From contig NZ_BJNZ01000030.1 in assembly GCF_006539945.1 (NCBI RefSeq), forward strand, positions 1-58,454: 58,454 bases of DNA, given 5' to 3'. Both the position numbers and the translations under genes were made by a program. The notes under the pieces were generated by a model, which was given only the letters and a program-made list of their open reading frames with translations, ran no database searches and was not told the origin of the DNA. Source of the DNA: Cellulosimicrobium cellulans (GTDB taxonomy: Bacteria > Actinomycetota > Actinomycetes > Actinomycetales > Cellulomonadaceae). Positions 1-58,454 of this stretch are shown piece by piece (position 1 is the first letter of the stretch; every line of letters starts with the position of its first letter).

Positions 1-491
1 CGGGTCCGGGCGACGCGCACGTCGACCCGGCGCCGTCGGGCGAGGCCGCCGACCCGGCGCCGAACGTGACGCCCGCCCCCGCCCCGGCGTCCGCCGCTGC
101 GGTCCCGCCCGGGCCGGGCGCGATCTCCGCGGAGGGCGCCGCCGTCGTCGAGCGGACCAACGCGGAGCGTGCCGCGGCGGGCTGCGGCCCGCTCGTCGTC
201 GACGAGCGCCTCACGGCCGCGGCGCAGCTCCACAGCGAGGACATGCTCGCGCAGGGCTACTTCGACCACACGAGCCTCGACGGCCGCTCGCCGTGGGACC
301 GAGCGAAGGCCCAGGGCTACGCGAACCCGGGCGCGGAGAACATCGCGAAGGGTCAGGCGACGGCCGAGGACGTGGTGCGCGCGTGGATGGACTCGCCCGG
401 GCACCGGGCGAACATCCTCGACTGCGACCTGCGCGAGATCGGCGTCGGGCACGCGGACCGGGTGTGGACCCAGCTCTTCGGCTGGGGCTGA
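1..491 (+). CDS. CAP/SCP-like secreted protein, 5' end missing
   Basis: The gene enters the window already open in frame (first full codon at position 3) and ends with TGA at 489-491, so the N-terminus and any signal peptide lie outside. The visible part begins with an Ala/Pro-rich linker and then a CAP domain of the bacterial YkwD type. The family hallmarks are present: NAERAAAG near the start, AQLHSEDM, YFDHTS, GENIA and SPGHRANIL. The His and Glu residues in these motifs form the CAP cavity. Two cysteines (AGCGP and LDCDL) probably form a disulfide, fitting an extracellular protein. Bacterial CAP proteins are secreted or wall-linked; their biochemical activity is mostly unknown. No function beyond the fold can be given. 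Confidence 0.85.
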   Translation, partial: GPGDAHVDPAPSGEAADPAPNVTPAPAPASAAAVPPGPGAISAEGAAVVERTNAERAAAGCGPLVVDERLTAAAQLHSEDMLAQGYFDHTSLDGRSPWDRAKAQGYANPGAENIAKGQATAEDVVRAWMDSPGHRANILDCDLREIGVGHADRVWTQLFGWG

Positions 492-516
492 GCGTGCACC
501 GCGGCCGCTACCCGGT

Positions 517-1089
517 TCAGAGGAGGGACGACTCCCCGGCCGCGCGAGCCTCGCGGTCGAGCAGGCTGCGCTTGACCTCCAGGCCGTAGCGGAACCCGCC
601 GAGGCTGCCGTCCGTGCGGAGCACGCGGTGGCACGGCACGAACAGTGCGGCCGCGTTCATTGCGCACGCGCCCGCGGCGGCGCGCACGGCGGCGGGCCGT
701 CCCGACAGCTCGGCGTAGCGCGTGTAGGTGACGGGGTCGCCCGGCTCGACCGTGCGCAGCACGTCCCACGCGTGCGCGCGGTAGGGCCCGGAGACCTGGC
801 GCACGGGCACGGCGTCGATCGCGTGCACGTCGCCCGCGTAGTACGCCCGGACCGCGGCGACGGCCGGGACGACGGCGGGTGCGTCGTCGGGCACCTGCGA
901 GACGTCCGTGGGGCGCAGGTCGGGGTGGACGAGCGCGACGAGCGCCGCGGGCTCGGCCGTCCAGCCGGAGGCGAGGACGGTTCCGTCGGGGTCGACGACG
1001 ACCGTGAACGGGCCGTCGGGCGTGGCGACCGTCGTGGTGACGGCCGTTCCGGTGGTGGTCGTCGCGGGGGCGGTGGCTGTGGTGGTCAC
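517..1089 (-). CDS. ogt: Methylated-DNA--[protein]-cysteine S-methyltransferase
   Basis: This 190-residue protein removes methyl groups from O6-methylguanine and O4-methylthymine by transfer to its own cysteine, a one-use suicide reaction. The active-site motif FVPCHRVLR is intact, and the preceding helix-turn-helix region ([12 protein letters not shown]) and the downstream [17 protein letters not shown] match the Ogt/MGMT C-terminal domain. The N-terminal third is the usual weakly conserved RNase H-like lobe. The GTG start overlaps the stop of the upstream Ada/AlkA gene by four bases (GTGA), so the two are almost certainly cotranscribed and translationally coupled. Together they form an adaptive-response operon against alkylation damage. 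An alternative start further upstream is unlikely because it would run deep into the preceding gene. Confidence 0.93.
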
Positions 1090-2708
1090 GAGGTCTCCTT
1101 CGTGGGGGCGGACGAGGGTCGGGGGGTCGCGGCGCGCCAGAGGTGCATCGCGGCGTACGAGCGCCACGGCGCCCAGCGCTCCGCGTGCGCGACGAGCACG
1201 CGCCGGTCGTCGGGCAGGCCGAGCGCCGCGGCACCCGCGCGCAGGGCGAGGTCGCCGTCGAGCAGGACGTCCGGGTCGTGCAGGACGCGCATCGCGACGT
1301 ACCCGGACGTCCAGGGGCCGACGCCGGGCATCGCCTCGAGCGCCGCGCGCTGGGCGACGGGGTCGTCGGCGGGGGAGAGCGCGAGCGACCCGTCGGCGAG
1401 CGCGCGCGCGACCCCGAGGATCGCGGCCGTGCGGCGCGCGGGCCCGCGCACGTGGTCGGCCCCGCCCTCGGCGAGCTGCGTCGGCGTCGGGAAGAGGCGG
1501 GCCGGCCCGAACCGCGACGCGAACGGCGTGCCGAGCGCGACCGCGAGCCGCGACAGGTGCGTGCGCGCGGCGGCGACGGAGATCTGCTGCCCCACGAGCG
1601 CGCGGACGAGGATCTCCGTCGCGTCCACCGCGCCCGGGACGCGGACACCGGGCACGGCGCGCACCGACGCGGCGAGCGCCGGGTCGGTGGCGAGGGCCGC
1701 GTCCACGGCCGCGGGGTCGGCGTCGAGGTCGAACAGGCGGCGGACCCGGGCGATCGCCGCGGGCAGGTCGGCCACGGACGTGAGCTCGAGCTCGACGTGG
1801 AACCGCGCCGCGCCGCGGGTGCTCCCCGGCGGGGGTCCGTACGTCGCACGGAACGCGCCCGGGCCGTGCGGCAGCGCGAGCGTGCGCGCGTACGAGAGGA
1901 CGGGTCCGGCGAGGTCCGCCACCTCGACGCCGTCGACGGCGCGCGCGGCGAGGAACGCGAACACGCCGCGCGCGTCGAAGGGCTCGCGCAGGGGAAGCGT
2001 GAGGTCGAGCACCGCGGTGGTGCCGGCGTCGTCCCCGACGGCGCCCGCGTCGTCGGGGCTGAGGACGGCACCACCCGACCCGGCGCCGCCGCGGGGAGGG
2101 GCTGAGCGGTCGGGCCGCGCACGACGGCGCAGCTCGCTCGGCGTCGTGTCGAAGACCTCGATGATCGTGTCGTTGAACTGCCGGACGCTGCCGAACCCCG
2201 CGGCGAACGCGACGTCGGCGAGGCGGAGGTCGGTGCCCGTGAGCAGGGCGCGCGCGGTCTGGGCGCGCAGCGCGCGGGCGAGAGCGACCGGGCCGGCGCC
2301 CAGCTCCGCGACGAGCACGCGGTGCACGTGCCGGGCCGAGTACCCGAGGTGGGCGGCGAGGCCGTCGACGCCCTCGCGGTCCACGACACCGTCGGCGACG
2401 AGGCGCATCGCGCGGGCGGAGAGGTCGTGCCCGAGGTCCCAGCTCGGCGTGCCGGGCACCGCCTCGGGGAGGCAGCGCTTGCACGCGCGGTAGCCGGCCT
2501 CGTGCGCGGCCGCGGACGTGAGGTAGAACGTGACGTTCTCCGGCTTGGGCGTGCGCGCGGGGCACGACGGGCGGCAGTAGATGCCCGTGCTGCTCACGGC
2601 GGTGATGAACTGGCCGTCGAACCGTCGGTCACGCGACGCGATGGCACGGTAGCGCTCCGCGAACACGGGGTCCGCAACCGCGCGGGGAGTCGCGAGGGTC
2701 GTCGTCAT
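1086..2708 (-). CDS. Ada-type regulator / AlkA 3-methyladenine DNA glycosylase fusion
   Basis: A 540-residue three-part protein. Residues 20-85 are the Ada zinc domain, with four cysteines at 45, 49, 76 and 79; Cys45 corresponds to the methylphosphotriester-accepting cysteine that switches Ada on. Residues about 86-195 form an AraC-type double helix-turn-helix. The rest is AlkA: LVGQQIS, the helix-hairpin-helix [11 protein letters not shown], the catalytic aspartate in LLDGDLALR (Asp486) and the closing [13 protein letters not shown]. It should bind its own promoter when methylated and excise alkylated purines. It leads an operon with ogt. Known actinobacterial AdaA-AlkA fusions have the same order. 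A linker at about 195-225 is Ala/Pro/Arg-rich and probably disordered. Confidence 0.93.
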
Positions 2709-2773
2709 GACTCGATCCTCACCCCGCGGACCCTCCCGTGGCTAGCGGGATTCGGACACGACGGTGGGGGCCG

Positions 2774-3745
2774 TCAGACGCGGGCGTCGAGCCAGTCGAG
2801 GACCTCCCGCAGGTAGGTCGACCGCGCGGGCTCGGGGGAGAGGGCGAGGTCGTGCGCGCCGCCCTCGACCCTGACGACCGTGACGTCGTCGCCGAGCCGC
2901 TCGGCACGCGAGGTGATGTGGCCGACGTCGAGCACGCTGTCGGTCGTGAGCAGCGCGTCGTGCCAGCCGGACGCCGGGCCGCTGCGCGCGGACGCCAGCA
3001 CCAGGACCGGGCAGTCGACGTGCAGCCCGCGCCCGACGCGCGCGTGCGCGCGCCGCACGGCCCGGACGAACCCCGCCCGCGCGGGGAAGCCCTCGATCGG
3101 CTTCCAGGCGAGGTCGAAGTCCCACTCGCCGCCCGTGCTCGAGTGCAGCGCCTCCACCCAGTGCGGGTCCAGCGCGCCCACGACGAGCCGCGGCGCGAAC
3201 CGACCGACGACGTCGATCACCCACGTCACCGGCCCGCGGAACACCCACGGCTTGTTGAGCTCGAACCACGGGCTGTTGAGCACGAGCGCCGCGAGCCGGC
3301 CAGGCCGCGCGTCCGCCCACAGGCTGGCGACGAGGCCGCCCGTCGAGTGCCCGAGCACGACGAGCCGCTCGTGCCCCTCGGCCCGGATCGCCCGCGCGGC
3401 CGCGTCGAGGTCGCGGGCGTAGACGGCGAGGTCGGTGACGAAGTTGGGGTCGTCGTCGGGCCGCGACGGCGCGCCCGAGCCGCGGCCGATCGAGCGCCCG
3501 TAGCCCCGCAGGTCGAGCGCGTAGAACCGGTAGCCCCGCGCCTCGACCGCCTCGGCGACATGGGTCTGGAAGAAGTAGTCGATGAACCCGTGCACGTACA
3601 GCACCGCGGGCCGGTCGCCCGAGGGCGCCGGGGCGTCGCGCCGCACCAGGGTCGCGACCGCGCCGTCCGGCAGGTCGAGGTCGCGGGCCACCCAGTCCTC
3701 GCCCAGCACGTCCGTGCGCCACACCGGCGTCTGCGTCTCGGCCAT
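2774..3745 (-). CDS. Alpha/beta hydrolase
   Basis: A 323-residue alpha/beta-hydrolase. It has the oxyanion-side motif YVHGFIDYFFQ, the nucleophile elbow GHSTGG with the catalytic serine, and a plausible C-terminal histidine in EGGAHDLALS. The sequence DLRGYGRS is typical of lysophospholipase/monoacylglycerol-lipase-like enzymes (Hydrolase_4 group), but the substrate cannot be read from sequence. I chose the ATG at 3745 because AGGAGA lies five to seven bases upstream; an in-frame GTG at 3772 lacks a ribosome site. It is transcribed away from the next gene and shares with it a 99-base divergent spacer. Nothing suggests a signal peptide, so it is probably cytosolic. Confidence 0.85.
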   Translation of the reverse strand: MAETQTPVWRTDVLGEDWVARDLDLPDGAVATLVRRDAPAPSGDRPAVLYVHGFIDYFFQTHVAEAVEARGYRFYALDLRGYGRSIGRGSGAPSRPDDDPNFVTDLAVYARDLDAAARAIRAEGHERLVVLGHSTGGLVASLWADARPGRLAALVLNSPWFELNKPWVFRGPVTWVIDVVGRFAPRLVVGALDPHWVEALHSSTGGEWDFDLAWKPIEGFPARAGFVRAVRRAHARVGRGLHVDCPVLVLASARSGPASGWHDALLTTDSVLDVGHITSRAERLGDDVTVVRVEGGAHDLALSPEPARSTYLREVLDWLDARV

Positions 3746-3844
3746 CCGCGTCTCCTGTCCTCGCCCCACCACGTGTCAGCAGATTCTCGCGCCTCGGCGC
3801 GATCGCTCGGCGACAACGCGCGGGTGCGGGGTAGCGTGGCGCGC

Positions 3845-5176
3845 GTGACGAGCGAGATCATCGCCCGCGTCGACGACGGCGTCGGGCACCTCACCCTGGA
3901 CCGTCCCCGCGCGCTCAACGCCCTCGGCTACGCCATGCTCGGCGAGATCGCCGACGTGCTGGAGGAGTGGCGCGTCGACCCGACCGTGCGCCTCGTGCTG
4001 CTCGACGGCGCGGGCGACCGCGGCCTGTGCGCGGGCGGCGACGTCCGGGAGCTCCACGCGTCGATCGTGGCCGGCCGTCAGGCCGACGCGCGCCGGTACT
4101 TCCGGCGCGAGTACGCCGTCGACGCGGCGCTCGCGGAGCTGCCCGTGCCCGTCGTGACGATCATGGACGGCATCACCATGGGCGGCGGCGTCGGTCTCGC
4201 CGCGCACGCGCCGGTCCGCGTCGTCACCGAGCGGTCGCGCGTCGCCATGCCGGAGACGCGGATCGGCTTCACGCCCGACGTCGGCGGCTCCTGGCTCCTG
4301 GCCCGCGCACCCGGGCGACTCGGGGAGCTGCTCGCGCTCGGCGCCGTGACGATGGACGCCGCCGACGCGATCTTCGCCGGGCTCGCCGACCACTACGTGC
4401 CGAGCGAGCGCCTGCCCGTGCTCGTGGCCGACCTCGCGGCGCTCGCGACCGCCGGCGTCGACCCGCTCGACGTCGAGGACGTGCGAGAGGTCGTGCGCCG
4501 CCACGCCCTGCCCGCACCCGTCTCGCGCCTCGTCGCCCGGCGGGCGGCGGCCGACGCCGCGTACGCGGCGGACGACGTGCCCGAGATCGTGGCGCGGCTG
4601 CGCGCAGCCGCCCGCGACGGGGACGAGCAGTCGGGCGCCGAGGCCGACGAGCTCGAGCGGCTCTCGCCCACCGCGGTCACCGTCGCGCTCGCTGCCGTGC
4701 GTAGCGCGCGCCACCTCCCAGACCTGCGCGCCGCGCTGGAGCAGGAGTACGGGCTCGTCTCGTGGTTCGTCGACACGCAGCCGGACCTCGTCGAGGGCGT
4801 CCGCGCGCAGGTGGTCGACAAGGACCGGGACCCGTCGTGGCGACCGGCCACGCTCGCCGAGGTCGACCCGGGCCTCGGCGCGGAGGCGCTCGCGTACGTG
4901 CCGGCGGAGGCGCTGTGGGACGACGCCCTGAGCCCGCGACTGGCGCGCCGCGCGGTCGAGGCCGTGGTCCGCCGGTTCAGCGAGGAGGAGCCGACGCCGG
5001 ACGAGCTGGCGGAGGCGAGCGACGACCTCGTGGTGGAGCTCGTCCAGCGGCACGACGGCGGCGGCACGGTCGTGCACCTCGCGGACTCGTGCGGCGAGCA
5101 CTTCCTCGACGGGTACTGGCCCGCGGTGCGGTTCGACGCCGTGGGCGACGTCGTCGAGGTCACCGTCGAGTCCTGA
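3845..5176 (+). CDS. Enoyl-CoA hydratase/isomerase family, 3-hydroxyisobutyryl-CoA hydrolase-like, with C-terminal extension
   Basis: Residues 1-340 match the 3-hydroxyisobutyryl-CoA hydrolase branch of the crotonase superfamily: CAGGDVREL for the oxyanion hole, MDGITMGGGVGL, and MPETRIGFTPDVGGSW carrying the likely catalytic Glu137 and Asp145, ending with the family's DKDRDPSWRPATL. The expected reaction is hydrolysis of 3-hydroxyisobutyryl-CoA in valine breakdown. Unusually the frame continues for about 100 further residues (340-443) rich in acidic residues and Val, with no motif I recognise; HIBCH proteins normally stop near 345-350. The GTG start at 3845 has no SD but follows TAGCGT (3832-3837) by seven bases, suggesting a leaderless mRNA. 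An in-frame GTG at 3836 overlaps that hexamer. Confidence 0.85.
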   Translation: MTSEIIARVDDGVGHLTLDRPRALNALGYAMLGEIADVLEEWRVDPTVRLVLLDGAGDRGLCAGGDVRELHASIVAGRQADARRYFRREYAVDAALAELPVPVVTIMDGITMGGGVGLAAHAPVRVVTERSRVAMPETRIGFTPDVGGSWLLARAPGRLGELLALGAVTMDAADAIFAGLADHYVPSERLPVLVADLAALATAGVDPLDVEDVREVVRRHALPAPVSRLVARRAAADAAYAADDVPEIVARLRAAARDGDEQSGAEADELERLSPTAVTVALAAVRSARHLPDLRAALEQEYGLVSWFVDTQPDLVEGVRAQVVDKDRDPSWRPATLAEVDPGLGAEALAYVPAEALWDDALSPRLARRAVEAVVRRFSEEEPTPDELAEASDDLVVELVQRHDGGGTVVHLADSCGEHFLDGYWPAVRFDAVGDVVEVTVES

Positions 5177-5209
5177 GACGACCGCGCCGTTCGACGGGCC
5201 CGCGACGCA

Positions 5210-5244
5210 CGACGGCCCGCCCCGGACTCCGGGGCGGGCCGTCG
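5210..5244. terminator. Bidirectional hairpin terminator
   Basis: Two perfect 16-base GC-rich arms with a three-base loop (ACT) sit between two converging genes, ending at 5176 and 5261. There is no run of Ts on either side, as is usual in high-GC actinobacteria. It probably serves both genes. Confidence 0.75.
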
Positions 5245-5260
5245 ACGGGTGGTGCTGGGG

Positions 5261-6655
5261 TCACTCGGGCGGGGGGCGCAGCCGCGTCGCGTCGTCGATC
5301 TCGTCGTCGGGTCCGCCCGGTGCCGGGGGCCCGTCCGGGCCGGGGCCGGGCTGCGGCGGGAGCGGCTGGGTCGGTGCCGGCTGCTGGTGCGGCGGCAGCG
5401 GCTGGGTCGCGCCCGGCGGGACGGGCGGCTGCGCGGGGAGCGGCGTCGTCGGCGACGACTGCGGGTGCGGCGCGCCGGGAGGGGCGTACGGGGCCGCGCC
5501 GGGGTAGCCGCCCTGCGGCTGCGGCGGTGCCGGCGGCTGCGCGCCGTACTGGCCCGGCGCCGGAGGCTGTGCCCCGTAGCCCTGCGGCGCACCCGGCTGC
5601 CCGGGGTAGGCGCCCGGCTGCTGACCCGGGTACGCGCCCGGCTGCTGGCCCGGGTAGCCGCCCTGCTGGCCCTGCTGGCCCGGGTAGGCGCCGGGCTGGC
5701 CCTGCTGGCCGGGGTAGGCACCGGGCTGGCCCGGCTGCTGTCCGGGGTAACCACCCTGCTGGCCCGGGTACTGGCCCTGGGGCTGACCGGGGTACTGGCC
5801 GGGCTGACCCGGGTAGCCGCCCTGCTGGAAGCCGGCGGCCTGGCCGTCCTGCGTGCCCGGCTTGGAGCGGAGCACGAGCCAGAGCACGAGGCCGATGATG
5901 CCGAGCAGCACGACGCCGCCGATCACGAACCAGAGCCAGGCCAGGGAGCCGGAGTCCGAGGCGTCGCCCGCGCTGTCGCCGCCGTCCGGAGCGGTGGCGC
6001 CGTCCGAGTCGCCGGTGGCCTCGTCCGAGCCCTCGTCGCCCGACCCTGCAGCGCCGCCCGCGACGGCCGAGCCGCGCGCCGTCATCTCGTTGACCTCGCC
6101 GACGACCGGCGTCCAGGTCACCGTGTTGCCGTCGACCTCGCCGTTGGACTCGGCGACCTCACCGGGGAAGGTGATGGAGATCTTGATGTCGAGGCTGTCC
6201 ATCATCTGCTGCGTGAGCTCGTCGCTCGTCGCGTCACCCGTGTCGGGGTTGAACTCCTCGCCGGTCATGTCCATCGACCCGCTCACCACGTACTCGTCAC
6301 CCTCGCGCGCGACCGAGATCGAGTCGGCCCCGGCGGACGAGAGCTGCGAGATGGGCTGGTCCGCGTACGTGATCTTGGTGCCCGTGTACCCGTCCTGGGC
6401 GTACGGCTCCTGGGTCGCGCCCTCGGGGAGCTCGGACTCCATCTCGGAGCCCATCTGGTCCCACAGCTCCTGCGGGTCCGACCCCATCGACGTGGCGAGC
6501 TCGTCGCTGAACGCCATGACGACGCTGCCGTCGAACGTGTCGTCCTCGTTGAGGGTGAGGGCCATGTCCATCCTCATGCACCCCGCGAGGAAGAGTGCGA
6601 GGGTGGCGAAGAGGGCAGCGAGGCCGAGTCGTCTGCGCAAGGGTGAGGAGTTCAC
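5261..6655 (-). CDS. LppM-like lipoprotein with TM segment and YPGQ-repeat tail
   Basis: A 464-residue surface protein. The N-terminus has RRR followed by a hydrophobic stretch and the lipobox LAGC with Cys26, so a diacylglycerol-linked lipoprotein is expected. The next ~190 residues ([19 protein letters not shown]...) resemble the LppM domain of mycobacterial lipoproteins. An acidic Ser/Gly linker, one transmembrane helix ([19 protein letters not shown]) and a short basic stop-transfer follow. The last ~190 residues are a low-complexity, presumably cytosolic, Pro/Gly/Gln tail built on YPGQ units. A second membrane anchor after a lipobox is notable. The GTG start lacks a good SD; no better alternative gives a lipobox signal. 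Function unknown. Confidence 0.8.
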
Positions 6656-6781
6656 TGACCCAGCATGTCGCGGATCGTCGCCCGAGGCGAGGGTCGATGC
6701 CGATTTGAGACGGAATGCGGCCGGGAGTTCATCCGCTCCGGACGACGGACCACGGGGAGGTCGGGCGCGAGGCTGACGAAG

Positions 6782-6817
6782 GAAGTTGAGCGGAATACAC
6801 TCAACTTCGGAGTCGTT
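6782..6817 (+). promoter_or_regulatory. clpB heat-shock promoter: HAIR operator overlapping SigH-type promoter
   Basis: Perfect 9-base arms GAAGTTGAG (6782-6790) and CTCAACTTC (6800-6808) with a nine-base spacer contain TTGAGC-N7-ACTCAA, one base off the core of the HspR-binding HAIR consensus (CTTGAGT-N7-ACTCAAG). Inside it starts GGAAT (6792-6796), followed 18 bases later by GTT (6815-6817), the spacing of a SigH/SigR-type promoter. ClpB follows 43 bases downstream. This predicts repression by HspR and activation by a disulfide/heat-stress sigma factor. Confidence 0.75.
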
Positions 6818-6859
6818 CCACTGGTCAGACCATCTTTCGAGCACCCCACCGGAGCACCT

Positions 6860-9481
6860 ATGGAAACGAAGTTCACCACGATGTCGCAGCAGGCGATCGG
6901 CGAGGCGATCCAGACCGCGTCGGCCGCCGGCAACCCCCAGCTCGAGCCCACCCACCTCCTCGCGGCGCTGCTCACGCAGGAGGGCGGGGTCGCCGTCGGG
7001 CTGCTCGACGCCGTCGGCGCGGACAAGCAGGCCGTCGGTCAGAAGGTCCGCGCCGCGCTCGTCGCACTGCCCACCGCGAGCGGCTCCGCCGTCGCGCAGC
7101 CGACGCCGTCGCGCGCCACGTCCACGGCGCTCGACAACGCCGCGAAGGAGGCGCAGGCCCTCGGTGACGAGTACGTCTCCACCGAGCACCTGCTGCTCGG
7201 CATCGCCGCGGGATCGTCGCAGGCCGCGACGATCCTCCAGCAGGCCGGCGCGACCGCCGACGCGCTGCGCTCGGCGCTGCCCGCCGTGCGCGGGAGCGCC
7301 CGCGTCACGAGCCCCAACCCCGAGGGCACGTACAAGGCGCTCGAGCAGTACGGCACCGATCTCACGGCCGCGGCCGCCGAGGGCAAGCTCGACCCCGTGA
7401 TCGGTCGCGACTCCGAGATCCGGCGCGTCGTGCAGGTGCTGAGCCGCCGTACCAAGAACAACCCCGTCCTCATCGGCGAGCCCGGCGTCGGCAAGACGGC
7501 CGTCGTCGAGGGCCTCGCCCAGCGCATCGTCGCGGGCGACGTCCCGACGTCGCTCCAGGGCAAGCGCCTCGTGTCTCTCGACCTCGCGAGCATGGTCGCG
7601 GGCGCGAAGTACCGCGGCGAGTTCGAGGAGCGCCTCAAGGCCGTCCTGGAGGAGATCCGGTCCTCCGACGGCGAGGTCGTCACGTTCATCGACGAGCTGC
7701 ACACCGTCGTCGGGGCGGGCGCGGGCGGCGAGGGCGCCATGGACGCCGGGAACATGCTCAAGCCCATGCTCGCGCGCGGCGAGCTGCGCCTCGTCGGGGC
7801 GACCACGCTCGACGAGTACCGCGAGTACATCGAGAAGGACCCGGCCCTGGAGCGCCGCTTCCAGCAGGTCTTCGTCGGCGAGCCCTCCGTCGAGGACACG
7901 GTCGCGATCCTGCGCGGGCTCAAGGAGCGGTACGAGGCGCACCACAAGGTGACGATCGCCGACTCGGCCCTCGTCGCCGCGGCGTCGCTCTCCGACCGGT
8001 ACATCACCGGTCGCCAGCTCCCGGACAAGGCGATCGACCTCGTCGACGAGGCGGCGTCGCGCCTGCGCATGGAGCTCGACTCGTCGCCGATCGAGATCGA
8101 CGAGCTCCAGCGCGCGGTCACGCGCCTCGAGATGGAGGAGGTCGTGCTGTCCGAGTCGACCGACCCCGCGTCGCTCGAGCGGCTCGAGAAGCTGCGCGCC
8201 GACCTCGCGGACCGTCGTGAGGAGCTCGCCGCGCTCACCGCGCGCTGGGAGGCCGAGAAGGCGGGCCACAACCGCGTCGGGGACCTGCGCGCGAAGCTCG
8301 ACGAGCTCCGCGTCCAGGTCGAGCGCGCGATCCGCGAGGGCGACCTCGAGACCGCGGGCCGCCTCCAGTACGGCGAGATCCCGCAGCTCCAGCGTGAGCT
8401 CGACGCGGCCGAGGCCGAGGAGCAGGCCGACGACGCGTTCGCCGCGTCCGGTCCCGAGGCCGCGCCGATGATCGCCGACAAGGTCGGTGCGGACGAGATC
8501 GCGGAGGTCGTGTCCGCGTGGACGGGCATCCCCGCGGGCCGCATGCTCCAGGGCGAGAGCGAGAAGCTCCTGCACATGGAGGACGTCATCGGGGAGCGCC
8601 TCATCGGCCAGCAGGCGGCCGTCCGCTCGGTCTCCGACGCCGTCCGTCGCTCGCGCGCGGGCGTCGCCGACCCGGACCGTCCCACGGGCTCGTTCCTGTT
8701 CCTCGGCCCCACGGGGGTCGGCAAGACGGAGCTCGCGAAGTCGCTCGCGGACTTCCTCTTCGACGACGAGCGCGCCATGGTGCGCATCGACATGTCGGAG
8801 TACTCCGAGAAGCACTCGGTGGCCCGCCTCGTCGGCGCGCCCCCGGGGTACGTCGGCTACGAGGAGGGCGGTCAGCTCACCGAGGCGGTGCGGCGCCGTC
8901 CGTACTCGGTCGTGCTGCTCGACGAGGTCGAGAAGGCGCACCCGGAGGTCTTCGACATCCTCCTGCAGGTGCTCGACGACGGCCGCCTCACCGACGGCCA
9001 GGGCCGCACGGTCGACTTCCGCAACGTCATCCTCGTGCTCACGTCGAACCTCGGGTCGCAGTTCCTCGTCGACCCGATGCTCGACGACGCGGCGAAGCGC
9101 GAGGCCGTGATGAGCACGGTGCGGTCGAGCTTCAAGCCGGAGTTCCTCAACCGCCTCGACGACGTCATCGTGTTCGAGCCGCTGACGATCGAGGAGCTGG
9201 GCCGGATCGTCGACATCCAGGTCGCCGCGCTCGGTCGGCGCCTCGCGGACCGGCGGATCACGCTCGACGTCACGACGGCCGCTCGCGAGTGGCTCGCGCT
9301 CGAGGGCTTCGACCCCGCGTACGGGGCGCGTCCGCTGCGCCGCCTCGTGCAGCGCGAGATCGGCGACCGCCTCGCGCGGATGCTGCTCTCGGGCGACGTC
9401 GCCGACGGCGACGTGGTGCGCGTCGACCGCGACCCCGAGGCCGAGGGGCTGACCCTCGGGACCGAGATCCTCACGGCCTGA
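6860..9481 (+). CDS. clpB: ATP-dependent disaggregase ClpB
   Basis: An 873-residue Hsp100 chaperone that extracts polypeptides from aggregates together with DnaK. The order is the repeated Clp N-domain (residues 1-145), first AAA+ module with Walker [11 protein letters not shown], the coiled-coil middle domain (about 405-530, rich in [10 protein letters not shown]-type heptads), and second AAA+ module with [10 protein letters not shown] and the arginine-rich [10 protein letters not shown] end. Length matches ClpB and the M-domain distinguishes it from ClpA/ClpC. The ATG at 6860 follows GGAG at a good distance. No dnaK operon is adjacent in the window, so clpB stands alone under its own heat-shock promoter. 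A strong hairpin follows the stop. Confidence 0.97.
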
Positions 9482-9495
9482 CGCGCAGCCCTGCC

Positions 9496-9548
9496 GACCC
9501 CGGGTCGTGCCGTCGTCGGTGGTCCCGACGACGGCACGACCCGGGGTC
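9496..9548 (+). terminator. Long hairpin after clpB
   Basis: Perfect 24-base arms (9496-9519 and 9525-9548) with a five-base loop TGGTC, 15 bases after the clpB stop. No T-run follows. The position fits a terminator for clpB, though the perfect length is more than termination needs. Confidence 0.7.
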
Positions 9549-9619
9549 CTGCCGTCCGGCCGGGCTGCGGCACCACCGCGTACCGCGCGTCCTCACGACC
9601 TCCGGGACATACTCGGTCC

Positions 9620-10591
9620 GTGCCGACCGACGAGACGACCAGCCCTGCACCCACCGCCCCGCAGCGGCCCGACGACGCCCCTCGCCGTTCGGCCGTGATC
9701 GTCAACCCGAACCGGGTGGAGGGCCTGGACGCGTTGCGCGACCTCATCGTCGCGCGGCTCACCGAGGCGGGGTGGCCGGAGCCCGCATGGCTCGAGACGA
9801 CCGCCGAGGACCCGGGCACGGGCCAGGCGCGGCAGGCCGTCGAGGACGGGGCCGAGGTGGTGTTCGTCAGCGGCGGCGACGGCACGGTGCGGGCCGTCGT
9901 CGAGGGGCTGGCAGGGACCGACGCCGCGCTCGCGATCCTCCCGGGCGGCACCGGGAACCTCCTCGCGGTGAACCTCGGCGTCCCGACCGACGCGGAGGAG
10001 GGCCTCCGGCTGGTCCTCGAGGGCGGTCGACGCACGATCGACGTCGGCCTCGCCGACGGGCAGACGTTCGCGATCATGGCGGGGATGGGGCTCGACGCCG
10101 CGATGATGCGCGACGCGCCGACGGCACTCAAGGCGAAGGCCGGGTCCGTCGCGTACGTCTTCTCCGCGCTCAAGCACCTCGCCGACGACGAGATGCACGT
10201 CGAGGTGACCGTCGACGGGCAGACACGGCGGCGGCGTGCGCGCACGGTCGTGATCGGCAACGTGGGGCGCCTCCAGGCCGGGACGAACCTCCTGCCGGAC
10301 GCCGAGCCGGACAACGGGCAGCTCGAGGTCGCGATCATCGCGCCCCGCAACCTCCAGCACTGGGTCCAGCTCCTGTGGGGAGTCGTGCGAGGCAAGAGCC
10401 GCGTGCCGAGCCGCGAGGTCGTGCGCGGCCGCGAGGTCTCCGTGGTCTCCGACCGGACGCAGCCCCGCCAGCTCGACGGCGACGTGATCGAGCCGGCCGA
10501 GAGGCTCGACGTCAGCGTGCGGCCGCAGGCGCTGCGCGTGTGCGTGTACCAGCCGGACGAGTCGGAGGACCTCACGCGGGGCGCGCTCTGA
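9620..10591 (+). CDS. Diacylglycerol/lipid kinase family protein
   Basis: A 323-residue DagK/YegS-type lipid kinase. The nucleotide-binding motif SGGDGTVRAVVEGL and the following LPGGTGNLLAVNLGV are characteristic, as are GMGLDAAMM in the second domain and QLDGDVI near the C-terminus. Members phosphorylate diacylglycerol or other membrane lipids with ATP; the actual lipid cannot be told from sequence. The first ~22 residues are a Pro/Thr-rich, probably disordered lead. The GTG start has no SD, but CATACT lies six bases upstream, resembling the leaderless pattern seen at many genes in this window. It stands alone between the clpB hairpin and a small membrane protein gene. Confidence 0.88.
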   Translation: MPTDETTSPAPTAPQRPDDAPRRSAVIVNPNRVEGLDALRDLIVARLTEAGWPEPAWLETTAEDPGTGQARQAVEDGAEVVFVSGGDGTVRAVVEGLAGTDAALAILPGGTGNLLAVNLGVPTDAEEGLRLVLEGGRRTIDVGLADGQTFAIMAGMGLDAAMMRDAPTALKAKAGSVAYVFSALKHLADDEMHVEVTVDGQTRRRRARTVVIGNVGRLQAGTNLLPDAEPDNGQLEVAIIAPRNLQHWVQLLWGVVRGKSRVPSREVVRGREVSVVSDRTQPRQLDGDVIEPAERLDVSVRPQALRVCVYQPDESEDLTRGAL

Positions 10592-10660
10592 GCCCGGCGC
10601 CGACCGTCGCAGCCGCGGACGTCCCTGTCGCCGGACCCCGCGCTTCGACAGGATGGGCGC

Positions 10661-11059
10661 ATGACCGCTCCCCAGCCTGGCCCCGAGACCTGGTCCGCAC
10701 CCGCCCCCTACGGCTCGAGCTCGCCGGCCTCGGCCCCTGGTGCGCGCCGCTCGCCGCTCGCCGTCGTGGCCTTCGTCGCCGGGACCGCGACCGTCCTCGT
10801 CGGTGCGGTGTTCACGCTGGCCTTTCCGTTCGTGCTCTCGTCGTCGGGCTACTCGCCGTCGTCGGCCGGCGTGCTCCAGCTCGTCAACGGCATCCTCACG
10901 GGCCTCCTCGCGCTGGTCGCGACGGTCGCCGGCGCCGTCGCGCTCGGACGACGGCTGCCGGGCACGGCGCTCGCGGCGGCCGGCACGGCCCTCGGCGCGG
11001 CGGCGCTCCTGGGGGTCGTCCTCGGACTCGTGCAGGGTGCGCTCTACCAGGTCCTGTGA
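10661..11059 (+). CDS. Small hypothetical membrane protein
   Basis: A 132-residue protein with a Pro/Ser/Ala-rich N-terminal stretch of about 30 residues followed by three predicted transmembrane helices (starting near LAVVAFVAGTATVLVG, LVNGILTGLLALVA and ALGAAALLGVVLGL). The layout resembles DUF4190-like actinobacterial membrane proteins, but I cannot name the family. CAGGAT ends six bases before the ATG and no SD is visible, so translation may be leaderless. Function unknown. Confidence 0.7.
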   Translation: MTAPQPGPETWSAPAPYGSSSPASAPGARRSPLAVVAFVAGTATVLVGAVFTLAFPFVLSSSGYSPSSAGVLQLVNGILTGLLALVATVAGAVALGRRLPGTALAAAGTALGAAALLGVVLGLVQGALYQVL

Positions 11060-11120
11060 CCTCTCCGACCGACCCGCGGCCCGGACCGGGCTCGTGCGTC
11101 GCCGGGAGCGGTGCCGCATC

Positions 11121-11861
11121 GTGCGCCGCGCGTCCGTCGTGAACGTGCAGCGCTGGGAGGCGCTGACGTTCCTCCACTGGCGCGCCGACCCTGGCGTCGT
11201 GCAGGGCTGGCTCCCGCCCGGCCTCAGCGTGCAGGAGGTCGGCGGGACGACGTGGCTCGGCGTGGTCCCGTTCGTCATGGCGGACGTCCGGGTCCCGCCC
11301 CTGCCCGCGCTCGGCGCGTGGTCGACGTTCCCCGAGCTCAACGTCCGCGTGTACGTGCGTGACCGCACGGGCACCGAGGGTGTGTGGTTCCTCGGCCTGT
11401 GGGCCACGTCGCGCGCGTTCGTCGCCGCGACGCGCGCGGCGGGCGTCCCGTACCACCCGGCCGGCGCGGTGGTGCAGGCGGGCGGCGACCGCTCCGGCCC
11501 GCCCTCTGCGGTGCGCTACCGGTTCCGCTCGGCGGGTCGAGGACCCCTGCGCGTCCCGCACGAGCACCCGGGGCTGCGCGACCTCACCTTCCGCGCCGAG
11601 GTGCGCGCGCACGAGGAGGTCGACGCGTCGTCGGGCCTCGTGCGGTGGCTCACCGCGCGCTGGAACGCGTACGGCGTGCGGGCCGGGCGGCTGTGGCGGT
11701 TCCCGGTCGTGCACGAGCCGTGGACGGTGCGGCGCGGCACGCTCGCCGCGCTCGACACTGACCTGCTCGACCGACTCGGGCTGGGGCACGCCGACCCGGA
11801 GCTCGTGCACGTGGCCGCGCCGGTGCACGCACGGTTCGCGGTGCCGCGGCCCGTCCGCTGA
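11121..11861 (+). CDS. DUF2071 (YqjF-like) protein
   Basis: About 246 residues. The opening WEALTFLHWRADPGVVQGWLP and the later FPELNVRVYVRDR, GVWFLGLWATSR and PWTVRRGTLAALD match the DUF2071/YqjF family, whose members bind small acyl or acetoacetate-like ligands in related folds; no reaction is established for this branch. The start is uncertain: GTG at 11121 is used here, but GTG at 11094 or 11139 are in frame and equally possible. The stop lies two bases from the convergent stop of the response regulator gene, leaving no room for a terminator between them. Confidence 0.78.
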   Translation: MRRASVVNVQRWEALTFLHWRADPGVVQGWLPPGLSVQEVGGTTWLGVVPFVMADVRVPPLPALGAWSTFPELNVRVYVRDRTGTEGVWFLGLWATSRAFVAATRAAGVPYHPAGAVVQAGGDRSGPPSAVRYRFRSAGRGPLRVPHEHPGLRDLTFRAEVRAHEEVDASSGLVRWLTARWNAYGVRAGRLWRFPVVHEPWTVRRGTLAALDTDLLDRLGLGHADPELVHVAAPVHARFAVPRPVR

Positions 11862-11863
11862 CG

Positions 11864-12523
11864 TCAGCCGGCCGGGTCGACGACCCCGTGCCGGAACGCC
11901 CAGACGACGAGCTGCACGCGGTCGCGCGCCCCGGTCTTGGTCATGGCCCGGCTCAGGTGCGACTTCACGGTGCTGGGCTCGAGGAACAGGGCCGTCGCGA
12001 TCTCCGCGTTGGACGACCCTCGGCACAGCAGGTCGACGATGTCGAGCTCGCGCGGGGTGAGGAGCGCGGCCGCGTCGTCGTCCCGGGAGACGGGCGCGCG
12101 GCGGCGCGCGAGCTCGCCGATGACCCGCCGCGTGAGGGACTGGTCGACCAGGCCGTCGCCCGCCGCCACGCGGCGCACGGCGTCGACGAGCACGTCGGGC
12201 TCGGCGTCCTTGAGCAGGAACCCGCTCGCCCCGGCCTCCAGGGCGCCGAACACGTAGTCGTCGAGGTCGAACGTGCTCACCACGAGCACGGGCACCGGGT
12301 CGACGACGTCCGGCCCGGCGAGCGCGCGCGTGGCCGTGATCCCGTCGCCGCCGGGCATGCGCACGTCCATGCACACGACGTCGGGCTGCTCGCGCCGCGC
12401 GACGCGGACGGCGTCGGCGCCGTTCGAGGCCTCGCCGACGACCTCGATCCCCTCGCTCTCGAGGATGACGGTGAACCCGGCGCGGACGACGGCCTGGTCG
12501 TCCACGAGCACGACGCGCGTCAC
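11864..12523 (-). CDS. NarL/FixJ-type response regulator
   Basis: A 219-residue regulator. The receiver domain has the acidic pair in LVDDQ, the phosphoacceptor Asp53 in CMDVRMPG, the conserved Thr/Ser in VVSTFD and Lys in FLLKDAEP. A LuxR-type helix-turn-helix fills the C-terminus ([15 protein letters not shown]...[20 protein letters not shown]). Its GTG start overlaps the kinase stop by four bases, so it is coupled to the histidine kinase gene. The pair follows an ABC exporter on the same strand, which it may control; direct repeats upstream of the kinase start are candidate binding sites. Confidence 0.93.
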
Positions 12524-13830
12524 GAGACCTCCTGGTCGACGGTGCGGGAGTCGCGTGCGGGTGCGCGCGGCACGGTGAGGCGCACGAGCCACGCCCCGTC
12601 CGGGGCGCGCCGCGCGTCGAGCGAGCCGCCGAGCACGGCCGCCCGCTCGCGCATGCCCACGAGCCCGTGGCCGGTCTGCGGGTCGGCGGCCGGCACCGTG
12701 CCCGCCGCCGGGTTGCGCACGGTGAGGACGAGGTCCGCGGCCGACCACGCGAACCGCACGGCCACGGGCCGGCCCGGCGCGTGCCGGCGGGCGTTGGCGA
12801 GCGCCTCCTGGAGCACGCGGTAGACGGCGATCTGGGTGCTCGGCGTCGGTTCCCACGGGCTGCCGTCGGTCGCGACCGTGACGACGGTGCCCGCGGAGCG
12901 CGCCGTGTCGAGGAGGGCCGGGACCTCCGCGAGCGTCGGCTGCGGCGCCTCGCGCTCCGCGCCGTCCTCGTCGTCGGGGCCTCGCAGGATGCCGACCACG
13001 AGGCGCAGGTCGTCGAGCGTCTCGCGCCCCTGCGCGCGGATCCAGCGCACCGACTCCTTGGCGCGCTCGGGATCGGCGTCGACGAGCCGCTCCGCGGCCG
13101 ACGCCTGGACCACGATGCCCGAGAGGTGGTGGGCCGCGACGTCGTGCAGCTCGCGCGCCATGCGCGCCCGCTCCTCGAGGACCGCCTGGGCGGCGAGCGC
13201 CTCGCGCTCGCGCTCGGCACGGAGCACCCGGTCGCGCAGCTCGGTCACGAGCTCGCGGCGCGTCGCGACGTACGAGCCGACGAGCGCCGCGCCGACGAAC
13301 GTGAGCAGCGCGGAGAGCAGCGCGCCGCCCACCTGGAGCGCGTGCTGCGCGGGCCCCGCCGCGGCGGGGACGGCGAACCCTCCGAGCGCGAAGACGAGCA
13401 CGACCTGCGCGGCCGCCGCGGCCGCGGGCGCGGCCAGCCGCGCGCGACGTGGTGCGTACGCCCCGGCGGAGTAGGCGGCGACGAGGGTCGCCGGGGCCTG
13501 GAAGCCGACGTACGGGGGCAGGAGCACCGTGATGGCGACCTGGGCCGCCACGGCGAGCGCGAGGCACGCCAGCGGTGCCCGACGGCGGAACGTCAGGGTC
13601 GCCGCCTGGAGCACGACGAGCGCGAGCACGGTCGCGCGCGCGCCCGGGGTGACGATCGCGGCCCCCTGCCCGGCACCGAACGTGGCGCCGACCTCCGACG
13701 CGAGCACGCGCTCGATGCCGAGGAACAGCACGACGGTCGCGACGGCGACGACCCCGGCGAGCACGGCGTCGCGACCGGTGTCGGTGCGCACGCCGACCCG
13801 GTCGAGCGCGCGGCGCAGGGCCTCGGTCAC
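12520..13830 (-). CDS. HisKA_3 sensor histidine kinase
   Basis: A 436-residue membrane kinase of the NarX/DesK type. Roughly the first 180 residues contain several hydrophobic helices with little extracellular loop, suggesting intramembrane sensing. A short coiled coil ([17 protein letters not shown]) leads to the HisKA_3 domain with [17 protein letters not shown], His229 being the phosphorylation site. The HATPase domain follows, with the N-box [12 protein letters not shown] and the G-box [16 protein letters not shown]. The GTG start is supported by GGAGG four to five bases before. It is coupled to the response regulator (GTGA overlap). The signal is unknown; linkage to an ABC exporter suggests response to an antibiotic or envelope stress. 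Confidence 0.92.
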
Positions 13831-13844
13831 GATCTCCTCCAGGG

Positions 13845-13886
13845 GACGACGGGTACAGGACGACGGGTACAGGACGACGGGCACGG
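13845..13886. repeat. Three 14-base direct repeats upstream of the histidine kinase
   Basis: GACGACGGGTACAG occurs at 13845-13858 and 13859-13872, with a diverged third unit GACGACGGGCACGG at 13873-13886. They lie 15-56 bases ahead of the kinase start, the position of an activator or autoregulatory site. They could alternatively be a simple tandem expansion. Confidence 0.6.
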
Positions 13887-13926
13887 ACGGTCGGGGCAGC
13901 AGGCCTGCCCACCCTACGGGGGCGGA

Positions 13927-14024
13927 CCGCGAGGTGGAGCCGTGGTACCGCGAGGTAGAGCCGTGGTCTCCGGGAGGGGGTGACCACGCCTCTACCTCGC
14001 GGTACCAGGCCTCTACCTCGGCGG
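13927..14024. repeat. Four-unit repeat forming a ~40-bp imperfect hairpin
   Basis: Two direct 21-base units (13927-13947, 13948-13968; shared core GAGCCGTGGT preceded by CCGCGAGGT) are followed by two inverted units (13982-14002 and about 14003-14024). The inner arms match at 20 of 21 positions across a 13-base loop. It lies directly after the ABC permease stop (14028) and ahead of the two-component genes, so it may terminate or stabilise the exporter transcript. A similar sequence recurs at about 32894-32921. Confidence 0.75.
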
Positions 14025-14027
14025 TCG

Positions 14028-14921
14028 TCAGACCAGGTCGCGTCGCTGGAGCGTGAGGGCGCCGCCCCCGAGGAGCACCGCGACCCAGGCGACCAGTCCC
14101 GCGAGCGCGGCGAGCGTCCCCAGCGGTGCGGCACCACCCAGGAGCGCCGCGCCGGACTGCCCTGTCGAGGCGAGGGCGCCGAGGCCCAGGGGCAGCCACT
14201 CCGCCGCGGCGGACTCGCCGCCCGACAGCAGGGTGACGGCGCCCCGGACGACGGGCTCGGCGAGCGCGAGCGCCGCGACGGTCACGACGGCGGCCACCTG
14301 GCCGCGCACGAGCGTCCCGATCCCCAGCCCGAACCAGGTGAGGAGGACGAGGACCGCGAGGCCGCGCGCCCACACGCCGAGGACCTCGCCCGGACCGAGC
14401 GCGAGCGTCGCACCCGGGGTCGCGACGATCGCGACGGTGAGGCCCAGTGCGCCGACCACGGCGAGCACCACGCCCACCCCGAGGGCGACGGTCGCGGTCG
14501 CACCGGCCTTGGCCGCGAGGATGCGCAGCCGCGACGGCTGGACGAGCGCCGTCGGCACGATGCCGCCCGTGCGGAAGTCCGTCGTCACGGCGAGCACGCC
14601 GAGCAGGAGCATGCACAGGGTCGCGACGCCGACCGACCCCGAGCCGTTGAGCCCGTTGCCGAGCAGGTCGAGCATGCCGCGCTGGAACGCCGGCTGGGCG
14701 GCGTCGGTGAGCGCGCCGAGGTCGGGGGCCAGGTCCTCGAACATCTCGGGCGACGCCTGGAACCCGACGGTCGAGCCGCCGCCGAGCGCCTCGGTGCCCC
14801 GCAGGATCGTGGGCAGCAGGAGGGTGAAGGCCTGGACGACGAGCATCCCGGCGACGGCGACGGCCGCGACGACCCACGTCGCGCGGGTCGTGCGGAGCTT
14901 GAGCATCTCGGCGCGGTACAT
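14028..14921 (-). CDS. ABC-2 type transporter permease
   Basis: A 297-residue membrane subunit with about six transmembrane helices. It begins with the short cytosolic MYRAEMLKLRTTRATW that is typical of ABC-2 permeases of the NatB/YhgE-like exporter group, followed by a first helix, a large external loop (residues ~40-100) and a second block beginning at TLCMLLLGVLAVTTDFRTGGI. Its ATG overlaps the ATPase stop by one base (TGATG), so the two form one exporter. The substrate is unknown; antibiotics or peptides are common for this type, and the neighbouring two-component system fits a detoxification role. Confidence 0.88.
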   Translation of the reverse strand: MYRAEMLKLRTTRATWVVAAVAVAGMLVVQAFTLLLPTILRGTEALGGGSTVGFQASPEMFEDLAPDLGALTDAAQPAFQRGMLDLLGNGLNGSGSVGVATLCMLLLGVLAVTTDFRTGGIVPTALVQPSRLRILAAKAGATATVALGVGVVLAVVGALGLTVAIVATPGATLALGPGEVLGVWARGLAVLVLLTWFGLGIGTLVRGQVAAVVTVAALALAEPVVRGAVTLLSGGESAAAEWLPLGLGALASTGQSGAALLGGAAPLGTLAALAGLVAWVAVLLGGGALTLQRRDLV

Positions 14922-15634
14922 CAGCGCACCCCTTCGGTCGTGGCGGTCAGGTCGAGGTAGAAGTCCTCCAAGGACTCCCCACGGAGCAGGTCGTCCAGCG
15001 GCCCGTCGGCGACCACACGGCCCTGCCCGACGACGACCAGGTCGTCCGCGACCTGCCGCACCTCGGACAGCACGTGGCTCGCGAGGAGCACGGTGCCTCC
15101 GTCGTCGGCGAACGCGCGCACCAGGTCGCGCAGCCAGCGCATGCCCGCCGGGTCGAGGCCGTTGGCGGGCTCGTCGAGCACGAGCACCTCCGGGTCGCCG
15201 AGCAGCGCGGCGGCGATGCCGATGCGCTGCCGCATCCCGAGCGAGTAGGTGCGCACGCGCCGGTCGGCGGCGGGCGTCATGCCGACCAGCGCGAGCACGT
15301 CGTCGACGCGCCCCGGCGGGATCCGGCCCGCGGCGGCGAGCACGCGCAGGTGGTCGCGGCCCGTGCGCCCGGGGTGGAGGCCGCCGGCGTCGAGCAGGGC
15401 GCCGACGGTGCGGGCGGGGTGCGTCAGGTCCGCGAACGCGCGCCCGTCGAACGTCGCGCTCCCCGCGGTCGCCGCGGCCAGCCCCAGCAGGACGTGCAGC
15501 GTCGTCGACTTCCCCGCGCCGTTCGGCCCGAGCAGGCCGACGACGCGGCCCGGCGCCGCCGTGAACGTCACGTCGTGCACGGCGTCGAACGCCCCGTAGG
15601 TCTTGCGCAGCCCGGAGACGTGGATGGTGGTCAT
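14921..15634 (-). CDS. ABC transporter ATP-binding protein (ABC-2/DrrA type)
   Basis: A 237-residue ATPase with Walker A GPNGAGKST (residues ~36-44), signature YSLGMRQRI, Walker B VLVLDEPANGLDP and the switch histidine in LLASHVLSE. It is short, ending soon after the RecA-like core with no regulatory tail. The ATG at 15634 is preceded by GGAAGGGA. It leads a minus-strand group: ATPase, permease, then kinase and response regulator. The 296-base divergent region upstream contains two inverted repeats that could be operators. Confidence 0.92.
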   Translation of the reverse strand: MTTIHVSGLRKTYGAFDAVHDVTFTAAPGRVVGLLGPNGAGKSTTLHVLLGLAAATAGSATFDGRAFADLTHPARTVGALLDAGGLHPGRTGRDHLRVLAAAGRIPPGRVDDVLALVGMTPAADRRVRTYSLGMRQRIGIAAALLGDPEVLVLDEPANGLDPAGMRWLRDLVRAFADDGGTVLLASHVLSEVRQVADDLVVVGQGRVVADGPLDDLLRGESLEDFYLDLTATTEGVR

Positions 15635-15657
15635 GCCGGTCCCTTCCTCGATGCGTC

Positions 15658-15678
15658 CCGCACGGGCCTCCCGTGCGG
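15658..15678. promoter_or_regulatory. Inverted repeat in the ABC operon leader
   Basis: Nine-base perfect arms CCGCACGGG and CCCGTGCGG with a CCT centre, 24 bases ahead of the ATPase start. It may be a repressor site or an mRNA hairpin close to the ribosome site. Confidence 0.45.
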
Positions 15679-15738
15679 TGCCCCACCAGGCTGTCGCGCG
15701 GGCGGTCCCCGGGTCTTGCGGCGCAGGGGGGAACCTGC

Positions 15739-15758
15739 GTTGCGACCTTCGTCGCAAC
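15739..15758. promoter_or_regulatory. Palindrome GTTGCGA-N6-TCGCAAC in divergent promoter region
   Basis: A perfect 7+7 palindrome with six-base centre, lying between the ABC operon and the divergently transcribed peptidoglycan-binding protein gene. Size and spacing suit a dimeric repressor such as a TetR protein; one is encoded 1.1 kb away, but the link is only positional. Confidence 0.5.
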
Positions 15759-15930
15759 CGGGTCGGCCCGGACGTGGACCCGAGCCGTCCGGCGCGGCGT
15801 CGTCGCAGGTGAGGGCGCCGGGCGTGACATCGGGCCGGGCGATGGGGCAGGGTGGACGTCCACCCGACCGTCCTGGCGGGCAGCGCCACGCGTCGTCCGC
15901 CCGTCCTCGACCGCACTGGAAGGAGGCGAC

Positions 15931-16737
15931 GTGCGCCGACGTCATGGCCCGACCGGTTCCCCGGAGGACGCCCGCGTCGCCCCGACGACGCCCGTGGAGC
16001 GCCGCGCCGCCACGCCGTGGGTCACGGTCGCCGCGGGTGCGGGCGCGGTCACCCTCGTCGTGGCGGTGGCCGGGATGGTGGGCGCCGCGACCGGAGGTGG
16101 CGAGGCCGTCGTCGTCGGTGCCTCGGCCGACGGCGGGACCGCCGTCGAGGACGGCGTCCCGGCCGTCACGCCCCGCCCCGACGCGCCCCGCCCCGAGGTG
16201 ACGCGCATCCCGCCGCCGGACCACACGCACGACCCGGCGGACGGCGCCGACCCCGTGACGACGCCGGCACCCCGACCGTCGGCGGGCGGGACGGACGCGC
16301 CGCCCCCGTCGGCCGGACCCGCGCCGACCACCGAGCCCTCCGCCGCGCCGAGCGGCACCGCGCCGGAGCCCGCGCCGACGACCCCGGCACCCACGACGCA
16401 GCCCGACGAGGCGTCCGTCTCCTGGGTCCAGGAACGCCTCCGCGTGCACGGCGCGGACGTGGCGGTCACCGGCACGCTGGACGAGGCGACCCGGGCAGCG
16501 CTGCGCGCCTTCCAGGAGGCGAACGGCCTTCCCGGCGACGGCGCCGTGACCGCCGCGACGGCCGAGGCGCTCGCGGCCGCACCGGAGGGCGGCGACGAGG
16601 AGTCCACGGACCCGGGCGGGACCGCTCCGACCGAGCCCGCACCGCCGTCGTCCACGGACCGGCCGTCGGGCACCGTGCCGGGGCCGACCCCGAGCACCGG
16701 GGACCAGGCCGAGGCCACGCTCGCGCCGGCGTCCTGA
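15931..16737 (+). CDS. Membrane-anchored peptidoglycan-binding protein
   Basis: A 268-residue protein. A short basic N-terminus is followed by one transmembrane helix (WVTVAAGAGAVTLVVAVAGM, about residues 30-52), so the rest is likely outside the cell. An external Pro/Thr/Ala-rich linker leads to one PG_binding_1 domain (SVSWVQERLRVHG...GTLDEATRAALRAFQEANGL), which recognises peptidoglycan stem structures. A second Pro/Ser/Thr tail ends the protein. No catalytic domain is attached. The GTG start has an excellent ribosome site, GGAAGGAGG, four bases upstream. It may be a wall-tethering or accessory protein; role otherwise unknown. Confidence 0.82.
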   Translation: MRRRHGPTGSPEDARVAPTTPVERRAATPWVTVAAGAGAVTLVVAVAGMVGAATGGGEAVVVGASADGGTAVEDGVPAVTPRPDAPRPEVTRIPPPDHTHDPADGADPVTTPAPRPSAGGTDAPPPSAGPAPTTEPSAAPSGTAPEPAPTTPAPTTQPDEASVSWVQERLRVHGADVAVTGTLDEATRAALRAFQEANGLPGDGAVTAATAEALAAAPEGGDEESTDPGGTAPTEPAPPSSTDRPSGTVPGPTPSTGDQAEATLAPAS

Positions 16738-16841
16738 GCGCCGCGGACCGGGCCGGGCGGGTGAAAGCCGGCGGGCGGGCACCGGGGACCTGTCGCGGTC
16801 GGTAGGGTTTTCCCTCTCGGACGACGGACGGAGCAGGACCC

Positions 16842-17519
16842 ATGACGAGCGCGGCCCTCGGCGCCGGCCACGACCGTGGCGCTCCCCGTCGCACCACGAG
16901 CCCTGACCCCGGGCGCGGGTACGCGAAGGGTCGCGCCAAGCGCGAGGAGATCCTCCAGGCCGCGATCGTGCTCTTCGGTGAGGTCGGTTTCCACGCCGCC
17001 TCGCTGCGCGAGCTGGCGTCGCGCGTGGGCATGTCGCACCCCGGACTGCTCCACCACTTCCCGACCAAGGTCGCGCTCCTCGAGGCGGTGCTCGACCACC
17101 GCGACGCCGTCGACCACGCGGACCTCGAGGACGACCTCGCGCGCGGCACGGACTACGTCGACGCCCTCGTGCGCCTGGTCGAGCGCAACGCCCTCCGACG
17201 GCACATCGTCGAGCTGTTCACGGCGCTGGCGGCCGAGGCGACGTCCCCGGACCACCCGGCGCACGAGTTCTTCGTCCGCAGGTACGAGTGGGCGGTCGCG
17301 CGGACGGGCGAGCACCTCGCCCGCCGGGCGCGCGCGGGTGCCCTGCGGGACGGGGTCGACCCGTCCGTCGCCGCGCGGCAGATCGTCGCGCTCATGGACG
17401 GGCTCCAGGTCCAGTGGCTCCTGTCGCTCGACCGCCCCCGGTCCGAGCGCGTCGACATGGCCGCCGACCTGCGCGCCTACCTCCGGCTCGTCCTCGCCGA
17501 GGAGGCCCCCGCGCGCTGA
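16842..17519 (+). CDS. TetR family transcriptional regulator
   Basis: A 225-residue regulator. After a disordered 28-residue lead, the N-terminal helix-turn-helix is clear: KREEILQAAIVLFGEVGFHAASLRELASRVG then MSHPGLLHHFPTKVALLEAVL. The C-terminal helical domain carries the TetR_C_6-like features expected of a ligand-binding dimerisation region, without a recognisable ligand signature. GGAGCAGGA precedes the ATG. Its targets are not evident; candidate partners are the peptidoglycan-binding protein upstream or the divergent membrane protein genes downstream. Confidence 0.92.
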   Translation: MTSAALGAGHDRGAPRRTTSPDPGRGYAKGRAKREEILQAAIVLFGEVGFHAASLRELASRVGMSHPGLLHHFPTKVALLEAVLDHRDAVDHADLEDDLARGTDYVDALVRLVERNALRRHIVELFTALAAEATSPDHPAHEFFVRRYEWAVARTGEHLARRARAGALRDGVDPSVAARQIVALMDGLQVQWLLSLDRPRSERVDMAADLRAYLRLVLAEEAPAR

Positions 17520-17541
17520 GCGCGAGGACCTCCGGCCGGGC

Positions 17542-18333
17542 TCAGCCGAGCAGGTCGGCAGGGAGCGGGTCGGCCCCGGCGGCCAGGCACAGCCCCGTGC
17601 GGTCGCCGGCGCGCCAGGACGCCTCGGTCGGCGACCACACGACGAGCTCGACGCCCTCGGGCGCGTCGGCGCCCAGCACGTCGGGCGTGCACACGCGCGC
17701 GACGCGGCGGTCCACGGCCTGCTGACCGGGCCACACCTCGTCCGCGCCCAGGTCGGTCCGGGCGACGACCTGCGCCCGGTGCTCGTCCGCGCACGGCACG
17801 GCCCGCACCTGCGACACCTCGCCGTCGGGCGGCAGCTCGTCGAGGCAGGTGCCCAGCACGAGCTGGACCGCGTTGACCGTCTGCGGGGCGTCGACGTCGC
17901 CCGCGAGCGGCGTGCGCGCCTGCTCGCCCTGCCACCAGACGAGCGCGCCCGCGGTCCACGCGACCGTGACGACGGCGCCCACCACCATGCCGGCGACGGC
18001 GAGCCCACGACCGCGCGTGCCCCGAGACCGCACGCGGGAGAGCCCCGCGGCACCCAGCCCGATCCCCACGGGGCCGAGCACGACGCCCGCGGGCACGCTC
18101 GCCACGGCGAGCGGCTCGACGCGCGGCGGCGCGGGCTGCCACCCGGGCGCGTAGTACGTCTCCGGCGCGAAGCCCGGTTCGAGCGTGGCGGCCGGGGGCG
18201 GCACCGCGGTGCCCGACGGCACGGGGGCGTCCGGCGGGGCCGGGGTCGCCGCCGGCGGGGGCGGGACCGGGGCCGGCGGCCGGGGCGGGCCGGCCGGGCC
18301 GCCGGGCGGGGCGAAGAGGTCGTCGTCGGCCAC
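17542..18333 (-). CDS. DUF4190/septum-formation-like membrane protein
   Basis: A 263-residue protein. The first ~75 residues are extremely Pro/Ala-rich and probably disordered. Two hydrophobic helices follow (VLGPVGIGLGAAGL and AVAGMVVGAVVTVAWTAGALV) with the RSRGTRGRGLAVAG loop typical of DUF4190. The external C-terminal half has four cysteines (GTCLDE, AVPCADEH, RVCTPD, GLCLAAG) and resembles the Septum_form domain of actinobacterial membrane proteins, which is poorly characterised. The GTG start lies two bases after the stop of the preceding gene, so they are cotranscribed. Confidence 0.75.
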   Translation of the reverse strand: MADDDLFAPPGGPAGPPRPPAPVPPPPAATPAPPDAPVPSGTAVPPPAATLEPGFAPETYYAPGWQPAPPRVEPLAVASVPAGVVLGPVGIGLGAAGLSRVRSRGTRGRGLAVAGMVVGAVVTVAWTAGALVWWQGEQARTPLAGDVDAPQTVNAVQLVLGTCLDELPPDGEVSQVRAVPCADEHRAQVVARTDLGADEVWPGQQAVDRRVARVCTPDVLGADAPEGVELVVWSPTEASWRAGDRTGLCLAAGADPLPADLLG

Positions 18334-18335
18334 GG

Positions 18336-18956
18336 CTACGAGTCGCTCAGGGTCGCGGCGAGCACGATGAGCATCGCGAACGCCGTGGCGACAGCCCCCA
18401 CGACGATGCCGGTGACGGCGAAACCGCGCCCGCGGGTCCCGTCGCGCATCACCTGGTTGAGCGCGACGATCCCGAGGACGAGGCCGACGATCCCGGGGAA
18501 GCCCGCGCAGACCACGAGGCTCGCGATCGAGACGATCATCGACGCGAGCGCCAGCCCGTTCGTCCGCGGCGGCGCCGTGTACACGGACCCGTACGGGGGC
18601 GGGTAGGCGCCGTAGCCGGGAGACCCGGGGTAGGCGGACGGGTCGGGCGGCGGGTACCCGCCGCCGGGTGCGGAGCCGAAGGCCGGAGCGGAGCCCGGGC
18701 CGTAGGGCGACCCCTGCCCGACCGGAGCGGCGGGCGCGCCGTAGGGGGCTCCCGTCCCGGGCGCCGGCGTGCCCCGGTACCCGCCGCCGGCCCCGGACGG
18801 TGCGACGAAGCCGCCCTGCTCCGGCGCCGGGGCGTCGGCGGTGGCGTCGGTCGGCGGGTTGTACGGGGTGAGCGGCGGCTGGTGCGGGCGCGGGGCGGCG
18901 TACGGGTCGACGGGTTCGTCGGGCGACCCGTACGGCGGGACGGGGGGCGTGGTCAT
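18336..18956 (-). CDS. DUF4190 domain membrane protein, proline/glycine-rich
   Basis: A 206-residue protein with a ~130-residue Pro/Gly/Tyr-rich N-terminal region (repeating PYG, YPPP and GS units) followed by two transmembrane helices around the DUF4190 signature: ALASMIVSIASLVVCAGFPG and GFAVTGIVVGAVATAFAMLI, joined by NQVMRDGTRGRGF. The same loop occurs in the next gene, so the pair probably arose by duplication of the membrane part. The ATG follows TACGGT by six bases with no SD, fitting a leaderless transcript. Function unknown. Confidence 0.8.
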   Translation of the reverse strand: MTTPPVPPYGSPDEPVDPYAAPRPHQPPLTPYNPPTDATADAPAPEQGGFVAPSGAGGGYRGTPAPGTGAPYGAPAAPVGQGSPYGPGSAPAFGSAPGGGYPPPDPSAYPGSPGYGAYPPPYGSVYTAPPRTNGLALASMIVSIASLVVCAGFPGIVGLVLGIVALNQVMRDGTRGRGFAVTGIVVGAVATAFAMLIVLAATLSDS

Positions 18957-19007
18957 GGACACACCGTAGCGACGGGGCGGCGCGCCGTCCGCCGTATGAA
19001 CAGGCTC

Positions 19008-19046
19008 TTGTAAGCGATCGCAAAAGTTGCTACATCTTGCAGCAAC
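19008..19046 (+). promoter_or_regulatory. Amylase promoter with LacI-type operator candidate
   Basis: TTGTAA (19008-19013) and TACATC (19031-19036) lie 17 bases apart as a possible -35/-10 pair. Overlapping the -10 is a 21-base palindrome, 19026-19046, with outer arms GTTGCT / AGCAAC matching at 8 of 10 positions per half. Its placement suits repression of the amylase gene by a MalR/LacI-type sugar regulator. Confidence 0.55.
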
Positions 19047-19140
19047 GGTACAGCCAGGGTGCGTCCTCCACGACGGCGGCACGCGGACCGGCGGCCGACG
19101 TCCCGGCACCGACGCCGGGACACGACACGGAGGATCACCG

Positions 19141-22100
19141 ATGCGAACAACGAGGCTCGCAAGGTCGCGAGCACGCCTGGCGGGGGCCCTGGTCCTCGCC
19201 GTCGCACTGCCGGGGGCGGCCGGCCTGAGCGCCGTCGCGGCGCCGAGCGCGACGACCACGACGACGACCGCGACGGCCATGACGACCGTCTACTACCCCG
19301 AGCGCCCGGGCTGGACGGTGACCAACGTCCACTACGGCGTCGACGGCGCCGCCTGGACGGCGGTCCCGGGCGTCCCGATGGCGGACGCGTGCCCGGGCTG
19401 GCTGACGGCCGAGATCGACCTCGGCGCGGCGTCGGGGGTGCAGCTCACCTTCAACGACGGTGCCGGGACCTGGGACAACAACCGCGGCGCCAACTACCGG
19501 GCGGGCGCGGGGACCGTCGTCGTGCAGGACAGCGTGCTCACCGCGGGGGCGTCGCCGTGCGGCACCGACCCCACCGACCCGACAGACCCGACGGACCCTG
19601 CGGACACGACCGCGACGATCTACTACGCGACGTCGTGGGCCGCGCCGAAGATCCACTACCAGGTGGGCTCGGGCGCGTGGACCAGCGTCCCGGGCACGGC
19701 GATGACCGCGGCGTGCCCGGGCTGGTTCACGTACACCATCGACCTGGGCACCGCGAGCGGCGGCCAGGTCGTCTTCAACGACGGCGCCGGGCGGTGGGAC
19801 AACAACGGCGGAGGCAACTACCGCTACACCGCGGGAGCGCAGACCGCCTCGGGCGGCGTCGTCGCGCCCGTCGCGCAGAGCCCGTGCGGCCCCGACGTCC
19901 CCGAGGAGCCGGACACGCAGGCGCCCAGCGTCCCGTCCGGGCTCGTCGCGACGGCCGACGGCGTGCGCGTGACGGTCACGTGGGACGCCGCGACGGACGA
20001 CACGGCCGTCACCGGCTACACCCTCACCCGCACCGGAGGAGCGGGCCCGGTGACGCGGGACGTCACGACCCCGTCTGCGACGGACGTGGGACTGCTCGAG
20101 CGGACCGCGTACACGTACTCCGTGACGGCCATCGACGCCGCGGGGAACCGCTCGGCGGCGAGCGCGCCCGTCACCGTCACGACGGGGACGAAGCCCGTCG
20201 TCGACCCGGGCACGACGGGCGAGCCGCTCGGCGGGGACCCGCGCGAGGACTCGATCTACTTCGTCATGACCGCGCGCTTCAACGACGGCGTGAGCGAGAA
20301 CAACCGTGGCGGGTCCCAGCACGTGAAGTCGGGCAACGCGGCGAACGACGACCCCATGTTCCGCGGCGACTTCCAGGGGCTGATCGACAAGCTGGACTAC
20401 GTCAAGGGCCTCGGCTTCTCGGCGATCTGGATCACGCCCGTCGTGCTCAACCGGTCCGACTACGACTTCCACGGCTACCACGGCTGGGACTTCTTCCGCG
20501 TGGACCCGCGCCTCGAGACGTCGGGCGCCTCCTACCAGGACCTCATCGACGCCGCGCACGCGAAGGGCATCAAGATCTACCAGGACGTCGTGTACAACCA
20601 CTCGTCGCGCTGGGGCGCCAAGGGCCTGTTCGTGCCGACCGTGTGGGGCGCGCGCGACGGCCAGTGGGACTGGATGTACTCGGCCAAGGAGGAGGGCCGC
20701 GAGTACGACCCGATGGAGGAGAACGACGGGAACGACCCCACCCTCACCGCCGCGCAGAACGCGCTCGCGAAGGGCCGCACGTACAACGGCGACCTGTGGT
20801 CGACGACGGCCCCGGCGGGGAGCACGTGCTCCGGGTTCGGCACGCCCACGCAGTACCAGAGCCCGGAGGGGTTTCAGATCTACAGCTGCCAGTGGCCCTC
20901 GCCCACGTCGGGCATGTTCCCGAAGAGCACGTACCACCAGTGCTGGATCGGCAACTGGGAGGGCAAGGACGCGCAGGACTGCTGGCTGCACGACGACCTG
21001 GCCGACTTCAACACCGAGAACGCCGAGGTGCAGCAGTACCTGATCGACGCCTACAACCGGTACATCGACATGGGCGTCGACGGCTTCCGCGTCGACACCG
21101 CCGTGCACGTCCCGCGCGTCATGTGGAACAGGCACTTCCTGCCCGCGATCCAGGAGCACGCCGTGGCGACGCACGGCGAGAAGGGCAAGGACTTCTACGT
21201 CTTCGGCGAGGTCGCGGCGTTCGTCAACGACAAGTGGAACCGTGGCTCCGTGAACCACTCCGCGCAGTTCTACACGTGGAAGGAGCGCAAGGAGTACTCG
21301 CTGGACGACGTCGTGGCGGCCGCCGAGCAGTTCCAGTACGAGAACCTCCTGGGCACGGGCGACCAGCCGACGTCGGCCAACGCGTTCCTCGGCGGCGCCG
21401 ACGGGAACACGTACCACGCGCCCGACCACTCGAGGTTCTCGGGCATGAACGTCATCGACATGCGCATGCACATGAACTTCGGGGACGCGGGCAACGCGTA
21501 CCACAACGGCAAGGACTCGGACGACTCGTACAACGACGCGACGTACAACGTCGTGTACGTCGACTCGCACGACTACGGGCCCAACAAGTCGACCGTGCGC
21601 TACACCGGCGGCACCGACGCGTGGGCGGAGAACATGAGCCTCATGTGGACCTTCCGGGGCATCCCGACGCTCTACTACGGCTCGGAGATCGAGTTCCAGG
21701 CGGGCAAGCCGATCGACTGCGGTCCGACGTGCCCGCTCGCGACCACCGGGCGCGCGTACTACGGCGACCACCTCGCAGGCGACGTCGTCGCGAGCGACTT
21801 CGGCGTCGTGGAGTCCGCGTCGGGCGCGGTCGCGCAGACGCTCCGGAAGCCGCTCGTCCAGCACGTGCAGCGGCTCAACCAGATCCGTCGCGCCGTGCCG
21901 GCGCTGCAGAAGGGGCAGTACTCGACGGTCGGCGTGCAGGGGAACATGGCCTACAAGCGCCGGTTCACCGAGGGCGCCGTGGACAGCTTCGTGCTCGTCA
22001 CGGTGACCGACGCCGCGACCTTCTCCCGCGTCCCGAACGGCACCTACGTGGACGCCGTGACGGGTGACCGGAAGGTCGTGACGACCGGGACCCTGACGGT

Positions 22101-22200
22101 CCCGGCTCCGGGCAAGGGCAACCTGCGCGCGTACGTCCTCGACCTCCCGGGCAACCCTGCGCCGGGCACGGTCGGGCAGGCGGGGCCCTACCTCAAGTAG
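19141..22200 (+). CDS. Secreted alpha-amylase family GH13 with two CBM25-type starch-binding modules
   Basis: A 1019-residue exoenzyme. A signal peptide (basic start, LAGALVLAVALPG core, end near AVAAPSA at 33-36) is followed by two CBM25-like modules (about 48-140 and 159-247; both contain FNDGAG and WDNN), a fibronectin type III domain (261-352) and a GH13 barrel. The catalytic residues are visible: Asp652 in GFRVDTAVH, Glu690 in FGEV and Asp811 in DSHDYG. It should cleave alpha-1,4 bonds of starch or glycogen outside the cell; the exact product pattern is unclear because the barrel has long insertions. GGAGG precedes the ATG at 19141. A LacI-type operator lies upstream and a bidirectional terminator follows. 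Confidence 0.93.
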   Translation: MRTTRLARSRARLAGALVLAVALPGAAGLSAVAAPSATTTTTTATAMTTVYYPERPGWTVTNVHYGVDGAAWTAVPGVPMADACPGWLTAEIDLGAASGVQLTFNDGAGTWDNNRGANYRAGAGTVVVQDSVLTAGASPCGTDPTDPTDPTDPADTTATIYYATSWAAPKIHYQVGSGAWTSVPGTAMTAACPGWFTYTIDLGTASGGQVVFNDGAGRWDNNGGGNYRYTAGAQTASGGVVAPVAQSPCGPDVPEEPDTQAPSVPSGLVATADGVRVTVTWDAATDDTAVTGYTLTRTGGAGPVTRDVTTPSATDVGLLERTAYTYSVTAIDAAGNRSAASAPVTVTTGTKPVVDPGTTGEPLGGDPREDSIYFVMTARFNDGVSENNRGGSQHVKSGNAANDDPMFRGDFQGLIDKLDYVKGLGFSAIWITPVVLNRSDYDFHGYHGWDFFRVDPRLETSGASYQDLIDAAHAKGIKIYQDVVYNHSSRWGAKGLFVPTVWGARDGQWDWMYSAKEEGREYDPMEENDGNDPTLTAAQNALAKGRTYNGDLWSTTAPAGSTCSGFGTPTQYQSPEGFQIYSCQWPSPTSGMFPKSTYHQCWIGNWEGKDAQDCWLHDDLADFNTENAEVQQYLIDAYNRYIDMGVDGFRVDTAVHVPRVMWNRHFLPAIQEHAVATHGEKGKDFYVFGEVAAFVNDKWNRGSVNHSAQFYTWKERKEYSLDDVVAAAEQFQYENLLGTGDQPTSANAFLGGADGNTYHAPDHSRFSGMNVIDMRMHMNFGDAGNAYHNGKDSDDSYNDATYNVVYVDSHDYGPNKSTVRYTGGTDAWAENMSLMWTFRGIPTLYYGSEIEFQAGKPIDCGPTCPLATTGRAYYGDHLAGDVVASDFGVVESASGAVAQTLRKPLVQHVQRLNQIRRAVPALQKGQYSTVGVQGNMAYKRRFTEGAVDSFVLVTVTDAATFSRVPNGTYVDAVTGDRKVVTTGTLTVPAPGKGNLRAYVLDLPGNPAPGTVGQAGPYLK

Positions 22201-22211
22201 GCCCTCGACCC

Positions 22212-22242
22212 TCCCGCCCGCGGCCGTGCGCCGCGGGCGGGA
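22212..22242. terminator. Bidirectional hairpin terminator
   Basis: Perfect 12-base arms (22212-22223 and 22231-22242) with a seven-base loop, between the converging amylase and exonuclease III genes. No T-run. Confidence 0.7.
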
Positions 22243-22249
22243 CGGTCGC

Positions 22250-23035
22250 TCAGTCCTCGAGGTCGACGACGACCGGCACGTGGTCCGACGCGCCCTTGCC
22301 CTTGCGCTCCTCGCGGTCGATCGACACGCCCGTCACGCGGGCACGGGCGGCGGGGGAGAGGTAGGCGAAGTCGATCCGCATGCCCTCGTTCCGCGGGAAG
22401 CGCAGCCGCTGGTAGTCCCAGTACGTGTACGTGTGCTCGGCGGGGATCGCCTCGCGCGTGACCTCGGTGTACCCGGCGCCGCCGAACGCGGCGAACGCGT
22501 CGCGCTCCGCGGGCGTCACGTGCGTCTTGCCCGCGAAGTACGCGACGTCCCACACGTCGGTGTCCAGCGGGGCCACGTTCCAGTCCCCGACCAGGGCGAC
22601 CTGCGCAGCCGGGTCGTCCGCGAGCCAGCCCTCGGCGCGGCCACGCAGCTCGTCGAGCCAGCGCAGCTTGTACGTGTAGTGCGGGTCGCCGACCTCGCGG
22701 CCGTGCGGGACGTACAGGCTCCACACGCGCACGCCGCCGCACGTCGCGCCCAGGGCGCGGGCCTCGACCTTCTCGCCGAAGGCGGGCTGGCCCGGGAAGG
22801 AGGTCTCGACGTCGGCCAGGCCGACCCGCGAGACGACCGCGACGCCGTTCCACTGGTTCACGCCCGCGTGCGCGACCTCGTACCCCGCCGCCTCGAACGG
22901 CGCGACGGGGAACTGCGCGTCGGCGCACTTGGTCTCCTGGAGCGCGAGGACGTCGGTCCCCGTCCGCTCGAGGAAGGCGATCGCCCGGTCGACCCGGGCA
23001 CGGACGGAGTTGATGTTCCAGGTCGCGAGGCGCAC
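22250..23035 (-). CDS. xth: Exodeoxyribonuclease III
   Basis: A 261-residue Xth/ExoIII-type AP endonuclease and 3' exonuclease of base excision repair. The fold's metal and catalytic motifs are in place: ATWNINSVRAR, LQETKCAD, YVPHGRE, VGDWNVAPLD and the final GASDHVPVV. GTG at 23035 is chosen because the protein then begins VRLATWNINS as family members do, and TACGGT ends seven bases before it with no SD. GTG at 23044 is in frame but overlaps that hexamer. It is divergent from the following SDR gene. Confidence 0.93.
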   Translation of the reverse strand: MRLATWNINSVRARVDRAIAFLERTGTDVLALQETKCADAQFPVAPFEAAGYEVAHAGVNQWNGVAVVSRVGLADVETSFPGQPAFGEKVEARALGATCGGVRVWSLYVPHGREVGDPHYTYKLRWLDELRGRAEGWLADDPAAQVALVGDWNVAPLDTDVWDVAYFAGKTHVTPAERDAFAAFGGAGYTEVTREAIPAEHTYTYWDYQRLRFPRNEGMRIDFAYLSPAARARVTGVSIDREERKGKGASDHVPVVVDLED

Positions 23036-23107
23036 GGGCTCCACCGTACCGACGCCGGCGGCCGTGTGGCGGGCGGTATCCCGCTCCGCCGCCCGTAGGC
23101 TGTGGCC

Positions 23108-23872
23108 ATGGCGACAGCACTCATCACCGGCGCGAGCGCCGGCCTGGGCCTGGAGTTCGCGTGGCAGCTCGCCACGGCGCGGCACGACCTCGTGCTCGTC
23201 GCGCGCGACGAGGCGCGCCTCGAGGCGGTCGCGGGCCAGATCCGGGCCGCCGCGGGCGTGCGGGTCCAGGTCCTGCCGGCGGACCTCTCGGTGCCCGACG
23301 ACGTCGAGCGCGTGGCTGCGCGCCTCGCCTCGACCGGCGGCCCGGACGAGCGCCCGGTCGGGCTGCTCGTCAACAACGCCGGGTTCGCGACCCAGCAGCA
23401 CTTCGTGGACGGCGACCTCGACGTCGAGCTCCGGGCCCTCGACGTCATGGTGCGGGCCGTCCTGGTCCTGTCCCACGCCGCCGCCGGGCAGATGACGGAG
23501 CGGGGCCGCGGCGCGATCCTCAACGTCGCGTCGGTCGCGGCGCTCACCGCGGGCGGAACGTACGCGGCCGCGAAGGCCTGGGTGCGCTCGTTCACGGAGG
23601 GGCTCGCCGTCGAGCTCCACGGGACCGGGGTCACCGCGACCGTCCTGTGCCCGGGCTTCACGCACACCGAGTTCCACGACCGCGCCGGCATCGACAAGTC
23701 CGTCCTGCCGGACCTCGCGTGGCTCGACGCCGACCGCGTGGTCGCCGCGGCGCTCGCGGACGTCCGGCGCGGCGTCGTCATCTCGACCCCGTCGGTGCGC
23801 TATCGCGTCGCGTCGGCCGCCCTGCGGGCGATGCCGCGCTCGGCCGTCCGGGCGATCGGCAAGTACCGCTGA
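23108..23872 (+). CDS. Short-chain dehydrogenase/reductase
   Basis: A 254-residue classical SDR. It shows the cofactor motif TGASAGLG, LVNNAG, the catalytic serine in NVASVAAL and the YxxxK pair in TYAAAKAW, then PGFTHTEF. The basic residue in LVARDEARL and the Ser after the glycine motif suggest NADP(H). It resembles DltE/YqjQ-like dehydrogenases, but the substrate is unknown. TAGGCT (23096-23101) ends six bases before the ATG at 23108 with no SD, so the mRNA is probably leaderless; GTG at 23102 is an in-frame alternative. Confidence 0.9.
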   Translation: MATALITGASAGLGLEFAWQLATARHDLVLVARDEARLEAVAGQIRAAAGVRVQVLPADLSVPDDVERVAARLASTGGPDERPVGLLVNNAGFATQQHFVDGDLDVELRALDVMVRAVLVLSHAAAGQMTERGRGAILNVASVAALTAGGTYAAAKAWVRSFTEGLAVELHGTGVTATVLCPGFTHTEFHDRAGIDKSVLPDLAWLDADRVVAAALADVRRGVVISTPSVRYRVASAALRAMPRSAVRAIGKYR

Positions 23873-23909
23873 GCACGGCACCACGGTCGGGCCGACTACC
23901 CTGGCCGTC

Positions 23910-24497
23910 GTGACTAGTGATCTGGGCTCGACGCTCGCCGACACGCCCCGCGAGCAGCTGCTCGCCCTCATCCGTGAGCTCGCCGTCGTGCACGGCCGGG
24001 TGACGCTCTCCTCCGGCAAAGAGGCGGACTACTACGTCGACCTGCGGCGCGTGACGCTGCACCACCGCGCGGCGCCGCTCATCGGGCACCAGCTCCTCGA
24101 CCTCCTCGAGGAGCGCGGGCTCGGGACGGCGGAGGTCGACGCCGTCGGCGGGCTGACCCTGGGGGCGGACCCCATCGCGACCGCGCTCCTGCACGCCGCG
24201 GCCTCGCGCGGGCAGGACCTCGACGCGTTCGTCGTGCGCAAGGCGGCCAAGGCGCACGGCATGCAGCGGCAGATCGAGGGTCCGGACGTCGCCGGCCGCA
24301 AGGTCGTCGTCGTCGAGGACACCACCACGACGGGCGGGTCGCCGATCACGGCGATCGAGGCCGTGCGCGCGGCCGGTGGCGAGGTCGTCGGGGTGGCGAC
24401 CATCGTCGACCGCGCGACGGGCGCGGGCGAGAAGATCGAGGCGCTCGGCGTGCCGTACCACTTCCTCTTCAGCCTGGAGGACCTCGGCCTCGCCTGA
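23910..24497 (+). CDS. pyrE: Orotate phosphoribosyltransferase
   Basis: A 195-residue enzyme that joins orotate to PRPP to give orotidine 5'-phosphate in pyrimidine synthesis. The PRPP loop is VVVVEDTTTTGGS, with the substrate segment TLSSGKEADYYVDLR and the basic loop VRKAAKAHG. The GTG start has no SD and follows TACCCT (23897-23902) by seven bases, the leaderless pattern. It is separate from other pyrimidine genes here, and a hairpin follows the stop. Confidence 0.96.
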   Translation: MTSDLGSTLADTPREQLLALIRELAVVHGRVTLSSGKEADYYVDLRRVTLHHRAAPLIGHQLLDLLEERGLGTAEVDAVGGLTLGADPIATALLHAAASRGQDLDAFVVRKAAKAHGMQRQIEGPDVAGRKVVVVEDTTTTGGSPITAIEAVRAAGGEVVGVATIVDRATGAGEKIEALGVPYHFLFSLEDLGLA

Positions 24498-24521
24498 ACC
24501 GACGTCCCGTCGCTGCCTTCC

Positions 24522-24560
24522 CGACGACGCCCCGTGGCCCCGTGCCGCGGGGCGTCGTCG
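24522..24560 (+). terminator. Hairpin after pyrE
   Basis: Thirteen-base perfect arms (24522-24534 and 24548-24560) which can extend inward with a G-T pair; 24 bases after the pyrE stop and just ahead of the iron boxes. Likely pyrE terminator. Confidence 0.65.
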
Positions 24561-24587
24561 TGCTGACGAGGCGCGCGTCACACCAGG

Positions 24588-24630
24588 ATAGGTCAGGCTT
24601 ACCTTGCTTTGGTGAGGCGTGCCTTATATG
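24588..24630 (+). promoter_or_regulatory. Two DtxR/IdeR iron boxes over the htaA-type gene promoter
   Basis: Positions 24588-24606 match the 19-base DtxR/IdeR consensus at 14 positions (core AGGTCAGGCTTACCT). A second site at 24608-24626 matches 13 positions (TTTGGTGAGGCGTGCCTTA). Their centres are 20 bases apart, two helical turns. TATATG at 24625-24630 is the likely -10, with CTTGCT 16 bases upstream, so both boxes cover the promoter and should repress it when iron is sufficient. Confidence 0.8.
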
Positions 24631-24717
24631 GTCCACCACGACGGAGCGTCTGAGCGTCCGTCCGACCCCCGCCGTCCCGCCTCACCGGGACACGCCCGGA
24701 CCAGCACGGGAGACCTT

Positions 24718-27700
24718 GTGCGCACTTCACCGTCGAGACGCGTCCGCCGCGGCCTCGCCTCCTTCCTCGCCGCGGCCCTCGCCGCCGGCCTGACCGTCGC
24801 GGGCGCCGGCGCTCCCGCGCAGGCGGCCCCGACCGAGGTGACGGGCGGCTCGGCCACCTGGAACTTCGTCGACTCCTGGACGTCGTACGTCACCGGCCCG
24901 ATCGCGCAGGGCACGGTCACGCCGGCCCTCCAGGGCGGGCAGTCCTCCTACGGTCCCGCGTCGGGCACGTACGACGACGCGTCCGGCGCCGGCTCGGTGC
25001 GGTTCGGCGGCTCGACCCGCTACCAGGGGCACCACGGCGCGCTCGACGTGACGCTCTCCGACCTGCGCCTCGACCTCACCGGCCCCACGACCGGCGTCCT
25101 CCACGCCGACTTCGCGGGCACGGTGAACGCCGGGGCGGGCGACGACGCCAAGGTCGCGGACGTCGCCGTGTCGGCGACGCGCGACGGCGACCAGGTGACG
25201 TTCGTGGTGGACGGGACCGTCGCGGCGTCGCTCGGCGACGTCTCCTCCTACTTCTCGTCGTACGCGGGCAAGCCGATCGCGACGCTGACCGCGCGCGTCG
25301 TGTCCCCGGAGCCGGCCGCGCCGGCCGAGGCGACCACGACGACGCTCGCCGTGACGCCCGCGACCACGTCGGTCGCGGGCACGACCGTGACGCTCGCCGC
25401 GACCGTCGCGCCCGCCGCAGCGGGCACGGTCGCGTTCCGTGACGGCAGCGCCGTGCTGGGCACCGCGCCGGTGGCCGACGGCGTCGCGCGCCTGGAGACG
25501 GCGAGCCTCGCCGCCGGTGCGCACGAGCTGAGCGCGACCTTCGACCCGGCCGACCCGGCGGCCTTCGTCGCCTCGACGTCGGCCGGTGTCGTGCACTCCG
25601 TGACCGCCGCCGAGCCCGAGCCCGAGCCGGAGCCCGAGCCCGCGGTGGAGCCGAAGGTCACCGTCTCGCCGTCCGCCCCGGTGGACCCGGCGGTGGAGAA
25701 CACGTTCACGATCTCCGGCACCGGCTTCGTCGGCGCGGGCGCGGCGAACGGTGCGTACGTGCTCCTCGGAGGCGCCTCGATCTGGGACGGCAGCGGCCCG
25801 CTCGTCGCGAGCGGCTGGCTCGCCCAGGGCTGGGTGATGCCGCAGCAGGTGCGCTCCGGTGCATTCACCACGACCCTCACCGTCCCGGCGGGGAAGCTCG
25901 ACCCGGCCAAGGAGTACGTCGTCGCGACATCGGCGGCGCACGGCCTCTCGGCGACCGACCGCAGCCTCGACACGTTCACGCCCGTCGCGGTGCAGGGCGC
26001 CACGACCCCGGAGCCCGGCTGGGAGCCGTCGATCGAGCTGTTCGCCGCCGACGGCACCACCCCGCTCGGCGACGCCCCGGTGCGCCCGGACGACACGGTC
26101 GTCGTCAAGGGCTCGGGCTTCGACCCGGAGGGGAACGTCGCGCCTGCCGGGAACCGTCCGCCGATCTCCGAGGGCGTCCCCGCCGGTACCTACGTGGTGT
26201 TCGGCAAGTTCGCGCCGGAGTGGCGGCCGTCGCAGGGCGTCGCGTCGTCGGCGCGCAAGGCAGGGTCGCAGCAGTGGGCGCTCGCGTCCGCGGCGCTCGA
26301 CCAGGTCGACCCGCGCTACCAGAGCGCGATCCGCGGCCAGTGGGCCGAGCTGTCCGAGGACGGCACGTTCACGGCCGAGCTCGTCGCGACCGAGCTCGAG
26401 CTCGAGGGCGGCCGCTACGGCGTGTACACCTACGCCGCGGGGGGGACGGTCAACGCAGCACAGGAGCTCTACGCGCCCGTCGCGTTCACGACCGAGCCCG
26501 CCGCCCCCGTCTGGGAGCCGGAGATCATGGTCTTCGCCGAGGACGGCGTGACGCCGCTCGGCGACGCCGAGGTCTCGGTGGGCGACACGATCGTCGTGAA
26601 GGGATCCGGCTTCGACCCCACGGCGAACGTCGGTGGCCGCGGCGTCCCGATCCCGGCGACGCTGCCGCAGGGCACGTACGTCGTGTTCGGGAGCTTCGCC
26701 GAGCAGTGGCGCCCGTCCGAGGGCGCCGCGTCGTCGACGCGCAAGGTCGGGTCCCAGGCGTGGGCCCTCGCCGAGCCGGTGCTCGACCAGGTCCCCGCCC
26801 AGTATCAGTCCGTGATCCGTGCGCAGTGGACGGACATCGCCGAGGACGGCACGTTCGAGGCACGGCTCGTGGTGAAGAGCCCGGGCCTTCTCGACGGCGG
26901 ACGGTACGGCGTCTACACGTACGGCGCCGGCGGCGTGACCAACGCGGACCAGGAGCTCTTCGCTCCCGTCACGTTCGACGCCCCCGTGTCGCTCACGGTG
27001 ACGCCCGCCGCCACGACGGTCGAGGCCGGGAGCACCGTGCGGTTCACCGTGGACGGCCTCGTCGAGGGCGACGCCGTCAAGGGCGTGACGTTCGGCGGAA
27101 AGGCTGCGACCTACTCGCGTGACGGTGCCACGATCCTGCTCACGGTCCCGGCCGACGCCGCCGTGGGTCCCGTCCCCGTCGTCGTGACGTCCGAGCTCGG
27201 CGTGACCGGCAGCACGACGCTCACCGTCTCGGCTCCGGCTCCGGAGCCCACGCCGACGGTGACGGTGTCGCCGTCCGCTCCCGTGGACCCGGCGGTGGAG
27301 AACACGTTCACGGTCTCGGGTACCGGGTTCGTCGGCGACGGCGCGCGGTTCGGCGCGTACGTGGTGGTCGGCGAGAAGTCGATCTGGGACGGCTCGGGCC
27401 CGCTCGTCGCGACGGGGTGGCTCCAGCTCGGCTGGGTCATGCCGCAGCAGGTGGTCGACGGCGCGTTCACGACGACGCTGACCGTCCCCGCGGGCTCGTT
27501 CGACCCGTCGAAGGAGTACGTGGTCGCGACGTCGGCGGCGCACGGCCTCTCGGCGACCGACCGCAGCCTCGACACGTTCACCCCGGTCGCGGTGCGCCAG
27601 CCCGCGCCGGAGGCCCGGCCGACCACGACGGCCCTCGCCTCGTCGGCGGCCTCGGTCGTCGAGGGGACGGCCGTGACGTTCACGGCGACGGTCACCCCGA

Positions 27701-29460
27701 AGGCGGCCGGCACGGTCCGCCTCACCGCCGGGGACACGACGCTCGGCACGGCGACGGTCGTGGACGGCGTCGCGTCGTACCGGGCGACCGGTCTCGCGGC
27801 CGGGTCGCACGCCGTGTCGGCGACGTTCGTGCCGGCGGACAGCACCGCGTTCGTCGGTTCGACCTCGTCGCCGGTCACGGTCACGGTGACGGCGAAGCCT
27901 TCGGTCCCGACGACGGCAGGCTCCCTGACGTGGGGCGTCAAGGAGTCGTTCCGCAGCTACATCGTCGGCCCGGTCGCGGCCGGCGGGGCGTCGGCGTCGT
28001 CCGGCGCGGCCGTGGTCGACGGCCTCTTCCGGTTCGGCCAGGCCGACGGTGGCACGTGGACCGCGGCGAGCGGGCGGGGCAGCGTGAAGTACTCCGGCAC
28101 GGTCCGCTTCACGGGCCACTCGGGCGCGCTGGACCTCGCGCTGACCAACCCGGTCGTCGACGTCACCGGGCCCGGTGCGGGGCGCCTGCTCGTGGACGCA
28201 CGCTCGACGGGGCTCGACGGCTCGACGTTCGACCGCCAGGGCGTCGTCTTCGCGACGCTCGCGCTCGGAGCGCCGACGACGGGTGCGGACGGGGCCGTGA
28301 CCTACCCGAAGGCCGCGGCGACGCTCACGGCCGACGGCTCGCTCGCGTTCTCCGGCTTCTACCCGGCCGGCACCGCGCTCGACCCGGTGACCTTCACCGT
28401 CGGCGCGACGTCGACGGTCCCCGGTGACGGTGGCACCATCGGCACCCCGGGCACCGGGACGCCGGGGACGCCGACGGACCCGGCGAAGGCGACGCTCTCG
28501 GTGTCGCAGGCCCGTCCGGGTGACGAGGTCACGATCAGCGGCGTCGGGTTCGGCGCCCACGAGTCGGGCCTCCGCACCGAGATCCGCTCGACGCCGCGCA
28601 CGCTCGCGACGGGTGTCACCGCGAACGCCGGCGGCGCCGCGAGCTCGACGGTGACGATCCCGAAGGACGTCACCCCGGGTGAGCACACGCTGCTGCTGAT
28701 CGGTGCGGACCACACGGCGTCCGCGCCCCTCACGATCGTCGGCGCCGGCACGACCGGCACGGGCACGGGGTCGGGCAGCGGGGCGGAGCAGTGCTTCGCC
28801 CAGGGCGTCCACGGCGCGACCCTCTCGTGGGGCGTGAGCGACCGGTTCCGCGCGTACGTCACCGGCCCGATCGCGAAGGGCTCGGTCTCGACGAGCGGCG
28901 TGCAGGACTCCGGTTCGGCGTTCGCGTGGAGCGGCGGCAAGGGCTCGTTCAACACGGACCTCGGCAAGGGCCGCGCCAGCCTCGGCGGCTCGGTGTCGTT
29001 CTCCGGCCACGAGGGCATCCTCGACCTGCGGATCAGCAACCCTCGCGTCGTCGTGGACGGGTCGTCGGGCACGCTCGTGGTCGACGTCCAGAGCAGCGAC
29101 ATGGAGGGCAACAAGTCCTCGTCGAGCGGCGTCGCGTTCGCGAGCCTGGACCTGTCGGGCAAGAAGTCGACGTCGGGTTCCACGATCACGTGGAACGGCG
29201 CTCCCGCGACCCTCACGGCCGCCGGGGCGAAGGCGTTCGCCGGGTTCTACGAGGCCGGCACCGCGCTCGCGCCGGTGACGTTCGCCTTCCCGGTCGGCGG
29301 CGACGTCGAGTGCGACGCGTACTCGGGCGCCCTCGCGTCCACGGGGTCCGACAGCGGGAACCTCGCGCTCCTCGCGGGCGTCCTGCTCGCCACCGGTGCG
29401 GCCCTCCTGGGCGTGCAGCGGCGTCGGGCCCGGACGGTCGGGGCGGTCGGGACCGCCTGA
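24718..29460 (+). CDS. Cell-wall-anchored protein with three HtaA heme-binding domains
   Basis: A 1580-residue surface protein. A signal peptide (RRVRR, then a hydrophobic core to about AQAAP) is followed by HtaA domain 1 (~43-196), an Ig-like Big_3_5 domain, an acidic EP-repeat linker, module A (~315-427), two copies of module B (~431-591, 595-751), an Ig-like domain, module A again (~842-960), a second Big_3_5, HtaA 2 (~1065-1235), an IPT-like domain and HtaA 3 (~1358-1531). Each HtaA keeps the tyrosine (SYVTGPIA, SYIVGPVA, AYVTGPIA) and histidine (GHHGALD, GHSGALD, GHEGILD) important for heme binding in corynebacteria. LASTG (1539-1543), a membrane helix and RRRAR form a class E-like sortase signal. 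GTG at 24718 follows GGGAGA; upstream ATGs fall inside the promoter. Predicted heme capture under iron starvation. Confidence 0.9.
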   Translation: MRTSPSRRVRRGLASFLAAALAAGLTVAGAGAPAQAAPTEVTGGSATWNFVDSWTSYVTGPIAQGTVTPALQGGQSSYGPASGTYDDASGAGSVRFGGSTRYQGHHGALDVTLSDLRLDLTGPTTGVLHADFAGTVNAGAGDDAKVADVAVSATRDGDQVTFVVDGTVAASLGDVSSYFSSYAGKPIATLTARVVSPEPAAPAEATTTTLAVTPATTSVAGTTVTLAATVAPAAAGTVAFRDGSAVLGTAPVADGVARLETASLAAGAHELSATFDPADPAAFVASTSAGVVHSVTAAEPEPEPEPEPAVEPKVTVSPSAPVDPAVENTFTISGTGFVGAGAANGAYVLLGGASIWDGSGPLVASGWLAQGWVMPQQVRSGAFTTTLTVPAGKLDPAKEYVVATSAAHGLSATDRSLDTFTPVAVQGATTPEPGWEPSIELFAADGTTPLGDAPVRPDDTVVVKGSGFDPEGNVAPAGNRPPISEGVPAGTYVVFGKFAPEWRPSQGVASSARKAGSQQWALASAALDQVDPRYQSAIRGQWAELSEDGTFTAELVATELELEGGRYGVYTYAAGGTVNAAQELYAPVAFTTEPAAPVWEPEIMVFAEDGVTPLGDAEVSVGDTIVVKGSGFDPTANVGGRGVPIPATLPQGTYVVFGSFAEQWRPSEGAASSTRKVGSQAWALAEPVLDQVPAQYQSVIRAQWTDIAEDGTFEARLVVKSPGLLDGGRYGVYTYGAGGVTNADQELFAPVTFDAPVSLTVTPAATTVEAGSTVRFTVDGLVEGDAVKGVTFGGKAATYSRDGATILLTVPADAAVGPVPVVVTSELGVTGSTTLTVSAPAPEPTPTVTVSPSAPVDPAVENTFTVSGTGFVGDGARFGAYVVVGEKSIWDGSGPLVATGWLQLGWVMPQQVVDGAFTTTLTVPAGSFDPSKEYVVATSAAHGLSATDRSLDTFTPVAVRQPAPEARPTTTALASSAASVVEGTAVTFTATVTPKAAGTVRLTAGDTTLGTATVVDGVASYRATGLAAGSHAVSATFVPADSTAFVGSTSSPVTVTVTAKPSVPTTAGSLTWGVKESFRSYIVGPVAAGGASASSGAAVVDGLFRFGQADGGTWTAASGRGSVKYSGTVRFTGHSGALDLALTNPVVDVTGPGAGRLLVDARSTGLDGSTFDRQGVVFATLALGAPTTGADGAVTYPKAAATLTADGSLAFSGFYPAGTALDPVTFTVGATSTVPGDGGTIGTPGTGTPGTPTDPAKATLSVSQARPGDEVTISGVGFGAHESGLRTEIRSTPRTLATGVTANAGGAASSTVTIPKDVTPGEHTLLLIGADHTASAPLTIVGAGTTGTGTGSGSGAEQCFAQGVHGATLSWGVSDRFRAYVTGPIAKGSVSTSGVQDSGSAFAWSGGKGSFNTDLGKGRASLGGSVSFSGHEGILDLRISNPRVVVDGSSGTLVVDVQSSDMEGNKSSSSGVAFASLDLSGKKSTSGSTITWNGAPATLTAAGAKAFAGFYEAGTALAPVTFAFPVGGDVECDAYSGALASTGSDSGNLALLAGVLLATGAALLGVQRRRARTVGAVGTA

Positions 29461-29476
29461 GCCACCGGCACCACGC

Positions 29477-29520
29477 ACGACGGCGCCCGGTCACCTCGCG
29501 AGGTGACCGGGCGCCGTCGT
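29477..29520. terminator. Perfect palindrome after the HtaA protein gene
   Basis: Twenty-two-base perfect arms (29477-29498, 29499-29520), 17 bases after the stop; folding leaves a small loop at the centre. Likely terminator without T-run. The remaining 110 bases to the next stop hold only short CCCCGGG-containing direct repeats. Confidence 0.75.
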
Positions 29521-29630
29521 CGGTGCGCCGAGTGTGCCCACCCCGGGCTTGCGAGTCACCGTGGGCTCCCGATGACCTCGAACCCCGGGGCGGCTGGTCG
29601 GGTAGCCCGCAACCCCGGGTTCGGCCGGGC

Positions 29631-30404
29631 TCAGACGAGGTCGACCAGGTCCGCGACGGAGTCGACGACCTTGCTCGGCCGGAACGGGAACCGGTCGACG
29701 TCGGACATCTTCGTCGACCCCGTCATGACGAGGTACGTGTACAGCCCGGCCTCGATCCCCGCGACGACGTCGGTGTCCATGCGGTCGCCGATCATCGCCG
29801 TCTTCTCCGAGTGCGCGTCGATCCGGTTGAGCGCCGAGCGGAACATCATCGGGTTGGGCTTGCCGACGAAGTACGGCTTGCGCCCCGTCGCGGCCGTGAT
29901 CATGGCGGCGACGGCGCCCGTGGCGGGCAGCGGGCCTTCCTGGGACGGGCCGGTCGTGTCCGGGTTGGTGCAGATGAACCGCGAGCCGCCGAGGATGAGG
30001 CGGATCGCCTTGGTGATCGCCTCGAACGAGTACGTGCGCGTCTCGCCCAGCACCACGTAGTCCGGGTCGGACTCGGTGAGCGTGTAGCCGGCCTCGTAGA
30101 GCGCCGTCGTCAGCCCCGCCTCGCCGACCGCGTACGCGCTGCCGCCCGGCACCTGGTCGTGCAGGAACTGCGCGGTCGCGAGCGCGGACGTCCAGATCGA
30201 CTCCTCGGGGACGTCGATGCCCGACGTCGCGAGCCGCGCGCGCAGGTCGCGGGCCGTGAAGATCGAATTGTTCGTGAGGATGAGGAACGGGCGGCCCTTG
30301 TCGCGCAGCGCCCGCACGAACTCCGGGGCGCCGGGGATCGCGTGCCCCTCGTGGACGAGCACGCCGTCCATGTCCGTCAGCCAGCTCGTGATCTCTCGCG
30401 TCAT
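29631..30404 (-). CDS. HAD-IIA family hydrolase (NagD-like)
   Basis: A 257-residue HAD phosphatase of subclass IIA. The four motifs are visible: nucleophile DMDGVLVHEG, LTNNS, the lysine in VGKPNPMMF, and GDRMDTDVVAGIEAG. NagD/AraL-type enzymes dephosphorylate sugar phosphates or nucleotides; the physiological substrate is unknown. Its ATG lies one base after the stop of the DedA gene, so the two are cotranscribed, although no functional link is obvious. Confidence 0.92.
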   Translation of the reverse strand: MTREITSWLTDMDGVLVHEGHAIPGAPEFVRALRDKGRPFLILTNNSIFTARDLRARLATSGIDVPEESIWTSALATAQFLHDQVPGGSAYAVGEAGLTTALYEAGYTLTESDPDYVVLGETRTYSFEAITKAIRLILGGSRFICTNPDTTGPSQEGPLPATGAVAAMITAATGRKPYFVGKPNPMMFRSALNRIDAHSEKTAMIGDRMDTDVVAGIEAGLYTYLVMTGSTKMSDVDRFPFRPSKVVDSVADLVDLV

Positions 30405-30405
30405 C

Positions 30406-31218
30406 TCAGGCGTCCTTCCCGTCCTTCTCGTGCCCGACGGCGGTCGTGCCCTCGGTGACGGCGTGCTCGCCGCCGGTCCCAGCCGCGTCGGCAGCGATCT
30501 GCGCCTCGAGCGCCGCCGCCCGCTTCTCGGCACGGCGCCCGCGCCAGACCTCCACGATCATCGGGATCACGGAGAGGAACACGATGAGCAGGACGAGCGC
30601 CTCGATGTTGTCCTTGACGAACGTGATGTTCCCCAGCAGGTAGCCGAGCCACGTGAGGCCCACGGCCCACAGCAGCGCGCCGAGCGCGTTGAACCCGACG
30701 AAGTGCCGGTAGTGCATCTTGCCGACGCCCGCGGCGACCGGCGCATACGTGCGCACGATGGGGACGAAGCGCGCGATGACGATCGTCCGGCCGCCGTACT
30801 TCTCGAAGTAGGCGTTGGTCTGGTCGATGTACTTGCGCTTGAAGAACCGCGAGTCCGGCCGGTCGAACACCTTGGGCCCGACGGTGCGCCCGATGAGGTA
30901 CGCCGTCTGGTCCCCGAGGAACGCCGCCGCGAAGAGCAGGACGAGCAGCACGGGCAGGCTGATCTGGAGCGAGTCCTGCGCGACCAGCGCGCCCGCGGTG
31001 AACAGCAGCGAGTCGCCCGGCAGGATCGGGAAGAGCAGACCCGTCTCGATGAAGATGACGACCACGATGCCCACGAGCGCGGCGTCGCCGAAGCGCTCGA
31101 TGAGCGACATCGGGTCCATCCAGTCGGGGCCCAGTGCGGCGACCGGCCCCGCGGCGCCGAGGCCCGCGGCGTGCGCGGCCCCGGGCAGGGCGGAGGCGAG
31201 CTCGGCGAGGGTGTTCAC
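30406..31218 (-). CDS. DedA family membrane protein
   Basis: A 270-residue inner-membrane protein of the SNARE-associated/DedA family. It carries the family motifs FIETGLLFPILPGDSLLFTAG, GDQTAYLIGR and ARFVPIVRTYAPVAAGVGKM. Recent work links DedA proteins to flipping of undecaprenyl phosphate or phospholipids and to envelope homeostasis; which applies here is not shown. The cytosolic tail is charged and variable. The GTG start follows TACGCT by eight bases without an SD. It is followed directly by the HAD gene. Confidence 0.92.
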   Translation of the reverse strand: MNTLAELASALPGAAHAAGLGAAGPVAALGPDWMDPMSLIERFGDAALVGIVVVIFIETGLLFPILPGDSLLFTAGALVAQDSLQISLPVLLVLLFAAAFLGDQTAYLIGRTVGPKVFDRPDSRFFKRKYIDQTNAYFEKYGGRTIVIARFVPIVRTYAPVAAGVGKMHYRHFVGFNALGALLWAVGLTWLGYLLGNITFVKDNIEALVLLIVFLSVIPMIVEVWRGRRAEKRAAALEAQIAADAAGTGGEHAVTEGTTAVGHEKDGKDA

Positions 31219-31291
31219 AGGTCACCAGCGTAGTGGGGCCCGCCTGCCCGTCCGGGACACCGCGTGCGCGGTGCCGGGCAGAATGTCCGGC

Positions 31292-32134
31292 ATGGCGAGC
31301 ATCGCGGTGGTGGGCGGGACCGGTGCGGCGGGTCGCGCCGTCGTGCGGGAGGCCGCCGCGCGCGGCCACGACGTGCGCGTGCTCTCGCGGCACGCACCCG
31401 ACGACGGCACGCGGGTCCCCGGCACGGTGCACCATCGCGTCGACCTCCTGACGCCCGACGACGGCGCGGTCGCCGGCGCGCTCGACGCGGCTCTCGCCGG
31501 CGCTGACGCCGTGGTCGACGCGAGCAACGGGACGTCGCCGGGGGCGATGAAGGTCTTCACGGTCGGCGCGCGCCGCCTCGCCGGGGCCGCGCACCGCGCG
31601 GGGGCCGGCCGCGTGGTGGTGCTCTCCATCGTGAACGTCGACCAGGGCGACTACGGGTACTACCGCGCGAAGGCGGAGCAGGAGCGCGTCCTCGCCGCGG
31701 GGGGAGTCCCGACGACGGTCGTGCGCGCGACGCAGTTCCACGAGTTCCTCGAGCTGTTCCTCGGGCGCGACGGGCGGCTCGGCCGGTGGGCACGCCTCGG
31801 CCTGCTGCCCGTGCCCCGCGGGGTGCGGTTCCAGCCGATCGCGCTCGCCGACGTCGCGCGGGCGCTCGTCGATGCCGTCGAGGGGACGCCGCCCGGGGGC
31901 GGGCTGCCAGGACCCGGCCCCGACGCGACGACCGTGACGATCGGTGGCCCGGAGGTCCTCGACGCGCGCGACATGGCGCGCGCGTGGCGCACCGCGCACG
32001 GCTCGCGCCGCCCCGTCGTGGGGGTGCCGCTGCCCGGCTCGCTGGGCGACTTCTTCCGCGCGGGTCGCAACCTCGTGCCCGACCACCGCTACGGGACGCT
32101 CACCTACCGCGAGTGGCTCGGGGAGCGGGCGTGA
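31292..32134 (+). CDS. NAD(P)-binding, NmrA/atypical SDR protein
   Basis: A 280-residue atypical SDR with the N-terminal Rossmann motif VVGGTGAAGR and the later VVVLSIVNVDQGDYGYYRAKAEQERVL, where Tyr-x-x-x-Lys remains. The C-terminal substrate part (RATQFHEFL, FQPIALADVARALV) matches YwnB/NmrA-like proteins that act as redox sensors or reductases. I chose ATG at 31292, seven bases after CAGAAT; ATG at 31283 is in frame. The stop overlaps the start of the RNA methyltransferase gene by four bases. Confidence 0.87.
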   Translation: MASIAVVGGTGAAGRAVVREAAARGHDVRVLSRHAPDDGTRVPGTVHHRVDLLTPDDGAVAGALDAALAGADAVVDASNGTSPGAMKVFTVGARRLAGAAHRAGAGRVVVLSIVNVDQGDYGYYRAKAEQERVLAAGGVPTTVVRATQFHEFLELFLGRDGRLGRWARLGLLPVPRGVRFQPIALADVARALVDAVEGTPPGGGLPGPGPDATTVTIGGPEVLDARDMARAWRTAHGSRRPVVGVPLPGSLGDFFRAGRNLVPDHRYGTLTYREWLGERA

Positions 32135-32898
32135 CGCCGTCCGACGCCGGCGCCCCGTGCGAGGAACGTCCCGGGGCGCGACCCGCCGTCGGGGACGACG
32201 AGCGCACCGACGAGCGCGCCGAGGAGCGCGAGGTCGGGGTCGGGCCGTGGCCCGGGGGGCCGGACGCGTGGCCGCGCGTCCCGGAACCCGAAGGCCCACC
32301 CGGGGCGACCCGCCTCGACCCCCGCTACGACCCGGAGCTGCTCGCGCACGGCGACCGGCGCAACGTCGTCGACGCCTACCGCTACTGGACCGTCGAGGCG
32401 GTCGTCGCCGACCTCGACGCGCGCCGCGACCCGGGGCGGTCGCTCCACGTCGCGATCGAGAACTGGGCGCACGACCTCAACATCGGGTCCGTGGTGCGCA
32501 CGGCGAACGCGTTCAACGCGGCGGGCGTGCACGTCGTCGGGCGGCGCCGGTGGAACCGCCGCGGCGCGATGGTCACCGACCGCTACCTGCACGTGCACCA
32601 CCACGCGTCCGTCGACGACCTCGCCGCATGGGCCGCGGGGGAGGGGCTGCCCCTCCTGGGCGTCGACAACCTCCCGGGCTCCGTCCCGATCGAGGGGTAC
32701 GCGCTGCCCGCGTCGTGCGTGCTGCTGCTCGGCCAGGAGTCGACCGGGCTGACGCCCGAGGCGGTCGCCGCGTGCCGCGACGTCCTGCACATCACCCAGC
32801 ACGGCTCGACCCGCTCGATCAACGCCGGCGCGGCGGGCGCGATCGCCCTGCACGCGTGGGCGGCCCAGCACCTGCGGCCGGACGGCGCGGCCACGTAG
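32131..32898 (+). CDS. SpoU/TrmH family RNA 2'-O-methyltransferase
   Basis: A 255-residue SPOUT methyltransferase. Motifs 1-3 are recognisable: NIGSVVRTANAF, LLGQESTGLT and ITQHGSTRSINAGAAGAIAL. The first ~75 residues are acidic and Pro-rich and are absent from minimal TrmH enzymes; they may be disordered. It should methylate a ribose 2'-OH in tRNA or rRNA using SAM; the target nucleotide cannot be told. Start GTG overlaps the previous stop (GTGA), indicating coupling to the NmrA-like gene. Confidence 0.9.
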   Translation: MTPSDAGAPCEERPGARPAVGDDERTDERAEEREVGVGPWPGGPDAWPRVPEPEGPPGATRLDPRYDPELLAHGDRRNVVDAYRYWTVEAVVADLDARRDPGRSLHVAIENWAHDLNIGSVVRTANAFNAAGVHVVGRRRWNRRGAMVTDRYLHVHHHASVDDLAAWAAGEGLPLLGVDNLPGSVPIEGYALPASCVLLLGQESTGLTPEAVAACRDVLHITQHGSTRSINAGAAGAIALHAWAAQHLRPDGAAT

Positions 32899-32921
32899 AA
32901 CCGTGGTCACCGGGCGACCAC
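32894..32921. repeat. Diverged copy of the 13.9-kb repeat; small hairpin
   Basis: CGTAGAACCGTGGTC, the spacer ACCGGGC and GACCAC closely parallel the repeat centre at 13955-13987. GTGGTC (32903-32908) pairs with GACCAC (32916-32921). It starts at the stop of the RNA methyltransferase gene and could act as its terminator. Confidence 0.5.
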
Positions 32922-33008
32922 AGGTCGAACGGCCCTGACGCCCGCGCTCTCATCCATGCCAGACTTTGACCCGACAGTCCACCCCGCACGACTCCACAGG
33001 AGCTTCGC

Positions 33009-34031
<1,023 letters not shown>

Positions 34032-34070
34032 CGCCCGCAGGAGCCGGCGGCGAGCCGGCTCCGGGTGCAC

Positions 34071-34106
34071 CGAAGGCCCCCGGTCCGTACGGACCGGGGG
34101 CCTTCG
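34071..34106. terminator. Bidirectional palindromic terminator
   Basis: Perfect 18-base arms meeting at 34088/34089, 40 bases after the aldolase stop and before the convergent STAS gene stop at 34192. Confidence 0.8.
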
Positions 34107-34191
34107 TCGTCGTCCGTGACGCCGGGCCGTGGCGTGTGGTCGTGACGGTAGGTCGTGACCGGTCCCGGCGGGTCGTGACCGTGCGGCGACC

Positions 34192-34623
34192 TCAGCTCGT
34201 GGCGTCGGAGCCGTCGCCCTTGCCCGGCGGCTCGTCGAGGTCGAAGCCGGGGTCCACGTCGACGATGTCGAGCAGCTCGCCGATGCGGGTCACCTCGAGG
34301 AGCAACCGGACCGTCGGCGGGGCGCGCAGGACGCGGACCCGGTGCGGGCCGCGCGAGGCGAGACGTGCGAGGAACGCCACACCGGACGAGTCCATGAAGG
34401 TCACGTGGTGCGCGTCGATCTCGACCGGGAGCCCGGAGTCCTCCGCCGCGGCGGTCGCCTCCTGGAGGTCGGCACCGAGATCGGCGTCGATCTCTCCCGA
34501 CAGCACGATGCGGGCGCGTGTCGTCCCCACGATGACGTGCACGCTCGCGGGGTCGCCCGCCCCTGCGGGGTCGCCGGCGACGCCGACCGGACGGTCGGCG
34601 GCCGAGGGTGTACCTTCGCGCAC
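34192..34623 (-). CDS. STAS-domain anti-sigma factor antagonist
   Basis: A 143-residue protein with a single STAS domain. The phosphorylation loop VTFMDSSGVAFLARLA is intact, so it should be phosphorylated by an RsbW-like kinase and dephosphorylated by a SpoIIE-type phosphatase; when unphosphorylated such proteins sequester the anti-sigma factor. A disordered ~25-residue N-terminal lead and an acidic tail flank it. GTG at 34623 is supported by GAGGAG five bases before. It is divergent from the PAS-GAF-SpoIIE gene, which carries both of the expected partner activities. Confidence 0.87.
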   Translation of the reverse strand: MREGTPSAADRPVGVAGDPAGAGDPASVHVIVGTTRARIVLSGEIDADLGADLQEATAAAEDSGLPVEIDAHHVTFMDSSGVAFLARLASRGPHRVRVLRAPPTVRLLLEVTRIGELLDIVDVDPGFDLDEPPGKGDGSDATS

Positions 34624-34761
34624 CGGCGCTCCTCTCTGCGTGGTCCCGACACGTTCCGGTCTCGGGAAGCACCAATCTACGGTTGAATGTCCAGTCGGGA
34701 CAGTAACGCGACCGTGGCGTCCGTATCCAGACGATCGACGCACGGACCGTCGGAGGTGACG

Positions 34762-36984
34762 ATGGGCAGCTCGCCGGGGCTCGGCACCGACCTGCCCGCG
34801 CACGTCCAGGAGCTGTGCACGCGGGCGATGGAGGGTGCCGGCGTCGCGATGTTCGTCACCGGCCCGCGCTCGGACGACATGCCGATCGTGTGGGTGAACG
34901 CCGCGTTCGAGCGCCAGACCGGGTTCGCCGCCGCCGAGGTCCTCGGTCGCAGCCCGCGCGTGCTCGAGTCCCTGCTCACCGAGCCGGTGGAGGCCCAGGA
35001 GCTCCGCGCGGCCGTCGCGGAGGGCCGTGAGGTCACGCACACGGTCCGCACGCTGCGGCGCGACGGCTCGCCGGTGTGGACGCAGCTCTCGCTGTCCCCG
35101 CTCGCCGCGCCGGACGGCACGGTGACCCACTGGGTCGGCGTGCAGGTCGACGTCTCCGAGCACCTCGAGAGGTACGCGGCCCAGGTCGCGTCGCTCGCGC
35201 TCGAGCGGCGCGAGCGCGCCGTGCTCGACGTCGTCTCCCGCAGCTCGGACCTCCTCGCCGACCTCGACCAGCCCTACGCGCTGCGCGACATCACCGAGCT
35301 CCTCGCCGGGTACGTCGTCGACTGGGCCGGTTTCTACCTCAACGACGACGGGCTCCGGTACGCGGAGGGCGTGGACACCGCCGCGCCGCCGAGCGGTCGC
35401 GGCCAGCGTCACGGCCGCTACACGCCCGGGGCGTTCCCCGTCGCGCCCGGCCTGCACACGACCGACGCCCTCGGTGACTCCGCCGCCGTCACAGGCTCGG
35501 TGCCGCGCGTGCGCCTCGTGGACGTGCCGGACCGTGTCCAGGACGTCCTGGACGGGCGCATCGAGGGTCCCGTGATCCTCGACCTCTCCGCCACGTACCC
35601 GCAGTGGTCGGCCTCCGGCTGGCTCCAGCGCGACCTGCACCACCGGCTCTCGGGCCTGCTGCACCGGCCGGGCGCCGTGACGGTCACCGCCGTCCCGGGA
35701 CGTCGGCGCATCCTCGGCCTGCTCGTCACCGGCGACGTCCCCGACGCGGCGGTCCACGGGCTGGGTACGGAGGTCGAGGCGCGCGAGGGCGTGCGCACGC
35801 TCCTCCAGATCATCGCGCGCCGCGCCGGCACCGCGATCGACAACGTGCGGCTCTACGCGCGCGAGCACCGCCTCGCCGAGACGCTCCAGCGCGCCATGCT
35901 GCCCGAGCAGGCCGACGTGACCGGGCTCGACGTCTGGACCTACTACGCGCCCAACTCGGAGCACGCCCAGGTGGGCGGCGACTGGTACGACGTGCTCCAG
36001 ATCGCGCCGGACGTCGTCGGGCTCGTCATCGGGGACGTCGTGGGCCACGACGTCGAGGCGGCGGCCGCGATGGGACAGCTCCGCTCGGTCGTGCGGTCGT
36101 ACGCCTACGAGCTCACGACACCCGGGCCGGTGCTCGAGCGCGTCGACCAGCTCGTCCAGGGCATGCGCATCCCGCGCTCCGCGAGCCTCGTGTACGCGGC
36201 GCTCACCCAGCCCGACGCCGAGCAGCCCGACGACGCGTGGCGCATCGAGTACTCGCGCGCCGGGCACCTGCCGCCGCTCCTGCTGCGGGACGGCACCGTG
36301 ACCCAGCTCGACGACGCCGGGGGAGCGCTCGTCGGCTTCGGCGGCCGGAGCCGGTCGACGGGCGTCGCGGCGCTCACCCCGGGCGACACGCTCGTCTTCT
36401 ACACCGACGGCCTCATCGAGCGCCGCGACCGCGCGCTGCGGGTGGGCCTCGAGGCGCTCGTCGCCGCGTCCGAGGCCGTCACGGCCGTCGACGCCGCGGG
36501 CGTGGGCGAGGAGCTGCTCTCCCGCCTCGCGGACGCCCCCGAGGACGACGTCGCGCTCGTCGTCGTGCGCATCCCCGACCCGGTGCACGACGCGTCGGCC
36601 GTCGTGCTGAGCCCGCGCAGCCGCCGGTGGCTCCTGCCCAGCGAGCCCGCGTCGATCGGGCGCGCGCGGCACGCCGTGGTGCGCACGTGCCAGGCGTGGG
36701 GCGTGCGGGACAGCGCGAACGCGGAGCTCGTCGTCTCCGAGCTGGTGGCGAACGGCGTCCTGCACGGCTGGGGGCACCTCGCCCTGCGCCTGTTCGACAC
36801 GGGGGACGGCATCCGGGTCGAGGTCGAGGACTCCAACCCGGCGCCGCCCGTCCCGACGGACGGCCACCCGAACCGCATGGGCGGGTTCGGCATGCAGATC
36901 GTCGAGCGGCTCGCGGACTGGGGCTGGCGCCCGACGGCGTCGGGCAAGCTCGTCTGGGCGACGCTGCGGCCCTCGGGGCGGTAG
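34762..36984 (+). CDS. PAS-GAF-SpoIIE phosphatase with C-terminal RsbW-like kinase domain
   Basis: A 740-residue signalling protein. A PAS domain (~18-133; VNAAFERQTGF, LRRDGSPVW) and a GAF-like region (~155-363) lead to a SpoIIE/PP2C phosphatase (~373-603) with metal aspartates in GGDWYDV, GDVVGHDVEAA, FYTDGLIERRD and EDDVALVVVRI. The C-terminal HATPase domain (~627-740) has ELVVSELVANGVLHG and RMGGFGMQIVERLADWGW, as in anti-sigma kinases. One polypeptide could therefore both phosphorylate and dephosphorylate a STAS antagonist. Two STAS genes flank it. ATG at 34762 follows GGAGG; an in-frame ATG at 34687 has no ribosome site. The input signal sensed by PAS/GAF is unknown. Confidence 0.9.
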   Translation: MGSSPGLGTDLPAHVQELCTRAMEGAGVAMFVTGPRSDDMPIVWVNAAFERQTGFAAAEVLGRSPRVLESLLTEPVEAQELRAAVAEGREVTHTVRTLRRDGSPVWTQLSLSPLAAPDGTVTHWVGVQVDVSEHLERYAAQVASLALERRERAVLDVVSRSSDLLADLDQPYALRDITELLAGYVVDWAGFYLNDDGLRYAEGVDTAAPPSGRGQRHGRYTPGAFPVAPGLHTTDALGDSAAVTGSVPRVRLVDVPDRVQDVLDGRIEGPVILDLSATYPQWSASGWLQRDLHHRLSGLLHRPGAVTVTAVPGRRRILGLLVTGDVPDAAVHGLGTEVEAREGVRTLLQIIARRAGTAIDNVRLYAREHRLAETLQRAMLPEQADVTGLDVWTYYAPNSEHAQVGGDWYDVLQIAPDVVGLVIGDVVGHDVEAAAAMGQLRSVVRSYAYELTTPGPVLERVDQLVQGMRIPRSASLVYAALTQPDAEQPDDAWRIEYSRAGHLPPLLLRDGTVTQLDDAGGALVGFGGRSRSTGVAALTPGDTLVFYTDGLIERRDRALRVGLEALVAASEAVTAVDAAGVGEELLSRLADAPEDDVALVVVRIPDPVHDASAVVLSPRSRRWLLPSEPASIGRARHAVVRTCQAWGVRDSANAELVVSELVANGVLHGWGHLALRLFDTGDGIRVEVEDSNPAPPVPTDGHPNRMGGFGMQIVERLADWGWRPTASGKLVWATLRPSGR

Positions 36985-36998
36985 GAGCGCCGGGCGCG

Positions 36999-37361
36999 TC
37001 AGGCCGGGGGCTCGACCTTGGCGAACCCGGACGGCGGCGTCGCGGGCTCGCAGCGGTGGTCGGAGTCGATGCGGAACAGCTCGAGCGCCCCGCAGACCTC
37101 CAGCACGAACAGGTCGCGGTCGTCGCAGCCGCGCAGCACCGTGGCGCCGCCCCGCTTGCGCCCCGAGTCCGCGAGCGAGATGAGGAACGCCGCGCCGGTG
37201 GAGTCCATGAACGTCACGCGGCACATGTCGATCACGAGGAGCTGGCGACGCAGCCCGACGACGCGCGCGGCGATCTCCGGGAACTGGTCACGCTCGGCGA
37301 GATCGAGGTCTCCGGCGATGACGAGGGTCGTCGTCGCGGGGGACGTGGCGATCTCGATCAT
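36999..37361 (-). CDS. STAS-domain anti-sigma factor antagonist, second copy
   Basis: A 120-residue single STAS domain. The loop VTFMDSTGAAFLISLAD carries the phosphoacceptor serine. It differs clearly from the STAS protein at 34192-34623 outside this loop and ends with a Pro-rich tail. It converges on the PAS-GAF-SpoIIE gene with a 14-base gap. The ATG follows TAGAGT by seven bases with no SD, fitting a leaderless mRNA; a GTG further upstream (37403) is in frame but overlaps this hexamer region. Probably a second substrate of the same switch or an antagonist for a different anti-sigma factor. Confidence 0.86.
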   Translation of the reverse strand: MIEIATSPATTTLVIAGDLDLAERDQFPEIAARVVGLRRQLLVIDMCRVTFMDSTGAAFLISLADSGRKRGGATVLRGCDDRDLFVLEVCGALELFRIDSDHRCEPATPPSGFAKVEPPA

Positions 37362-37437
37362 GTCGTCGACTCTAGACGCCGCCCGGGTGGGTCGCGCGTC
37401 CACCGCCCCTGCACGGCGGTCGCGCGACCCCGGGCCG

Positions 37438-37872
37438 TCAGCGCAGCGCGCGGACCTCGTCGGCCGACGTGCCGGAGTCGCGCAGGAACTGCTCGCAGCG
37501 TTCGGCCTCCTCGACCTCGCCGAGGTACGCGGCGCACTCGGCGAGCGCGAGCAGCGCGCGCAGGAAGCCCTGGTTCGGGACGTGGTCGGCGGGGATCGGG
37601 CCCTGGCCGCGCCAGCCCGCGCGCCGCAGCGAGTCGAGGCCGCGGTGGTACCCGGTGCGCGCGAACGCGTAGGCCGTCACGGCGCCGCGGGACCCGTTCT
37701 CGTGGAGGAAGTCCTCCGCGAGGTACGCCCACGCGAGCGAGCTCGCCGGCGAGCGGCCCGCGATCTCGTACGGGTCCCCGTCGGCGGCGATGGCGTCGCG
37801 CACGTGCGCGTAGTCGTCGGGGAGGCGGACCGGCGCGGGGCCGTCCAGGAGGTTCGCGTGCGTGTCGCTCAT
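37438..37872 (-). CDS. DUF3151 protein
   Basis: A 144-residue protein matching DUF3151 (LPDDYAHVRDAI, SLAWAYLAED, YAFARTGYHRGLD, RRAGWRGQGPIPADHVPNQG). The family is actinobacterial and commonly lies between fructose-bisphosphate aldolase and purA, the same neighbourhood as here. It is helical and TPR-like in appearance, without catalytic motifs. CAGAAT ends six bases before the ATG, with no SD. Function unknown. Confidence 0.88.
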   Translation of the reverse strand: MSDTHANLLDGPAPVRLPDDYAHVRDAIAADGDPYEIAGRSPASSLAWAYLAEDFLHENGSRGAVTAYAFARTGYHRGLDSLRRAGWRGQGPIPADHVPNQGFLRALLALAECAAYLGEVEEAERCEQFLRDSGTSADEVRALR

Positions 37873-37971
37873 GGGCCCATTCTGCCCGCCCGAGGTCCAC
37901 GCGGCACCGGAACGTGTCGAACCCGGGATAGGGCCGGGACCCCCCAAGGTCAGTTTTCGTCATCAGACCGG

Positions 37972-38032
37972 TAAACTCGGCGCCGGTCCCCGGGTGACTG
38001 CCGCCCGGGTGACGCCTCGGGCCCGCGGGCCC
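37972..38032 (+). promoter_or_regulatory. purA promoter and structured leader
   Basis: TAAACT (37972-37977) is a good -10; no convincing -35. A start near 37984 gives a leader of ~147 bases. It holds the ten-base direct repeat CCCGGGTGAC (37989-37998, 38004-38013) and the perfect palindrome GGGCCCGCGGGCCC (38019-38032). No known riboswitch is recognised. Confidence 0.45.
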
Positions 38033-38130
38033 AGCGCCGTCGGGCACGACCTGCCCGCTCCGCTCCGGACGCCGGTGCGCCCACGACCATGACCGGCCCG
38101 AGGAACAGGCAGTGCGAAAGTGGGGATTCC

Positions 38131-39417
38131 ATGCCAGGCGTGGTGCTCGTCGGTGCCCAGTGGGGCGATGAGGGCAAGGGCAAGGCGACCGACCTGCTCG
38201 GCTCCCGGGTCGACTACGTGGTCAAGTTCAACGGCGGCAACAACGCCGGGCACACGGTCGTCATCGGGGACGAGAAGTACGCGCTCCACCTGCTGCCGTC
38301 GGGCATCCTGTCCCCGGGCGTCACGCCGGTCATCGCGAACGGCGTCGTCGTGGACATCGAGGTGCTGTTCCAGGAGCTGGACGACCTGATCTCGCGCGGC
38401 GTGGACGTCTCGCGCCTGCTCGTCTCGGGGTCGGCCCACGTCATCGCGGGGTACCACCGGACGATCGACAAGGTGAGCGAGCGGTTCCTCGGCAAGCGCC
38501 GCATCGGCACGACCGGCCGCGGGATCGGCCCGGCCTACGCCGACAAGATCAACCGTGTCGGCATCCGCATCTGGGACCTCTTCGACGAGAAGATCCTCGC
38601 GGAGAAGATCGAGGGCTCGCTCGACCAGAAGAACCACCTGCTGGTCAAGGTCTACAACCGTCGGGCGATCACGGTCGACGAGACCGTGGCCGAGCTGCTG
38701 CAGTACGCCGACCGGCTCAAGCCGATGGTCGCGGACACCGCGCTCGAGCTGAACAAGGCTCTCGACGCCGGCAAGAACGTCCTCTTCGAGGGTGGGCAGG
38801 CCACGATGCTCGACGTCGACCACGGGACGTACCCGTTCGTCACGTCGTCCAACGCGACGGCGGGCGGCGCGCTCACCGGCTCGGGCGTCGGGCCGACGCG
38901 CATCAGCTCCGTCATCGGCGTCATCAAGGCGTACACGACGCGCGTGGGCGAGGGCCCGTTCCCGACCGAGCTCTTCGACGCGAACGGCGAGTACCTGCTC
39001 AAGCAGGGCGGCGAGTACGGCGTGACGACCGGCCGCGCGCGCCGCTGCGGCTGGTACGACTCGGTCATCGCGCGCTACGCGACCCGCGTCAACGGCATCA
39101 CGGACATGGTGCTCACCAAGCTCGACATCCTCACCGGCTTCGAGAAGGTGCCGGTCTGCGTCGCGTACGACGTGGACGGCGTCCGCTACGACGAGATGCC
39201 GCTCGACCAGACGGCGTTCCACCACGCGAAGCCGATCTACGAGGAGCTCGACGGCTGGTGGGAGGACATCTCCGGCGCCCGCACGTTCGAGGACCTGCCG
39301 ACGAACGCCCAGCGCTACGTGCTCGCGCTCGAGGAGATGTCGGGCACGCGGATCTCCGCGATCGGCGTCGGCCCGAGCCGCGACGCGATCATCCCGCGCC
39401 ACGACCTCATCCACTGA
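38131..39417 (+). CDS. purA: Adenylosuccinate synthetase
   Basis: A 428-residue enzyme that makes adenylosuccinate from IMP, aspartate and GTP, the first committed step to AMP. Conserved segments include [11 protein letters not shown] with the catalytic Asp, [46 protein letters not shown], and [12 protein letters not shown]. Length is standard. The ribosome site is weak (GGGGA, five bases from the ATG). It opens a loose purine cluster with purD, purC, purS and purQ downstream. Confidence 0.97.
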
Positions 39418-39491
39418 GTCGACCACCGCGCGCCGACCACGGCCCGGACGCCCCGCGGGGTGTCCGGGCCGTCTCGGTAGACTCGGCGCCC

Positions 39492-40814
39492 GTGAAGATC
39501 CTCGTCGTCGGGACCGGTGCCCGCGAGCACGCCATCGTCCACGCCCTCGCGCACGAGGCCGACCGCCCGGGCGCCGAGCCGCACGAGCTGCACGCCGCCC
39601 CCGGGAACCCCGGCATCGGGGACCTCGCGGCGCTGCACGCCGTCGACCAGAACGACGGCGCCGCGGTGGCCGCGCTCGCCACGGACCTCGGCGTGGACCT
39701 CGTCGTCGTCGGCCCGGAGGCCCCCCTGGTCGCAGGCGTCGGCGACGCGGTGCGTGAGGCCGGGATCCCGGTGTTCGGGCCGAGCGCGGAGGCCGCGCGC
39801 CTCGAAGGTTCCAAGGCGTTCGCCAAGGACGTCATGGCGGCGGCGTCCGTCCCCACGGCGCTCGCGCACGTGTGCACCGACGTCGACCAGGTCGCTGCCG
39901 CGGTCGACGCGTTCGGCGCCCCCTACGTCATCAAGGACGACGGCCTCGCCGCGGGCAAGGGCGTCGTCGTCACGGAAGACCGGCAGGCCGCGCTCGAGCA
40001 CGCCGCCGCGTGCTTCGCCACCCCGCGCCGTGCGGCGGACGGGACGCCCGAGGACCCGCGCGTCGTCGTCGAGGAGTACCTCGACGGTCCCGAGGTCTCG
40101 CTCTTCTGCGTGAGCGACGGCGCGACCGTCGTCCCGCTCGCCCCCGCCCAGGACTTCAAGCGCGCGTTCGACGCCGACGCCGGCCCGAACACGGGCGGCA
40201 TGGGCGCCTACAGCCCGCTGCCGTGGGCGCCCGAGGGCCTCGTCGACGAGGTCGTCGCGCGCGTCGCGCAGCCGACGATCGACGAGATGGCGCGGCGTGG
40301 CACCCCGTTCGTCGGAGTCCTGTACGTGGGGCTCGCGCTGACGAGCCGCGGCACGCGCGTCGTCGAGTTCAACGCGCGGTTCGGCGACCCGGAGACGCAG
40401 TCCGTGCTCACGCGCCTCGCGACGCCGCTGTCCGCCGTGATGCTCGCGGCGGCGCAGGGACGCCTCGCGGAGATCGGCGCGCTGCGCTGGCACGACGACG
40501 CGTCGGTCACCGTCGTCGTCGCGGCGCACGGGTACCCGGGCGCGGTGCGCGGCGGCGACCCGATCACCGGCATCGACGCGGCGGAGGACGTCGAGGGCGT
40601 GCACGTGCTGCACGCGGGCACGTCGCGCGCGGACGACGGCGGCCTGGTCGCCTCGGGCGGCCGCGTGCTCTCGGTCGTGGCGCGCGGCGCGGACCTGGCC
40701 GAGGCGCGCCGTCGGGCGTACGCGGCGGTCGACCGCATCGCGCTCCCGGGCTCGCACCACCGCACGGACATCGCGGCGAAGGCCGCCGCGGGCAAGACCA
40801 CGCTCGCGGGCTGA
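39492..40814 (+). CDS. purD: Phosphoribosylamine--glycine ligase
   Basis: A 440-residue ATP-grasp enzyme that joins glycine to phosphoribosylamine, giving GAR, in purine synthesis. It shows GTGAREHAIVHAL, VVVGPEAPLVAG, KDDGLAAGKGVVV, EEYLDGPEVSLF, GPNTGGMGAYSP and EFNARFGDPETQ. It is slightly longer than usual owing to small insertions near residues 25 and 180. The GTG start has no SD and follows TAGACT (39478-39483) by eight bases. A 25-base-arm palindrome follows the stop. Confidence 0.96.
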   Translation: MKILVVGTGAREHAIVHALAHEADRPGAEPHELHAAPGNPGIGDLAALHAVDQNDGAAVAALATDLGVDLVVVGPEAPLVAGVGDAVREAGIPVFGPSAEAARLEGSKAFAKDVMAAASVPTALAHVCTDVDQVAAAVDAFGAPYVIKDDGLAAGKGVVVTEDRQAALEHAAACFATPRRAADGTPEDPRVVVEEYLDGPEVSLFCVSDGATVVPLAPAQDFKRAFDADAGPNTGGMGAYSPLPWAPEGLVDEVVARVAQPTIDEMARRGTPFVGVLYVGLALTSRGTRVVEFNARFGDPETQSVLTRLATPLSAVMLAAAQGRLAEIGALRWHDDASVTVVVAAHGYPGAVRGGDPITGIDAAEDVEGVHVLHAGTSRADDGGLVASGGRVLSVVARGADLAEARRRAYAAVDRIALPGSHHRTDIAAKAAAGKTTLAG

Positions 40815-40851
40815 CCCCCTTCCCGCCGTCGAGCACGACTCTCCCCGCCGT

Positions 40852-40906
40852 CGAGCACGACATGACGGTCGTCATCACGCTGATAACGACCGCCATGTCG
40901 TGTTCG
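40852..40906. repeat. Palindromic intergenic repeat, copy 1
   Basis: Two 25-base arms (40852-40876, 40882-40906) around a five-base loop, three mismatches of which each allows a G-U pair in RNA. It shares size, loop length and most of its sequence (CACGACATG, GATAACGACC, CATGTCGTGTTCG) with the copy at 50363-50417. Also nearby is the direct repeat CCGTCGAGCACGAC (at about 40827 and 40849). It lies between the converging purD and protease genes. Confidence 0.85.
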
Positions 40907-40923
40907 GCGCTCTCGGGGTCAGG

Positions 40924-42519
40924 TCAGGCTCGGTGCCACTTCTGGGCGGCGGTGCCGTTGCACGTCCAGATCTGGAGCTGCGTGCCGTTGGCGCTGTTGC
41001 TACCCGGCACGTCGACGCACTTGTTCGCGAGGACGGACACGAGGTCGCCCGCGCCGCTCAGGACGAACTGCTGGGCGGGGTTGCCGCTGCAGTTCGCGAG
41101 CTGCACGGCCGTCCCGTCGGCCGTCGCGGCCCATGCCACGTCCATGCACTTCCCGCCCGCGCGGACCGTACCGTCGGACGCGAACGTCCACCGCTGCGCG
41201 CTCGTCCCGTTGCACGTCCACAGCTGCAGGCGCTTGCCGTCGCTGAAGTCCGAGCTCGGCACGTCGATGCACTTGCCCGCGAGCCCGACGAGCGCGCTGC
41301 CCGACCCGCCGCCCGTCGTGACGAGCGACAGCCCGTACGCCGAGAGGATCGGGTTCACGGGCTGGTAGATGAACTTGCCGCCGTTGGAGCAGTCGTTGAT
41401 GCGGCCCGACGTGACGCCCTGCGCCTGGTTGCCCGAGATCACGGAGCCGCCGGAGTCGCCGCCCTCGGCGCACGCGCTGCCGCGCACGAGGCCGGGGATG
41501 TCGCCGTTGCCGTAGTTCACGGTGATGTTCTTCTGCTCGATGACGCCGCAGCGCCAGCCCGTCGTCGCGCCGGACCGGCAGACCGATGCGCCCACCGGCG
41601 CCTCGGCGGACCCGGCGACGTCGACGGTGCCGCCCGCGTAGTTGTTGACCCGGGGGACGGGGGTGAACCCTGAGTCGACGCGGACCCAGGCGTAGTCGTG
41701 GCCGGGGAACGACGCCGCCTGGACGGTTCCCATGCGCGCCCAGCTCGCCGTGAGCACCTCCTTGCCTGCGGCGCCGCAGTGGCCGGCCGTGACGAAGCCG
41801 CCCTGCACGGCGAAGCCGATCGAGCAGGCCGAGCCCGACGACGCGCCGGGATCCCGGGTGATGTACCGGTCACCGCCGCGCACGTCGGCCGTGAGCTCGT
41901 ACGGCGCGTCGACGACCTCGGTCCGGACGGCGGCCGCGTCGACCCCCGACGCCGCGACGAACGCCTCCGCCGCGGCCGGGTCGAGGGACTCGACGACGAC
42001 CTCGTTCGTCGTGACGTCGACGTACCAGGCCTGGACGGCGTCGGGCGTCGACGCCTGGTCCAGCCCGGCGGCGACGGCGTCGAGCTCGGCGAGGCCGCGC
42101 TCGACGACGACCGCCTCGGCGCCGGCCGCCTCGACCTCGGGGACCGCGGAGGGGTCGGTGACGGCGACGACGGGCGTCGCGGCGGCGGCGTCGACCCACG
42201 TGCCGGCGTACGCCGCGCCCAGCCCGCCGCTGAGCGCCTGCTCGACGGCGCCGGTCGCGGCGTCGAGCGCGAGCCGGTCGGCGACGCCCTCGGCGTCGAG
42301 GCCCAGGTCGCGCTCGAGCGCGCGGAGCTGGCCGGGGGACAGGTCGTCGGGCCCGGGGACGGGGCCGGCGAGCAGCGCGGGGACCTCGGCTCCTGTGCTC
42401 GACGGTGCGGCGACGGGTGCGCTCGCGCTCGCCGACGTCGCGAGCCCGACGCTCGCGGCGATCACGCCGACTCCGGTTGCTAGCGCTGTCAGGCGATGGT
42501 GCATCGTGCCGTGGTGCAT
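40924..42519 (-). CDS. Secreted S1 family serine protease with C-terminal ricin-type lectin domain
   Basis: A 531-residue preproprotease. Signal peptide residues 1-34 end in ASASA; a pro-domain of the alpha-lytic type (~35-220) with LERDLGLDAEGVADRL follows. The mature chymotrypsin-fold domain begins near DRYITRDPG and has the triad His (~246, VTAGHCG), Asp (~274, GHDYAWVRVD) and Ser (~355, GDSGGS), with streptogrisin-like disulfide cysteines. Residues ~410-531 are a ricin B/CBM13 domain with three QxW-type repeats (LQLWTCNG, VQLANCSG, LQIWTCNG), probably binding polysaccharide. GAGGAGG precedes the ATG. A CebR-like operator sits in its promoter, suggesting cello-oligosaccharide control. Confidence 0.94.
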   Translation of the reverse strand: MHHGTMHHRLTALATGVGVIAASVGLATSASASAPVAAPSSTGAEVPALLAGPVPGPDDLSPGQLRALERDLGLDAEGVADRLALDAATGAVEQALSGGLGAAYAGTWVDAAAATPVVAVTDPSAVPEVEAAGAEAVVVERGLAELDAVAAGLDQASTPDAVQAWYVDVTTNEVVVESLDPAAAEAFVAASGVDAAAVRTEVVDAPYELTADVRGGDRYITRDPGASSGSACSIGFAVQGGFVTAGHCGAAGKEVLTASWARMGTVQAASFPGHDYAWVRVDSGFTPVPRVNNYAGGTVDVAGSAEAPVGASVCRSGATTGWRCGVIEQKNITVNYGNGDIPGLVRGSACAEGGDSGGSVISGNQAQGVTSGRINDCSNGGKFIYQPVNPILSAYGLSLVTTGGGSGSALVGLAGKCIDVPSSDFSDGKRLQLWTCNGTSAQRWTFASDGTVRAGGKCMDVAWAATADGTAVQLANCSGNPAQQFVLSGAGDLVSVLANKCVDVPGSNSANGTQLQIWTCNGTAAQKWHRA

Positions 42520-42622
42520 CGTTGCCTCCTCGGTGCGGATGTCGGCCCGCCGTCGTCGGCGGGGCCGGGACAGCAGTGCAGGCGCCCCCAGGGGGTCGCT
42601 CCGATGCGGGCCCCCGACAGTG

Positions 42623-42658
42623 AGGGAGCGCTCCCACGACCGTCCTTGAGGCACAGTA
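42623..42658 (-). promoter_or_regulatory. Protease promoter with CebR-like operator
   Basis: AGGGAGCGCTCCCA (42623-42636) matches 13 of 14 bases of the Streptomyces CebR box (TGGGAGCGCTCCCA) and contains the perfect 12-base palindrome GGGAGCGCTCCC. On the minus strand it lies just downstream of a -10-like TACTGT (42658-42653), at about +10 to +23, a typical repressor position. Confidence 0.65.
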
Positions 42659-42756
42659 GCGACTTCGGCGGCGTTCGGCACGACGGGGCGCAGGCCGGCC
42701 GACCGGTCGTCGGACACGGTGCCGCTCCCGCGGCGGGCGGTGCGAGACTAGGGGCC

Positions 42757-43749
42757 GTGACCGACATCCCCCAGGACCCTGCCTCGGCCCTCTCGCTCGG
42801 CGAGGTGGACGCCCTCGACACCGCGGCGCTCGACCTGCCCGGCTGGACGCACGTGTACTCCGGCAAGGTGCGCGACCTCTACGCGCCGGACCTGCCTGCC
42901 GTCGGTGGCGTGCACCCCCTCGGCGACGTCGTGCTCGTCGTGGCGAGCGACCGGGCCAGCGCGTACGACCACGTGCTGTCGCCGGGGATCCCGGACAAGG
43001 GCGTCGTGCTCACCCAGCTCAGCCTGTGGTGGTTCGAGCAGCTCGCCGACCTCGTGCCGAACCACGTCGTGTCGACCGAGGTCTCGTCGGAGCCGGGCGA
43101 CGGCCTCGTGCCCGACGTCGTCGCCGGGCGCGCGATGATCTGCCGTCGCCTCGACATGTTCCCCGTCGAGTGCGTGGTGCGCGGGTACCTCACCGGCTCG
43201 GGACTCGTCGAGTACCGCGCCGGGGGAGAGGTCTGCGGGGTGCCGCTGCCCGCCGGTCTCGTCGACGGCTCGCGCCTGCCGGAGCCGATCTTCACACCCG
43301 CGACCAAGGCAGCCGTGGGTGAGCACGACGAGAACGTCTCGTTCGACGTGGTCGCCGAGCAGATCGGCCTCGACGACGCCACGCGCCTGCGCGACCTCAC
43401 GCTCGCCGTCTACGCCCGGGCCGAGCAGATCGCGCGCGAGCGCGGCGTGATCCTCGCGGACACCAAGCTCGAGTTCGGCGTGGACCCGACCACCGGCCAG
43501 ACCGTCCTCGGCGACGAGGTGCTCACGCCCGACTCGTCGCGGTTCTGGCCCGCCGACCAGTGGGAGCCGGGCCACGCGCAGCCGAGCTACGACAAGCAGT
43601 TCGTGCGCGACTGGCTCGTGTCGCCCGCGTCCGGGTGGGACCGCGCGTCCGACACCCCGCCGCCGTCGATCCCCGCCGACGTCGTCACGCGCACCCGCGC
43701 CCGGTACCTCGAGGCGTACGAGCGCCTCACGGGCTCGACGCTCGGCTGA
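42757..43749 (+). CDS. purC: Phosphoribosylaminoimidazole-succinocarboxamide synthase
   Basis: A 330-residue SAICAR synthetase joining aspartate to CAIR with ATP. Family motifs are YSGKVRDLY, SDRASAYDHVLSPGIPDKG, MFPVECVVRGYLTGSG, ILADTKLEFG and DEVLTPDSSRFW; the length is that of the longer actinobacterial/yeast-like form. The GTG start has no SD; GAGACT lies seven bases upstream. It converges tightly (four-base gap) on the mini-HNH gene. Confidence 0.96.
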   Translation: MTDIPQDPASALSLGEVDALDTAALDLPGWTHVYSGKVRDLYAPDLPAVGGVHPLGDVVLVVASDRASAYDHVLSPGIPDKGVVLTQLSLWWFEQLADLVPNHVVSTEVSSEPGDGLVPDVVAGRAMICRRLDMFPVECVVRGYLTGSGLVEYRAGGEVCGVPLPAGLVDGSRLPEPIFTPATKAAVGEHDENVSFDVVAEQIGLDDATRLRDLTLAVYARAEQIARERGVILADTKLEFGVDPTTGQTVLGDEVLTPDSSRFWPADQWEPGHAQPSYDKQFVRDWLVSPASGWDRASDTPPPSIPADVVTRTRARYLEAYERLTGSTLG

Positions 43750-43753
43750 GCCG

Positions 43754-44098
43754 TCAGGCGGTCCGGGCGGCGCCCGGGCGCACGTAGGTGTGCCCGCTCG
43801 GCGCGGTCCATCGGACCGAGCCGTCGGCGAGCAGGGCGGGCCGCCAGCCGTCGCGCGCACGGACGACCCGGTGGTGCCGGCAGAGCGCGACGAGGTTGTC
43901 GGCCCCCTGCGCGGCGGCCGCGTCGTCGTCGTCGGCGTTCGGTCGCGGGGCCACGACGTGGTCGAGGTCGCAGCGGAACGCCGGGACGCGGCAGCCGGGG
44001 AACACGCAGGTCTCGTCGCGCGTGAGGACGCGCGCGACGGTCTGCGGCGACGGTCGTGACCTGCCGCGCTCCGCGGCGGGGGCGAGCGGTGCTGCCAT
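43754..44098 (-). CDS. Stand-alone HNH endonuclease domain (DUF222-type C-terminal part)
   Basis: A 114-residue protein consisting only of the HNH module that normally ends ~400-residue DUF222 proteins of actinobacteria: RDETCVFPGCRVPAFRCDLDHVVAPRPN, NLVALCRHHRVVRARDGW and PSGHTYVRPG. Two CxxC/CxxH-type zinc positions and the catalytic DLDHV histidine are retained. The DUF222 half is missing; nothing like it is encoded upstream. GGGAGG five bases before the ATG shows that it can be translated alone, so it is either a functional mini-nuclease or a remnant that acquired a start. Confidence 0.7.
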   Translation of the reverse strand: MAAPLAPAAERGRSRPSPQTVARVLTRDETCVFPGCRVPAFRCDLDHVVAPRPNADDDDAAAAQGADNLVALCRHHRVVRARDGWRPALLADGSVRWTAPSGHTYVRPGAARTA

Positions 44099-44256
44099 GC
44101 GGACCTCCCTGCGTCGTCGAGCCATGGTTCGTGCGAGGGCGGGGAAGGGGCAGGACCCCGCCCTCGCACCGTGCCCGAGCGTGCGTCTCGAACACACGTT
44201 CGACTCTAGCGGCACCCTCTGACACGCGTCGAGGGCTGGCGCGATAGGTCGTCATC

Positions 44257-44268
44257 CGATATATATCG
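44257..44268. promoter_or_regulatory. PadR operator/-10 region
   Basis: Perfect palindrome CGATATATATCG, striking in this GC-rich DNA, four to fifteen bases before the padR ATG. It includes a TATATA hexamer (44260-44265) that could be the -10 of a leaderless transcript, so PadR binding here would shut off its own operon. Confidence 0.6.
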
Positions 44269-44271
44269 TCC

Positions 44272-44646
44272 ATGGCACCGAGTCCTCCCGCGTTCCGGAT
44301 GACCGAGCAGGCGTACCTCGTGCTGCTCTCGCTCAGCGCAGAGCCGCGGCACGGGTACGCGGTGATCCAGGCGGTGCACGACCTCTCCGACGGCCGCACC
44401 CGGCTCGGGGCCGGCACGCTCTACGGCAACCTCGACCGGCTCGTCGCCGCCGGGCTCGTCGAGCCGACCGGCGAGGAGGTCGTCGACGGCCGTCTGCGGC
44501 GCTACTACCGCGCCACCGACGACGGGCGCCGCGCGGCGCGAGCGGAGACGCTGCGCCTCGCCGGGCTCGCCGAGCGCGCGCGCCGGTCGATGGAGAGCCG
44601 CGGCCCCGCGGGTGCCACCGACGGCCTGGCCGGGAGCGGCGCGTGA
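44272..44646 (+). CDS. PadR family transcriptional regulator
   Basis: A 124-residue winged-helix repressor. The PadR pattern is clear: YLVLLSLSAEPRHGYAVIQAVHDLS, LGAGTLYGNLDRLVAAGLVEP and RRYYRATDDGRRAARAE. It belongs to the short PadR-s1/s2 type with a minimal C-terminal helix. The ATG has no SD and follows the AT-rich palindrome; an in-frame ATG at 44299 is less likely. It overlaps by four bases the membrane protein gene it probably controls. Confidence 0.92.
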   Translation: MAPSPPAFRMTEQAYLVLLSLSAEPRHGYAVIQAVHDLSDGRTRLGAGTLYGNLDRLVAAGLVEPTGEEVVDGRLRRYYRATDDGRRAARAETLRLAGLAERARRSMESRGPAGATDGLAGSGA

Positions 44647-45233
44647 CCGCCCTCGGGGCGGACCGGTACGAGCGGTCCGCACGGTTCTGGCTCCGCGCCT
44701 ACCCGCCACGCTGGCGCCGCCTGCACGGCGACGAGGCGCTCGCGGTCCTGCTCGACCTCGCGCCCGCACCCGACGACGCCGGGGCGCCGCACGGCATCGG
44801 CGCGCGCGAGGCGTGGGGGCTCGTCCGCGCGGGCTGGGCGCTGCGCCGGCGGGAGCACCCGCCGCTCGGGCGCTGGTTGCTGTACCGGCTGTTCGACGCT
44901 CGGCTGCCCGCGCGCTACTGGTGGTGGGTGGCCGACGACATCCACGGGGCGCTCTACCCGTGGCGCAGGGGCCTCGCCGCTGCGCTGCTCGTCACGGGGA
45001 TCCAGATGATCGTCCCCACCGTGATGGCGCTCCTCGGGCTCGTCTCGACGTGGCCCGAGTACGCGTGGCGTCTCCCGTTCGCCTGGTGGTACTGGCCGCT
45101 GGTCCTGGTGTGCGCCATCGGGTCCGCCACGCTGTTCGCCCGCGCGAACGGCGAGCGTGCCTGGCGCAAGCACGTGCTCGACGGCAACATCCCCGTGGAC
45201 AAGCCTGACCCGCCTCGGACCGTCGGTGCCTGA
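44643..45233 (+). CDS. PadR-linked membrane protein
   Basis: A 196-residue protein with an N-terminal cytosolic YERSARFWLRAYPPRWRRLHGDEALAVLLDL segment, a sequence type often found immediately after padR genes in actinobacteria, and two transmembrane helices (LAAALLVTGIQMIVPTVMALL and FAWWYWPLVLVCAIGSATLF). Its GTG start overlaps the padR stop (GTGA). Function unknown; likely induced by the PadR ligand together with its regulator. Confidence 0.8.
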   Translation: MTALGADRYERSARFWLRAYPPRWRRLHGDEALAVLLDLAPAPDDAGAPHGIGAREAWGLVRAGWALRRREHPPLGRWLLYRLFDARLPARYWWWVADDIHGALYPWRRGLAAALLVTGIQMIVPTVMALLGLVSTWPEYAWRLPFAWWYWPLVLVCAIGSATLFARANGERAWRKHVLDGNIPVDKPDPPRTVGA

Positions 45234-45294
45234 GTCGGCGCCGCGCCGTCGTGCCAGGGTGCGGACGCCCGCCGGGAGCGTCGCCCGCGCCCGG

Positions 45295-45300
45295 TAGACT
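45295..45300 (+). promoter_or_regulatory. Candidate purSQ promoter -10
   Basis: TAGACT, identical to the hexamer before purD, with no evident -35. A start near 45307 would give a leader of ~115 bases to purS, in which no known riboswitch is recognised. Confidence 0.4.
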
Positions 45301-45421
45301 GGCCGCGGAATTCCGCCGTCGGCTCCCGCTCGTCCCGTCCCACCGACCGTCCTCGACGGCCGTGACGTGGGCGGGATCCCGGAGCCCCGGCTCTCCCGAA
45401 CTCTCTCGCCAAGGAGCCCCC

Positions 45422-45709
45422 GTGGGACGCGTCGTCGTCGAGGTCATGCCCAAGCCCGAGATCCTGGACCCGCAGGGCAAGGCCGTCGTCGGGGCGCTGC
45501 CGCGCCTCGGTTTCACCCAGTTCACGTCCGTGCGCCAGGGCAAGCGGTTCGAGCTCGAGGTCGACGGCCCGGTCACGCCGGAGATCCTCGCCGCCGCCGA
45601 GGAGGCCGCGGTCAAGGTCCTGTCGAACCCGGTCATCGAGGACGTCGTGCGTGTGGCGGACATCGAGGCGGACGCGGCCGCGACGATCACGTCCGAGGGG
45701 CTCGCCTGA
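45422..45709 (+). CDS. purS: Phosphoribosylformylglycinamidine synthase subunit PurS
   Basis: A 95-residue small subunit of FGAM synthase, which bridges PurL and PurQ and helps ammonia transfer. It shows [33 protein letters not shown] and [11 protein letters not shown], with standard length. AAGGAG precedes the GTG at six bases. Its stop shares one base with the purQ ATG (TGATG), so they are coupled. The large subunit gene purL is not in the window. Confidence 0.95.
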
Positions 45710-46428
45710 TGTCCGGCGCCACGCTCGCGACGGCGCGGATCGGCGTCGTCACGTTCCCCGGCACGCTGGACGACCGCGACGCGGCGCGCGCGGTGCGTCT
45801 CGCGGGCGGTGAGGCCGTGTCGCTGTGGCACGCGGACGCCGACCTGCACGGCGTCGACGCGGTCGTCCTGCCCGGGGGCTTCTCCTACGGCGACTACCTG
45901 CGTGCGGGCGCGATCAGCCGCTTCGCACCCGTCATGGAGTCGATCGTCGACGCGGCGGCGGGCGGCATGCCCGTCCTGGGCATCTGCAACGGCTTCCAGG
46001 TCCTCACCGAGGCCCACCTGCTGCCCGGCTCGATGGTCAAGAACGACCACCTGCACTTCATCTGCCGCGAGCAGGTGCTCGTGGTCGAGAACGCGGACAC
46101 GGCCTGGACGCGCGACTACACGGCCGGCCAGCGCATCACGATCCCGCTGAAGAACCAGGACGGCCAGTTCGTCGCGGACGACCGCACGCTCGACGAGCTC
46201 GAGGCGGAGGGCCGCGTCGTCTTCCGCTACGACGGCTGGAACCCGAACGGGTCGCGCCGGGGCATCGCGGGCATCACGAACGCCGCGGGCAACGTCGTCG
46301 GCCTCATGCCGCACCCCGAGCACGCCGTCGAGGCGGGCTTCGGCCCGGCGAACGAGGCCGGCCCGCGCGCGGGGACGGACGGCCTGGGCTTCTTCACGTC
46401 GGTCCTGGGCGCGCTCGTCAACGCATGA
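45709..46428 (+). CDS. purQ: Phosphoribosylformylglycinamidine synthase subunit PurQ
   Basis: A 239-residue class I glutamine amidotransferase that supplies ammonia to FGAM synthase. The nucleophile cysteine is in VLGICNGFQ, with the His-Glu of the triad in [22 protein letters not shown] and [12 protein letters not shown] are family-typical. It follows purS with a one-base overlap. Unusually for actinobacteria, where purL often follows directly, the next gene is a GNAT protein, so the catalytic subunit must be encoded elsewhere. Confidence 0.96.
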
Positions 46429-46438
46429 CGAGGTCGGC

Positions 46439-47587
46439 GTGACGGGTGCGCCCTCGCGCGTCCTGCCCGACGGCGCCGGCCGCCCGGGCGTGCACATGAC
46501 CGTCGAGGCGGTCCCCGGGGACGACGCCGTGGCCGCGCTGCTGTGCGGTCGCCAGCAGGCGGAGCTCGCCGTGCGTTACGGCGAGCCCGACGCGGGCGCG
46601 TTCGTGCCCGACGCCTCGATCGCGAACGTCGTGGTCCGCTCGGCCGGTGAGCCCGTCGCGTTCGTCGCGCTGCGCGACGTGTCGGGCACGCCCGACGGCC
46701 GTGGCGGCACACATCCCCGGCGGACGGGTGAGGTGAAGCGGCTCTGGGTCGAGCCGGCCCACCGGGGCCGCGGGCACGCGCGCACCGCGATGCGGGCCGT
46801 GCACCGGCACGCGGTCGAGGCGGGGCTCGAGCGCCTCGTCCTGGAGACCGGGACCCTCCAGCCCGAGTCGATCGACCTGTACCTCTCGCTCGGCTACGTC
46901 CCGATCGAGTCGTACGGCCACTACGCCGGGCACCCGCTCTCGCGCTGCTTCGCGCTCGACCTGGGGACGGCGGACTCGGGCGTCGGCGCCGACGCTGCCG
47001 ACCAGACCTCGGTGACGAGCGGCGGGCGCGGGGCGCGCGACGCACGCAGGGCCGCGACCCCGAGCGAGCCCGTGACCGTCCCCGCCCCCGGTGTCGTCGA
47101 GGTTCGCGACGTCCCGTGGGACGACCCGGACGCGGCGGCCCTGCGGCGGGAGATGCACGAGACGTCCTCGGCGGTGCTCTACCCCGAGCTGTTCGCCGGG
47201 CTCGACGCCGCCGGAGGGTTCGACGCCGTCGACGCCCGCGTGGGCGCCGAGGTGGTCGCGACCCTCGTCGCGTACCGCGACGGCGTGGCCGTCGGGTGCG
47301 CGTCGCTGCGCCTCCCCGCACCCGGGGCGCCCGTGGACGCGCTCGAGGTGAAGAAGGTCTTCGTCCGCGAGCGCGCGCGTCGGACCGGTACCGCGCGCCG
47401 GCTGCTCGACGCCCTGGAGGCCGTCGCGCGCGAGCGCGGGGTGGGCCTGCTCCTGCTCGAGACGGGTATCCGCCAGCCCGGCGCGATCGCGCTCTACCGC
47501 TCGCTCGGGTACCGCGCCGTCGAGCAGTTCCCGCCGTACGTCGGCGACAACCACGTCGCGCTCTGCTTCGCGAAGCCGCTCGCCTGA
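46439..47587 (+). CDS. Tandem GNAT acetyltransferase
   Basis: A 382-residue protein with two GNAT domains: residues ~20-175 (VKRLWVEPAHRGRGHARTAM, LETGTLQPESIDLYLSLGY) and ~215-380 (VKKVFVRERARRTGTARRLL, LETGIRQPGAIALYRSLGY), joined by an Ala/Ser-rich linker. The acetyl-CoA pyrophosphate loop (R/Q-x-x-G-x-G/A) is clear in the first copy and modified (RRTGTA) in the second. The two halves are alike enough to suggest internal duplication. Substrate unknown. It starts 10 bases after purQ, so it may be cotranscribed; an in-frame ATG at 46497 is an alternative start. Confidence 0.85.
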   Translation: MTGAPSRVLPDGAGRPGVHMTVEAVPGDDAVAALLCGRQQAELAVRYGEPDAGAFVPDASIANVVVRSAGEPVAFVALRDVSGTPDGRGGTHPRRTGEVKRLWVEPAHRGRGHARTAMRAVHRHAVEAGLERLVLETGTLQPESIDLYLSLGYVPIESYGHYAGHPLSRCFALDLGTADSGVGADAADQTSVTSGGRGARDARRAATPSEPVTVPAPGVVEVRDVPWDDPDAAALRREMHETSSAVLYPELFAGLDAAGGFDAVDARVGAEVVATLVAYRDGVAVGCASLRLPAPGAPVDALEVKKVFVRERARRTGTARRLLDALEAVARERGVGLLLLETGIRQPGAIALYRSLGYRAVEQFPPYVGDNHVALCFAKPLA

Positions 47588-47657
47588 GGTCGCGCCAGGG
47601 TCTTCTCAGGGGCGTGCCGGATATGCCCGCGGTGTCCGGTCCCGCTAGGGTGTCTCC

Positions 47658-47969
47658 GTGATCCCCCTCGCGACCGGTGCCTACTCCGCGGCCTCCGTGA
47701 TCCTCGAGCTCCTCGGCTGGGTCGCCGCGGTCGCGTCACGGGTGCCCGGCCGGGTCGGGGTGCTCGCGGGCGAGCTGCGCGAGACCGCGGTCGAGTGGGG
47801 GCTCCCGGTCGGCGAGGTGTCCGACCTCTACGCGGCCTTCCCCGTGCGCCTCGCGCTCGCCGTCGGCGCCGTCGCGCTCGTGTGCGCCGTCGTCGCCCTG
47901 GTGCACGGGCTCCGCGCGCGTCAGCGCTCCGAGGGGTCCGCGGACGCGGTGCGCGTCAGCGGCCGCTGA
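47658..47969 (+). CDS. Small membrane protein
   Basis: A 103-residue protein with two hydrophobic helices (ASVILELLGWVAAVASRV and VRLALAVGAVALVCAVVALVHGL), a polar loop and a charged tail. No family recognised. The GTG follows TAGGGT (47646-47651) by six bases without an SD. Its last 14 bases overlap the convergent oxidoreductase gene. Confidence 0.6.
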   Translation: MIPLATGAYSAASVILELLGWVAAVASRVPGRVGVLAGELRETAVEWGLPVGEVSDLYAAFPVRLALAVGAVALVCAVVALVHGLRARQRSEGSADAVRVSGR

Positions 47970-48846
47970 GCAGCGGCACGACCTCCCGGCCCAGGAAGCG
48001 GACGAACCCCTCGACGTCCGGCTCGTCGGCGGTCGGCTGGACCGCGACGGCCGTCGCACCTGCGTCGGCCAGCGCCTGGACGGCCGCGGCGATCGTTGCC
48101 GCGTCCCCGCCCGCGCCGATGCCCTGGCCGGCCTCCTTGCCCCACAGCGGCACCTCGCGGTCCACGCGCTCCTGCGCGTCCGGCCCCGTCGCCGCGATGA
48201 GGGTCGCGTGGACGTCGAAGTCGCTCCCGGCGCTGGCCCCGTCCCCGTACCGGCCTCCTCGAGCCGCCGCGGCTGCCTCCCGGACGTCGGCCGGGGTGAG
48301 CGCGTTCGCGAGGATCAGACCGTCGCCCAGCTCGCCCGCCAGCGCGAGCGACCGCGGGCCGACGCCGCCGAGCCACAGCGGGACGGGCTCCGTGGGCGGC
48401 CAGTCGAGCCGCACGGCGTCGAGCGTGACGTACCGCCCCGCCGTCGTGACCTCCTCGCCCGCGAGCAGGCTCCGCAGCGCCGTGGCGTGCTCGCGGAGCA
48501 GCGTCAGCGGCGACGCGACGCGGACGCCGGCCTGCCCCATCCACTCCTGCACGCCGTGACCCACGCCCGCGACGAGCCGCCCGGGGAACAACCGGGCGAG
48601 CGTCGCGACCTCCATCGCGGTGATCGCCGTGCTGCGCAGCGGGGCGGGCATGAGCCCGATGCCGACGCGCACGCGCTCGGTCCAGGCGAGCGCTGCCGCC
48701 GCCGACGCGAGGCCCGACTGCTTGAAGCAGTCCTCCCACACCCAGAGGTCGTCGAGGCCTGCCTCCTCCGCGGTCGTGGCGAGCCGCCGCAGGCTCTCCG
48801 GCGCGTGGGTGGGCACGAACGCGATACCGAGCCGTGGTGTCGTCAT
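47956..48846 (-). CDS. LLM class (luciferase-like) oxidoreductase
   Basis: A 296-residue TIM-barrel flavin oxidoreductase. It contains LGIAFVPTHAPESL, LDDLWVWEDCF, VRVGIGLMPAPLRSTA and RLVAGVGHGVQEWM, the pattern of F420- or FMN-dependent luciferase-like enzymes (PRK-type in actinobacteria, often F420). Cofactor and substrate cannot be decided. CACGAT lies six bases ahead of the ATG and no SD is present. Confidence 0.88.
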   Translation of the reverse strand: MTTPRLGIAFVPTHAPESLRRLATTAEEAGLDDLWVWEDCFKQSGLASAAAALAWTERVRVGIGLMPAPLRSTAITAMEVATLARLFPGRLVAGVGHGVQEWMGQAGVRVASPLTLLREHATALRSLLAGEEVTTAGRYVTLDAVRLDWPPTEPVPLWLGGVGPRSLALAGELGDGLILANALTPADVREAAAAARGGRYGDGASAGSDFDVHATLIAATGPDAQERVDREVPLWGKEAGQGIGAGGDAATIAAAVQALADAGATAVAVQPTADEPDVEGFVRFLGREVVPLLSGR

Positions 48847-48875
48847 CCCGTCATCGTGCCGGGTGCCACCGACAC

Positions 48876-49838
48876 TCAGCCGTCGTGCCGGAGCGCACGT
48901 GGCCTCCCGTGGGCGGGCCGCCGTGCGAGCTCGTCGGACCGCGCCAGGAAGGCGAGCTGCGCCGCGACGGACTGCCGCGCCGCGCCGCGGACCGACGGGT
49001 CGACGTCGGCGTAGACGCGCGCGACCACCCGCTCCACCGCGTCGTGCGCCCCCGCGGCCAGCCCGAGCGCGTCGAGCGCCGCCCGGACCTGGGCGAGGCG
49101 TTCGAGCCGGTGCTCGCGGTACGCGCGCACCCGCCCCGCGAGGTCGGCGACGGCCGGCCCGTGACCGGGGAGGCCCGTCGCCCGACCCGTCCCCGTGGAC
49201 GCGACCGCCTCGATCGCGTCGAGGCTCGCGAGGTACGCGCCGAGCGAGCCGTCGGGCTGCGCGATCACCGTCGTGCCGGTCCCGAGCACCGTGTCCCCGG
49301 TGAGGACCGTCGGGCCCGACGGCGACCCCGCCCTCCCGATCGCGGCCTCACCCGACCGGGTGTCGCCAGGGGTCGCTTCGCCAGGGCGCGCGTCCCCTCC
49401 GGAGAGATGGTCGGCAGCGGCGAGCGGGCCGTCGTCGGGCAGCACGAGGCAGACCGAGTCGGCGGTGTGGCCCGGTGTGGCGAGGACGACGACGCGGAGC
49501 CCGGCGACCTCGATCACCTCGCCGTCGCGGAGCGGCTCGCCACCGTGGCAGTGCGTCGCGTCGGCGGCGCGCACCGGCGCCCCGGTGCGCTCGCGCAGGC
49601 CAGGAGCCCCGGCCGTGTGGTCGGCGTGGCGATGCGTGACGAGCACGAGCTCGACGGGCCCGGCCGCGGCGAGCGCGTCGAGGTGCGCGACGTCGTCGGG
49701 TCCCGGGTCCACGACGACGCACGTCGCCGACCCCGGCGCGCGCAGCACGTACGAGCGCGTGCCGTCGAGCGTCATCGGGCCCGGGTTATCGGCGCGCAGC
49801 ACCGCGGCGAGCCGGGTGACGGGCGTGGGCACGGTCAT
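48876..49838 (-). CDS. MBL-fold metallo-hydrolase
   Basis: A 320-residue metallo-beta-lactamase-fold enzyme. The zinc motif THRHADHTAGA is followed by further metal ligands in ATPGHTADS, LTGDTVLG and LPGHGPAV; the C-terminal helical region (VRAYREHRLERLAQV) is that of the LACTB2-like group, whose members act as RNases or hydrolases. A ~40-residue Gly/Ser/Arg insertion (around residue 150) interrupts the core. The gene lies 12 bases after the DUF-type gene upstream and is likely cotranscribed with it. Confidence 0.9.
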   Translation of the reverse strand: MTVPTPVTRLAAVLRADNPGPMTLDGTRSYVLRAPGSATCVVVDPGPDDVAHLDALAAAGPVELVLVTHRHADHTAGAPGLRERTGAPVRAADATHCHGGEPLRDGEVIEVAGLRVVVLATPGHTADSVCLVLPDDGPLAAADHLSGGDARPGEATPGDTRSGEAAIGRAGSPSGPTVLTGDTVLGTGTTVIAQPDGSLGAYLASLDAIEAVASTGTGRATGLPGHGPAVADLAGRVRAYREHRLERLAQVRAALDALGLAAGAHDAVERVVARVYADVDPSVRGAARQSVAAQLAFLARSDELARRPAHGRPRALRHDG

Positions 49839-49850
49839 CGTGGACGCGTC

Positions 49851-50339
49851 TCAGGCGCGGTGCCGCAGGACCGTCGGGCGGACCTCGTCGTCCCACTGGG
49901 AGAAGCGGGCGTCGATCAGCGGGCCGACGAGGTCGTACGTCTCCCACGTGTCCGGCACGCGGTACACGTCCTCGGGCTCGCCGTCGCCGGGGCTCACCGC
50001 GTCGACGTAGTCCTCCAGGTAGAGGCCGCCCTCGTCCTCGTCCTCGTCGTCGCCCGCGTAGTACGCGCTCGCGAACGCCGCGCCGACGTCGTCGAGGTCC
50101 TCGTCGACGAGCCTGCCGTCGCACGCGTCGAGCACGAACGCTCCGGGCGTCGTCCTCCGGTCGCGCAGCGCGGCGAGCGCGCCCGCGGCGTCCTCGCCGA
50201 GCTCCTCGGAGACGTGCCCGCCGAGCACCGCCCACGCGAGGAACATGCCGATGTGCGTCGCGCCCGCCGCGGGTCCCACCTCGGGTGGGTACCCGTCGCC
50301 CTCGGAGTGCCAGGCCACGTCGTCGAGCGTCGTCGTCAT
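49851..50339 (-). CDS. Conserved hypothetical protein, acidic
   Basis: A 162-residue strongly acidic protein beginning LDDVAWHSEGDGYP and containing ATHIGMFLAWAVLGGH, a pattern I associate with DUF7832-like proteins of unknown function; the name is tentative. A run DDEDEDEGG sits in the middle. TAGCGT ends six bases before the ATG with no SD, the leaderless pattern. It leads a two-gene unit with the MBL hydrolase. Confidence 0.75.
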   Translation of the reverse strand: MTTTLDDVAWHSEGDGYPPEVGPAAGATHIGMFLAWAVLGGHVSEELGEDAAGALAALRDRRTTPGAFVLDACDGRLVDEDLDDVGAAFASAYYAGDDEDEDEGGLYLEDYVDAVSPGDGEPEDVYRVPDTWETYDLVGPLIDARFSQWDDEVRPTVLRHRA

Positions 50340-50362
50340 GCAGCGACGCTACCCCCTCCCGC

Positions 50363-50417
50363 CGAACACGACATGAGGGTCGTTATCCCGTGGATAACGA
50401 CCCTCATGTCGTGTTCG
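50363..50417. repeat. Palindromic intergenic repeat, copy 2 (perfect)
   Basis: Perfect 25-base arms (50363-50387, 50393-50417) around the five-base loop CCGTG; closely related to the copy at 40852-40906. It lies just upstream of the start of the 50339 gene and downstream (minus strand) of the luciferase-like gene ending at 50484, so it is not simply at a shared gene end. A further TCGTGTTCGG follows at 50431. Confidence 0.9.
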
Positions 50418-50483
50418 ACCGCGGGCCTGGTCGTGTTCGGGCGTGGGCGGGTTGACGGCGGGGGGCGGCGGCAGGGCGGGGTG

Positions 50484-51536
50484 TTAGGCGGCGAGGGCGG
50501 TTACGAGGAGCTCGAGCGTGCGGGCGCGGCCCGGCGTGGAGTCCAGCGCCTCGTCCGCGCGCGACGCGGCGACGGGGACGACCATCACCTCGTCGACGCC
50601 GTGGCGCTCGGCGAGCCGGCGGACCTCGGCCGCGGCGGCGTCGGGCGTCCCGACGGCCCAGCGGCGCAGGCTGTCCTCGACCATCTGCCCGGCCGCACCG
50701 TCGAGGGGCGCCGCCTGAGCCTCCTCCACGGTCTCCAGCGCGGTGAGCGGCTGGCCGGTGCGCAGCCGCGACATCATGCGCGCCTGCGGGAGCGCGCGGG
50801 CCCGGGCCTCGTCGTCGGTCTCGGCGACGACGGCGTTGAGCGTGAGGAACGTGCGCGGCTCGGGGAACGCCTCGCTCGGGCGGTAGCCCTCGCGGTAGAG
50901 CGCGAGGATCTCGTCGATGCCCTGGCCGGAGAAGTGGTTCGCGAACACGTAGGGCAGCCCGAGCTCGGCCGCGAGGCGCGCGGAGTAGTCGCTCGACCCG
51001 AGCAGCCAGACGGTCGGCGCGCCGTCGGCGGCGGGCGTCGCGTGCACGTCGTACACCTGGCCGCTCGTGAGGCGCAGGGTCGCGCCCTGCGGGCTCATGA
51101 GCGCGAGGATGTCGGTCACGTGCTGGGGGAACCGGTCGACGTCGGCCGTCGGGCCGGTGATGCGCAGGAGCTGCGTGACCACGGGGTCGGAGCCCGGCGC
51201 GCGACCGATGCCGAGGTCGACCCGGCCGGGGGCGATCGCCTCGAGCGCCGCGAACTGCTCCGCGACGACGAGCGGCGCGTGGTTGGGGAGCATGACCCCG
51301 CCCGAGCCGACCCGGATGCGGTCGGTGACCGACGCCGCCGCGGCGATCATCACGGGCGGCGTCGACGCCGCGACCGCGGGCATGTTGTGGTGCTCGGCGA
51401 ACCAGTACCGCTCGTACCCGAGCCGGTCCGCGAGGCGGACCAGGTCGAGCGACGCCCGCACCGCCTGGGTGCTGGACTGGCCCGAGCGGACGGGCACGAG
51501 GTCGAGGACGGACAGGCGGGGGCTCTGGGTGCTCAC
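50484..51536 (-). CDS. LLM class flavin-dependent oxidoreductase (MsnO8-like)
   Basis: A 350-residue luciferase-like enzyme with LSVLDLVPVRSGQSSTQAV at the start, YERYWFAEHHNMPAVA, RIRVGSGGVMLPNHAPLVVAEQFAALEAIAPGRVDLGIGRAPG motifs and VWLLGSSDYSARLA. This is the FMN-type MsnO8/CE1758 group; physiological substrate unknown. It is not closely related to the other LLM protein at 47956-48846. The GTG at 51536 has only a weak upstream AGG. Confidence 0.9.
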   Translation of the reverse strand: MSTQSPRLSVLDLVPVRSGQSSTQAVRASLDLVRLADRLGYERYWFAEHHNMPAVAASTPPVMIAAAASVTDRIRVGSGGVMLPNHAPLVVAEQFAALEAIAPGRVDLGIGRAPGSDPVVTQLLRITGPTADVDRFPQHVTDILALMSPQGATLRLTSGQVYDVHATPAADGAPTVWLLGSSDYSARLAAELGLPYVFANHFSGQGIDEILALYREGYRPSEAFPEPRTFLTLNAVVAETDDEARARALPQARMMSRLRTGQPLTALETVEEAQAAPLDGAAGQMVEDSLRRWAVGTPDAAAAEVRRLAERHGVDEVMVVPVAASRADEALDSTPGRARTLELLVTALAA

Positions 51537-51608
51537 CCTGGTGCCAACCGGCGACCCCCGAGCCTCATTCCCCCGCGAGGCCGCGGCACGCCTGCCAGGA
51601 TGGTCGTC

Positions 51609-51731
51609 ATGGACGTCCCCTCGATGATCATGGGCGGCGCGATCGCGTCCGTCGTGTGGATCGTGCTCGTGCCCTGGAGCAGGCTGAAGGCGCTGCGAGA
51701 GCGCGATCAGGCGGAGCGCGCGGAGGACTGA
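51609..51731 (+). CDS. Putative 40-residue single-pass membrane protein
   Basis: A short open frame encoding one hydrophobic helix (IMGGAIASVVWIVLVPW) followed by a charged coil (RLKALRERDQAERAED). CAGGAT ends seven bases before the ATG, the same leaderless arrangement as at other genes here. Its last 25 bases overlap the 3' end of recD on the other strand. Coding status rests on this pattern and the sensible membrane topology only. Confidence 0.45.
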   Translation: MDVPSMIMGGAIASVVWIVLVPWSRLKALRERDQAERAED

Positions 51732-53803
51732 CCGGGCGGGAGCGGCGTGCGCAGGCCGCTCGCGCGGTGGACCGGGCTCGTGACCGCCGTGCGGACCGCG
51801 TCCTCGGAGCCGACGACGCGCACGAACGTCTGCGCGCGCGTCACCGCCGTGTAGAGCAGCTCGCGCGTGAGCAGCGGCGACGTGGCGGGCGGCAGGACGA
51901 GCGTGACACGGTCGAACTGGCTGCCCTGCGCGCGGTGGACCGTCATGGCGTGCACGGTCTCGACCGGCGGGAGGCGATGGGTACGCACCTGCAGCGGGGC
52001 GCGCGGGTCGCCGAACACGGCGACGATGCCGGCGTCCCCGGGTTCTGCGACGAGCACGCCGGTGTCGCCGTTGTAGAGACCCACCTCGGCGTCGTTCGTC
52101 GTGACGAGCAGCGGCCGGCCGGCGACCCACGGCGTGTCGGTCGCGTGGTGGCCCGTGGCCTCCTCGACCCACGCCTCGACCTGCGCCGCCCACCGGCCCC
52201 GACCCGCGGGTCCGCGCCGGTGCGCGACCATGACCCGGTGCCGGGCGAGGGCATCCAGGGCCGCGGTGGCGTCGCCCGCGCGGGCCGCCTCGACGAGCGC
52301 CGTGCCCGCCGTGACGGCGTCGGCGCGCACGGCGGCGAGCACCGCGTCGTCCGGGACGTCGTCGGGCGTCTCGAGGAACTCCACCGAGCCGTGGCCCGCG
52401 CGCAGGAGCGCGAGCGTCGCCTTCGCGTCCCCGGTCCTGATCGCGGCCGCGAGCGGCAGGATCTCGGAGTCGCGGTCCTGGCGGTGGACGGTGCGCAGCC
52501 GCACGACGCCGTTGCCCAGCACGGCGCGGTCGTCCACCTCGCCGACGGCGGGCGGCGGGGACGCGGCGAGCGCGACGTCGGCCGTCGCGAGCACGGCGGC
52601 CGCCGTCGCGGGCGGGGCGACCGGCTCTCGGTGCACGAGGTCCCCGAGCACGGCGCCCGCCTCCACGGACGCGAGCTGGTCGGGGTCGCCGACGAGCACG
52701 AGGCGTGCGTCGGGCCGCAGCGCCTCGAGCAGCCGCGCCATGAGCGGCAGCGCGACCATCGACGTCTCGTCCACGACCACCACGTCGTGCGGCAGGTGGT
52801 GCTGCGCGTCGTGCCGGAACCGGGTGCTGCTGCCCGGCCGGTAGCCGAGCAGGCGGTGCAGCGTCGTCGCGACGGGGGCGCCGACGCGCTCGCGGTCGGC
52901 GGGGTCGCCGAACCCGGCGACGACCTCGCGCACCGCCTCCTGGAGGCGCGCGGCGGCCTTGCCCGTGGGCGCGGCGAGCGCCACGCGCAGCGCCGCGCCG
53001 GACGCCGGGCCCCGTCCCGCGGGAGCGGCGCCCGCGGCGGGCGGCGTCTCGCCGGTGCCCTGACCCGCGGGGGAGGACGGGGCGCCGGACGCGGTGACGG
53101 CGGAGGGCGAGGACGGGAGAGCAGCGTCGTGCAGGACGGCGAGCAGCCGCGCGACCGTCGTCGTCTTGCCCGTGCCCGGGCCACCCGTGAGCACGGTGAG
53201 CCGGCGCGTCGCGGCGTGCGCGGCGGCGAGCCGCTGCCGGGTGTCGTCCGCGGCCGGGAAGAGGCGGGACAGCGCGGCGTCGAGGCGGTCGGGGTCCACG
53301 GGCAGGTCGTCCGCGGCGAGCCGGCCGTCGACGTCGTGCCGGACCGCGAGCTCGTCGCGCCAGTACCGGTCGAGGTAGAGGGCGCCTCCCACCCAGCGCG
53401 CGGGGCGGTCGTCCGGCCCGTCGACGCCCGTCGCGACGAGGGGACTGCGCGCGACCGCTGACGCCCACGCGGTCCGGTCCGGCCAGGGCAGGTCCGTGGC
53501 GTCGGTGCGCGCCGCCTCCTCGTCCTCGGGCAGCTCGAGCGAGCCGAGGGAGTCCAGGCGCACGCACACCGATCCGCTGCGCACCGCGCGCACGGCGAGC
53601 GCGACGGCGAGCAGCACGTCGTCGTCGTGCTCGCCCGTGAGCCGGCCGAGCCGCAGCGCGACGCGCAGGTCGGCCGCGGAGACGACGCGCGCGGCGTTGA
53701 ACGCGCCGAGCCGCGCGGGCACCCCGACGGCGAGGCGCGGGTCGCCTTCGTCCACGGGGGGAGTCGGCGACGCGGCCGTCGCGGCGAGAGGGGTCGTGGT
53801 CAT
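51707..53803 (-). CDS. recD: Exodeoxyribonuclease V subunit alpha
   Basis: A 698-residue SF1B helicase, the fast 5'-3' motor of RecBCD. An N-terminal domain contacting RecB (to ~175) precedes Walker A GGPGTGKTTT (~205), AAPTGKAAARLQEAV, Walker B VVVVDETSMVALPLM, GDPDQLASVEAGAVL and the C-terminal AMTVHRAQGSQFDRV and YTAVTRAQ. A low-complexity insertion follows motif I (~225-262, rich in Pro/Ala/Ser). Its ATG overlaps the recB stop by four bases (ATGA). Confidence 0.95.
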   Translation of the reverse strand: MTTTPLAATAASPTPPVDEGDPRLAVGVPARLGAFNAARVVSAADLRVALRLGRLTGEHDDDVLLAVALAVRAVRSGSVCVRLDSLGSLELPEDEEAARTDATDLPWPDRTAWASAVARSPLVATGVDGPDDRPARWVGGALYLDRYWRDELAVRHDVDGRLAADDLPVDPDRLDAALSRLFPAADDTRQRLAAAHAATRRLTVLTGGPGTGKTTTVARLLAVLHDAALPSSPSAVTASGAPSSPAGQGTGETPPAAGAAPAGRGPASGAALRVALAAPTGKAAARLQEAVREVVAGFGDPADRERVGAPVATTLHRLLGYRPGSSTRFRHDAQHHLPHDVVVVDETSMVALPLMARLLEALRPDARLVLVGDPDQLASVEAGAVLGDLVHREPVAPPATAAAVLATADVALAASPPPAVGEVDDRAVLGNGVVRLRTVHRQDRDSEILPLAAAIRTGDAKATLALLRAGHGSVEFLETPDDVPDDAVLAAVRADAVTAGTALVEAARAGDATAALDALARHRVMVAHRRGPAGRGRWAAQVEAWVEEATGHHATDTPWVAGRPLLVTTNDAEVGLYNGDTGVLVAEPGDAGIVAVFGDPRAPLQVRTHRLPPVETVHAMTVHRAQGSQFDRVTLVLPPATSPLLTRELLYTAVTRAQTFVRVVGSEDAVRTAVTSPVHRASGLRTPLPPGQSSARSA

Positions 53804-56800
53804 GCGCGACCTCCGTCGAGCAGGGCGGACAGGGCGACGACGAGCCCTGGCGGCGGAGTCCAGGCGACGACGCCGTACGGGGCGCCGTCGGGGCCGGTGG
53901 GGGTGTCCGGGCCGGCCATGCCGCGCACGAACAGGTAGGCGCCGCCCGCGAGGTCGCGGTCGGGGTCGTAGTCGCGCACGCGCCAGCGCAGGTACCGGTG
54001 CAGCGCGACGAGGTAGAGCACGAGCTGGAGGGGGTAGTGCGAGGCGAGCATCGCGTCGCGCGTCGCGTCCGGGTGGTAGTCGCCGACCGCGAGCGGCACG
54101 CCGGGCGGGCCGACGCGGTTGGTCTTGTAGTCGACGACCAGGTACCGCCGACGGCCGGCCGGGTCGGGACGGCCGTCCGGCCCTGTGGCGGGCACGCGCA
54201 GCACCGCGTCGATCGAACCCGTGAGGTATCCCCGCAGCGGGACGCCGCCGGAACCGCCCGCCGTCCCGTTCTCGCTCTCGTCGGCCAGGGCCGCGAGCAG
54301 GTCGGGGTAGCGGGCGAACGCGTCGTCGGCGGGCAGGTGGGCGCGCAGGACGTCGGCGAGGTCGCGCAGCGTCGAGGGCCGGACGCCCTCGGTCTCGTCG
54401 CCGCCCGCGAGCGGGAGCTCGAACTCGAGCTCGGGCAGCCGGTCGCGCGGGTCGACGTCGGCGAGGGTGAGCCCGCCCGCGATCGGCCCGAGCGGGGTGC
54501 GCAGCGACAGGCCCAGCGCCGCGGCGAGCGACACGGGCTCCACGCCGGGCACGCGCACCGTCGCGGCCTGCGCACAGCGTGCGCGGACCTCGGCGTCGAG
54601 GTCGTCGGCGGCCGTGTCGACGTACTCGAGGATCTCGTGCACGAGGGTGCCGAACGCGGTGCCCCCGGGTTGCCCCTCGTACGGCGAGGGGACGTCGGCG
54701 CCGGGACGGGTGGCCGGCGGTCCGACCGGCACCGCGGTCGGCACGGCACCGGTCTCGTCGGCGTCCGGCGACTCCTCCGGCTCGTCCTGGATGCCCGGGT
54801 CCTCCGGCTCGCTCTCGATCCCGCCGACCGGCCCGTGGTGCGCCGCTGCCGTGAGCGCCGAGTACGACGCGCGGCGCCACTCGCGGTCCGGAAGGTGCGC
54901 GGTGGTCGCGAGCGCCAGGTCCGAGGCGGTCCGGCGCCCGGGAGACCAGCGGGCGCCCTTCGGCCTGCTCTCGACCTGCTCGACGACGACCGTCCCGCCC
55001 GAGCGCGCGGCGATCGCCTCGAACGCGGACCGCACGGCGTCGTCGCGCATCGCGTCGGGCCGGGCGTGGCGGCCGGGCTCGCCGCCGAGCATCCGGTCCG
55101 CGAGGAGCAGCCGCGTGAGCGGGCCGGACCCGGTGCTGCGCTTGGTCGGGGTCCAGTGAACGACGACCTGGTGCCGGGCGCGCGTGAGCGCGACGTACAG
55201 CAGGCGCAGGTCCTCGCCCAGCTCCTCGTCGCGCCAGCGCGCCTTGGCGTCCACGAACCCTGGGGAGCCGACCCCGCCCAGGTGCAGGACGCGCTGCCCG
55301 TGGTCGTCGTGGAACGCGAACAGCTCCTGGTCGTCCGACTCGAACCGCTCCCAGCCGAACGGGACGTAGACGACGCCGAACTCCAGGCCCTTCGCGGCGT
55401 GGACCGTGACGACCTGCACGGCCGCGGCGTCCGTCTCGAGGCGGCGGGTCCGCTCGTCGGTGAACACCGCGCCGACCTCGGCGATCCGGGCGCGCAGCCA
55501 CGCCGTGAGGGCGGCCGTGCCGAGGCCCTCGGTGACGGCGGCCTCGTGGAGGGCCTGGGTGACGTGGCGCAGGTCGGTGAGGTAGCGCTCGCCGTCGACC
55601 CGGGCCATGACCCGCGCCGTCGCACCTCCCCGGGCCGCGACCTCCGCGACCGCGGCCACGCCGCGGTCCGCGAGCAGGCGCGCCCAGGTCCGGACGGTGT
55701 CGCCGAGCTCGTCGTGGTCCGCGTCCCCGGCCGTCGCGAGCCGCTGCGCGTCCCAGCCCACGAACGGCGTGAGCGCGAGCGCCGTCGCGCGGCGGTGCAG
55801 ACCGGGCTGCTCCAGCGCGGCGAGCAGCGTGAGCCAGTCCTGGGCGGCTGCCGAGCCGAACACGCTCGACGGCCCCGACACCACCGCGGGGACGCCCAGC
55901 GCGACGAGCGCCGAGCGCACCGCCTCGGCCTGGGCGTTCGTCCGGGTGAGCACCGCGACGTCGCGCGGCTCGAGCGGCCGCCACCGTCCGACGCCGCCGC
56001 CCGCTGCCGCGAGCCCGTCGTCGCGCACGCGGTCGCCGCCGCCGTCCGCGGTCCCGAGGCGGCCCGCGACGTCCGCCGCCACGTCCTGCGCGAGCAGGCT
56101 GCGGGCGTCGGGCGCAGACGGCGCCGACGACCCCCCGAGGCGGTAGGCCCGCCGCGTGACCTGCCGCAGCCGCACCGGCGCGCCGCCGGAGAAGCGCGGC
56201 TCGGGGTGGGCCGCGTCGACGGGCCGGACCACGATGCGCGGGTCGCCCAGCGCCGTCTCGCCCAGGAGCGCGTGCAGGCCCGTGAGGAGCGGGCCGTCGC
56301 TGCGCCAGCTCGTGCTGAGCGTCGCGGTGTCCGCCGCGTCCTCGACCGCGCGCAGGTACGTCACGACGTCCGCGCCGCGGAACGCGTAGATCGCCTGCTT
56401 GGGATCGCCGATGAGCACCAGCGTGCGGCACTCCTCGGGATGCCCGTGGAACGCGGTGCGCAGGATCTCCCACTGGTCGGGGTCGGTGTCCTGGAACTCG
56501 TCCACCATGACGACGCGGAACCGCGACCGGACCCGCCGCGCCGCCGTCGCGCCGTGCTCCGGGTCCGTCAGCGCGCGGCGCAGCAGCACGAGCAGGTCGT
56601 CGTAGTCGAGCAGGTGCATCGCGCGCTTGCGCGCCTCGACCTCGCGGCGCGCGGCGACCGCGGCCTCGTACCGCGCCGCGGCCACCGACCCTTCGGCCGC
56701 GTCCGACGGCGCGACCACCGCCCCGTGGTCGCTCAGCGCCGCTCGGGCGACGTCGCGCACGTCGCGCGGCGCCAGGATCGGCTCCGGCTCGTCGGCGAAC

Positions 56801-57363
56801 TTCCGCACGTACAGGTCGTCCGTGACCTCCTCGACGAGGTCCGCGACGTCGGGCAGGAAGCTCGTGGCGAGGTCGACGTCCGCCGCCGTCCCCAGCGCGG
56901 TGAGCATCTGCTGGCAGAAGCCGTGCGTCGTCGTGATGGTCGCGGCGTCGAGCTGGGACAGCGCGACGCGCAGGCGCTCGCGGCGCAGGTCGAGCTCGGC
57001 GTCGTCGACCGCGGCGAGGAACGCGACGAGAGGCTCCGGGTCGTCCGCGGGAGCGGGCCCGCGCAGCGCGCGCTCGGTCGCGACGAGGCGCTCACGGACG
57101 CGGTCGCGCAGCTCCGACGTCGCGGCGCGGCCGAAGGTCACCAGCATGATCTCCGGCAGGGCGGCCACGCCCTCGGCGACGTACCGCGTCGTGAGGGTCG
57201 CGATCGTGTGGGTCTTGCCGGTGCCGGCGCTCGCCTCGAGCACGACCGTCCCGCTCGGCAGCTCGCCGAACGGGTCGAAGCGCCGCGGCGTGCCGCTCGT
57301 CGTCACGTCGCCCCCGTGCGGGGCGGCGCCGTCGGTCGCGGTCCGGGACGTCGCGCCGTTCAC
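53800..57363 (-). CDS. recB: Exodeoxyribonuclease V subunit beta
   Basis: A 1187-residue UvrD-like 3'-5' helicase with nuclease. Helicase motifs are EASAGTGKTHT (~43), VMVDEFQDTDPDQW, GDPKQAIYAFRGAD, VVTVHAAKGLEFGVVY and LLYVALTRARHQ. The C-terminal RecB nuclease has GTLVHEILEYV, GSIDAVLR and YLVVDYKTNR, with the DxxK core intact, so end processing should be active. It acts with RecC and RecD on double-strand ends to load RecA. The GTG start overlaps the recC stop (GTGA). An acidic Pro/Glu linker (~ESEPEDPGIQDEPEESPDADE) separates helicase and nuclease. Confidence 0.95.
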   Translation of the reverse strand: MNGATSRTATDGAAPHGGDVTTSGTPRRFDPFGELPSGTVVLEASAGTGKTHTIATLTTRYVAEGVAALPEIMLVTFGRAATSELRDRVRERLVATERALRGPAPADDPEPLVAFLAAVDDAELDLRRERLRVALSQLDAATITTTHGFCQQMLTALGTAADVDLATSFLPDVADLVEEVTDDLYVRKFADEPEPILAPRDVRDVARAALSDHGAVVAPSDAAEGSVAAARYEAAVAARREVEARKRAMHLLDYDDLLVLLRRALTDPEHGATAARRVRSRFRVVMVDEFQDTDPDQWEILRTAFHGHPEECRTLVLIGDPKQAIYAFRGADVVTYLRAVEDAADTATLSTSWRSDGPLLTGLHALLGETALGDPRIVVRPVDAAHPEPRFSGGAPVRLRQVTRRAYRLGGSSAPSAPDARSLLAQDVAADVAGRLGTADGGGDRVRDDGLAAAGGGVGRWRPLEPRDVAVLTRTNAQAEAVRSALVALGVPAVVSGPSSVFGSAAAQDWLTLLAALEQPGLHRRATALALTPFVGWDAQRLATAGDADHDELGDTVRTWARLLADRGVAAVAEVAARGGATARVMARVDGERYLTDLRHVTQALHEAAVTEGLGTAALTAWLRARIAEVGAVFTDERTRRLETDAAAVQVVTVHAAKGLEFGVVYVPFGWERFESDDQELFAFHDDHGQRVLHLGGVGSPGFVDAKARWRDEELGEDLRLLYVALTRARHQVVVHWTPTKRSTGSGPLTRLLLADRMLGGEPGRHARPDAMRDDAVRSAFEAIAARSGGTVVVEQVESRPKGARWSPGRRTASDLALATTAHLPDREWRRASYSALTAAAHHGPVGGIESEPEDPGIQDEPEESPDADETGAVPTAVPVGPPATRPGADVPSPYEGQPGGTAFGTLVHEILEYVDTAADDLDAEVRARCAQAATVRVPGVEPVSLAAALGLSLRTPLGPIAGGLTLADVDPRDRLPELEFELPLAGGDETEGVRPSTLRDLADVLRAHLPADDAFARYPDLLAALADESENGTAGGSGGVPLRGYLTGSIDAVLRVPATGPDGRPDPAGRRRYLVVDYKTNRVGPPGVPLAVGDYHPDATRDAMLASHYPLQLVLYLVALHRYLRWRVRDYDPDRDLAGGAYLFVRGMAGPDTPTGPDGAPYGVVAWTPPPGLVVALSALLDGGRA

Positions 57364-58454
57364 CGGGCGCCTCGCAGCTCGTTCTCCAGCAGGGGCTCCC
57401 ACACGCGGCGCGCGAGCGCGCCGAGGCGGGTCGGGTCGTCGGGGAATCGGCCCAGGTCGGCCGTGGTGGCGAGCCCGGCGACGTCGGGCAGGGCCGGGTC
57501 CTGGCCCCAGGCGAGGACGACGTACGGGTCCTTGCGCTCGAAGCCCTTGTTCCACGCCCAGCCCGCGCGCATCAGGGCGTCGCGCGCGTCGCTCGTGCTC
57601 CGTTCCTCGGTGTAGCGCAGCGACACCTCGGGGAGCACCGGCAGCGGCTCGCGCGCGGCCTCGTCGCGCAGCGCCACGAGGTCGGCGAGGACCCGCGTCG
57701 CCGTGTCGCGGTCCGGCGGCGTGAGCGTCGACCAGGCGACGCCCGGCCCACGGGTCGAGCGGCCGATCGCGACGGCGTCCCACGGGCGCCCGGGGTCGCT
57801 CGCCGTGAGCGCGAGCGCCTGCACCCACGCGCGCAGCCGGTGCTTGGGCCCGAGGCGGGAGTACTCGGTGCGCACGACCCGCGCGCCGTGCACGCCCGGC
57901 ACGCTCCCGACGAGGGTGCGGCCGTCGGGCAGCACGGCGCGGACGTCGACCGTCTCGGCCGAGCTCAGCACGTCCTGGCTCACCGGGCGGCCGGCGGCGA
58001 GGTCGGCCTCGCGCGCGGCCTCCACGGCGGTGACCCGCAGCGGGCCGACGGCGCGGACGACCTCCTGCAACGCGGAGCGTCCCAGCTCGCGCGGCGGGAC
58101 CTGTCCCCGGCGCCACTCGGCCTGCATCGCCCGGTTCGGGTCGACGCCGGAGAGCGCGGCCCGCAGCACGCGGTCGCCCACGCCCCAGCCGGAGAGCCCC
58201 GTGAGCGCGAGCGGGAGGCGGTCCTCGACGTCGTCCTCCTCCAGCACGAGGCCCACGTCGAGCGTGTGCTGGGCGAACCACCTCGGTGCGTTCTCCAGCA
58301 GACGGACCAGATCGTCGAGCTCGACGTCGGCCGGCGCGCCCGGCGACCCGGCGCCGTCCGCGGGGAGGTCGAGCGGTGCGCCGACGAGCGCGCCGACGGG
58401 CCGGCGCTCGCGGTGCAGGGCGCGGGCCCCGGCGAGCGCGGCGCCGTCGTGGCT
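57360..58454 (-). CDS. recC: Exodeoxyribonuclease V subunit gamma, C-terminal part
   Basis: The final 364 codons of recC; the frame is open to the window edge, so the start lies outside. RecC has inactive helicase and nuclease folds that split the DNA strands and read Chi. The visible part is the C-terminal, nuclease-like region (LGPKHRLRAWVQALALTASDPGRPW, RYTEERSTSDARDALMRAGWAWNKGFERKDPYV). The DPYV...LAWG end is typical of actinobacterial RecC. It overlaps recB by four bases; the order recC-recB-recD on one strand indicates an intact operon. Confidence 0.9.
   Translation of the reverse strand, partial: SHDGAALAGARALHRERRPVGALVGAPLDLPADGAGSPGAPADVELDDLVRLLENAPRWFAQHTLDVGLVLEEDDVEDRLPLALTGLSGWGVGDRVLRAALSGVDPNRAMQAEWRRGQVPPRELGRSALQEVVRAVGPLRVTAVEAAREADLAAGRPVSQDVLSSAETVDVRAVLPDGRTLVGSVPGVHGARVVRTEYSRLGPKHRLRAWVQALALTASDPGRPWDAVAIGRSTRGPGVAWSTLTPPDRDTATRVLADLVALRDEAAREPLPVLPEVSLRYTEERSTSDARDALMRAGWAWNKGFERKDPYVVLAWGQDPALPDVAGLATTADLGRFPDDPTRLGALARRVWEPLLENELRGAR

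What the first reader, a model, noticed from the sequence alone, without database searches (positions are those of the whole stretch)
24588..29460. Iron-box-controlled, sortase-anchored protein with three HtaA domains and duplicated unknown modules
Two DtxR/IdeR-like boxes, 20 bases apart, cover the promoter of a 1580-residue wall protein that has three HtaA domains with conserved Tyr and His, an LASTG sortase signal, and no hmuTUV heme transporter next to it. Between the HtaA domains lie two copies of a ~155-residue module (WEPSIELFA... to YAPVAF) and two of a ~115-residue module (VTVSPSAPVDPAVENTF...) that I cannot assign. It may be a long-reach heme collector that hands over to an unlinked importer.
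Basis: partly seen in the sequence, partly recalled or inferred. Interest (0 to 1): 0.75.

Follow-up and report, generated by a model that had tools for sequence, protein, structure and literature searches.

The report
Iron-regulated wall-anchored multi-domain heme collector
A soil actinobacterium encodes a long cell-wall protein with three heme-binding-type domains, a likely iron switch and a heme importer placed elsewhere in its genome, and the unexplained modules inside it belong to a domain family, apparently without a name, that recurs beside bacterial heme importers.

Summary
Confirmed. The window lies in a Cellulosimicrobium-type genome. The gene (24718-29460, 1580 aa) encodes a protein with a sortase signal and three HtaA (CR) domains that keep the axial Tyr, helper His and a terminal Tyr of heme-bound CR domains. 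Two DtxR/IdeR-like boxes (24588, 24608) are the two best plus-strand matches in 58 kb; their 20-bp pairing is kept in 15 of 15 genus members compared. The predicted unlinked importer exists: hmuO and hmuTUV lie on another contig with boxes before hmuO and hmuT, 106-125 kb from the HtaA gene in seven sister genomes. HmuT aligns with Corynebacterium glutamicum HmuT at its heme-site His, Tyr and Arg. A class E sortase is present. In other genera such proteins are often encoded near hmuTUV. The unknown modules A (~115 aa) and B (~160 aa) are homologous Ig-like beta-sandwiches with weak neocarzinostatin similarity. A third homologue, C, is encoded close behind hmuT (in the loci read, right after hmuV) in 22 of 99 relatives, including all six with HmuT but no detected HtaA. 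So A/B/C look like a heme-uptake-associated family, not only spacers. Unlinked HtaA genes are known in Corynebacterium. Heme binding, handover and iron induction are inferred, not shown.

The parts
24588..24606 (+). DtxR/IdeR-like box 1
   Evidence: 5 of 19 mismatches to the recalled consensus, best plus-strand site of the window; kept in the genus
24608..24626 (+). DtxR/IdeR-like box 2
   Evidence: 6 of 19 mismatches, second best site; 20-bp spacing in 15 of 15 genus members compared
24718..29460 (+). gene of the 1580-residue wall protein (GTG start chosen, not proven)
24718..24828 (+). likely signal peptide, ending ...APAQAA (read by eye)
   Evidence: translation; no signal-peptide predictor run
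24838..25305 (+). HtaA1 (divergent C-terminal third)
   Evidence: PF04213 24847-25206, 76.5 bits; residues; PDB relatives
25315..25608 (+). Big_3_5 Ig-like domain 1 (limits set by me)
   Evidence: PF16640, two stretches in the protein
25648..25998 (+). module A1
   Evidence: AlphaFold2 mean pLDDT 97.0
26017..26499 (+). module B1
   Evidence: AlphaFold2 mean pLDDT 94.0
26509..26985 (+). module B2
26983..27225 (+). TIG-like Ig domain
   Evidence: PF01833 E 0.019, 15.4 bits, below the cut-off of 20.9
27250..27600 (+). module A2
27637..27891 (+). Big_3_5 Ig-like domain 2
   Evidence: PF16640, residues 974-1058
27919..28398 (+). HtaA2
   Evidence: PF04213 146.8 bits; residues
28816..29283 (+). HtaA3, nearest the wall anchor
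   Evidence: PF04213 169.6 bits; PDB relatives 8smu and 6jsa; residues
29332..29427 (+). LASTG sorting signal with hydrophobic stretch
   Evidence: TIGR01167 20.1 bits, cut-off 15.9

Best explanation
It is an iron-repressed, sortase-anchored heme collector of the HtaA/CR kind. When iron is short, an IdeR/DtxR-type repressor leaves the double box (inferred from the motif). The protein is exported and the class E sortase joins it to the wall at LASTG (inferred). HtaA1, at the free end, takes up heme; HtaA2 and HtaA3 pass it inward, and HtaA3, nearest the wall and best conserved, gives it to the HmuT lipoprotein of the unlinked HmuTUV importer; HmuO, behind its own box, opens the heme ring (all inferred from families and residues). 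No second HtaA gene was found in this genome, so one protein would do the work that HtaA and HtaB share in Corynebacterium. Modules A and B space the outer HtaA from the two inner ones; because their relative C is encoded behind the importer genes elsewhere, they probably also have a specific part in the pathway, such as docking or ligand handling.
For: Three HtaA domains with the Tyr and His of solved CR domains (ligands from passages of PMC12494546). No other PF04213 match in the genome. HmuO is PF01126, 204.2 bits against 23, and HmuT is PF01497, 133 against 27.5. HmuV passes NF010068 'heme ABC transporter ATP-binding protein', 311 against 261. HmuT's best PDB match is 5az3, E 7.7e-56, with GH and Y-x-R in register, the axial His141, Tyr240 and helping Arg242 of CgHmuT (passages of PMC4926363). 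Boxes before the collector, hmuO and hmuT; double box kept in the genus. Class E sortase 230.9 against 160. HtaA and HmuT co-occur, Fisher p 5e-15 over 99 relatives, 2e-10 outside the genus. Complete hmuTUV within the fetched flank in 47 of 77 named loci. Median identity rises toward the wall: H1 0.70, H2 0.84, H3 0.92 in 10 proteins of the genus.
Against: No expression, binding or transfer data. 6 of 49 HtaA-positive relatives have no HmuT match at E 1e-30. HtaA3 has Arg where the C. diphtheriae CR domains keep a Ser on a propionate. In five Oerskovia proteins the gradient is not monotonic: 0.55, 0.51, 0.84. The 10 proteins were picked by module B. A gradient could also come from faster change of exposed parts. 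The box consensus was recalled, and 5 to 7 of 19 positions differ. Related genomes can hold a second heme locus, so partners may vary.
Confidence: 0.78

Rival explanations
1. The modules A and B are only stalk: repeated Ig-like domains that lift HtaA1 off the wall, with no ligand of their own.
For: Ig-like folds. Copy number varies freely in related proteins: one to four B, none to four A. Of 19 proteins in HtaA-picked loci, 9 gave no module A or B match to the window's segments (L066-L070, L073, L077, L078 without either, L072 with A only).
Against: Module C, a homologue, is encoded 1.9-2.3 kb from hmuT in 22 of 22 relatives that have it strongly, which a pure stalk does not explain. In HtaA-picked loci A and B, where present, are about as conserved as HtaA, while Big_3_5 domains are found in 2 of 19.
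Confidence: 0.4
2. The protein is mainly a receptor for a hemoprotein or another surface, with heme binding secondary; A and B bind the protein partner.
For: Long multi-Ig wall protein. Passages of PMC12494546 say that C. diphtheriae uses a separate hemoglobin receptor, HbpA, so a receptor function is needed somewhere.
Against: Three HtaA domains keep heme-site residues. The passage of PMC12494546 on hemin capture says that ChtA and HtaA CR domains take hemin passively (section title). No partner is known for this soil-type genus.
Confidence: 0.15
3. The protein is a heme buffer or store at the wall and does not feed HmuTUV.
For: Importer unlinked; 6 of 49 HtaA-positive relatives lack a HmuT match.
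Against: Shared boxes with hmuO and hmuT, co-occurrence with HmuT and frequent linkage in other genera.
Confidence: 0.08

Closest known systems
HtaA/HtaB/Cht + HmuTUV heme uptake of Corynebacterium (passages of PMC12494546, PMC4926363 and PMC6701010)
   Same: CR (HtaA) domains with axial Tyr and helper residue, DtxR-type control, HmuTUV and HmuO; several HtaA-type genes already lie outside the hmu locus there
   Different: those proteins have one or two CR domains and a membrane helix; here three CR domains, a LASTG sorting signal, four extra A/B modules, a single HtaA gene in the genome and none at the hmu locus
DtHtaA/DtHtaB of Dietzia (passages of PMC8027190)
   Same: HtaA-domain proteins raised under iron limitation, genes near a heme ABC transporter
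   Different: DtHtaA has one HtaA domain and is found in mycomembrane and vesicles
NEAT-domain wall proteins (Isd type; PMC7815599, listing only)
   Same: wall-displayed multi-domain heme relay by layout
   Different: no NEAT domain found here; HtaA domains instead
Neocarzinostatin family PF00960, for modules A, B and C
   Same: weak Pfam similarity and an Ig-like beta-sandwich
   Different: best E 2.1e-4 to 0.012; no neocarzinostatin among the 50 Foldseek rows shown for A or for B; found at heme loci

Membership tests
HtaA/CR-domain heme-uptake surface proteins | HtaA (CR) domain | tested here: met
   PF04213 353.5 bits against 24, three stretches
HtaA/CR-domain heme-uptake surface proteins | axial Tyr and helper His | tested here: met
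   54 of 54 and 54 of 54 rows with a residue there. Rows came from matches at E 1e-12 or better; three weaker HtaA-like stretches (L042, L046, L053) were dropped and by eye lack the GH motif
HtaA/CR-domain heme-uptake surface proteins | Ser and Tyr at a heme propionate | tested here: inconclusive
   Ser in domains 1 and 2; Arg in domain 3 of 16 genus rows, Lys and Thr in two Oerskovia rows. Terminal Tyr in domains 2 and 3; in domain 1 a Tyr lies two columns off across a gap
HtaA/CR-domain heme-uptake surface proteins | iron control through DtxR/IdeR-type boxes | tested here: inconclusive
   motif met; expression and repressor binding not testable
HtaA/CR-domain heme-uptake surface proteins | hmuTUV in the same locus | tested here: not met
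   none in the window. Not a strict criterion: unlinked HtaA-type genes exist in Corynebacterium
HtaA/CR-domain heme-uptake surface proteins | binds heme | not testable with these tools
   needs protein
Sortase-anchored wall proteins | C-terminal sorting signal | tested here: met
   TIGR01167 20.1 bits against 15.9
Sortase-anchored wall proteins | a sortase that fits | tested here: met
   class E sortase NF033747 230.9 against 160; a second, class F-like one is below its cut-off, 115.7 against 166. That class E takes LAXTG is recalled
NEAT/Isd heme relay | NEAT domain | tested here: not met
   Pfam at E up to 1 lists HtaA, Big_3_5 and TIG only
Neocarzinostatin family (modules A, B, C) | Pfam PF00960 match | tested here: inconclusive
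   at E up to 1: 10 of 28 B rows (best 4.8e-4), 2 of 27 A rows (best 0.012), 4 of 9 C rows (best 2.1e-4); the window's own A1 and B1 rows not among the tables' neocarzinostatin hits
Neocarzinostatin family (modules A, B, C) | neocarzinostatin as near structural relative | tested here: not met
   not among the 50 Foldseek rows shown for A or for B, mainly antibody domains; matches beyond rank 50 were not shown

The most novel reading that the evidence does not exclude
Modules A, B and C form one undescribed domain family that takes a direct part in actinobacterial heme import, as a second heme-, hemoprotein- or HmuT-binding module beside HtaA. C, encoded behind the importer genes, can stand in for HtaA, and the AHG histidine shared by A and C may touch the ligand.
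Probability: 0.3. Interest if true: 0.75.

Novelty: new variant of a known kind. Interest (0 to 1): 0.5.

Why it matters
The printed work on HtaA-type heme uptake that I saw concerns Corynebacterium and Dietzia, where short membrane-bound proteins share the task. Here one wall-anchored protein appears to cover the whole way to an importer encoded elsewhere, which gives a simple system for asking how CR domains pass heme along, a question that a passage of PMC12494546 leaves for future studies. If modules A/B/C handle heme or dock to HmuT, a domain family found strongly (module B, E below 1e-10) in 57 of 396 sampled genomes of the order gains a function.

Tried and rejected
Considered and dropped. 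(1) 'Module B is better conserved than HtaA': one search shows it outside the genus, but those loci were picked by module B; in HtaA-picked loci the two are about equal or B is lower, so I do not claim it. (2) Other FecCD sets as heme importer: C20 has an F420-0-type binding protein (TIGR03868, above cut-off), C2 a FhuD-like one, C13 a Fe-siderophore-type permease just below its cut-off; two further weak FecCD matches (C1, C28) were not read. (3) Module C in this genome: no match at E 1e-5. (4) Sigma-70-type promoter or T-run terminator in 24400-24760: none. (5) PDB relatives of A, B or C by sequence: none convincing. (6) 'B without HtaA': 18 of 74 genomes, but 7 of these 18 have only weak B matches that may be module C, and of the four B proteins of this group that I scanned with my HtaA profile, L114 and L116 gave E 6.9e-7, L121 0.0018 and L118 0.43 (database of 8 proteins), so part of them carry a divergent HtaA; B standing alone is not shown. 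(7) Unlinked HtaA genes as a novelty: passages of PMC12494546 and PMC6701010 describe them in Corynebacterium. (8) Print: the listings show no title or abstract start that describes these modules or a sortase-anchored HtaA protein of this kind; I saw listings and passages only, and most subscription papers are not held. PHROGs and PADLOC were not searched.

Limits: gene calls in fetched loci come from a script of mine. The hmu matches are BLAST matches to this genome's hmu proteins with thresholds that I set. The 20 loci were chosen by me from the 74 genomes.
Full report
What is there. The window is contig C30 of a 4.6 Mb genome. The gene runs from GTG 24718 to 29460 (1580 aa). Order: signal peptide (by eye), HtaA1, Big_3_5, A1, B1, B2, a TIG-like part below cut-off, A2, Big_3_5, HtaA2, a linker that looks Ig-like to me, HtaA3, LASTG signal. 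Upstream on the same strand lies an ORF that I read as pyrE from its translation (not searched), downstream on the other strand a HAD-IIA hydrolase.

Control. The boxes at 24588 and 24608 are the two best plus-strand matches to the recalled consensus in 58 kb, with 5 and 6 mismatches of 19. 60 simulated windows had on average 0.17 such sites and none had a close pair. Genome-wide, a degenerate pattern with up to 3 mismatches gave 12 places against 2 for the reversed control. They include the two boxes here, one before hmuO, one before hmuT, one before a Fe-siderophore-type permease (C13), one at a Peripla_BP_2 protein (C6) and boxes before two siderophore-interacting proteins (C7:66308, C22 with two overlapping hits). 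Three places (C1, C3, C7:99293) I did not place. The pair with 20-bp spacing, at 5 to 7 mismatches each, is in 15 of 15 genus members compared (14 relatives and the window; L055 and G007 were not compared). In two Oerskovia-type loci box 2 is kept but the next best site is not at that spacing.

Importer. Of eight FecCD matches in the genome one, on C14, stands in an hmuT-hmuU-hmuV set that follows hmuO. HmuO is PF01126 and HmuT PF01497; HmuV passes a curated heme ATPase model. HmuT aligns with C. glutamicum HmuT at GH and Y-x-R, the ligand His, Tyr and helping Arg in passages of PMC4926363. In seven sister genomes with both genes on one contig the starts listed for an HtaA match and for hmuT lie 106,088 to 124,777 bp apart. 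In 99 relatives: HtaA and HmuT 43, HtaA only 6, HmuT only 6, neither 44 (p 5e-15); outside the genus 26, 6, 6, 44 (p 2e-10). Fisher tests ignore relatedness of the genomes.

Heme site. Passages of PMC12494546 name an axial Tyr, a helper His (Tyr in ChtA), and a Ser and a Tyr at a propionate. In 55 HtaA rows of 17 relatives and the window the axial Tyr and the helper His are present in each row with a residue there (54 and 54). HtaA3 has Arg for Ser in 16 genus rows, Lys or Thr in two Oerskovia-type rows. HtaA1's last Tyr is offset by a gap. L042, L046 and L053 carry a further weak HtaA-like stretch where B1 sits here (E 4e-4, 1e-2, 2e-4).

Modules. A and B are homologous by profile comparison (96% probability, E 1.3e-9). 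AlphaFold2 gives confident beta-sandwiches (mean pLDDT 97.0 for A, 94.0 for B). Foldseek's 50 rows shown are mainly antibody domains at low TM-score (rank 1: TMq 0.49 for A, 0.30 for B). Pfam sees weak neocarzinostatin similarity in 10 of 28 B rows, 2 of 27 A rows and 4 of 9 C rows. No Pfam or NCBIfam family covers them in this protein.

Where the modules occur. 77 of 77 named loci picked by module B have HtaA in the same ORF; complete hmuTUV lies in the fetched stretch in 47, part of the set in 5, none in 25. Of these 25, 15 are Cellulosimicrobium-type or Oerskovia loci (one of them recorded as Sphaerisporangium); some of the others end at a contig edge. Of 20 more loci, chosen by me from the order search before hmu genes were looked for, 19 hold hmuT, hmuU and hmuV matches and one, on a short contig, part of hmuV; L123 and L124 had no module-B match at my local threshold. 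In 396 genomes of the order B is found in 74, HtaA in 96, A in 30. B with HtaA 56, B only 18, HtaA only 40 (p 2e-26); A with HtaA 28, A only 2 (p 6e-17). 17 of the 74 B genomes have only matches weaker than 1e-10, which may be module C; without them B with HtaA 46, B only 11, HtaA only 50, neither 289 (p 5e-23). Of the 18 'B only' genomes I read six loci, and all six have hmuTUV (L113, L114, L116, L118, L121, L123). Part of them may hide a divergent HtaA. In 396 genomes of the phylum B is found in 9, the window's included.

Module C. In many loci a gene close behind hmuV encodes a protein with a B-like domain; the four that I read in full begin with a signal-like stretch and have a hydrophobic stretch later on. 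Nine align with invariant residues through D-C, C-G, G-A-H, N-A, N-E-T-F and P. C is homologous to B (98%, E 3e-14) and more weakly to A (72%, E 3.5e-5), with the AHG histidine of A and C in register; B has Gly there. In 99 relatives 23 have a match at 1e-5: 22 strong (E 4.6e-66 or better) and one weak (G009, 5.2e-6), which lies in its HtaA gene. The 22 strong ones lie 1,948 to 2,293 bp from hmuT; 22 of 22 genomes have HmuT; the six HmuT-positive genomes without a detected HtaA all have C; the 27 HmuT-positive genomes without strong C all have HtaA. The window's genome has none at 1e-5. This is why I think A/B/C are more than spacers, though spacing is surely part of it.

Mechanism. Shown here: gene, domains, heme-site residues, boxes, sortase gene, unlinked importer genes, co-occurrence. 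Inferred: iron repression, wall anchoring, heme uptake by HtaA1, inward passage, transfer from HtaA3 to HmuT. Median identity to the window's domains is H1 0.70, H2 0.84, H3 0.92 in ten genus proteins and 0.55, 0.51, 0.84 in five Oerskovia proteins; this fits a constrained inner domain but does not prove it.

Comparison with print. In Corynebacterium, CR proteins with one or two CR domains and a membrane helix feed HmuTUV, and several lie outside the hmu locus (passages of PMC12494546, PMC4926363 and PMC6701010). PMC6701010 passages also report HtaA-domain genes induced by iron limitation in C. pseudotuberculosis. So the principle is known; three CR domains, the sorting signal, the single HtaA gene and the A/B modules are what differ.

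Verdict. This is a new variant of HtaA-type heme uptake; the more novel part is the A/B/C domain family.

Noticed in passing
L112:7086-7982, L113:3660-5078, L116:8096-9451, L120:6716-7642, L121:3454-4875: Module-C genes close behind hmuV; a homologous domain with an invariant GAH motif and no Pfam family above cut-off.
   Followed up: partly
L042, L046, L053 (between A1 and B): A weak HtaA-like stretch, by eye without the GH helper motif, stands where module B1 sits in the window.
   Followed up: partly
L126:5850-11369: Four module-B copies with the same score in one protein, which suggests recent duplication or gene conversion.
   Followed up: no
window 29482-29515: 34-bp perfect palindrome 21 bp after the stop codon, without a T run.
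   Followed up: no
L144 (QAPD01000083.1): Record named Sphaerisporangium cinnabarinum, but its contig has the length (23,913) of a contig of G010, a genome placed in the window's genus; the name looks wrong.
   Followed up: no
L215-L218: Short proteins (362-368 aa) with one B and one HtaA domain, three of the four records named Gordonia, without hmu matches in the fetched flank.
   Followed up: no
G007, G008, G011, G016 (window's genus): A second hmuT (46-50% identity) with module C about 2 kb away and a weak or single HtaA match nearby; G007 has only this type.
   Followed up: partly
L061 about 8150-8260: Short imperfect repeats (CTACCTCGGC..CCAGGGCT) between hmuO and hmuT.
   Followed up: no
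window 19027-22200: Alpha-amylase with CBM25 and CBM26 starch-binding modules upstream.
   Followed up: no
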